The position numbers and the translations under genes were made by a program. The notes under the pieces are model-generated. The model had not been told where the DNA came from. It did not search any database and worked only from the letters and a program-made list of their open reading frames with translations. This document shows, piece after piece, positions 1 through 32,562 of a stretch of DNA of 32,562 nucleotides (the stretch's first letter is position 1; the number at the start of each line of letters is the position of its first letter). The DNA comes from Porticoccaceae bacterium (GTDB lineage: Bacteria > Pseudomonadota > Gammaproteobacteria > Pseudomonadales > Porticoccaceae), in assembly GCA_002731695.1 (NCBI GenBank), contig PCCK01000084.1:1-32562 (forward strand), written 5' to 3'.

Positions 1-314
1 GTTTTTTTGATATGAAGCCAACTTCTGCGCTTCAGTTTAGAAAACATGTTGCAAGAATGGCAGGCGCAATAAAAACACAGCAAGATGCTCCCCCAGCTGT
101 GTGGTACCAACAAGAGGCCGGAGGAGATCAAGGGACCTACCTGACGATTCGTCCATTCAAGAAGTGGGAGGACTGGCCGAATCTAACCCTAGCGAAAAGC
201 CAGAGTAAGGGTATGGACCCAAAAATTACCCGCGCAATAATCGAGGAGCTTTCAACAATCCTGCAGGGCGAAGAGACAAGTGTCATTATGCGTCGGGACG
301 ATTTGGGTTCCTGA
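1..314 (+). CDS. 3' end of an unidentified gene (partial)
   Basis: The frame is open from the window edge to a TGA at 312-314, with no stop before the first ATG at 12. The gene therefore probably begins outside the window and only its last ~100 residues are seen. No Shine-Dalgarno precedes ATG 12, which also fits an internal methionine. The visible part begins with a helix-like stretch (LQFRKHVARMAGAIK), followed by aromatic-rich strands (AVWYQQEAGG, GTYLTIRPFKKWEDW) and a C-terminal helix. That pattern resembles the ferredoxin-like alpha/beta barrels of the NIPSNAP/Dabb type, but this is only an impression of fold and I do not recognise the protein. It lies on the same strand as the TonB-dependent receptor, 268 bp upstream of it. 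Confidence 0.55.
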   Translation, partial: FFDMKPTSALQFRKHVARMAGAIKTQQDAPPAVWYQQEAGGDQGTYLTIRPFKKWEDWPNLTLAKSQSKGMDPKITRAIIEELSTILQGEETSVIMRRDDLGS

Positions 315-582
315 CCAAATGCCGACATAAAGAAAAAACGTACGCAGAATATAGACCCTCGACCAGTGTTTATCTGGATCCTGTGACCAATCAAACCGTC
401 AATCCAAAAAGCCGCCGTTGGGTTGAGAGATATCAAGTTACAAATGTGGGCCAAAAAAAAAGATAAGAGACCGCTATGTAACCATAGGACACTATGTATC
501 GACGTACGCACAATAAAGGTGCAATACTGCGAAAAAAGTGAACCAAATTAGAACAAAAAAATTTACGATATCAGAGGGGCTT

Positions 583-2829
583 ATGCAGGATACTCACACA
601 AAAATCGACAACATAAAAAATAAATTCCTCATGACGGCTATGGCACCCATAGCACTAATAGCTTTGTGTTTTTCAGCTGCCGTGTCATCCGAAGATCATT
701 CTCCGACTATGGCACTTGAAGAGATTGTAGTTACCGCAACCAAACGAGTCGAGAGCAAGCAAGACGTTCCTATATCCATTTCGGCAGTTGGGGGTGATGA
801 TATTGAAGCATCAGGGTCCGACGACCTGATGGCTCTCTCAAACTATGTACCTAATTTTGTTTTCGGACAATCATACAATGCCGCGAGCTCAGAAATTTCG
901 ATAAGAGGAGCCTACAATGCAGTTGCAGTTGGCACAATCGGAGCAGATCAAGGCGTCGGGGTATACATTGATGGAGTTTATGCTGGAAAACAATTCAATG
1001 GGAATCAAAACTTCGGTGAGGTTGAGCGTGTAGAGGTTTTACGCGGACCTCAGGGAACGCTATTCGGAAAAAATACAATTAGCGGTGCTATCAACATCAT
1101 TACAAAGAAGCCAGTTAATGAAGCTGACGGTGGTATAACAGTTGATATCGGGTCTCGTGGTCTGCTGCACACCAAGGGATTCGTAAATATTCCTATTATT
1201 CAGGATAAGCTTGCTCTTAAAGTATCTGGCGGCAACAGGGAACAGGACGGTTTTGTTGACAACACCACAACCGGTCAAAATGACTATGCTGGAGGTATTT
1301 CACACCAAAGTGGGCGCATACAAGCGCGCTACACCCCCTCGGAGAAAACAACGGTTGATATTAGCGCCGACTCTTTTGATGCTGACCTTCTCGAATATCA
1401 ATTTGAAATTATTACCGGTACGCAACACAACGACGATATAAAATTTACTCAAACAAGTAATCATCCAACCATGACAACCACGTCCCGATCAGCAGCATCG
1501 ATATCAATAGAACACATGCTAGATAATAATTTCACGGTTACCTCGATAAGCGGATGGAGAGACGATGAATTAGCGTGGGAAGGCGATACCGACGGGGCAG
1601 TACTAGATTTCGCTTTTTCGGGTGGTGATCTATCTCAAAGTCAGTTTACTCAAGAAGTTCGTTTAGCATCTCCAGCAAACGACTCATATGATTTTGTAGC
1701 AGGAATTTATTACCTGAAGCAAGACGCAGCCAATCGCCAAATGGTGACATTTGGCGCAATGCGCGGTCCTGTTGCCGGTAACATTCTCTCCGGAAGTGAC
1801 GTGAATACAGATAGCGTGGCCGCCTTTGTCAATGCCAACTTCCATCTGAAAGATGATCTAACACTTCACGCCGGGCTCCGTTATACCGATGAAACAAAAG
1901 AAGGGATCGCCATCCCAACCACTTGTCCAATTAATCCTACGACCTGCGCGGCAACGCGACAACCCACTTTAACCGAAGCAACAAGCGCACCAGACTTGAA
2001 TACCAAAGAACCAAGCTGGACGTTTGGAATTAGCCAGAGTTTTAGTGATGATGCGATGATGTATGGAAGTATTTCTCGCGGCATTAAGTCTGCTGCATAT
2101 GCCGACTTAAAAGATCCTGTGGCTCAGGCAGCCTCTGGAGACTTAACTGCTGACGCGGAGTTCGTGACAAATTATGAAATCGGTGCCAAAACGAGCTGGC
2201 TGGATCGAAGAATTGAATTGAATATAGCGGCTTTTTTCATGGACTATGAAGACATGCAAGTTCGTACAACGGACTTAACCACCGCAGTGCCGATAATGCG
2301 GCTATCAAATGCTGCCGAAGCATCCACAAAGGGACTAGAAGTGGAGTTCAAGGCTCGTGTCTCAGAGAGTTTATTAATATCTGGCGGAGTGGGGTACACA
2401 GATGCACAATTTGATAATTATCAGGGATATAGAGACAGCCGAACGCGCGCATTCGTGGATGTGAGCGGTATGGACATCCCGTTAGCACCCAACCTTAACT
2501 TTAACATGACTGCAAGGCATACCATGCAGATCGCTGGCGGAACGGTAATAACTCGACTTGATTACTCCTTTACTGATAGTCGATATTCTAATTCGGGTGT
2601 CAACAATACCGACGACTACCTCCTGCCGACGCGCGATATTGTTAATGCAAGGATGAGCTACAGCCCTTCTGGCTCAGACTGGAATGCAGCACTCTGGATC
2701 AGAAATGCCACAGATTACGACGGCAAGACCTTCAGTTCATTTAGGCCCGTTCCCCCGCCATCTGGGGTAGTAGTAGCGAAATACCAGGAGCCAAGAAGCT
2801 ATGGACTTTCATTAAAGTATCCGTTCTAA
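583..2829 (+). CDS. TonB-dependent outer-membrane receptor
   Basis: This is a 748-residue outer-membrane active transporter of a siderophore, vitamin or carbon-compound type, energised by TonB-ExbBD. A signal peptide (MAPIALIALCFSAAVSS region) is followed by a TonB-box-like EEIVVTATKR. The plug domain then carries VPISISAV, GVGVYIDGVY, the signature VERVEVLRGPQGTLFGKNT and GAINIITKKP. The rest is a long beta-barrel ending in a terminal Phe (LSLKYPF), the usual outer-membrane insertion signal. ATG 583 was chosen because AGAGGGG lies just before it; an in-frame GTG at 538 has no good ribosome site. The length and architecture fit the family of TonB receptors found in marine Proteobacteria that take up organic substrates rather than classical siderophores. 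No Fur-like site was seen upstream, so iron control is not supported. The substrate cannot be told from sequence. The gene converges on the DUF3604 genes. Confidence 0.93.
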   Translation: MQDTHTKIDNIKNKFLMTAMAPIALIALCFSAAVSSEDHSPTMALEEIVVTATKRVESKQDVPISISAVGGDDIEASGSDDLMALSNYVPNFVFGQSYNAASSEISIRGAYNAVAVGTIGADQGVGVYIDGVYAGKQFNGNQNFGEVERVEVLRGPQGTLFGKNTISGAINIITKKPVNEADGGITVDIGSRGLLHTKGFVNIPIIQDKLALKVSGGNREQDGFVDNTTTGQNDYAGGISHQSGRIQARYTPSEKTTVDISADSFDADLLEYQFEIITGTQHNDDIKFTQTSNHPTMTTTSRSAASISIEHMLDNNFTVTSISGWRDDELAWEGDTDGAVLDFAFSGGDLSQSQFTQEVRLASPANDSYDFVAGIYYLKQDAANRQMVTFGAMRGPVAGNILSGSDVNTDSVAAFVNANFHLKDDLTLHAGLRYTDETKEGIAIPTTCPINPTTCAATRQPTLTEATSAPDLNTKEPSWTFGISQSFSDDAMMYGSISRGIKSAAYADLKDPVAQAASGDLTADAEFVTNYEIGAKTSWLDRRIELNIAAFFMDYEDMQVRTTDLTTAVPIMRLSNAAEASTKGLEVEFKARVSESLLISGGVGYTDAQFDNYQGYRDSRTRAFVDVSGMDIPLAPNLNFNMTARHTMQIAGGTVITRLDYSFTDSRYSNSGVNNTDDYLLPTRDIVNARMSYSPSGSDWNAALWIRNATDYDGKTFSSFRPVPPPSGVVVAKYQEPRSYGLSLKYPF

Positions 2830-2854
2830 CGCATGGAACTTGCTCAAAAAGCCA

Positions 2855-2895
2855 TTTATGTCCCGCGAGAGAACATGACGCTCGTGGGACGTAAA
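2855..2895 (+). terminator. Long RNA hairpin after the TonB receptor gene
   Basis: The two arms TTTATGTCCCGCGAG (2855-2869) and CTCGTGGGACGTAAA (2881-2895) form a continuous 15-bp stem with an 11-base loop. Two of the pairs are G-U wobbles in plus-strand RNA; on the minus strand they would be A-C mismatches. The stem is thus built for the receptor transcript. It starts 26 bases after the receptor stop. No run of T follows, so it may be a 3' stabilising hairpin or a terminator that needs a partner rather than a classical intrinsic terminator. Confidence 0.5.
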
Positions 2896-3029
2896 TAAGC
2901 TCAAGCAAAAACATTAGCTAAATTGAATTGACACTAAAACACCCTTCAAATTTGGCTTCATTCTTGAATTTAAACACTTATATTCATTGGTAACGGCAAA
3001 TAAAGGCGTTGCTTTAGCCCGTAAAATCA

Positions 3030-4937
3030 TTATGGCTCATACCAGATCGGTGATGACCAAGCCCGTTCTTGGATTGTCTTCGGTATTCGTGGCACCGTAG
3101 GAGACCCCGAACGAATAGCATCCCATGTGCTCCAACGACAGATAGGCGCCTCCAGAACTCGTAAATAATAAAATGCCCGTTCCGCAGGTTTGAATAATGG
3201 ATCTGTCCACTTGGTTTTTAACTCAGCCTCACCAGCCTCCGCATCAAAACTACAATCCTCAGTGTTAACTGTCGATATAGTGTTTGGGCATCTGTGAGTA
3301 ATAGGATCTGGTTGCTCGCCTCCCGAACATGCCACATCATATACCTGCTCATAGGCAACGCCATTAGTTAGCCAACCTTTAATCACCTGTAAACGGTCTA
3401 AAGATGCGCTCCGCGAGTCACGCATCGCCCACGCTATAAACTCCGGTTTCTCATCAGATTCTCTCTTCAATTTTCCACCCATCGGCACTCCGCGCTTGTA
3501 CGACTCACTGATCAGATCACCGTTATCAATACTTGGCATCGCATTACCGGCAAAAAACCTCAGTCGAATTCGCGTCCCACTCGTGCCAAATGTTTCTTTA
3601 CGTCGCATAGCATCGTACAAAGATTCTCTCGAATTTTTTTCCGCCCATACCCCTGCAAGCCCAGAGGCTCCAAAAGTTATTAATGTTGTGTCCTGAAAAT
3701 TATGAAGAGGTAGACCATCTATGGTTGTAAGAATAGGCACGGAACCCCGATGGCTGGGCAGTCCGTCAAGGAATGCCACTTTTCCCCAGTAATCGTCCTC
3801 GAAGCCACCGCTACTGGCGTTATGACTGTCGCTGGAGGCTATTAGACCAAATGAAAATGGATCGAATCCAGCCGTTTCCGATAAACGGAGTCCGTCCTTA
3901 TAAGCCGAACGGATGTAAGATCCGTTTATTTTCCCAACAATATTGGTGGCTACTATATAAGGCATTATTTCAAAGCCCGCCCACTCATCCCTAGGAGAAA
4001 GTGAAGGATGTGTCTCCGATGTACCTTTAAGCTGACTAACCTCTACGAGAGGCTCGTTTCGTATTCGTAAGTCCGCATAATCGAGATCCATAGGATTACC
4101 ATAAAAATCGACAAGGCTAAACATCTGACCATCGGATCCATTTGAATTATGTGGGATTGCCATAGATTCAATTCCGACAGACCGAAGACTATCCATCCAA
4201 CGCCAAAGGTCCTCAGGATTTTCTGAATCAAGACGCGAAAATGGTACTTTGGGAACAAGATCACCACGAAAAATCACGTTACGATGCAGATTTCCTGACC
4301 TAGGTCCGGGAGAGGAGGTATATTCATAGCCGATAAATGCGGTAAAGACCCCGGGGTCATTATGCCGATTTGCGCTATTGACAATTTGCGCCCAACTAGA
4401 CGCTAGAATTCCCGGATCGTTTACTTTGTCGTAATTTTCATGCTCAGGACTCAGAAGACGCTGCAAAGCACCCATCATCCCTATTCTTTGTGCACGTGTC
4501 TCGGCCTCGCGCAATACCTTAATTGAAGAATTATTGAACATGGCGTGGTCAGGTTTACTCATTGCGCTAAAAGCGCCCAAAAAGAAGGCGTGGTCAGTGA
4601 CGGCAAAAAAATCTAGGGGCTCCCTCAATTTCATTTTGAACCCAAGTGCATGACTCAAATCCGTGCCTTTAGCAAAAACATATGCCTCGTCAGGAGTGGC
4701 CCTTGTTCCTAATGCATATGCATCTGCCGACAAGAGTGAATGGCTATGCAAATCGCCGAAGTATGCGTTACGGTCGGAGTTAGCTGAGTTTGATTCTGAC
4801 GATTTAATTTTTGTTGGGTTGGTGAAATCACTCGAGATTAAGCCATCGGGGGTATCCTGCGAACATCCGGTAAATATTCCCAGATTAACAACTATAATCA
4901 TGTAAATTACGTTCTTCTTGTAGATCAAGCAATCCAT
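3030..4937 (-). CDS. DUF3604 lipoprotein, PHP-like, downstream paralogue
   Basis: A 635-residue protein of the DUF3604 family, whose function is not established. The N-terminus has a hydrophobic segment and a lipobox (IFTGC, Cys25), so it is probably a lipid-anchored envelope protein. Motifs resemble PHP-type metal-dependent phosphoesterases: GDLHSHS (HxH at 64-66), AVTDHAF (114-116), AIPHNSNGSDG (260-270) and SSDSHN (368-373). These supply His/Asp ligands for a polynuclear metal site, so hydrolase activity is a reasonable inference. The C-terminal third carries conserved cysteines and the CRWSTWDAIR and RAWSSPIWYEP motifs shared with its neighbour. ATG 4937 is supported by AAAGGGGC about 8 bases upstream. 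It follows the upstream paralogue by 40 bp and is probably co-transcribed with it. The tandem arrangement points to duplication followed by divergence. Confidence 0.88.
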   Translation of the reverse strand: MDCLIYKKNVIYMIIVVNLGIFTGCSQDTPDGLISSDFTNPTKIKSSESNSANSDRNAYFGDLHSHSLLSADAYALGTRATPDEAYVFAKGTDLSHALGFKMKLREPLDFFAVTDHAFFLGAFSAMSKPDHAMFNNSSIKVLREAETRAQRIGMMGALQRLLSPEHENYDKVNDPGILASSWAQIVNSANRHNDPGVFTAFIGYEYTSSPGPRSGNLHRNVIFRGDLVPKVPFSRLDSENPEDLWRWMDSLRSVGIESMAIPHNSNGSDGQMFSLVDFYGNPMDLDYADLRIRNEPLVEVSQLKGTSETHPSLSPRDEWAGFEIMPYIVATNIVGKINGSYIRSAYKDGLRLSETAGFDPFSFGLIASSDSHNASSGGFEDDYWGKVAFLDGLPSHRGSVPILTTIDGLPLHNFQDTTLITFGASGLAGVWAEKNSRESLYDAMRRKETFGTSGTRIRLRFFAGNAMPSIDNGDLISESYKRGVPMGGKLKRESDEKPEFIAWAMRDSRSASLDRLQVIKGWLTNGVAYEQVYDVACSGGEQPDPITHRCPNTISTVNTEDCSFDAEAGEAELKTKWTDPLFKPAERAFYYLRVLEAPICRWSTWDAIRSGSPTVPRIPKTIQERAWSSPIWYEP

Positions 4938-4977
4938 TGTTTATGCCCCTTTGTTATTTTTTTAGTGAGATAAAATA

Positions 4978-7011
4978 TTACGGCTCATACCATATTGGTG
5001 ACGACCATGCACGATCTTGAATCGTTGCGGGGATGCCTACTCGCGGTTTTACATTAGCTCGAATGGCATCCCAAGTGCTCCAGCGACATTTGGGATTCTC
5101 TAAAGCGCGGACGTAATAAAAGGCCATTTGGCTCACGTCAAATTCTGGATCCCGCCAAAGTGTTTTAAGCTCAGTAGCACCCCCTACTCCAGAAGTAGCA
5201 CAGCTTTTTAGATCGACAGAAAAATCGTAATCTGGGCAACGTCTAGAAGAAGGGTCTGGAATTTGTCCATTGGAGCACGCCACATCAAAAACTTTTTCCC
5301 TGAATTTACCGGAATCAATCCAGCCCTTGATGACCTGAAGACGTTGTAACATTGAGGAATTCGGGTCAGCTGTGCTCCACACCAAAAAAGAGGGTACTTG
5401 TCCATCTTGATTCATTTTGCCGCCCATTGGAACTCCTTCTTTGTAAGCTTTCGCAATCGCATCATCTCTCTCCAAAAGGTCACCTGCGAATTTAAAAGAT
5501 GCAAAAAACCGGATCTTAATTCTCGGCCCAGTTGTGCTAAAAACTTCCTTCCGACGCATCGCATCAAAAAGATCAGAACGCGTATTCGATTCTGCCCAAA
5601 CTCCTGCTAGACCAGATGCGCTCCACGTTTTAAATACCGTGTTTGAATACACTCGACCGTCAGAAGCCGCCTTTACCTTCGGTCCAAGATCAAATAATCT
5701 CGTTTTTAAACTCTCCCATTCGTCTGCATCTCTGACAGGAATTGATCCGCGAGACTTGGCAGAAGCATCCACTACACCGACCTTTCCCATGAAATCATCT
5801 TCATGATAAGACCCGCCGCCATTATGAGAGTCCGACGAGCCTACAAATCCAAATTTGAAAGGGTTAAATCCCATCTGAGCTTCTTGCTTAAGCCCTCTTC
5901 CCAAGGCATGTCTCAAATAACTCCCGCGAATTTCGCTCACACCCTGTCTTCCAACGAGGTATGGCGTAACCTCAAAATTAGCCCAGTCATCATTAGGAGA
6001 GAGGAGCGGGTGCGTGTCCGAGGTCCCTTTTATTTGCGTATTCTCTACAATTGGCTCGTTTCTCATACGCTGCTCTGCATACTCGACATCTTGCGGAGAA
6101 CCATCATACTGCGCCATCTGAAACATCCAACCATCCGAACCATTTGAGTTATGAGGTATCGCAAGCGAATCGATACCCGCATCTCTCAAACTATCCATCC
6201 AATCCCATAGATCCTCGGGATTAGCAGAGTCAAACATGCTGAAGGGTAGTTCCGGAACAGCGCTTGAGCGAAAGAGGACATTTCGATGCAAATTGCCATT
6301 GGTTGGACTTAAAGCAGTGTACTCGTAGCCAATAAAAGTAGTGAATTTATTAGGATCATTATGATGCTCTGCCGCCTGAATGATTTTTTCCCACGAATCA
6401 CCCACTATCCGTTGATTATTTAGTGCGCCTCGATCTACTTGGGAGACCTGTAAGCCCCGAAAAAAATCTCGTACAGCATCCCAAGCATTGACTGACCATG
6501 AAGGACTGGATATTGGCGAACGATCGCATCCTACTTCCCAACACCTAGAAACTTTCTTGGCAAAAGAAACAATCTCATTTCCATTCTGAGGATCCATTTC
6601 TGCAAAACTAATCACCCCTCCTAGCAGGCCGGCATGGTCAGTAATACTGAAAAAATCAAGTGGCTGATTAAGGATCATGGCCTGTCCGGACGCATGCTTG
6701 AGGGGTGAACCTTTAGCGAACCGATAGGCTTCATCCGGAGTTGCGAGCACGCCGAAAAGAGAGGCATCAAATGAGTACCTACTGTGCACATGTATATCAC
6801 CAAAATAAGCATTTCGCAATGGACTCTTAACAACATCTTCGACGGATTTATCTTGTACTCTACCCACAGACAGCCGGGCGGTGTCATCTCGATTAGCACA
6901 TCCCACCAAGAGGAAACACACGCACAACAACATTACCAACACATTTAAATAAAGTTTATGTCTTAGTTCATTAATAATGCGGGTCATGTATCCATCAAAC
7001 TGCGGCAACAT
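4978..7011 (-). CDS. DUF3604 lipoprotein, PHP-like, upstream paralogue
   Basis: A 677-residue DUF3604 protein with a long hydrophobic segment and lipobox (LLVGC, Cys38), predicted to be a lipoprotein. Metal-site motifs match those of the next gene: GDIHVHS (HxH 74-76), SITDHAG (124-126), AIPHNSNGSDG (284-294) and GSSDSHN (391-397). Compared with its paralogue it has an insertion between the TDH motif and the SWEKI region (about residues 140-200, with extra Cys and Trp) and one before the FKTWSASGLAGVWAESN region. The reaction is unknown; similarity to PHP hydrolases suggests a metal-dependent hydrolase. Its ATG overlaps the stop of the hydroxyacid oxidase gene as TAATG, which points to translational coupling. 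A second ATG at 6987 (MTRIINELRHKL) would also keep a normal lipoprotein signal. Confidence 0.88.
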   Translation of the reverse strand: MLPQFDGYMTRIINELRHKLYLNVLVMLLCVCFLLVGCANRDDTARLSVGRVQDKSVEDVVKSPLRNAYFGDIHVHSRYSFDASLFGVLATPDEAYRFAKGSPLKHASGQAMILNQPLDFFSITDHAGLLGGVISFAEMDPQNGNEIVSFAKKVSRCWEVGCDRSPISSPSWSVNAWDAVRDFFRGLQVSQVDRGALNNQRIVGDSWEKIIQAAEHHNDPNKFTTFIGYEYTALSPTNGNLHRNVLFRSSAVPELPFSMFDSANPEDLWDWMDSLRDAGIDSLAIPHNSNGSDGWMFQMAQYDGSPQDVEYAEQRMRNEPIVENTQIKGTSDTHPLLSPNDDWANFEVTPYLVGRQGVSEIRGSYLRHALGRGLKQEAQMGFNPFKFGFVGSSDSHNGGGSYHEDDFMGKVGVVDASAKSRGSIPVRDADEWESLKTRLFDLGPKVKAASDGRVYSNTVFKTWSASGLAGVWAESNTRSDLFDAMRRKEVFSTTGPRIKIRFFASFKFAGDLLERDDAIAKAYKEGVPMGGKMNQDGQVPSFLVWSTADPNSSMLQRLQVIKGWIDSGKFREKVFDVACSNGQIPDPSSRRCPDYDFSVDLKSCATSGVGGATELKTLWRDPEFDVSQMAFYYVRALENPKCRWSTWDAIRANVKPRVGIPATIQDRAWSSPIWYEP

Positions 7012-8171
7012 TAAGATTTCCGAAACCTTATCATCGAGGTATTCAGCTCTTTCAAGGTTCTGACCCCCATAAGCTTCATATCTCTCTCGATCTCTGTTTT
7101 AAAATTATTCAATGCTTTTTCAACACCCAATCTTCCAGCTGCCCCTAGAGCGTACAAATACATCCGACCGCCTGAGCATGCAGTCGCTCCCAGTGCCATA
7201 GCCTTCAGAACATGGGTACCACGCTGTATACCACCATCGAGGATAATTTCAATCTGTCCGCCAACAGTCTGCACAATCTCATCTAGCTGGTCGAAGGGAC
7301 TCCGGCCACCATCAAGCTGTCGCCCTCCATGGTTAGAAACCATAATTGCATCTGCCCCAATATCAACAGCCTTTTTAGCATCAGCAGGGCTCATAATCCC
7401 CTTAAGACAAAATTTTCCTTCCCAATCCTGCCTCAACTCTGCCACATCATCCCAACTGAGATTCTGATCGAGCATCGAAGAGAAATATTCGCCAACCGAG
7501 ATGGCGACATTTGTGCCCTCTTCTACGTGGTTTTGCAGTTGTGGTAAAGAAAACTTCTCACGACAAAAATAATTTATGGCCCATGTGGGCTTTATCATAA
7601 ATTCAAAAATACTATTGATACTGAGTGTCGGTGGAGATGTAAAACCCGTCCGAAGGTCTCTCTCCCTATTTCCACCAGTAATGGTATCTACGGTGAGTGC
7701 CATTATATCAAAGTTTGCCTCTCTGGCTTTTTCAAGCATAAACGCGTTCAGGGCACGATCTTTGTGAAAATATAGTTGAAAGAGCTTTGGGGCGTTGATT
7801 AAACGGTCGATCTCTTGTAACGATACAGTCCCCAGTGAGGAGACTCCAAAAAGCGTTCCATATTTCTGTGCTGCGAGCGCCACGGCTCGCTCGCCCTCAT
7901 AGTGGAATAGGCGCTGAAGTGCGGTAGGAGAACAAAAAATGGGCATCTCAAGTCGACAACCGAGGACCTCAACCGACATATCGACTTCCGCCACACCCGA
8001 CAACACATTAGGAACTAGGTCACAATCATCAAAGCAGGACGTATTTCGTTTGTATGTAATCTCGTCCTCTGCTGCTCCGTCAATATAATGAAAGATCGGA
8101 CTCGGTAGCCTTCTTTTTGCCAGTTTTCTTAATTCAGAAAAGTTATAACAATGATCTAACGACTTGTACAC
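7011..8171 (-). CDS. FMN-dependent alpha-hydroxyacid oxidase/dehydrogenase
   Basis: A cytoplasmic TIM-barrel flavoenzyme of the glycolate oxidase / L-lactate dehydrogenase (LldD) family, which oxidises L-2-hydroxyacids to 2-oxoacids using FMN. All hallmark residues are visible: HYIDGAAEDE near the N-terminus (FMN/substrate Tyr), QLYFHKDR (substrate Tyr), the GNRERDLRTGF arginine, Lys in CLKGIMSPADA, the catalytic His-Gly-Gly-Arg in VSNHGGRQLDGG, and the phosphate-binding DGGIQRGTHVLKAMALGA followed by GGRMYLY. Starting at GTG 8171 gives 386 residues with GGTGG about 5 bases upstream; an in-frame TTG at 8186 would add five residues. Family length is about 380-400, so the gene is complete. It is directly coupled to the DUF3604 pair, suggesting the 2-hydroxyacid is a product or substrate of that pathway. 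The exact substrate is unknown. Confidence 0.9.
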   Translation of the reverse strand: MYKSLDHCYNFSELRKLAKRRLPSPIFHYIDGAAEDEITYKRNTSCFDDCDLVPNVLSGVAEVDMSVEVLGCRLEMPIFCSPTALQRLFHYEGERAVALAAQKYGTLFGVSSLGTVSLQEIDRLINAPKLFQLYFHKDRALNAFMLEKAREANFDIMALTVDTITGGNRERDLRTGFTSPPTLSINSIFEFMIKPTWAINYFCREKFSLPQLQNHVEEGTNVAISVGEYFSSMLDQNLSWDDVAELRQDWEGKFCLKGIMSPADAKKAVDIGADAIMVSNHGGRQLDGGRSPFDQLDEIVQTVGGQIEIILDGGIQRGTHVLKAMALGATACSGGRMYLYALGAAGRLGVEKALNNFKTEIERDMKLMGVRTLKELNTSMIRFRKS

Positions 8172-8283
8172 GCAACCACCATACAAAACCTATACCCGAA
8201 ATTTAGAGGAAAAATAGATGTGAGAACATAATATTTCTCCACGAACAATCTAAAGTCCATAAAAATCAATAAAAGGGTAGAAA

Positions 8284-9291
8284 TCATATCCACTCTACTG
8301 CCCTTTCCACACACCACATCATCGAAAGACCTCCCACAGTGTAAACAGCGGTGGAACGCCAAATTCCATACTGCGTCCCGATAATTTTTTTTACGCTTGT
8401 CCAAGGTAAAAGCGCAAAAACAACAAAAGTTATTTGTCCTAACTCTATACCTACATTAAAAGAAAGTAGAGACAACAGAATATTCTCCTGAGGTAATCCT
8501 ATGTCTAAAAGGGCGCCAGCAAATCCCATTCCGTGGAGCAGTCCAAACGCACCAGCGAGCCACCAAGGATTTCGCCAAAGTAGGCCACCACCATCTCGCC
8601 TAGCAAGTTCTACCGCAAGTGCAAAGAGGCTTAACGCGATAAAGAACTCGACCAAGGCGACGGGATAATCAAAAAAACCAAGAGCAACCAAAGATAACGT
8701 TACACTATGTCCGATAGTAAATGCAGTGATAGTCCCAATCAGCCTAGCCTTTGTAGTGACAAGAAGAAGCAAACCAAAAACAAATAACAAGTGATCCGGG
8801 CCGCTCAAAATGTGTTCGACACCCAACGAGAGATAATCAACCACTATCCTTAACATGTCGGATTTTTCTGGAACCGTAAAACTAGCTTTTTCTGACGAGA
8901 GGACTTGTTGATAGGTTCTTCCATCCCGCAGAGTGACGAGCACTAAAGCCGATACTTGATTTTCAGTTAAACCAATTACACCGACGCTCTGACCTGACAA
9001 AGACAAGTCTTTATTCCCGCAATCCAAGTCCCAGATTGTAATTGTCGCCGTGCCCTCGGTCTGAGGTGGGGATTGGCGCCTGATTTTGCAATTCTCCGGC
9101 CAATAAGGTCTCAGCTTGGTTGAGCTGGGACTCTCTAGCGGCGTTTTCCAAATTACGTGAAAGAATTGTCGTCCCCCAGCGGAGGGCAATTCAACAATAT
9201 TCAAAAGTGATGGCGCGAATTTGTGTGCCATCACCACTGAGCTACCCAGTATGGTCAAGAAATACATTAAGAGTAACATTAATCTTTTCAA
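8284..9291 (-). CDS. HupE/UreJ-family membrane protein
   Basis: A 335-residue inner-membrane protein. An N-terminal signal-like segment ends near VMAHK, then about 125 residues form a probably extracytoplasmic domain, followed by about six membrane segments from residue ~150. Family metal-binding features are clear: GVEHILSGPDHLLFV (His160, Asp166, His167), FTIGHSVTLSL (His195), GLLHGMGFAGAL (His253) and FNVGIELGQ (Glu283). HupE and UreJ relatives are linked to nickel or other metal uptake for hydrogenase and urease, but neither enzyme is encoded here, so the metal or cargo is unknown. The start is TTG 9291, which overlaps the TGA of the upstream gene as TTGA. It is preferred over ATG 9279 because it provides the positive MKR n-region. 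Probably co-transcribed with the parvulin-like gene. Confidence 0.82.
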   Translation of the reverse strand: MKRLMLLLMYFLTILGSSVVMAHKFAPSLLNIVELPSAGGRQFFHVIWKTPLESPSSTKLRPYWPENCKIRRQSPPQTEGTATITIWDLDCGNKDLSLSGQSVGVIGLTENQVSALVLVTLRDGRTYQQVLSSEKASFTVPEKSDMLRIVVDYLSLGVEHILSGPDHLLFVFGLLLLVTTKARLIGTITAFTIGHSVTLSLVALGFFDYPVALVEFFIALSLFALAVELARRDGGGLLWRNPWWLAGAFGLLHGMGFAGALLDIGLPQENILLSLLSFNVGIELGQITFVVFALLPWTSVKKIIGTQYGIWRSTAVYTVGGLSMMWCVERAVEWI

Positions 9292-10226
9292 AATTTTATA
9301 TCGTAATTCTTTCGCATTTCTTCCACCGCCACTTTGAGCGCCGCCTCACGAGCGTCTCTCCTCAGATCATACAAAAGGGAATCTCTCACCTCATTAAAAT
9401 CTGCATCTCGAGCATCCTCAAAGGCATGCACCCAGACATAATGTCGACCATAGGTCGAACTCAACGGTGGCAGCCAACTTCCTTCAATAACCTTAGTCGC
9501 GATCAGTTCAGACACAAATTGAGATCCAAAATATCTCTCAAGTTGGGCTGGAGTTTTTCTAATAAAACGATAACCGGACAAAAATGGAAAACTAAATTTT
9601 CTTGCGGCAGAGGGTTGTAATACCTTCAGGTCCACCTTTTCATAAAAACGTTCAGCCTCCGCCATACGATCTTTGGGGAAATAAAGGTGTTCGATACTGT
9701 AAAGTGGCGGATTCATTAACTCGAGTTTTCTTTGGTCAAACTCGTCGGCTAAGTCCTCCTCTGATATGCTTTGTAAGGGATTGTCTAGGAGTAAAAGCCT
9801 CTCCATAAGCTGAATTAACCTACGTTTTATCACCTCATCGTCGAGATACAGGCGCATATCCTTTGCCCTTGCAATGATTTCGTTATCAGAAATCCCCTCA
9901 TCAAGCTCAAGGAACCGCATATTTTGTAAAAGCCGTTGATACACTACTGAATCATGATCGAAAAGCTTTAGTTCAAGGGCACGGGCGAACAACATATCAC
10001 GATCTAACTCTGCCCTGATGCTACGAGTTCGCTGTTCAGCGGTGGGCACTCTTCCCACACTCGAAACCCATTGTTCCTCAAGCAAAGTTATCCGCTCTTC
10101 TTTGAGGGGACCAATAACCGGTCTCGGTTTAGGAAAAAAAAGATTTTGTAATTGAAATAAAATAAGTCCGATAACAATAAAGTGGAGGGAAGGTAGATTG
10201 AGGACTCTTTTATATCGGTTCAGCAT
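9288..10226 (-). CDS. Membrane-anchored parvulin-like peptidyl-prolyl isomerase
   Basis: A 312-residue protein with one N-terminal membrane segment (about residues 12-31, SLHFIVIGLILFQLQNLFF). A helical region follows, typical of PpiC/SurA-like chaperone parts (GRVPTAEQRTRSIRAELDRD, then LFARALELKLFDHDSVVYQR). The C-terminal region aligns in style with parvulin rotamase_2 domains (YSIEHLYFP, FGSQFVSELIATKVIEGSW). It should act outside the cytoplasmic membrane on folding of exported proteins. The isomerase core is divergent and I cannot confirm all catalytic residues, so a chaperone-only role is possible. Its stop overlaps the HupE/UreJ start by four bases. That coupling suggests it serves the HupE-like protein or the lipoproteins further downstream. 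ATG 10226 has no strong ribosome site. Confidence 0.75.
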   Translation of the reverse strand: MLNRYKRVLNLPSLHFIVIGLILFQLQNLFFPKPRPVIGPLKEERITLLEEQWVSSVGRVPTAEQRTRSIRAELDRDMLFARALELKLFDHDSVVYQRLLQNMRFLELDEGISDNEIIARAKDMRLYLDDEVIKRRLIQLMERLLLLDNPLQSISEEDLADEFDQRKLELMNPPLYSIEHLYFPKDRMAEAERFYEKVDLKVLQPSAARKFSFPFLSGYRFIRKTPAQLERYFGSQFVSELIATKVIEGSWLPPLSSTYGRHYVWVHAFEDARDADFNEVRDSLLYDLRRDAREAALKVAVEEMRKNYDIKF

Positions 10227-10386
10227 GGGACACAGAGAGAGAACAATATGGTACGAATGAAATTTCTTATTCCAGATACCGTATCAGTCTTTGTCGGAAT
10301 CTTTTCTGAAAATTTTCTAATTCGGTTCAAAATCAGGCAACTCTGATATAAAAAAATAGCCAAGAAAATCCATTATTTCAGTCTGT

Positions 10387-10800
10387 CTATTCACCAACTA
10401 AACCACTTCTTGTAAAAGACATCACCACCTCATCGGGGGGAGAAATAACGCGTCTCTTTTTTAAATCAAAAAATGCTCCATTACTTAACAAAGCCGCAGC
10501 CTCTGAAGAGTCGGCGTTAAAAAATTTTATTATTCGCTGGAACTTTCTCATATCCGGGGAGGTTGGTATTACATTTATATTAAGTTCAACATTATCTCCT
10601 AAAAAAACTTCCCTCTTAAATTGAATCTGAGTGTCAAAGATTATAGGCGCAACGTTAACCTCGAAAATAAGCTTGAATATCCCATATTCATGTAATATCT
10701 CTTGAAAACACTCTATCGCGATCGAGTAGAATGCGTCTTCCGATACATGCTGATTAAAATCAATATGGGATTCTGTTATAAGCTTTTTTTTCACTAACAT
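10387..10800 (-). CDS. Hotdog-fold acyl-CoA thioesterase (4HBT-like)
   Basis: A 137-residue single-domain protein with the hotdog pattern: HIDFNQHVSEDAFYSIAIECF, in which D-x-N-x-H-V corresponds to the active-site turn and long helix of 4HBT-type thioesterases, then strands around IQFKREVFLGDNVELNINV and a final strand with ALLSNGAFFDL. Enzymes of this class cleave acyl-CoA or related thioesters. ATG 10800 was preferred, with AAGAGGGG about 11 bases upstream; an in-frame TTG at 10824 exists but lies before that site. It sits 62 bp downstream of the acyl-CoA synthetase on the same strand, suggesting joint turnover of a CoA thioester. It could also be a non-catalytic hotdog protein. Substrate unknown. 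Confidence 0.72.
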   Translation of the reverse strand: MLVKKKLITESHIDFNQHVSEDAFYSIAIECFQEILHEYGIFKLIFEVNVAPIIFDTQIQFKREVFLGDNVELNINVIPTSPDMRKFQRIIKFFNADSSEAAALLSNGAFFDLKKRRVISPPDEVVMSFTRSGLVGE

Positions 10801-10862
10801 CTGATATATAACCCCTCTTGTCAAAGTCAGTAAAACAATTTTTTATCTAAAACGGCATGCTC

Positions 10863-12839
10863 TTATAACATCATTTCCCACGCGTATGGTAACCGATTCA
10901 GAACTGCCTCCAGTTTTTGAAGTGTTAAATCTTCATCATGGCTCAAAGGGGTCAAAATCTTTATTAGGACTTTTTTGCCCGCCAACTTATCCTCTTCGAC
11001 CCATACCTTAAATTGAATGTCGGGACATACATTATTTACCGCCTGCATATACCCAAGCGAGATCGCATCCTTACGAAGTTCTGGTTTGAAGATTTTGCCT
11101 ACCGCAGTGACAGGTATTTGAGAGCGTATTATAATCTCTACTGGCGCAGCGGCACGCTCAGAGACATTTTCTCTAGCGTAGTTCAGAAGCTCTCCTTCAG
11201 AAACATCACTACCCTCGACGAGTTTGACATATGCAACTGGTAATTCACCAGCGTAAGCGTCGGGTTTTCCAACCGCCGCTGCAATTTCTACACTTGGATG
11301 AGAAGCTAACGCGTCTTCAGTAATTAGGGGATCGATATTATGTCCGCCACGGATAATCGTATCCTTGGCGCGACCGGCCAGCCAAAGATTACCATCTTTA
11401 TCGAAGCGCGCTAGGTCACCGCTGTTGAACCAGCCAGGTTCAGGCCATGCTCCCTCGTTGTTCTCCGGTAATTTATATCCGGGAGTCACATTCGGACCTG
11501 CATGCAGTAAAACACCAATTTCATTAGTGTCGCATTCTCTGACTATTTGACCCTCACCATCAATAATTACAATTCGAAGCTGATGATATGGAACCCTGAG
11601 ACCCACAGATCCAACAAGTCGCTCCCCATAGTAGTAATGTCCCACAGCACCCGCAGTGGTCTCCGTCATGCCGTAACCTTCTCCAATATCGACTCCAGTG
11701 CGGGACCGAAACTCATTTAACAAGCTTGCCGGAGCAGGGGCAGCACCGCAACCGCAATTAATTAGACTTGATAAGTCATACGAATCACTCGGTTGCTCTA
11801 GTAGTGCCGCATAAATCGTCGGTACCGCTGCAAACATGGTAACGCCATACCGCTCCACTAAACCCCAGAAGTCCGCCATCATTGACTTATTTCTGAACCC
11901 TTGCGGACCTGCCAAGATCAGCTCTCCTCCATTGACAATACAATTTAGGGCAGAGACACATACTGCGTTGACATGAAATAAGGGAAGTCCGCATAGAACT
12001 CTCATCCGGGATTTAACGACCTCATCCTTGCCAGGATCTGGCCCCAGCATAGTCATTTGACCGATATTCACCATCTCACCATAGTGAGTGTGTTGGGCAA
12101 GTTTAGGAGTACCAGTGGTTCCTCCGGTATGGAAAAATGCCGCGACGTCGGTTGGATTGATATTCCGTTTAAATGAAAGTTTTTCGGATGGCTGCGAGGT
12201 CATTCCGACAGACCAATCCAATATTCCATTTTGTTCTTTAGAAACCGAATCAACACAAGATCCTTTTGACGAGAGCCCTAATTCCGAAATAACTACAATC
12301 GTTTGAATAGAATGGCTCGCTGAGCGAACCTTCAAGGCCTTCTGATACAGTTCTTGACCTGCCTCTCCGTCAGGGCCAAGCGTAACAAGAATTGTTGCAT
12401 TCGCTTGATCGGAAATTGAAGCGATCTGATTTACAGCTAGAAATGGGTTAATTGGTGTAGCGACTGCTACTATCTGGCTTCCCCACAAGGAGAACAACAT
12501 CTGAGGTACATTTGGTAACAAAAGTGCGACAGAATGATTTTGACTTACCCCTAAAGAATGGAATAAGTTAGCCGCTCGGATCACCTCAGCAAGGTATTCC
12601 GAGTAGGTCCAGCACAAAGAGTTATCCTTCAGTAAGCCGTTTGGAAGATATCGTATAGCTATCTCATCAGGCACAAGCTCGCTTACATGTGAAAGGGCTT
12701 CTGAGGGTGAGTTACACGGAAAACGTTCTTGATAATCGATCATTTCGATAGCCTCAATATCCCTGATATCTCGGATATACTCGGGATCAGATGCAAATCG
12801 ACGAACAAATTTTCTCTGTACTTTCGCCCATACTTTCAA
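10863..12839 (-). CDS. Acyl-CoA synthetase (AMP-forming)
   Basis: A 658-residue member of the ANL adenylating superfamily that activates a carboxylic acid to acyl-AMP and then acyl-CoA. Visible motifs in order: the P-loop FFHTGGTTGTPKLAQHTH, GEGYGMTETTAG (A5), WFNSGDLARFDKDGNLWLAG (A7), GRAKDTIIRGGHNI (A8 hinge) and the catalytic C-terminal lysine in TAVGKIFKPELRKDA (A10). It is longer than average for the family because of an N-terminal leader and about 60 extra residues after the A10 lysine. The start is TTG 12839: GGGGGGTG lies about 7 bases upstream, and the DIRDIEAIEMIDYQERF region typical of relatives would be lost with a later ATG. Acid substrate not identifiable. It is followed by a thioesterase and is divergent from the FAD dehydrogenase gene. 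Confidence 0.9.
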   Translation of the reverse strand: MKVWAKVQRKFVRRFASDPEYIRDIRDIEAIEMIDYQERFPCNSPSEALSHVSELVPDEIAIRYLPNGLLKDNSLCWTYSEYLAEVIRAANLFHSLGVSQNHSVALLLPNVPQMLFSLWGSQIVAVATPINPFLAVNQIASISDQANATILVTLGPDGEAGQELYQKALKVRSASHSIQTIVVISELGLSSKGSCVDSVSKEQNGILDWSVGMTSQPSEKLSFKRNINPTDVAAFFHTGGTTGTPKLAQHTHYGEMVNIGQMTMLGPDPGKDEVVKSRMRVLCGLPLFHVNAVCVSALNCIVNGGELILAGPQGFRNKSMMADFWGLVERYGVTMFAAVPTIYAALLEQPSDSYDLSSLINCGCGAAPAPASLLNEFRSRTGVDIGEGYGMTETTAGAVGHYYYGERLVGSVGLRVPYHQLRIVIIDGEGQIVRECDTNEIGVLLHAGPNVTPGYKLPENNEGAWPEPGWFNSGDLARFDKDGNLWLAGRAKDTIIRGGHNIDPLITEDALASHPSVEIAAAVGKPDAYAGELPVAYVKLVEGSDVSEGELLNYARENVSERAAAPVEIIIRSQIPVTAVGKIFKPELRKDAISLGYMQAVNNVCPDIQFKVWVEEDKLAGKKVLIKILTPLSHDEDLTLQKLEAVLNRLPYAWEMML

Positions 12840-13163
12840 ACTATGAACACCCCCCGCACTTTTGATGGATTGGAATGTAATCTTAAACCCTAACGCTAAA
12901 AATTAGTATCAAACTTAGGGCCGAGTTAGTCTACAGACAATTTTTTATTGGTAGATAGCGACTTGTTATAAATCGCACCAAGATTACAACAATAAATCAG
13001 CATACTATTGATAATTATAGTTTATATTTCAATATCACATTGTAAGTAGACTTGTTTATCAACTTCTCGGATACTAAAAAATTAATGCATTATTTTAGTT
13101 TTGTTCTTTTCAAAAAAGTCACATAAAATTAATGCTCTGATAACCAGTTTTTGCCGGAATAAC
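12840..13163. other. Divergent intergenic region
   Basis: These 324 bases separate two genes transcribed in opposite directions and are AT-rich, with no ORF that looks coding. The region must hold both promoters. I see a dyad at 12963-12992 (listed separately) and AT-rich stretches such as 13011-13035, but no -35/-10 pair I can defend. An 8-base inverted pair, TTAGTATC near 12903 and GATACTAA near 13070, may be chance. Confidence 0.5.
12963..12992. promoter_or_regulatory. Imperfect dyad, candidate operator
   Basis: TTGTTATAAATC at 12963-12974 faces GATTACAACAA at 12982-12992 across a 7-base centre. The arms agree except for one mismatch and one extra A. It lies midway between the acyl-CoA synthetase and the FAD dehydrogenase, where a shared regulator of both genes would bind. 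No regulator gene is in the window. Regulatory function is inferred from position and symmetry only. Confidence 0.35.
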
Positions 13164-14543
13164 ATGGCTCTCAAAGCGACACAGCTCCTAGAATCTATAA
13201 AGGCGATAGTAGGCGATAATGGTATCTTTGAAGACGATGCTAGAGGCGTGGGACCTATCGTACGCCCCGAATCGTCGGATCAGGTGTCTAAGATCTTAAG
13301 TCTATGTAATGATATCGGACAGAGTATCGTCGCAATCGGCGGGAATAGCACCATGGTCCAGGGTACCCATCGGGGCCGAGGAGAGTTAGCCCTCTCGCTT
13401 GAGCGTATGAGCATGATTGAAGAGATTGATACCGAATCTCGCACAATGACTGTGCAAGCGGGCGTTAAATTACAAGATGTGCAGGAGGTCGCAGCAAAAA
13501 GTGGTTTTTTTTATCCCCTCGACATCGGCGCCCGAGGTAGCGCAACGGTCGGAGGAAATATAGCTACTAATGCCGGTGGTAATAGGGTAATCCGGTATGG
13601 TATGACCCGAGAACAAATTGTTGCGCTGGAAGCAGTCCTCGCCGACGGAACCATAATCCCAATGCAAGGAAAAGCCCTTAAAAACAATACGGGGTACGAT
13701 CTAAAACATCTCTTTATATCCTCAGAGGGCACATTAGGAATTGTTACAAAAGCAATCTTACGTTTGCGAACCCTCCCAGTGAGTCAGTGTTGCGGATGGG
13801 TATCAGTGCCGGACTTTAAATCGCTGACAAAATTACTAACATTTGTCGAGGGTTCTTCCCAAGGTATGCTCTCGTCATTTGAGGTTCTCTGGGCTGAATA
13901 TTATGAGTTCATAACAGGTCCTACGTGTCCGCATTCGCCTCCGCTTCCTTATGGCGATCCGTATACTGTCCTCATCGAAACACAAGGTATGCACCAAAAA
14001 GAAAATACCACAAGCTTCGAAATGATGCTAAGCGAAGCTTTTTCTGAGGGTTTAATTAGTGACGCGGTTATAGCGAAGAATATTGCCGAGCGTGACAAGT
14101 TGTGGGCAATACGCGACGATGTGAACCAAGCTATCCAACTCGCGCCCATTTGGGCGTTCGACGTATCACTGGCAATTAATGAGATGGAAGATTATGTCAA
14201 TGAGGTAAAAAATGCTTTAAATGAGCGCTGGTCAAAAAATAGTTTATTTACTTACGGGCATCTAGGAGATGGGAACCTACATCTTTTGCCATCGGTCGGT
14301 GACGGATCTGATGAAACCAAGTTTGCTATAGAAAAAATTATTTACGAAGGTATCCGAAACAGAAACGGTTCAATATCGGCGGAGCATGGAATTGGCCACC
14401 ATAAAACTGCTTGGTTGAGTTATACAAGAACGCCCGTTGAAATAGCCCTGATGAAAAAAATAAAACAGACATTTGACCCCCAAAACATCCTGAATCCCGG
14501 AAAAATATTTGGAGAAGACACTTGCACTATCTTAACAGAATGA
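13164..14543 (+). CDS. FAD-linked D-2-hydroxyacid dehydrogenase (GlcD-like)
   Basis: A 459-residue flavoprotein of the vanillyl-alcohol oxidase/GlcD/D-lactate dehydrogenase family, which oxidises D-2-hydroxyacids. The N-terminal FAD-binding domain shows IVAIGGNSTMVQGTHRG, the glycine-rich YPLDIGARGSATVGGNIATN and NAGGNRVIRYGMTREQI, then NNTGYDLKHLFISSEGTLGIVTKA. The C-terminal FAD-oxidase domain carries the metal-ligand motif TYGHLGDGNLHLLP and the signature SAEHGIGHHK, ending with FDPQNILNPGKIF. ATG 13164 fits the family start and has CCGGA shortly upstream; a TTG at 13101 only adds an unlikely 21-residue leader. Its final codons overlap the next gene. The specific substrate (glycolate, D-lactate, D-2-hydroxyglutarate or another) cannot be assigned. 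Confidence 0.88.
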   Translation: MALKATQLLESIKAIVGDNGIFEDDARGVGPIVRPESSDQVSKILSLCNDIGQSIVAIGGNSTMVQGTHRGRGELALSLERMSMIEEIDTESRTMTVQAGVKLQDVQEVAAKSGFFYPLDIGARGSATVGGNIATNAGGNRVIRYGMTREQIVALEAVLADGTIIPMQGKALKNNTGYDLKHLFISSEGTLGIVTKAILRLRTLPVSQCCGWVSVPDFKSLTKLLTFVEGSSQGMLSSFEVLWAEYYEFITGPTCPHSPPLPYGDPYTVLIETQGMHQKENTTSFEMMLSEAFSEGLISDAVIAKNIAERDKLWAIRDDVNQAIQLAPIWAFDVSLAINEMEDYVNEVKNALNERWSKNSLFTYGHLGDGNLHLLPSVGDGSDETKFAIEKIIYEGIRNRNGSISAEHGIGHHKTAWLSYTRTPVEIALMKKIKQTFDPQNILNPGKIFGEDTCTILTE

Positions 14544-14929
14544 GGAATATGCCCGAGCAAATCGCTGCGCTGAAAGACAAAGATGATGGGAAACCAGTGC
14601 ATATGGTGAACCTGCTGAGCTTCAAAGAAAAAGCAGTGTATGAGGATGGCCGCGAAACCACATTGACCGGGTATGAAGCATACGGACTGTATGGGGAAGT
14701 TGTATCGAGGTTAATTACCGAGCGAGGCGGAAAAATACTGTTCTCAGCTGCAGTAGCTGGAATGGTTGTTGGAGAGGTCGAGAACGTCTGGGATGCTGTA
14801 GCAATCGCCGAGTATCCATCATTAGATACTTTCCTTAATATGATCTCGTCTCAAGAGTGGTTAGCGGCCGAAGAGCATAGAACAGCAGGACTAAGCGGAC
14901 AGCTGAATATTGCAACAAAAAGTTCCTAA
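14540..14929 (+). CDS. DUF1330-family protein
   Basis: About 129 residues, cytoplasmic, with the family pattern KPVHMVNLLSFK, a middle LTGYEAYGLYGEVV and a late strand-helix VAIAEYPSLDTFLNMISS. The fold is a ferredoxin-like dimeric alpha/beta barrel. DUF1330 proteins have no settled biochemical role; some relatives of this fold are monooxygenases or isomerases. The gene overlaps the FAD dehydrogenase as ATGA (14540-14543), implying translational coupling. A second ATG at 14549 has GAGGA very close upstream and is an alternative start. It is followed after 24 bp by a glutathione transferase, in one probable operon. Confidence 0.75.
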   Translation: MRNMPEQIAALKDKDDGKPVHMVNLLSFKEKAVYEDGRETTLTGYEAYGLYGEVVSRLITERGGKILFSAAVAGMVVGEVENVWDAVAIAEYPSLDTFLNMISSQEWLAAEEHRTAGLSGQLNIATKSS

Positions 14930-14953
14930 TCTTAATGTAAAAGGACTAGTTAA

Positions 14954-15565
14954 ATGCTAAAACTTCATTTCGCACCAAACTCAAGAGCGGGACGGGTCGT
15001 CTGGCTATTGGAGGAATTAGACCTCCCTTATGAAATAAACAAAATGAATTTCCACCCAAGTGACTTGAAATCAGATGAGCATAGGGCTCGGCATCCTTTG
15101 GGACGCGTGCCGGTCTTAGACGACGCCGACGTCCGCCTTTTTGAGTCGGGAGCGATTCTCGAGTATATCCTAGAACGTTATAAAAATGGTGGGCTTAAAC
15201 CCTCTCCCTCAGATATCAAATTTCCACAATATCTGCAATGGTTCCATTACTGTGAGGGCATGGTAATGCCTCCTGCGAATATCATTGTTGTAAATACAAT
15301 TCTTCTCCCACCTGAGCGGAGAGATAAAAATGCTCTTAAGCAAGCTCAGCGACTTATCAAAAAAGCACTTACACCGATTGATCAGGAGCTCTCTGATAAG
15401 AATTATTTAATTGGGGATTTTTCTGCTGCAGATGTGATGCTGGGACATGCCTGTTACATGAGTAACCATTTAGGGTGCGTTAACGAAGACATGCCAAATC
15501 TGCAAGCATATGTTAAGCGAATCGAAGAACGTCCAGCATTTCAAATAGCCATTAATATGGCTTAA
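14954..15565 (+). CDS. Glutathione S-transferase family protein
   Basis: A 203-residue two-domain cytosolic protein. The thioredoxin-like N-terminal half has LHFAPNSRAGRVVWLLEELD, the cis-proline GRVPVLDD and the glutathione gamma-glutamyl binding FESGAILEYI. The C-terminal all-helical half contains the N-capping-box-like IGDFSAADVMLGHA. Such enzymes conjugate glutathione to electrophiles or reductively cleave ethers, halides or peroxides. AAGGA lies about 8 bases before the ATG. In context (DUF1330, a second GST, and a nitroreductase nearby), a role in handling a reactive or aromatic intermediate is possible but not shown. Confidence 0.88.
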   Translation: MLKLHFAPNSRAGRVVWLLEELDLPYEINKMNFHPSDLKSDEHRARHPLGRVPVLDDADVRLFESGAILEYILERYKNGGLKPSPSDIKFPQYLQWFHYCEGMVMPPANIIVVNTILLPPERRDKNALKQAQRLIKKALTPIDQELSDKNYLIGDFSAADVMLGHACYMSNHLGCVNEDMPNLQAYVKRIEERPAFQIAINMA

Positions 15566-15619
15566 TAAGGTATATATAGTGGAGTTAATCTACCCGAGAT
15601 AAAAATTGAGCGAATAATC

Positions 15620-16456
15620 ATGAACGATACTTATAATCCTCCAGTGGTATGGAAATGGGACAAACCAAGTGGCGGTAGGTTTGCGTCAATAAATCGACCA
15701 ATATCCGGCTCAACTCATGAAAGAGAGCTTCCCATTGGGAATCATCCCCATCAGCTATATTCAGTAGCGACACCAAATGGAATGAAAGTGAGTATAATGT
15801 TCGAGGAATTGCTGTCGCTCGGTTATGAGGAAGCTGAATATGATGCTTGGTTAATAAAGATTGGGGATGGTGAACAATTTTCCAGCGGGTTTGTTAAAGC
15901 AAACCCTAACTCGAAAATTCCTGCATTGATTGACCATAGTACAGCTGAACCAACCAGAATCTTTGAATCAGGCGCAATCTTACTCTACCTTGCGGAAAAA
16001 TTTTCCACTTTTATCCCTACGTCTTCTAAAGAACGCGCCGAATGTCTATCTTGGCTGTTCTGGCAGATGGGAAGCACTCCCTACCTTGGTGGTGGCTTCG
16101 GTCACTTTTATGCATACGCACCCGAGAAATATGAGTACCCAATTAACCGATATGCCATGGAGATAAAAAGACAACTCGACGTCTTAGACAAGGCTCTATC
16201 AAAAAGCGAGTACCTTGCTGGATATGAATATTCCATCGCAGACATGGCCACTCAACCTTGGTATGGAGCGTTAGTGTCTGGAAAACTCTACAATGCGCAA
16301 CAATTTTTGGAGGTTGATAACTATACCCACGTAAAGCGGTGGTCAACCGCAATACAAAAAAGAACAGCGGTCCAGCGGGGCGTGAGAGTGAATCGAGTTT
16401 GGGGTGATGAGTCTAAACAAGTCAAAGAACGTCACCAAAAATCTGACCTAGATTAA
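15620..16456 (+). CDS. yghU: YghU-type glutathione transferase (nu class)
   Basis: 278 residues with close resemblance to E. coli YghU throughout: VWKWDKPSGGRFASINRP at the N-terminus, HPHQLYSVATPNGMKVSIMF, DAWLIKIGDGEQFSSGFV, NPNSKIPALIDH, FESGAILLYLAEKF, LGGGFGHFYAYAPEKYEY and KRQLDVLDKAL. YghU-class enzymes bind two glutathione molecules and act on disulphides and organic hydroperoxides. The long N-terminal extension before the thioredoxin fold is a class trait. The gene is 54 bp after the first GST, on the same strand. Its stop codon shares TTAA with the stop of the convergent nitroreductase gene, so the two 3' ends overlap by four bases. Confidence 0.93.
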   Translation: MNDTYNPPVVWKWDKPSGGRFASINRPISGSTHERELPIGNHPHQLYSVATPNGMKVSIMFEELLSLGYEEAEYDAWLIKIGDGEQFSSGFVKANPNSKIPALIDHSTAEPTRIFESGAILLYLAEKFSTFIPTSSKERAECLSWLFWQMGSTPYLGGGFGHFYAYAPEKYEYPINRYAMEIKRQLDVLDKALSKSEYLAGYEYSIADMATQPWYGALVSGKLYNAQQFLEVDNYTHVKRWSTAIQKRTAVQRGVRVNRVWGDESKQVKERHQKSDLD

Positions 16457-17139
16457 GATTGATCTGACTCAAACCCTATATATTTTACAAAATCTACGTT
16501 ATCGGCACGCCTTGACTTCACATCATTAGCAACGAAATCATAGTCGGGGTAGCCCATCGCAATAGTAATCATTATTACTTCATCCTCGGGAATATTTGCG
16601 TGCTCTCGAACCACGTCTGGCTGCTGAATTCCCTGTCCATTAATTATGCACCCGATCCCCAACTCCCATGCTGCCAATACAATTCCGTAAGCAAGCGACC
16701 CGCATGCAAAGTGCGTCATGGCGGCTGGCTCAAGGTATTTATCGTAAGTTAGCACAACTGATACGGGAGCGTCGAATTGCCGGAATCCTCTCAATCCCCA
16801 TTCCATACGTTTTTCCTTATCCTCCCTCGCGATGCCCATTGCCTCAAAAAGCTGGACCGCCACATCGATCTGGTTTCGCCGATGAACTCCTTGATATTCC
16901 TCTATGTAGGCAAATTCACGCTTAGGCGGTACTCCCGCCAATATTTGCTTTGTGTTACCCTCACGGATCCTATCAAGCGGTTCCCCCGAAACCACGTGAG
17001 CCTTCCAAGTCTGCGAATTGAATGAGGACGGGGCCCACTTGGCTGTTTCTATAATCTCGTCGACTATATGCATTGGAAGGGGATCTTTTTTAAACCCTCT
17101 CACACTTTTTCGCTCACGCGCGAATTCCGAAAATTTCAT
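16453..17139 (-). CDS. Nitroreductase-family FMN oxidoreductase
   Basis: A 228-residue cytoplasmic flavoprotein. The opening RKSVRGFKKDPLP supplies the typical FMN-phosphate Arg and Ser residues, KWAPSSFNSQTWKAHVV is the classic second motif, and ELGIGCIINGQG with MITIAMGYPDYD complete the FMN site. Members reduce nitroaromatics, quinones or enones with NAD(P)H. AAGGAGAG lies before ATG 17139. It is upstream of nothing on its strand and converges with yghU; the acyl-CoA dehydrogenase lies 64 bp upstream on the same strand, so the two may be co-transcribed. The physiological substrate is unknown. Confidence 0.9.
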   Translation of the reverse strand: MKFSEFARERKSVRGFKKDPLPMHIVDEIIETAKWAPSSFNSQTWKAHVVSGEPLDRIREGNTKQILAGVPPKREFAYIEEYQGVHRRNQIDVAVQLFEAMGIAREDKEKRMEWGLRGFRQFDAPVSVVLTYDKYLEPAAMTHFACGSLAYGIVLAAWELGIGCIINGQGIQQPDVVREHANIPEDEVIMITIAMGYPDYDFVANDVKSRRADNVDFVKYIGFESDQS

Positions 17140-17203
17140 GGCACTCTCCTTGTTGGAAATAGTCTTTTTATCACCCGATATTTATATGTAAATTAGAGGG
17201 TTA

Positions 17204-19015
17204 TCAAAAAAATGCATCTTGCATGTCAAAGCAAATACTGTCGTTCTCTTCTAAAATTTTCGCCTCATGAGATATCTTGGGAAGCTCTCGCTTTATAAAG
17301 TAGCTGGCTGTTTGCAATTTTCCTCGGTAAAAGTTGGCATCCAGTTCAGAACACTCGTCAACATTACAACTAATTTTTTTTGCCGCAACGACAGCTTGTC
17401 GAAACCAAATCCAAGCTACCACCAGATGACCAAACATATCAAGGTACAGCGTAGCATTCGACAAACCTCGGTCTGGATCAATTGCGATCCTATCAAGAAG
17501 ATTTTCAGTTACATATTCCACTCGCTGGAGTGCCTCACTGATTGGCGAAATAAGGTGCTTAACTTGTCGAACCTCAGATCCGTCGTCAAGTGCAGCGCGA
17601 ATCTCTGACATTAAAAGTTTAAAGTTATTTCCGCTGCGAGCGGAGACCTTCCGTCCTAGTAGGTCAATACCGTGTATCCCATCTGTACCCTCATGAATTG
17701 GATTCAGCCGCTGATCCCTGTAGAGCTGTTCAACAGGATAATCGCGGATGTATCCAGAACCACCGAGCACCTGAATGGCTAAGTCGTTACTCCGGCACCC
17801 ATATCTTGACGGGAAACTCTTGACCACTGGCGTAAGTAGATCCAGAAGTGACAGCGCACGTTCTTTGTCCGACTCATGAGGGGAAGTTTGCGAATCCTCA
17901 AACAATGAAGCAGCATATAAAGTTAATGCCATGCTACCTTCTGCGATCGCTTTTTGCGCCATGAGCATTCTGCGAACATCGGCATGCTGAATGATCTTTA
18001 CCTGAGGCGTGGATGGATTTTTGTTTGAGGGTAAGCGACCTTGAGGCCTCTCTCGCGCATATTCAAGTGAATGTTGATACCCACGATATGCAATAGCAGC
18101 TGCACCTAAGCCGACGCCAACCCGCAATTCATTCATCATCTGAAACATGTATCCAAGTCCTCGATGTGGCTCACCGACCAAATAACCAACTGCACCCTCG
18201 TTCTCCCCGAAGTGCAAGACAGTAGAAGTCGCAGTTCTATTACCCATCTTATGAAGTAAACCCGCAAGTGCAACATCGTTCCTCTCTCCGAGGCTACCAT
18301 CCTCATTTACCAAAACTTTGGGAACAATAAAAAGCGAAATCCCCCGCACTCCGGGAGGCGCACCCTCTATCTTCGCTAAGACCATATGAATGATGTTTTC
18401 AGTCAAATTATGATCGCCATTAGTGATATAAATCTTCTGTCCTCGAATACGATAACTACCATCACTCTGGCGGGTTGCCGAGGTCTTAATATCTGCTAGT
18501 GCAGAGCCTTGAGCTGGCTCTGACAAAGCCATGGTGCCAGCAAATCTTCCATCCATCATGGGATGTAAGAATTGTTCTTTTTGTCTTTTACTCCCGAAAT
18601 TTCGCACTAGGTTTCCCGCGGATGCGGTGACGATATAATAACCGGAACTTGCACAATTTGCTGCTTGAATGTAAGCACTTGCCGCTTTACAAATAATCTC
18701 CGGTAGCTGCAACCCCCCCTCACTGACGTCGTGGTGTGCTGCCATCAAACCAAACTCAGCTGCCACATCCCAAGCAACTTGAGTCTCGGGTATCATTGTT
18801 ACATTTGAACCATCAAAAGTGGGCTCATTATTATCACCTTTAGAGTAATGATTAGCATAATATTTCTCCGCTATATTCTGAGCTCCATTTAACGTGGCGT
18901 CGAAAATCTCCCTAGAGTGGTCTGAGTATCGTGGCCTTCCTAGCAAGGCCTCAGTATCAAGAAACTCATAAAGATAAAAATCAATATCTCTAGGATTTAA
19001 ATAGTTACCGTTCAC
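17204..19015 (-). CDS. Acyl-CoA dehydrogenase, DmdC-like large subtype
   Basis: 603 residues, much longer than the ~380 of classical acyl-CoA dehydrogenases because of an N-terminal extension and a C-terminal extra domain. This is the architecture of DmdC (3-methylmercaptopropionyl-CoA dehydrogenase) and related enzymes. Visible features: MALSEPAQGSALADIKTSA and RGQKIYITNGDHNLTENIIH (FAD and substrate regions), RGISLFIVPK, GYMFQMMNELRVGVG, IQVLGGSGYIRDYPVEQLYRD, and the catalytic Glu442 in NPIHEGTDGIHGIDLLGRK. It introduces a C2-C3 double bond into an acyl-CoA using FAD. The start is GTG 19015, with AAAGGAAG about 10 bases upstream. DMSP-related use cannot be concluded: no dmdA or dmdD is visible and paralogues of other specificity are common. 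Confidence 0.88.
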   Translation of the reverse strand: MNGNYLNPRDIDFYLYEFLDTEALLGRPRYSDHSREIFDATLNGAQNIAEKYYANHYSKGDNNEPTFDGSNVTMIPETQVAWDVAAEFGLMAAHHDVSEGGLQLPEIICKAASAYIQAANCASSGYYIVTASAGNLVRNFGSKRQKEQFLHPMMDGRFAGTMALSEPAQGSALADIKTSATRQSDGSYRIRGQKIYITNGDHNLTENIIHMVLAKIEGAPPGVRGISLFIVPKVLVNEDGSLGERNDVALAGLLHKMGNRTATSTVLHFGENEGAVGYLVGEPHRGLGYMFQMMNELRVGVGLGAAAIAYRGYQHSLEYARERPQGRLPSNKNPSTPQVKIIQHADVRRMLMAQKAIAEGSMALTLYAASLFEDSQTSPHESDKERALSLLDLLTPVVKSFPSRYGCRSNDLAIQVLGGSGYIRDYPVEQLYRDQRLNPIHEGTDGIHGIDLLGRKVSARSGNNFKLLMSEIRAALDDGSEVRQVKHLISPISEALQRVEYVTENLLDRIAIDPDRGLSNATLYLDMFGHLVVAWIWFRQAVVAAKKISCNVDECSELDANFYRGKLQTASYFIKRELPKISHEAKILEENDSICFDMQDAFF

Positions 19016-19074
19016 TGTTAAAATACTTCCTTTGTTATTTAATGATTCCAGCCTAATCTTTTCACAGCTATTAA

Positions 19075-19153
19075 GCGCGATTTAAACACAGGGGTCTAAC
19101 AGTTTTTCACTATCAACTGATAACCTGAATCTATACTCTGATTAAAATCGCGC
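19075..19153. repeat. Perfect 9-bp inverted repeat with 61-bp loop
   Basis: GCGCGATTT (19075-19083) is repeated exactly in reverse complement as AAATCGCGC (19145-19153). The GC-rich arms stand out in an AT-rich region upstream of the acyl-CoA dehydrogenase gene. The enclosed 61 bases could contain that gene's promoter, so looping by a dimeric regulator at two half sites or a large leader hairpin are both possible. Function is inferred only. Confidence 0.4.
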
Positions 19154-19255
19154 CCTGAGCATAAATACAATTCAACATAGATTATTCACCCAATAAATTG
19201 TCAGCAATTTTTATATTGAAGATGTCCGCAATGAGCTTCTTTTTTGAGTCGATAA

Positions 19256-19272
19256 TCCGACAATTAGTCGGA
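19256..19272. promoter_or_regulatory. 17-bp palindrome upstream of the fbpA promoter
   Basis: TCCGACAATTAGTCGGA has perfect 6-base arms around AATTA. It ends 15 bases before the putative -35 element of fbpA, a typical activator position, and is distinct from the Fur-like box. No known regulator motif was recognised. Confidence 0.4.
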
Positions 19273-19286
19273 AAAACTACCTCCAC

Positions 19287-19314
19287 TTGCATTCTCTGCG
19301 TAAATGAGAATAAT
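19287..19314 (+). promoter_or_regulatory. Putative fbpA promoter
   Basis: A -35-like TTGCAT at 19287-19292 and a -10-like AATAAT at 19309-19314 are separated by 16 bases. Transcription would then start near 19321, about 25 bases before the preferred fbpA start at 19346. The -10 lies inside the Fur-like box, the usual layout for iron repression. Confidence 0.5.
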
Positions 19315-19321
19315 TACCGTT
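19303..19321. promoter_or_regulatory. Fur-box-like palindrome
   Basis: AATGAGAATAATTACCGTT matches the symmetric Fur site AATGATAATAATTATCATT at 16 of 19 positions by direct comparison. A wider perfect pair TGAGAA/TTCTCA (19305-19310 and 19320-19325) surrounds it. It overlaps the putative -10 element. Fur bound to iron would block transcription of fbpABC when iron is plentiful. Confidence 0.6.
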
Positions 19322-19345
19322 CTCAAACAGTTAGTCTGTCTCACT

Positions 19346-20380
19346 ATGAAGAATAATTATTTTTTTCTCTCATTTTTATTTGCTGTAAACTCAGCGTATG
19401 GCATGAGTTCCAGTAACTATACTTACAATAATGAATTAAATATTTATTCGGCTAGGAAAGAGGCTCTCATCAAGCCGCTTCTGGATCAATTCAGCAAAAA
19501 TACAGGAACCAAAATAAACCTAATTACGGGCAAGGGAGATTCTCTTATAGCTCGACTTAAAAGCGAAGGAATCTACTCTCCAGCTGATCTTTTGTTAACC
19601 GTAGATGCAGGACGCCTTTACAGAGCTCAGCGCGCCGGACTTCTTCAGCCAATGATTTCAAAAACTTTAAACAACAATATCCCGCCCCATCTCCGAAGTT
19701 TAGACGATCAATGGTTCGGACTCAGCATACGAGCACGCGTAATCGTTTATTCTCGACAACGAGTCTCTCCAGATCAATTAGCAACATACAAAGCGTTAGC
19801 GGACCCCAAGTGGCGAGGAAAAATCTGCGTCCGTTCATCAGGCAATATCTACAACCAATCTTTAGTGGCGGGGATGTTAACGTCACAAGGGGTCGAATAT
19901 ACTTCAGATTGGCTTGAGGGTTTAGTAACAAACTTTGCCCGAAATCCATCAGGTGGTGACAGAGATCAAATTAAAGCCATTGCCGCGGGAGAGTGTGATA
20001 TCGCTCTTGTCAACAGTTATTACCTCGCTGGCATGCTTGGCTCTGAGGACCCTGTGGAGATCGCAGCGGCATCACAGGTAGCGCTATTCTGGCCGGATCA
20101 AAACCAGCTAGGAACGCACATTAACATCTCAGGTGTAGGAATTACTAAGTCCTCCTCTAATCCGGACCTCGCCACTGACCTTATCGCCTTTTTGACGAGC
20201 GACGAAAGTCAGCAGTGGTATGCTGAAGTCAATAATGAATTCCCCATCCGTGACGATATCGAGTTGAATGATGTCCTGAAATCTTGGGGCGCTTTTAAAG
20301 CCAACCAAGTCAATGTGTCAGAGCTTGGACGCCAAAATGCAGCCGCTATAATGGCGATGGATCGGGCTGGTTGGAAATAA
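19346..20380 (+). CDS. fbpA: Ferric iron ABC transporter, periplasmic binding protein
   Basis: 344 residues. A signal peptide (MKNNYFFLSFLFAVNSAYG) leads into a class II periplasmic binding protein of the FbpA/FutA/HitA kind. LNIYSARKEALIKPLLDQF is the family opening, followed by DLLLTVDAGRLYRAQRAGLL, ADPKWRGKICVR and the conserved iron-ligand tyrosine pair NSYYLAGM (Tyr225-226). The His of some FbpA proteins (YSxRHY) is replaced by Lys-Glu, as in a common subgroup. ATG 19346 is preferred over ATG 19304 because the latter lies inside the Fur-like box and upstream of the inferred transcription start, and because 19346 gives a clean signal peptide. First gene of the fbpABC operon; its end overlaps fbpB. 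Confidence 0.92.
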   Translation: MKNNYFFLSFLFAVNSAYGMSSSNYTYNNELNIYSARKEALIKPLLDQFSKNTGTKINLITGKGDSLIARLKSEGIYSPADLLLTVDAGRLYRAQRAGLLQPMISKTLNNNIPPHLRSLDDQWFGLSIRARVIVYSRQRVSPDQLATYKALADPKWRGKICVRSSGNIYNQSLVAGMLTSQGVEYTSDWLEGLVTNFARNPSGGDRDQIKAIAAGECDIALVNSYYLAGMLGSEDPVEIAAASQVALFWPDQNQLGTHINISGVGITKSSSNPDLATDLIAFLTSDESQQWYAEVNNEFPIRDDIELNDVLKSWGAFKANQVNVSELGRQNAAAIMAMDRAGWK

Positions 20381-22029
20381 CACCTACTACCGTCTCTCCG
20401 GCCCATACCTCTAACTGGCTGACTTCGCGCAATACGGCTACTTGCATCACTGCGATATTATCAATGCCATTATTACTTGTAATGGCAAGCCTGATACAAC
20501 CCTTCAGTGCCACATGGCAGCACTTAAATAACACTGTATTAACAGAGTATGTCTTTAACACAACTACCCTCGTTTTTGGGGTAGGAATCGGAACCTTTGG
20601 TTTAGGGGTAGGTGCTGCATGGCTAAGCGCACTATGTGAGTTTCCTGGGCGTCGGTTGTTAAGTTGGGCTCTTTTGCTTCCGATGGCTATGCCGGCTTAC
20701 ATTATTGCTTATACTTATTCAGGCATCCTCGATTCATTTGGAATCCTGCAGATTCTGATTCGATCTACATTTGGGTTGGAATATGGAGATTATTATTTTC
20801 CTCAAATTCGCTCACTCGGGGGCGCTATTTGCATGCTATCTTTGGTTCTTTACCCATATGTTTACCTCTTGGCACGAGTTGCATTTGCGGGTCAATCACT
20901 CACGACGCTTGAATCCAGTCGGAATTTAGGTCGCAGCCCATGGAATTCCTTTTTATTCGTCTCTCTCCCTTTAGCTCGACCAGCGATTGTTGCTGGACTT
21001 AGCCTCGCTATAATGGAAACTTTGGCAGACTATGGAACAGTTTCATACTTTGGAGTAAACACGTTCACCACAGGGATCTTTAGGACCTGGCACGGTTTGG
21101 GAGAGCTTCTAACTGCTGCCCAATTATGTGCATTTCTGCTGCTCTTTGTTTTCGCTTTGATGCTTGTTGAGAGAGAATCAAGAAATAAACTGCGGTATTA
21201 TCAGAATTTTACTCTCACGAAAACTAAATCAATCGTGTTAAGAAAATGGCATGCGGTTGGCGCAGTAATTTTACTTAGTTTTCCAATAATTATGGGATTT
21301 CTCCTACCTGCAACACAGCTTGCAGTATGGGCAATAAACCATTGGCGAAAAATTGAGAAAGTGGAATTTTTTTATCTCCTCTTAAACAGCATAATACTTG
21401 CTGCCGCAGCATCTGTCCTCTGCCTTGTACTTGCACTATTTCTGTCATATGTAAAACGGCGTTTTGGGCGACAACGAGAACTTGTACAAACAGAAATTAT
21501 AAAACTGGGATATGCTGTTCCCGGCACAGTGATCGCGGTAGGCGTCATGTTACCCGCGGGCTGGTTGGATCAGCAAATTAATGAACTCAGTGTGCAATTG
21601 ATTGATGAGAGTTTTGGACTAATTTTTAGTGGCACGCTGGGAATTCTTTTATTTGCATATCTTGCGCGCTTCCTCTCCATATCTTTGCAAGCTATAGATT
21701 CTGGTATGTCTACCATCAAAATTAACCTTGATGAATCTGCTCTCTCATTAGGAGCCTCACCATCGCATCTTTTAACCCGAATTCATTTGCCTATGCTACG
21801 CCCAAGTTTGTTTACAGCACTACTTTTAGTCTTTGTAGAGGTTTTAAAAGAACTTCCAATAACATTGATTTTGAGGCCCTTTAATTTCAATACGCTAGCG
21901 ATACGCACATATGAACTAGCCTCAGAGGAGCAGTTAATGGATGCAGCACTTCCTGCATTATCCATTGTCGCAATTGGCCTCATACCTGTATTATTAATTA
22001 CTCGCATTATCATTCAGGATAAAAACTAG
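20371..22029 (+). CDS. fbpB: Ferric iron ABC transporter, permease
   Basis: A 552-residue inner-membrane protein with two fused BPD_transp permease halves, as in FbpB/SfuB, and about twelve membrane segments. EAA-loop regions that contact the ATPase are visible in both halves: ESSRNLGRSPWNSFLFVSLP and DESALSLGASPSHLLTRIHL. The only start that keeps the first membrane segment whole (about residues 26-44) is TTG 20371, which overlaps fbpA by ten bases; ATG 20464 would cut that segment. It works with FbpA outside and FbpC inside to import Fe3+. Confidence 0.92.
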   Translation: MEITPTTVSPAHTSNWLTSRNTATCITAILSMPLLLVMASLIQPFSATWQHLNNTVLTEYVFNTTTLVFGVGIGTFGLGVGAAWLSALCEFPGRRLLSWALLLPMAMPAYIIAYTYSGILDSFGILQILIRSTFGLEYGDYYFPQIRSLGGAICMLSLVLYPYVYLLARVAFAGQSLTTLESSRNLGRSPWNSFLFVSLPLARPAIVAGLSLAIMETLADYGTVSYFGVNTFTTGIFRTWHGLGELLTAAQLCAFLLLFVFALMLVERESRNKLRYYQNFTLTKTKSIVLRKWHAVGAVILLSFPIIMGFLLPATQLAVWAINHWRKIEKVEFFYLLLNSIILAAAASVLCLVLALFLSYVKRRFGRQRELVQTEIIKLGYAVPGTVIAVGVMLPAGWLDQQINELSVQLIDESFGLIFSGTLGILLFAYLARFLSISLQAIDSGMSTIKINLDESALSLGASPSHLLTRIHLPMLRPSLFTALLLVFVEVLKELPITLILRPFNFNTLAIRTYELASEEQLMDAALPALSIVAIGLIPVLLITRIIIQDKN

Positions 22030-22030
22030 G

Positions 22031-23080
22031 ATGAGTGAACAACTAGCTCTCAAAGGAGTAAGCATTGAATATCCTGATGCTACAGCAGTTACTGATGTAT
22101 CTTTTGCCTTGCCCAAGGGAGAAATCGGATGTTTGCTGGGTCCGTCAGGTTGCGGGAAAACAAGTTTACTCCGGGCTATTGCTGGTTTCGAACCGATCCG
22201 CGATGGTGAGATAAGGTTGAGAGGTAACATTATAAGTACGCCTAGCTTCAGGAAGCCGCCCGAACAGCGCTCTGTTGGAATGGTCTTTCAAGACTTTGCC
22301 TTATTCCCACATCTGACTGTTCTTCAAAATATTGGTTTTGGTCTAACGCGAACTGATAAGGAGCAAAAAGCTATTCGGATTAGAGAGATGCTTGACCTGA
22401 TTTCACTGCATCCACTTGCGCAACGATATCCTCATGAGCTCTCCGGGGGTCAACAACAGCGAGTTGCTCTCGCGAGAGCCCTTGCACCCGACCCAGAGAT
22501 CCTTTTGCTCGATGAACCGTTCTCAAATCTTGATAGTATTCGTCGAAGCCAGCTAGCGGCAGAAGTTCGGGCCCTACTAAAAAAACGAAAAATCACCGCG
22601 CTAATAGTCACCCATGATCAAGACGAGGCCTTTGCAATGTCTGATCAGATTGTATTGCTCGATCAGGGATACGTTGCGCAGATTGGTTCACCTCGAGATT
22701 TATATCAATATCCAATATCACTCTTTGCGGCAGATTTTATTGGAGCGGGCAAACTTATAAATCTTGAAATTGATGCAGCTGGCAACCTAGTGAATGGTTG
22801 GGGTAAATTATCGAGTAAACAATGGCCGGGGGGGAATGAGGGTCGCATCAAGTTACTGATTCGACCAGATCTAGTGGTGTTCGATAAAAATAAAGGACAC
22901 CCTCTGTACATAGTCGAAAAGCTCTTTCAAGGAGCTAACTACCTTTATCATCTTGCCATGGCGGATGGGCAGATACTGTCATGTCTCGCCCCAAATGATG
23001 TTGACCATTCTATTGGAGACGAACTACCAGTCAGATTCAGATTAGAGCAGGCTGTAGTCTTTAAGACGGAGAGCACTTAG
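22031..23080 (+). CDS. fbpC: Ferric iron ABC transporter, ATP-binding protein
   Basis: 349 residues. The ABC ATPase domain has Walker A GPSGCGKTS (37-45), Q-loop Gln87 in VGMVFQDFALFPHLTV, signature LSGGQQQRVALARAL (137-151), Walker B ILLLDEPFSNLD and the H-loop His195 in VTHDQDEAFAMSD. A C-terminal TOBE-like domain (from about 245) is typical of the iron/spermidine/sulphate importer class. Only one base separates it from the fbpB stop. Third and last gene of the operon; it converges with the MORN-repeat gene 96 bp further on. Confidence 0.94.
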   Translation: MSEQLALKGVSIEYPDATAVTDVSFALPKGEIGCLLGPSGCGKTSLLRAIAGFEPIRDGEIRLRGNIISTPSFRKPPEQRSVGMVFQDFALFPHLTVLQNIGFGLTRTDKEQKAIRIREMLDLISLHPLAQRYPHELSGGQQQRVALARALAPDPEILLLDEPFSNLDSIRRSQLAAEVRALLKKRKITALIVTHDQDEAFAMSDQIVLLDQGYVAQIGSPRDLYQYPISLFAADFIGAGKLINLEIDAAGNLVNGWGKLSSKQWPGGNEGRIKLLIRPDLVVFDKNKGHPLYIVEKLFQGANYLYHLAMADGQILSCLAPNDVDHSIGDELPVRFRLEQAVVFKTEST

Positions 23081-23176
23081 CAAATTGAGATTAATCCTAA
23101 AAGGACGAACAAAAGCCGTTTTAGCTTGGTCAGCTAAGTCATGGAGCGAATCGATACTTTTCGATTATGAATTTCT

Positions 23177-23875
23177 TCACTCGGACTTTTGGTGTATGCC
23201 TTCGACCCAACTACCCTCAACCGACGACTGATTCTGAAACACATATCTGCCTCGACCATGCCGCTTCCCCGAGGCAAAGCTACCTTCATAGAACTCTCCA
23301 TTTTTGCAAACATACTTTCCAAATCCATTCATCTTATTTTCACTCCATTCACCCTGGTAAGAATCACCATTGAAAAACGATGATCGCCCCTCCCCATGCC
23401 GTTTACCATTAACAAACTCTCCCTCGTAAGTAGTACCGTTAAGGTAAGAGGATTTGCCTTTTCCGGTGCGCTTGCCGGCTAACCAATCTCCTTTATAGGA
23501 AGAGCCGTCCGGATATTTATAGTTACCGAGTCCATGGCGCTTATCATCCCTCCAGCTACCACTATAAACTGCCCCACTGGGATGCTTATAAGTACCCTCT
23601 CCACTACGTTTGCCATTTTCCCAAGTACCTTCGTAAACTGCTCCCATTGACCATCTAAATGTCCCTTTACCATGATAAAGCCCATTTAGCATATCTCCTT
23701 CATAGGTATTGCCATTATGAAAGGACATACGTTGATTTACGGATTTTTCAGCATTAAGCTGATTATTCAACCTCGTCTTGGCGATGGAAAGGGCGGCAAG
23801 CTCGTCGGCATTACTCGTGAGAGTATTCTCAAAGGATATATGCACCGGTGACAGTGGATTCTTATAATTATTCAT
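23177..23875 (-). CDS. MORN-repeat protein
   Basis: 232 residues with no signal peptide or membrane segment. After a 50-residue helical N-terminus come seven full MORN repeats and one partial repeat, starting at residues 58, 81, 104, 127, 150, 173, 196 and 219: an exact 23-residue period. Typical units read YEGTWENGKRSGEGTY and YEGEFVNGKRHGEGRS. MORN arrays form rigid beta-hairpin rods that bind lipids or proteins; they are common in eukaryotes and scattered in bacteria, with varied roles. The function here is not known. It is 41 bp downstream of the coiled-coil gene on the same strand and probably translated from the same message. Confidence 0.88.
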   Translation of the reverse strand: MNNYKNPLSPVHISFENTLTSNADELAALSIAKTRLNNQLNAEKSVNQRMSFHNGNTYEGDMLNGLYHGKGTFRWSMGAVYEGTWENGKRSGEGTYKHPSGAVYSGSWRDDKRHGLGNYKYPDGSSYKGDWLAGKRTGKGKSSYLNGTTYEGEFVNGKRHGEGRSSFFNGDSYQGEWSENKMNGFGKYVCKNGEFYEGSFASGKRHGRGRYVFQNQSSVEGSWVEGIHQKSE

Positions 23876-23916
23876 AAAAGCACCATTTAAACCATACCCT
23901 TTTTTCTTCTCACGAA

Positions 23917-24633
23917 TTAAACATTGATATGTTGTCTATTTTCCAGGTATGACGCTCTATTTTTCATAATCTCATCGCGCCTTGCCGAGATAGTATTTTT
24001 ATTTTCCGAAAGAGCCTCAGCATTCTCAATTGACGTCTCCATTATCTCCATAATGCGCTCGGACTGCTCGTTTGACTCAGACGCAACTCCCTCTAACAGC
24101 GCCTCATTCTCGGACATTAAACGGGCATTTTCCTGATGAGTGAAATCTAGGTCTGCCGATGTTCCATTCAATAAATTACTATTGATCTCAATTTGACGCG
24201 AGTTGAATGAAACAATTTTTTCGTTAGCCTCCATTATTTTATTGTTGATCTTTATCAGGCTGGCGTTTATTTTCGCCATATCCTCGCTGATACTCAAGAC
24301 TGCTGTGTTCAGTGCGCTACGGTTTTCTAGAAATGTTAACTCTGCATTACTTACTTTCACGCGAATAGTTTCAACCTCCAAATCAGTTTTAGTCTCAACT
24401 GACTCCAAAATAGCCCTTCGATTTGCATAAATTTCGTCTGTGTTATGGTTTGCTAACTGCCGATTCCCCATAAAAGCCGCAGCATAGTTACTCAAGATCA
24501 TCATACGATTTTCTTCAATCATGGCACGCGATTGATAAAGTGATGCCTTATGACTCATAACGACAGTCCTGACGTCACTAATTCTTTTTTGTACCTCTGA
24601 TAGCGACTTGGTCTTGATTTTTATACTCTCCAT
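23917..24633 (-). CDS. Asn/Arg-rich coiled-coil protein of unknown function
   Basis: 238 residues, almost entirely helical in composition, with no Pro or Cys and no signal peptide or membrane segment. An Asn-Arg motif followed by a hydrophobic residue recurs at intervals of about 14-15 residues or multiples, as in EENRMMILSN, MGNRQLANHN, YANRRAILES, LENRSALNTA, MKNRAS and LENRQHINV, suggesting a repeat-built helical rod. I recognise no domain. ATG 24633 is favoured, with AGGGG five bases upstream; an in-frame GTG at 24639 lies within that site. It precedes the MORN gene and may form a structural complex with it. Regulation is suggested by a leader hairpin over the ribosome site and a perfect -10. 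Confidence 0.75.
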   Translation of the reverse strand: MESIKIKTKSLSEVQKRISDVRTVVMSHKASLYQSRAMIEENRMMILSNYAAAFMGNRQLANHNTDEIYANRRAILESVETKTDLEVETIRVKVSNAELTFLENRSALNTAVLSISEDMAKINASLIKINNKIMEANEKIVSFNSRQIEINSNLLNGTSADLDFTHQENARLMSENEALLEGVASESNEQSERIMEIMETSIENAEALSENKNTISARRDEIMKNRASYLENRQHINV

Positions 24634-24638
24634 TTTCA

Positions 24639-24719
24639 CCCCTAGATATTCAGTTGCAAAATAAGCAATAGAGTAGCTAACTTTCGCTCGTAAGAAAACA
24701 AGCTAAGTGAATATGGGGG
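24639..24719 (-). promoter_or_regulatory. Leader hairpin covering the coiled-coil gene's ribosome site
   Basis: In minus-strand RNA the 5' segment CCCCCATATTCA (24719-24708) can pair with TGAATATCTAGGGG (24652-24639), leaving a small bulge. An inner TAGCT/AGCTA pair (24705-24701 with 24678-24674) nests inside. The GGGG of the second arm is the Shine-Dalgarno of the gene starting at 24633. Folding would hide it, so translation could be switched by temperature, a protein or a ligand. Seen by eye; no energy was calculated. Confidence 0.45.
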
Positions 24720-24747
24720 AAAATAATTTACTTAAGGATTTCAATTT

Positions 24748-24753
24748 ATTATA
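24748..24753 (-). promoter_or_regulatory. Perfect -10 element for the coiled-coil/MORN unit
   Basis: The minus strand reads TATAAT here, preceded by CGTTTCGA. No good -35 lies 16-18 bases upstream, so an activator or another sigma contact may be needed. Transcription would start near 24741, just before the leader hairpin, which fits the layout. Confidence 0.45.
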
Positions 24754-24937
24754 TCGAAACGGGTACAAAGGATCATAGGGATTAGAGACCACCACTTACG
24801 GGCTAACTGCAAGTAAGTCAAGCGCTCAGGTTAATGGCCGAAAACGCGACGAAAAACGCTAGACCAAAACGTTTGTGTGGCAAAATATTATGATAAGTTG
24901 TTTACCAAAAACCGCACTGTAAGTCGCTAGTTGCTAC

Positions 24938-25249
24938 TCAGCAACTTCCACCCATGCAGTTGGGAGATTCCGCAATATCCCAACTGGCATCAATCCACTC
25001 ATCCTTGGTAAATGTTGTCATGGAAAGCGCATGTACCGATCCTGATAGTTGGTCGGATAAAAGGCCATAAACTAGCTGATGTCTCTTAACCTGCCTTTTA
25101 CCTTCAAAATCATCGCTGACAATTATTAGCTTGAAATGAGTCTCCGAGTGATTCGGAACAGAGTGCAAAGAGCTCTCGTTACGCAAATCCAAAAAACTAG
25201 GCTTCAGAGCTTCAAGGGCACTAAGTATACTCTGCTCGACCGGTCCCAT
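24938..25249 (-). CDS. bolA: BolA-family protein
   Basis: 103 residues matching E. coli BolA in length and order: ESSLHSVPNHSETHFKLIIVSD, then the metal/cluster-ligand His region VKRHQLVYGLLSDQL, VHALSMTTFTKDEW and the tail SPNCMGGSC. BolA proteins pair with monothiol glutaredoxins to carry [2Fe-2S] clusters and influence envelope and stress responses. The ATG lies only three bases after the oadB stop, with AGGTT inside the end of oadB as a possible ribosome site, so it is probably expressed as the last gene of the oad operon. Confidence 0.9.
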   Translation of the reverse strand: MGPVEQSILSALEALKPSFLDLRNESSLHSVPNHSETHFKLIIVSDDFEGKRQVKRHQLVYGLLSDQLSGSVHALSMTTFTKDEWIDASWDIAESPNCMGGSC

Positions 25250-25252
25250 TAA

Positions 25253-26425
25253 TTATGAACCTGAAACCAGATTAATCATCACGCCTGCCGCCACAGCAGA
25301 ACCGATCACTCCTGCCACATTTGGACCCATCGCGTGCATCAAAAGGTAATTATTAGGGTTAGCCTCGAGGCCGACCCGATTGGAGACTCTCGCTGCCATA
25401 GGAACTGCAGATACACCAGCGGCCCCAATTAACGGATTAATCTTATGTTGTGAAAAAGTATTCATCAATTTAGCCATCAATACACCTGCCGCAGTACCGA
25501 TACAAAAAGCAACCGCGCCGAGCGCTAAAATTCCGAGGGTTTCAAAATTCAAAAACTTATCAGAACTCATTTTTGAGCCCACACCCAATCCTAAGAAGAT
25601 GGTTACAGTGTTGATAAGTGCATTTTGGGTAGTGTCGCTTAGGCGATCAACAACCCCGCATTCCCGCATTAGATTCCCGAAACAGAACATCCCAAGCAAT
25701 GGAGCCGCATCCGGCAACAACATACCAACCATCATCAGTAGCATCAAGGGAAAGGTAATGAGTTCGACTCGAGAGACTTTTCGTAGCTGTTTCATAACAA
25801 TCATTCGCTCTTCCTTCGACGTCAAAGCTCTCATAATAGGAGGCTGAATTATAGGAACAAGTGCCATGTATGAGTATGCAGCAACTGCCACAGCACCAAG
25901 AAGGTCCGGTGACAGTTTACTTGCCACAAAAATTGCTGTGGGGCCATCCGCACCGCCGATGATGCCGATAGACGCCGCATCTCTCAATGTGAAGTCGAGT
26001 ATGCCATAGTGTCCCAATGCGACCGCGCCGAGGACGGTAGAAAAGATACCCACTTGAGCTGCAGCTCCTAGTAAAAGGGTTTTAGGATTTCCGAGGAGTG
26101 GTGCAAAGTCAGTCATGGCGCCCACGCCCATAAAAATAATCAAGGGAAATAATCCTGTCGCGATTCCACCCTCATAAACATAAAAAAGCAGCCCCCCAGG
26201 GCTAACAAGTTCTCCCATCGCATCCACAACTGGGGGCGCACCGAACCCAGCTCCTGGGATATTTATGAGAACAGTACCGAATCCGATTGGCAGAAGCAGG
26301 AGGGGCTCGAATTTTTGACTAATTGCGAGATACAGAAGCACAACGCCAACACAAATCATCAGAACCATACCGGCCTCTATCTGCATGAAGCCGGAACTAG
26401 CGAGAAGTTTTGTCAAATTATCCAT
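25253..26425 (-). CDS. oadB: Sodium-pumping oxaloacetate decarboxylase, beta subunit
   Basis: A 390-residue integral membrane protein carrying the sodium channel of biotin-dependent decarboxylases. Family motifs include [16 protein letters not shown], the sodium-site region [20 protein letters not shown] with its conserved Asp, [10 protein letters not shown] and the C-terminal [20 protein letters not shown] with [15 protein letters not shown]. Decarboxylation of carboxybiotin on the alpha subunit is coupled to export of Na+. It follows oadA by 9 bp and precedes bolA by 3 bp. Methylmalonyl-CoA and glutaconyl-CoA decarboxylases share this subunit, but the neighbouring alpha subunit points to oxaloacetate. 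Confidence 0.95.
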
Positions 26426-26434
26426 TTTAAGGCC

Positions 26435-28219
26435 CTAGATCAAACCGACCAAAGAATCGCCAACCGATATGCTATCCCCAGATCGGACATGAATCTCGGC
26501 AACAGTACCATCCCGCGGGGCACTAACTTGAGTTTCCATCTTCATAGCCTCAAGAATGAGTACCGGCTCTCCCTTTTTGACAACATTTCCAGAACTTACG
26601 ATAACTTTTACCACGGTCCCTGCCAACGGTGCTGTAATCACTTCGCCTTTTGAGAGATCTCTAGATAAGGACTCCGTTTTATCCGCTTGTATTTCCCCGA
26701 CAGGAGCGATTGCAGAGATATCTCCTCCCGGCGCCACTTTGACTACATATGATTGATTTTCGACCTCGACAGTGTAAATTTCCTCTCTTTTTGCGTCAGG
26801 CAAGGTGGCTTTTCCTGTCGGCATTGGCTCAAATACGCTGGCATCGCCTCGATTTTTCAAAAAGTTTAGACCCACCTGCGGAAATAAGGCATAAGTCAAA
26901 ACATCATCAATCCCCTCCTCTGTCTGCGTCAAACTGAATTGATGGGTTTTAGACAATTGAAAAAGTTCTTCGCTCAAGTCCGTGAGTTCCGACTCCATTA
27001 GATCTGCTGGCCTGCAGGTTATTGGCTGTTCATCTATATCGAGCACTCTCTCTTGCAATTTTTTATCGACCTGTGCGGGAGTGGCTCCATATTCCCCCCT
27101 GAGGACGCCACTCGTTTCCTTACTAATAGATTTATACCGTTCGCCTGTTAGCACATTCAAAACCGCCTGCGTGCCAACGATCTGCGAGGTAGGTGTTACA
27201 AGCGGAATAAATCCAAGTTCCTCTCTAACTGAAGGAATCTCAGCGAGAACCTCATCTAATCGATCTGCCGCTCCTTGCTCCCTCAGCTGGCTTTCCATGT
27301 TGGTCAACATTCCACCAGGCACCTGTGCAACAAGGATGCGTGAGTCCACTCCTCTCAAGGAGCCTTCAAATTGCACATATTTTTTTCGAACATCTCTGAA
27401 ATATGCCGCTATGTTTTCCAACCGATCAATATCCAAACCTGTGTCCCGATCCTGACCGTCAAAAATGGACACTACAGACTCGGTTGGTGAGTGCCCATAG
27501 GTCATAGACATCGATGAAATTGCGGTATCAACATTATCTATACCAGCCTCTACACATTTCATAATTGTACTTGTAGAAAGCCCAGTAGTCGCATGGGCAT
27601 GCAATTGCAAAGGAATATCCACCGAACTCCTTAACCGCATAACGAGTTCGTATCCCACATATGGCGTTAATAATCCCGCCATATCTTTTATACATACTGA
27701 ATCAGCACCCATGTCCTCAAGAGTCTTAGCAAGATCAACCCAAAGATCTAGAGTATGCACAGGGCTAACAGTATAAGAAATCGTCCCTTGTGCATGCTTA
27801 CCCACCTTCTTTACTGCACCCAAGGCGGTTTTGAGATTACGCATGTCATTCATCGCGTCAAAAACGCGAAATACGTCAATCCCATTAACGGCGGCCCTCT
27901 CCACGAACCTTTCGACGACGTCATCAGCATAATGGCGATACCCCAAGATATTCTGCCCCCGAAAAAGCATTTGCTGCGGAGTCTTGGGCATTACGTTTTT
28001 GATTTCCCTGATTCGATCCCAAGGATCTTCGCCTAAATAACGAATACATGCATCGAAAGTAGCCCCACCCCAAGATTCGACCGACCAATAGCCTATCTGA
28101 TCTAATTTCTCCGCAATGGGCAACATATCGTCAATGCGCATTCGGGTCGCAAATAAAGACTGATGAGCATCCCTCAATACTACTTCCGTAATTCCCAAGG
28201 GCTTTACATTCCCAGACAT
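26435..28219 (-). CDS. oadA: Oxaloacetate decarboxylase, alpha subunit
   Basis: 594 residues. The carboxyltransferase TIM barrel opens with [20 protein letters not shown] and includes the catalytic Lys region [11 protein letters not shown] and the metal ligands in [13 protein letters not shown] conserved PYC/OADA domain ([22 protein letters not shown]) follows, then a linker and a biotinyl domain with EAMKMET, biotinylated Lys at about 560. It removes CO2 from oxaloacetate to give pyruvate and passes the carboxyl to biotin. ATG 28219 has GAAGGAAA just upstream, better than the in-frame TTG at 28234. Middle gene of oadGAB. Confidence 0.95.
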
Positions 28220-28272
28220 ATTACTTTCCTTCAAAATATTATGTTAGTTCGAGGCTTAAACTAGAGATTCAT

Positions 28273-28503
28273 TCATCTCTCAAGATAACGGTCGATCGCG
28301 ATCTGAATCACCGATGCAATACGAGGATCCAAGGGGGGTTGCGCCGCGACTGTTTCAGTATCAACCTCCACTTCCGGATACCAGTGGTTTACTATCTTCG
28401 ACATGCCGACAGTTACTGTGACCAGCAAAAACAAAAAAATAAACACCGTGCCCATGCCAAAGAGCATTAAGTCAAAGCCTTGCTCGATCAGAGTTGAATG
28501 CAT
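28273..28503 (-). CDS. oadG: Oxaloacetate decarboxylase, gamma subunit
   Basis: 76 residues with one N-terminal membrane helix (FGMGTVFIFLFLLVTVTVGM) and a short polar tail ending DPRIASVIQIAIDRYLER. This is the usual layout of OadG, which assembles alpha and beta subunits at the membrane and, in some species, binds zinc through its C-terminal His residues. No His cluster is present in this tail. AGGGAAG precedes the ATG. First gene of the operon, 53 bp before oadA. Confidence 0.88.
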   Translation of the reverse strand: MHSTLIEQGFDLMLFGMGTVFIFLFLLVTVTVGMSKIVNHWYPEVEVDTETVAAQPPLDPRIASVIQIAIDRYLER

Positions 28504-28736
28504 ATAGCTTCCCTGTTGCGCAGATAAAACGATGCTTTACTGAATAAGAGCATATCAAACGAAGACAAAAACTTTAAGCACTGATATCGCCAATCGCTCA
28601 ATAATAGCAAAGTAGCTTTTGACATGGCAATCATGCTAACAACGTAGAACAAATCCTTTATCAATTATCAGTTTTTTCTTTGCTTTAATCGCCTCTGAAT
28701 TTACAATTCGTTGATCCTAATCAGAGCAACTTCTTT

Positions 28737-30464
28737 ATGTCAATCAAAAGCATTGTCGAACAGCGACTTTCGACCGCGATGATAGGACTCGGTCTTCCAA
28801 CTAACACCTCCCCTTTGGTAAGGCCAAGTGTCAGACCGGAATACGGAGACTATCAAGCAAATGGAGTAATGAGAGCTGCGAAGTTAGCTGGTGAAAATCC
28901 AAAAAGTCTTGCGGAAAAAATATTAGCCGCTGCAGACCTTTCCGATTTAGTGGACTTCGCCGAAGTCGCGGGGCCTGGCTTCATAAATTTACATTTAAAA
29001 AAAGTTTTTATAGCTAAAAAACTTTCAGAGAACGACGTTAAGAAGATCTTTAAACGAGAGCCGAAAATAGTTGTGATTGATTATTCGGGGCCTAATCTAG
29101 CAAAAGAGATGCACGTTGGACACCTACGCTCTACCATTATTGGTGACTGCATAGCGAGGGTGCATGAGCATCTCGGGAACGAAGTCATCCGACAAAATCA
29201 CATGGGAGATTGGGGCACTCAATTCGGCATGCTAATTGCGGAATTAGAGTGCCACATGAGCAGCGGCGAAACTGCCGAGTTGGTGTTGAATGATCTTGAA
29301 AAATTTTACCAACGGGCCAAAGCTAGGTTTGATTCTGAAAGTGATTTCGCTAACAAAGCCCGAAAATATGTTGTTCGTCTACAATCAGGGGATCAGCACT
29401 GTCTTCGGCTATGGCGACATTTTATCGCCATATCTGTTCAACATAATCTGAGTATTTATCACCGACTAAATGTTAGCCTGAAAAAAGACCATATCAAGGC
29501 AGAAAGTTCATACAATAATAAACTTGAAGAACTCGTTTCTAGGCTCAGCCTCTCGGGAATAGCAATTGACGATCAAGGGGCAAAAGTCATATTCCTTGAT
29601 GATTTGTCGGATAAAAATGGTCAAGCATCGGCGATGATAATCCGTAAGTCAGATGGCGGTTATCTATATGCAACTACTGATTTAGCCGCACTCGAACATC
29701 GTGCAAAAATACTTAGGGCTAATCAAATACTATACTTTATCGACGCGCGACAGGCACTTCACATGAAGCAAGTGTTTAGCGCTGGAAGACTCGCCGGACT
29801 CGTTTCAGACGAAGTTTCTTTAGAGCATCATCCTTTCGGGACAATGATGGGAAAGGATGGCAAGCCATTCAAAACGCGTACCGGAAGCACTGTTAAACTA
29901 GAAAATTTAATAGATGAATCAATTCAACGCGCCGCAGATTTAGTTAAAAGAAAAAACTCCAACCTTGGTGAGAACGAAATTTTGGAGATCGCAAAAAAAG
30001 TGGGGATAGGCGCAATAAAATATGCAGATCTCAGCAAACACCGGTTAACAGACTATATATTTAACTGGGACGCAATGCTATCCCTAAATGGCAACACAGG
30101 TCCATATTTACAGTATGCTTACACTAGAATTTGTAGCATTTTTAAGCGTGCCGAAGTCGAGATGACTGAATGCTCAGCGGTAGTAATTATCAATAATACT
30201 GAGGAAAAAACTTTATGCTTAAAAATTCTTCAGTTTAATGAAGTTCTAGAACAGGTGGCGGAAGACTCTCTGCCGCATCTGCTTTGTAGCTACCTTCACG
30301 AATTAGCTAGTGCATTTATGTCCTTTTATGAAAAGTGTCCAATCCTAAAATCTACCGTACTAGGCGAAACACACCAGAGTAGGCTAACGCTTTGTTCAAA
30401 AACTGGGGAGACCATTGCCACTGGGCTTGAGCTATTGGGTATCGAGGTAACAGAAAAAATGTAG
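28737..30464 (+). CDS. argS: Arginyl-tRNA synthetase
   Basis: A 575-residue class I synthetase that charges tRNA-Arg. The N-terminal Add-1 domain (to about 85) leads to SGPNLAKEMHVGHLRSTIIG, with the HVGH signature at 126-129, then HMGDWGTQFGMLI, YATTDLAALEHR, the KMSK-equivalent region GTMMGKDGKPFKTRTG, and the DALR anticodon domain with GNTGPYLQYAYTRICSI. The C-terminus ELLGIEVTEKM matches the family end. A canonical-looking TTGACA at 28619 lies upstream without a convincing -10. Divergent from oadG across 233 bp and convergent with putP, so it forms its own unit. An essential housekeeping gene. Confidence 0.97.
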   Translation: MSIKSIVEQRLSTAMIGLGLPTNTSPLVRPSVRPEYGDYQANGVMRAAKLAGENPKSLAEKILAAADLSDLVDFAEVAGPGFINLHLKKVFIAKKLSENDVKKIFKREPKIVVIDYSGPNLAKEMHVGHLRSTIIGDCIARVHEHLGNEVIRQNHMGDWGTQFGMLIAELECHMSSGETAELVLNDLEKFYQRAKARFDSESDFANKARKYVVRLQSGDQHCLRLWRHFIAISVQHNLSIYHRLNVSLKKDHIKAESSYNNKLEELVSRLSLSGIAIDDQGAKVIFLDDLSDKNGQASAMIIRKSDGGYLYATTDLAALEHRAKILRANQILYFIDARQALHMKQVFSAGRLAGLVSDEVSLEHHPFGTMMGKDGKPFKTRTGSTVKLENLIDESIQRAADLVKRKNSNLGENEILEIAKKVGIGAIKYADLSKHRLTDYIFNWDAMLSLNGNTGPYLQYAYTRICSIFKRAEVEMTECSAVVIINNTEEKTLCLKILQFNEVLEQVAEDSLPHLLCSYLHELASAFMSFYEKCPILKSTVLGETHQSRLTLCSKTGETIATGLELLGIEVTEKM

Positions 30465-30499
30465 CCAAATAGCAGACGCAAATTTACACAAAGATTCTT

Positions 30500-31981
30500 T
30501 TAAATCTCTGCCCGGCTCTGCACGTAATTATCGATCGCTTTAGTGGATAGTTTTCTTTGAGTTAACAAGCTCGCCGCACCTATAGCAATTAATGAAAGCA
30601 AGAATCCTGGCAACAAAGAATAAAGGTCGAATATCCCCCCAGACAATCGAGACCAGATAATTACTGTTAGGCCACCCACTATCACACCAAAAATTGCACC
30701 AATCGATGTCATACGACTCCAATATAAACTTACTATTACAGCAGGTCCCAATGACGCTCCGAGTCCCGCCCAAGCATAAGAGACGACGTCTAACACCTTA
30801 CTTTCTGGATTCATGGCAATACCAGTCGCCATGAGTGCAAGAAAGACAACCGCAACTCTAGCGATCTTCAACCGATCACTGCCAACTAACTCCCGGTCGC
30901 TTACAAGAGGATAAAGATCCTCCGCCAAAGACGCGGAACATACTAATAACTGCGAGTCCACTGTGCTCATGATCGCGGCAAGAATTGCGGCTAAAAGAGC
31001 CCCTGCAACCAGTGGATCAAACATGAGTTTCGTCAGGGTAATAAACACTTTTTCTGAGTCTTCGAGGGGTTGTTCGATGATAAAAAGACCGCTTAATCCA
31101 ACAGCAACCGCCAAAAAATAGCACAAAAAAGCCCACGTAACGCCTATAAAAGCGGCTCTGTGCACATGCCTCGGAGACCGAATCGCTTTAAAACGCGCTA
31201 AAATATGTGGCTGTCCAAAATAACCCAACCCCCATGCCATGGCGCTTGCAATCGCTGTGAAACCCAACTCCTTACCATCCGTAGAAATAAAAATATTAAG
31301 TAAATACATGTTTTTATCAGAAATTCCCTCAATAAAAGAATCATAGCTACCAGCTTTATTCAAAACTAGCATCGGTAATAAAAATAATGCTACTAATATC
31401 AACATTCCCTGAAAAACATCTGTCCAAGATACCGCTAAAAAGCCCCCAAAAAGTGTATATGCCAGAATAACTGCAACACTGACAACTACTGCCATTTGAT
31501 AGTCAATACCAAATACTTCAGTAAAAAGTTTACCGCCCGCGATTAACCCAGCAGCCACATAAAATAGGAAAAAAAGTAAAATACTCAGCGAAGAAATCAC
31601 CCTTAACCAAGGTTTCGGGTCTGCAAAGCGACGCTGTAAGTATGTAGGAAGTGTGACTGCATCATTAAGTTTAAAACTAATGATTCGTAGCGGTTTTGCA
31701 ACTAGAAACCAGTTTACTGCTAATCCCATGATAAGACCGATAGAAATCCAAAATGCCTCCAACCCCGCAACATAAGCATAGCCTGGTAATCCGAGTAGCA
31801 CCCAACCACTCATATCAGAAGCACCAGCACTAATCGCAGATACAGTTGGCGAAAGTTGCCTTCCCCCCAGCAAAAAATCCCCAGCAGTGCGCGTCTTAAG
31901 ATAGGCGTAAAAGCCAATTCCTAGAACTATGGAAAGATAGATTAGGAAGGCTAAAAATGTTGCTAAACCAAACTGTGGCAT
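30500..31981 (-). CDS. putP: Sodium/proline symporter
   Basis: A 493-residue sodium:solute symporter with about thirteen membrane segments. PutP markers are SAGASDMSGWVLLGLPGYAY (Na+-site Asp56), FGGFLAVSWTDVFQG, GYFGQPHILARFKAIRS and AAIMSTVDSQLLV, which holds the conserved Ser-Thr sodium ligands. It imports proline with Na+ for use as carbon, nitrogen or osmoprotectant. AAGGAT is eight bases before the ATG. No putA lies nearby. Other members of the family carry pantothenate or sugars, but the motif set fits proline best. Confidence 0.93.
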   Translation of the reverse strand: MPQFGLATFLAFLIYLSIVLGIGFYAYLKTRTAGDFLLGGRQLSPTVSAISAGASDMSGWVLLGLPGYAYVAGLEAFWISIGLIMGLAVNWFLVAKPLRIISFKLNDAVTLPTYLQRRFADPKPWLRVISSLSILLFFLFYVAAGLIAGGKLFTEVFGIDYQMAVVVSVAVILAYTLFGGFLAVSWTDVFQGMLILVALFLLPMLVLNKAGSYDSFIEGISDKNMYLLNIFISTDGKELGFTAIASAMAWGLGYFGQPHILARFKAIRSPRHVHRAAFIGVTWAFLCYFLAVAVGLSGLFIIEQPLEDSEKVFITLTKLMFDPLVAGALLAAILAAIMSTVDSQLLVCSASLAEDLYPLVSDRELVGSDRLKIARVAVVFLALMATGIAMNPESKVLDVVSYAWAGLGASLGPAVIVSLYWSRMTSIGAIFGVIVGGLTVIIWSRLSGGIFDLYSLLPGFLLSLIAIGAASLLTQRKLSTKAIDNYVQSRAEI

Positions 31982-32454
31982 TTATAAATCCTTTTTTAAA
32001 GAATAAACCAACGAGACTATCCTCACAAATTAACTGCACGAATGAAATCTATATTCCTCCCGCATCTGCATCTCTTCCATCGCAAGCGATGCCTTTGCAT
32101 TCGTCAAAGTTAAAAAGCTGTAGTTCTAAAAGTTGTAACGGCGAGAGATTTTTACGCCTCTAAAAATATTTTCTGTCCTACCTAAATGCACCCTCTGCCT
32201 AGAAATCAACATCCCCTCGCAAACCCTTTTCTACATGCCGTCTTAAGTACCGCAAAAATTACAAGGAATAGCTGGGTATGGCCTTGATCCAGCGAGGGAT
32301 TGAAGATATGACTGTGGACAATATGCCAGAGATCTCATAATAACACTTTGACCATCGTCGAATAGGAGCTTTGCTGGCATCGCTTTCAATTTGCCTTTGA
32401 AAAAAAAATTTAAAAAAAAGGGTCTCAACAATGTCCTTACGATAATGTCTTGAG
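31982..32454. other. Intergenic region upstream of putP
   Basis: About 470 bases without a recognisable gene; the short frames on both strands lack family features. A compact palindrome CATCGCAAGCGATG lies at 32078-32091 within a segment that could also pair GCATC with GATGC, that is, alternative stems in a putP leader. The promoter and control region of putP is expected here. No tRNA-like T-arm was found. Confidence 0.5.
32412..32454 (-). terminator. Possible terminator of the edge gene
   Basis: Immediately after the TAG at 32457-32455, minus-strand RNA has CTCAA and TTGAG arms (32454-32450 and 32428-32424), then GACCC and a run of eight U, followed by a second long U run. The stem is only five pairs, so the U tracts are the main evidence. 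Confidence 0.35.
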
Positions 32455-32562
32455 CTATCTTAATTGCAGCGATCTTTTGTGCAAACCCATAAAGGTTTTC
32501 TCGACACCGTCATGAGCACAAACTACAAAAATTTCGGCTTTCGGATATTTCCCGATTTCCGA
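32455..32562 (-). CDS. 3' end of an unidentified gene (partial)
   Basis: Read from the window edge on the minus strand, 35 codons are open to a TAG at 32457-32455. They read like a folded-domain C-terminus: GKYPKAEIFVVCAHDGVEK followed by a basic helix-like tail. A hydrophobic strand ending in AHD recalls the last strand of several hydrolase folds, but that is too little for assignment. A U-rich tract follows the stop at once. Confidence 0.45.
   Translation of the reverse strand, partial: SEIGKYPKAEIFVVCAHDGVEKTFMGLHKRSLQLR

Follow-up and report, generated by a model that had tools for sequence, protein, structure and literature searches.

A MORN-repeat protein gene and a gene for a predicted three-helix protein with regularly spaced asparagines, co-inherited as a pair within one genus of Porticoccaceae

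Introduction

MORN repeats are widespread and known from several solved structures, and their functions are described in PMC7725318 as poorly characterised. As told there, the groove of MORN4 binds a protein partner, namely the tail of myosin 3a. For helical proteins with regularly placed asparagines, PMC12933892 describes trimeric coiled coils whose asparagine triads can hold chloride. Here, we analyse two adjacent genes within a 32,562-nucleotide stretch of DNA (referred to below as the window; contig PCCK01000084.1 of assembly GCA_002731695.1, from a marine bacterium recorded as Porticoccaceae bacterium), one of which encodes a MORN-repeat protein (MORN) and the other a helical protein with recurrent asparagines (CC). 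Literature searches covering bacterial, coiled-coil, scaffold, and lipid-binding MORN proteins and SAR92 returned nothing on a CC-MORN pair among the matches listed, and no work joining SAR92 and MORN was found in them.

Gene arrangement

Both genes are read on the minus strand, with CC (24633 or 24639 to 23917) followed by MORN (23875 to 23177). The CC reading frame gives 238 amino acids from an ATG at 24633 (23917..24633, minus strand) or 240 from a GTG at 24639. The GTG, six bases earlier, overlaps an AGGGG run resembling a ribosome-binding site, which makes the ATG the likelier start; the ATG also coincides with the start of close orthologues. MORN (23177..23875, minus strand) encodes 232 amino acids and is separated from CC by 41 bp (23876..23916, minus strand), a same-strand gap that is consistent with a single transcript. 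Across the ten pairs described below, this gap ranges from 31 to 126 bp. On the downstream side, an ABC transporter operon that encodes a solute-binding protein, a permease, and an ATPase runs toward CC and MORN, and its end adjoins the pair. Upstream of CC, after about 300 bp, are a BolA-like gene and genes for the beta subunit of oxaloacetate decarboxylase and a biotin-domain carboxylase subunit.

A promoter-like site, ATGATC-17-TATAAT, is located 108 bases before the GTG start (24748..24776, minus strand); it is a consensus match from which function does not follow. Five orthologous upstream regions share the conserved block in which the site falls, even though the next gene upstream differs. 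Elsewhere, large proteins that look glycoside-hydrolase-like by eye are encoded upstream of the pair. As the upstream gene varies in this way (the BolA and oxaloacetate decarboxylase genes occupying the place in the window), the idea of a third gene of the module was dropped. Flagellar-type sigma-28 and sigma-54 promoters, sought before the CC genes, gave weak and inconsistent matches.

The MORN-repeat protein

The MORN protein is a member of PF02493 (E 1.2e-44, 148 bits against a curated cut-off of 22.5), with seven stretches passing individually in Pfam. The initial annotation had claimed an unbroken 23-residue period across eight units, and the register is indeed exact: eight tandem units of 23 residues each begin at residue 49 and extend to residue 232 (23180..23731, minus strand), the eighth being degenerate and without the Tyr of the YEG motif. 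The self-match at lag 23 is 39%, against a maximum of 16% among 10,000 shuffles. In the predicted model (mean pLDDT 86.8), the first 19 residues are poorly predicted, a helix spans residues 22-43, and a continuous array of beta-hairpins follows, with the rod fold of solved MORN structures (6t6q, E 3.7e-21, rmsd 1.4 A). By its modelled fold, the protein is an ordinary MORN rod and adds one more member to a fold class already known. The 48 residues that precede the repeats are poorly conserved beyond the close group, which makes it less likely that the N-terminal helix has a general role.

A hydropathy scan makes neither a signal peptide nor a membrane helix apparent in either protein (maximum 19-residue values of 0.38 for MORN and 0.86 for CC), and recognised enzyme domains are absent from both in Pfam, PHROGs, and NCBIfam. 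These results agree with the earlier proposals that neither protein carries a signal peptide and that neither resembles a metabolic enzyme.

The CC protein and its asparagine ladder

CC had been described as a repeat-built helix, a coiled coil with recurrent Asn-Arg motifs. The recurrence stands, with NR at positions 44, 59, 73, 106, 227, and 234 and asparagines in heptads, but in place of one coiled-coil helix the AlphaFold2 model, for which 11 sequences were used, shows three long helices that are similar in length (2-79, 86-157, and 168-238; mean pLDDT 89.2, pTM 0.73). None of the curated libraries searched (Pfam, PHROGs, NCBIfam, and PADLOC) contains the CC family. Its best Pfam match has E 0.0022 and 18.9 bits, below the cut-off of 27, neither PHROGs (best E 0.067) nor NCBIfam (E 0.32) gives a solid match, and PADLOC and the PDB sequences give zero matches. 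A Foldseek comparison of the model with the PDB and viral models returned nothing under E 0.001 (best PDB E 0.17), and the best VIA-align Z is 7.6, a value of the kind that the tool warns is common for helical bundles. BAR-domain proteins and designed three-helix bundles (3caz, 4tql) share the three long helices of the CC model, with weak Foldseek matches (E 0.97 for 3caz and 0.5 for 4tql) and, for the BAR rows, VIA Z values of 4.9-5.8, within the range that a common arrangement gives. As these rows are weak, kinship of CC with BAR domains, ClyA-like pores, or designed bundles was not accepted.

Conserved asparagine columns occur at heptad spacing in all three predicted helices. Invariant or near-invariant are Asn 44, 51, 59, 66, and 73 in helix 1 (where one step is eight), Asn 111, 125, 132, 139, 146, and 153 in helix 2, and Asn 178, 206, 213, 227, and 234 in helix 3, while in some heptads another residue takes the asparagine place. 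Most family members also have Asn 9, 30, 171, and 192, of which the window CC has only 171. The strength of the seven-residue period was matched in 4, 0, and 2 of 5000 column permutations for helices 1, 2, and 3, respectively, in a test on 26 of 29 rows from which three divergent rows were omitted. Among columns with at least 70% Asn (36 rows), 20 of 21 fall on the heptad ladder, the positions of which were chosen post hoc with the data already seen.

Hydrophobic residues are found in helix 2 at N-1, N+3, and N+4 and in helix 3 at N-3 (modulo 7), and it is on this basis that the asparagines may be placed on or beside the hydrophobic face. Judged from the helix limits alone, the asparagines of helices 2 and 3 would stand level to within about one residue, and those of helix 1 to within two to three. 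The net charge of CC varies across the family from about -17 to +23 with the asparagines retained throughout, which fits a structural role for them in the core. Twenty-eight of the 37 CCs are acidic; homologues from small-genome alphaproteobacteria (L039, L040, L114, L115, and L116) are very basic, with a net charge of about +22.

A 2OG-Fe(II) oxygenase was considered as a partner enzyme that might act on the asparagine ladder and was dropped. PF13759 has no match in the window's genome. The family occurs in 12 of 27 genomes (10 of 24 CC-bearing ones), and in G790 and G491 it is found some 2 kb or less from CC; a PF13640 gene adjoins CC in G007.

Distribution and linkage

With the window CC as query, CC was found in 13 of 97 relatives, including 11 of 14 same-genus genomes, many of them with two or three copies; the nearest named relatives by CC, from Porticoccaceae or Cellvibrionales, are 78-80% identical. 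The host probably belongs to the SAR92 group, of which PMC10746254 names the cultured isolates HTCC2207, H231, H455, and H921. A profile search of a 398-genome sample of the phylum recovered only the window's own genome. In samples of one alphaproteobacterial family and of one order, both centred on genomes with known CC, the counts were 5/295 and 5/28, and a single plasmid record out of 72,556 carried the gene. This sparse occurrence in genome, plasmid, and phage searches suggests that CC is rare and patchy and has probably spread by transfer. The plasmid homologue, WP_044039177.1 (a hypothetical protein on Octadecabacter arcticus plasmid pOA238_160), belongs to the same family; its identity is 44% with the window CC and 52% with the second CC copy of the window's genome. 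Unlike the window CC, it has no MORN neighbour and stands alone between two IS6 transposase genes (L095, 7959-8672), an arrangement that suggests transfer. At a further locus (L113, 7926-8327), a gene for a BLUF blue-light sensor lies directly upstream of a divergent CC gene.

A MORN orthologue is present in 10 of the 14 same-genus genomes, and in all ten it lies directly behind CC on the same strand, the CC of the G008 pair (L120) being a contig-end fragment of 67 amino acids. The four genomes without MORN (G005, G009, G011, and G012) are also without a CC of the MORN-linked clade; G012 holds three other full-length CCs and the remaining three have no CC match, with G009 and G012 giving weak absences at less than 75% completeness. 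The pair adjoins the ABC transporter operon in six genomes (G000, G002, G003, G004, G006, and G010, a single gene intervening in G004). In G001 and G013 its neighbour is a class-V aminotransferase-family gene, and in G007 a GFO/IDH/MocA oxidoreductase gene; the contig of the tenth pair, in G008, is too short to show its setting. With at least three settings represented, the pair stays together despite changed surroundings. The nine full-length MORN-linked CCs form one clade with support of 99/97 in a 36-row tree, which omits the L120 fragment and L121. Averaged over five close genomes, CC has a pN/pS of 0.23 and MORN one of 0.22, compared with 0.13-0.15 for the neighbouring ABC genes (one of the three taken from four genomes), so that both genes are under purifying selection, looser than that on their neighbours. 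On the strength of this linkage, the single CC clade, and the purifying selection, CC and MORN are a real co-inherited module in the genus. Mirror-tree correlation was discarded as a sign of partnership: the distances between CC sequences follow those between MORN sequences with r 0.99, and the correlation is equally high with the neighbouring transporter genes and shows shared descent only.

The wider CC family places this module in context. No MORN gene lies near CC at 27 of 37 loci (within 5 kb in the sequence covered, the flank being short for some rows and only 356 bp after CC in L119, where a MORN gene could be missed), and CC consequently does not need MORN. In this count, L035-L038 and L042 duplicate contigs of G010, G003, G002, G006, and G007 and were counted once, and the contig-end fragments G002:C38 and G012:C13 and the weak hit G010:C15 stand outside the 37; the 6.0 and 8.3 kb examined around the two fragments contain no match to MORN. 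The second CC copy of the window's own genome (G000:C11) likewise lacks a nearby MORN gene. CC belongs to a wider family, and MORN accompanies a single lineage of it as an accessory. A second, longer, and different MORN gene is present in G001 (L148, 6250-7434; G001:C60) on a 12-kb contig without CC, which indicates that MORN genes in the genus are not bound to CC generally. The orphan two-gene module of the initial annotation is therefore genuine as a conserved pair, although CC is not an orphan. The separate occurrence that the initial annotation named as refuting its proposal is seen for CC, which has no MORN nearby at most of its loci, and is not seen for MORN, which was adjacent to CC in every one of the ten genomes.

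Discussion

The proposal that we favour, with a probability of roughly 0.45, is that the two proteins form a cytoplasmic scaffold without enzymatic activity, the CC rod being gripped by the groove of MORN, plausibly at the flagellar apparatus or a cell pole. CC would fold on itself into an antiparallel three-helix rod of about 11 nm, with the helices taken from the prediction and their packing conjectural, and the core of this rod may carry stacked layers of asparagine. MORN, to judge from its family match and model, would be a curved rod of beta-hairpins with a groove along its length, and it is conceivable that this groove, possibly aided by the N-terminal helix, grips the CC rod or a helical hairpin of CC and so tethers or crosslinks CC to something else. 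That the groove binds CC is suggested by the MORN gene tracking one CC lineage and by the binding of myosin 3a in the MORN4 groove, as recounted in PMC7725318. The partnership would have arisen in one lineage of the wider CC family, with other CC paralogues working without MORN. The place of action is the weakest step of the proposal. The opposite net charges of the window pair (+6.2 and -6.1) were rejected as evidence of binding, as they are not kept in all pairs; MORN has a net charge of only -0.7 to -1.7 in the pairs of G001, G013, and G008.

Since this bacterial MORN protein has a single neighbour that is genetically fixed, testing for a partner is simple. On the side of CC, the core-like asparagine pattern is strictly kept and might serve to form anion layers, to set register, or to allow reversible opening, and the small size of the protein suits testing.

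The same observations could be read differently. The two genes might share a transcript while their products work independently: CC would be a structural or regulatory helix bundle sufficient in itself, and MORN a separate adaptor that binds membranes or proteins. The MORN-less CC paralogues, which include the second copy in the window's genome, would be expected under such independence, as would the four same-genus genomes without a MORN match, among them G012 with its three full-length CCs. It would, however, make the adjacency in ten of ten genomes and the single MORN-linked CC clade a positional coincidence maintained through at least three settings, and we consider it unlikely. The initial annotation had also entertained a system that faces a host or phage; such a role, whether in defence, as a toxin, or at the surface, is highly improbable and finds no support in the data. 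It could draw on the Octadecabacter gene between IS6 transposase genes and on one CC homologue on an IMG/VR contig (L121) that also carries genes which, by eye, are type I restriction-like. Against these stand the lack of any PADLOC match for either protein at E up to 0.1, the lack of a CC match in 50,697 phage records, the hydropathy scans with no signal peptide apparent, and window neighbours given over to transport, BolA, and decarboxylase genes. L121 was the only IMG/VR contig matched by the CC alignment, and the 6.9 kb of it that were examined contain no match to MORN; the homologue (53-946) sits at one end of the sequence examined, and the viral nature of the contig is doubtful. MORN matches on viral contigs amount to six loci, and one phage record matches at 30%. 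A phage or plasmid origin of the pair was likewise set aside, CC being absent from the phage records and the IMG/VR search with the single protein being empty.

It could also be speculated that the CC family as a whole is flagellum-associated, for example as an accessory of the C-ring, the export apparatus, or filament assembly, with MORN a lineage-specific adaptor for one paralogue. Both divergent-clade members lie inside flagellar operons: in G058, the order is fliM-fliN-fliO-CC, followed by a flagellin-domain gene, and in G007:C64, it is fliM-fliN-fliO-TPR-2OG oxygenase-CC. The G058 homologue matches the Octadecabacter CC in a separate tblastn search (24% over 84%, E 4e-11). Among 24 CC-bearing genomes checked (a set that leaves out G492 and the Octadecabacter chromosome), FliM/FliN is present in 22, a flagellin domain in 22, and at least one of the two in all 24, and within one order of 28 genomes FliM/FliN occurs in 5/5 CC-bearing genomes versus 5/23 others (p 0.0026, ignoring kinship). 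On the other hand, the flagellar-operon homologues are only 26-27% identical, and outside the divergent clade neither the window CC nor any other locus read has recognised flagellar genes nearby, a reading in which not every neighbour was family-searched. CC is found in none of 20 main flagellar regions examined, no flagellar family matches it in Pfam at E up to 1, and G005 and G011 of the same genus have FliM/FliN without CC. Among the 97 relatives, the association is weak (12/13 CC-bearing genomes versus 56/84, p 0.052, the genomes not being independent). The flagellar link is a lead, not proof; a flagellar role for the whole family seems somewhat unlikely, and the lead is still the first place to seek a function for CC. 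A more elaborate version, which we regard as quite doubtful, would make CCs undescribed single-chain three-helix rods whose asparagine layers are able to hold anions such as chloride and which work with the flagellum of marine bacteria, one paralogue having recruited a MORN rod in one genus; this would give a bacterial adaptor of a beta-rod and a helix-rod, with MORN repeats of the type also present in eukaryotic radial spokes and axonemes of solved structure.

The loci behind this lead have features of their own. Before fliM in G007:C64 lie genes that are fliK-like and fliL-like by eye, and G007 has another, ordinary fliM-fliN-fliO cluster elsewhere, so that C64 looks like a second flagellar system. 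The loci L119 (G007:C64, 226-7405) and L118 (G058:C45) are probably such a second system in Porticoccaceae, with CC after fliO in place of the usual export genes. CC-bearing genomes (G003, G012, G773, and others) contain up to 14 flagellin-domain matches per genome and very long frames with a flagellin N-domain, of up to 1607 amino acids.

Comparison with known systems

Returning to the scaffold that we favour, its MORN component can be set beside solved relatives. The model of the window protein has the same beta-hairpin rod as Toxoplasma MORN1 (6t6q; TM 0.75/0.84), and the MORN1 proteins of Toxoplasma, Plasmodium, and Trypanosoma (6t6q, 6t4d, and 6t4r) are likewise arrays of MORN units, superposing at rmsd 1.4-2.1 A over 181-189 columns. 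Unlike MORN1, the window protein is bacterial, has eight units and an N-terminal helix of its own, and is encoded beside a CC partner gene. The MORN fold is also shared with MORN4 in its complex with the myosin 3a tail (6jle; rmsd 1.6 A over 121 columns), and by analogy the window groove is a candidate to take a segment of a partner. The putative partner in the window is a different, helical protein, and its binding is conjectured where that of myosin 3a is described.

For CC, a comparison can be made with the trimeric coiled coils that carry asparagine triads, described in PMC12933892. CC likewise has asparagines at core-like heptad positions, at heptad spacing in each helix, and follows the pattern [I/L]xxN in helix 3. 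It differs from them in being one chain, with three helices in the model, and in having many asparagine positions.
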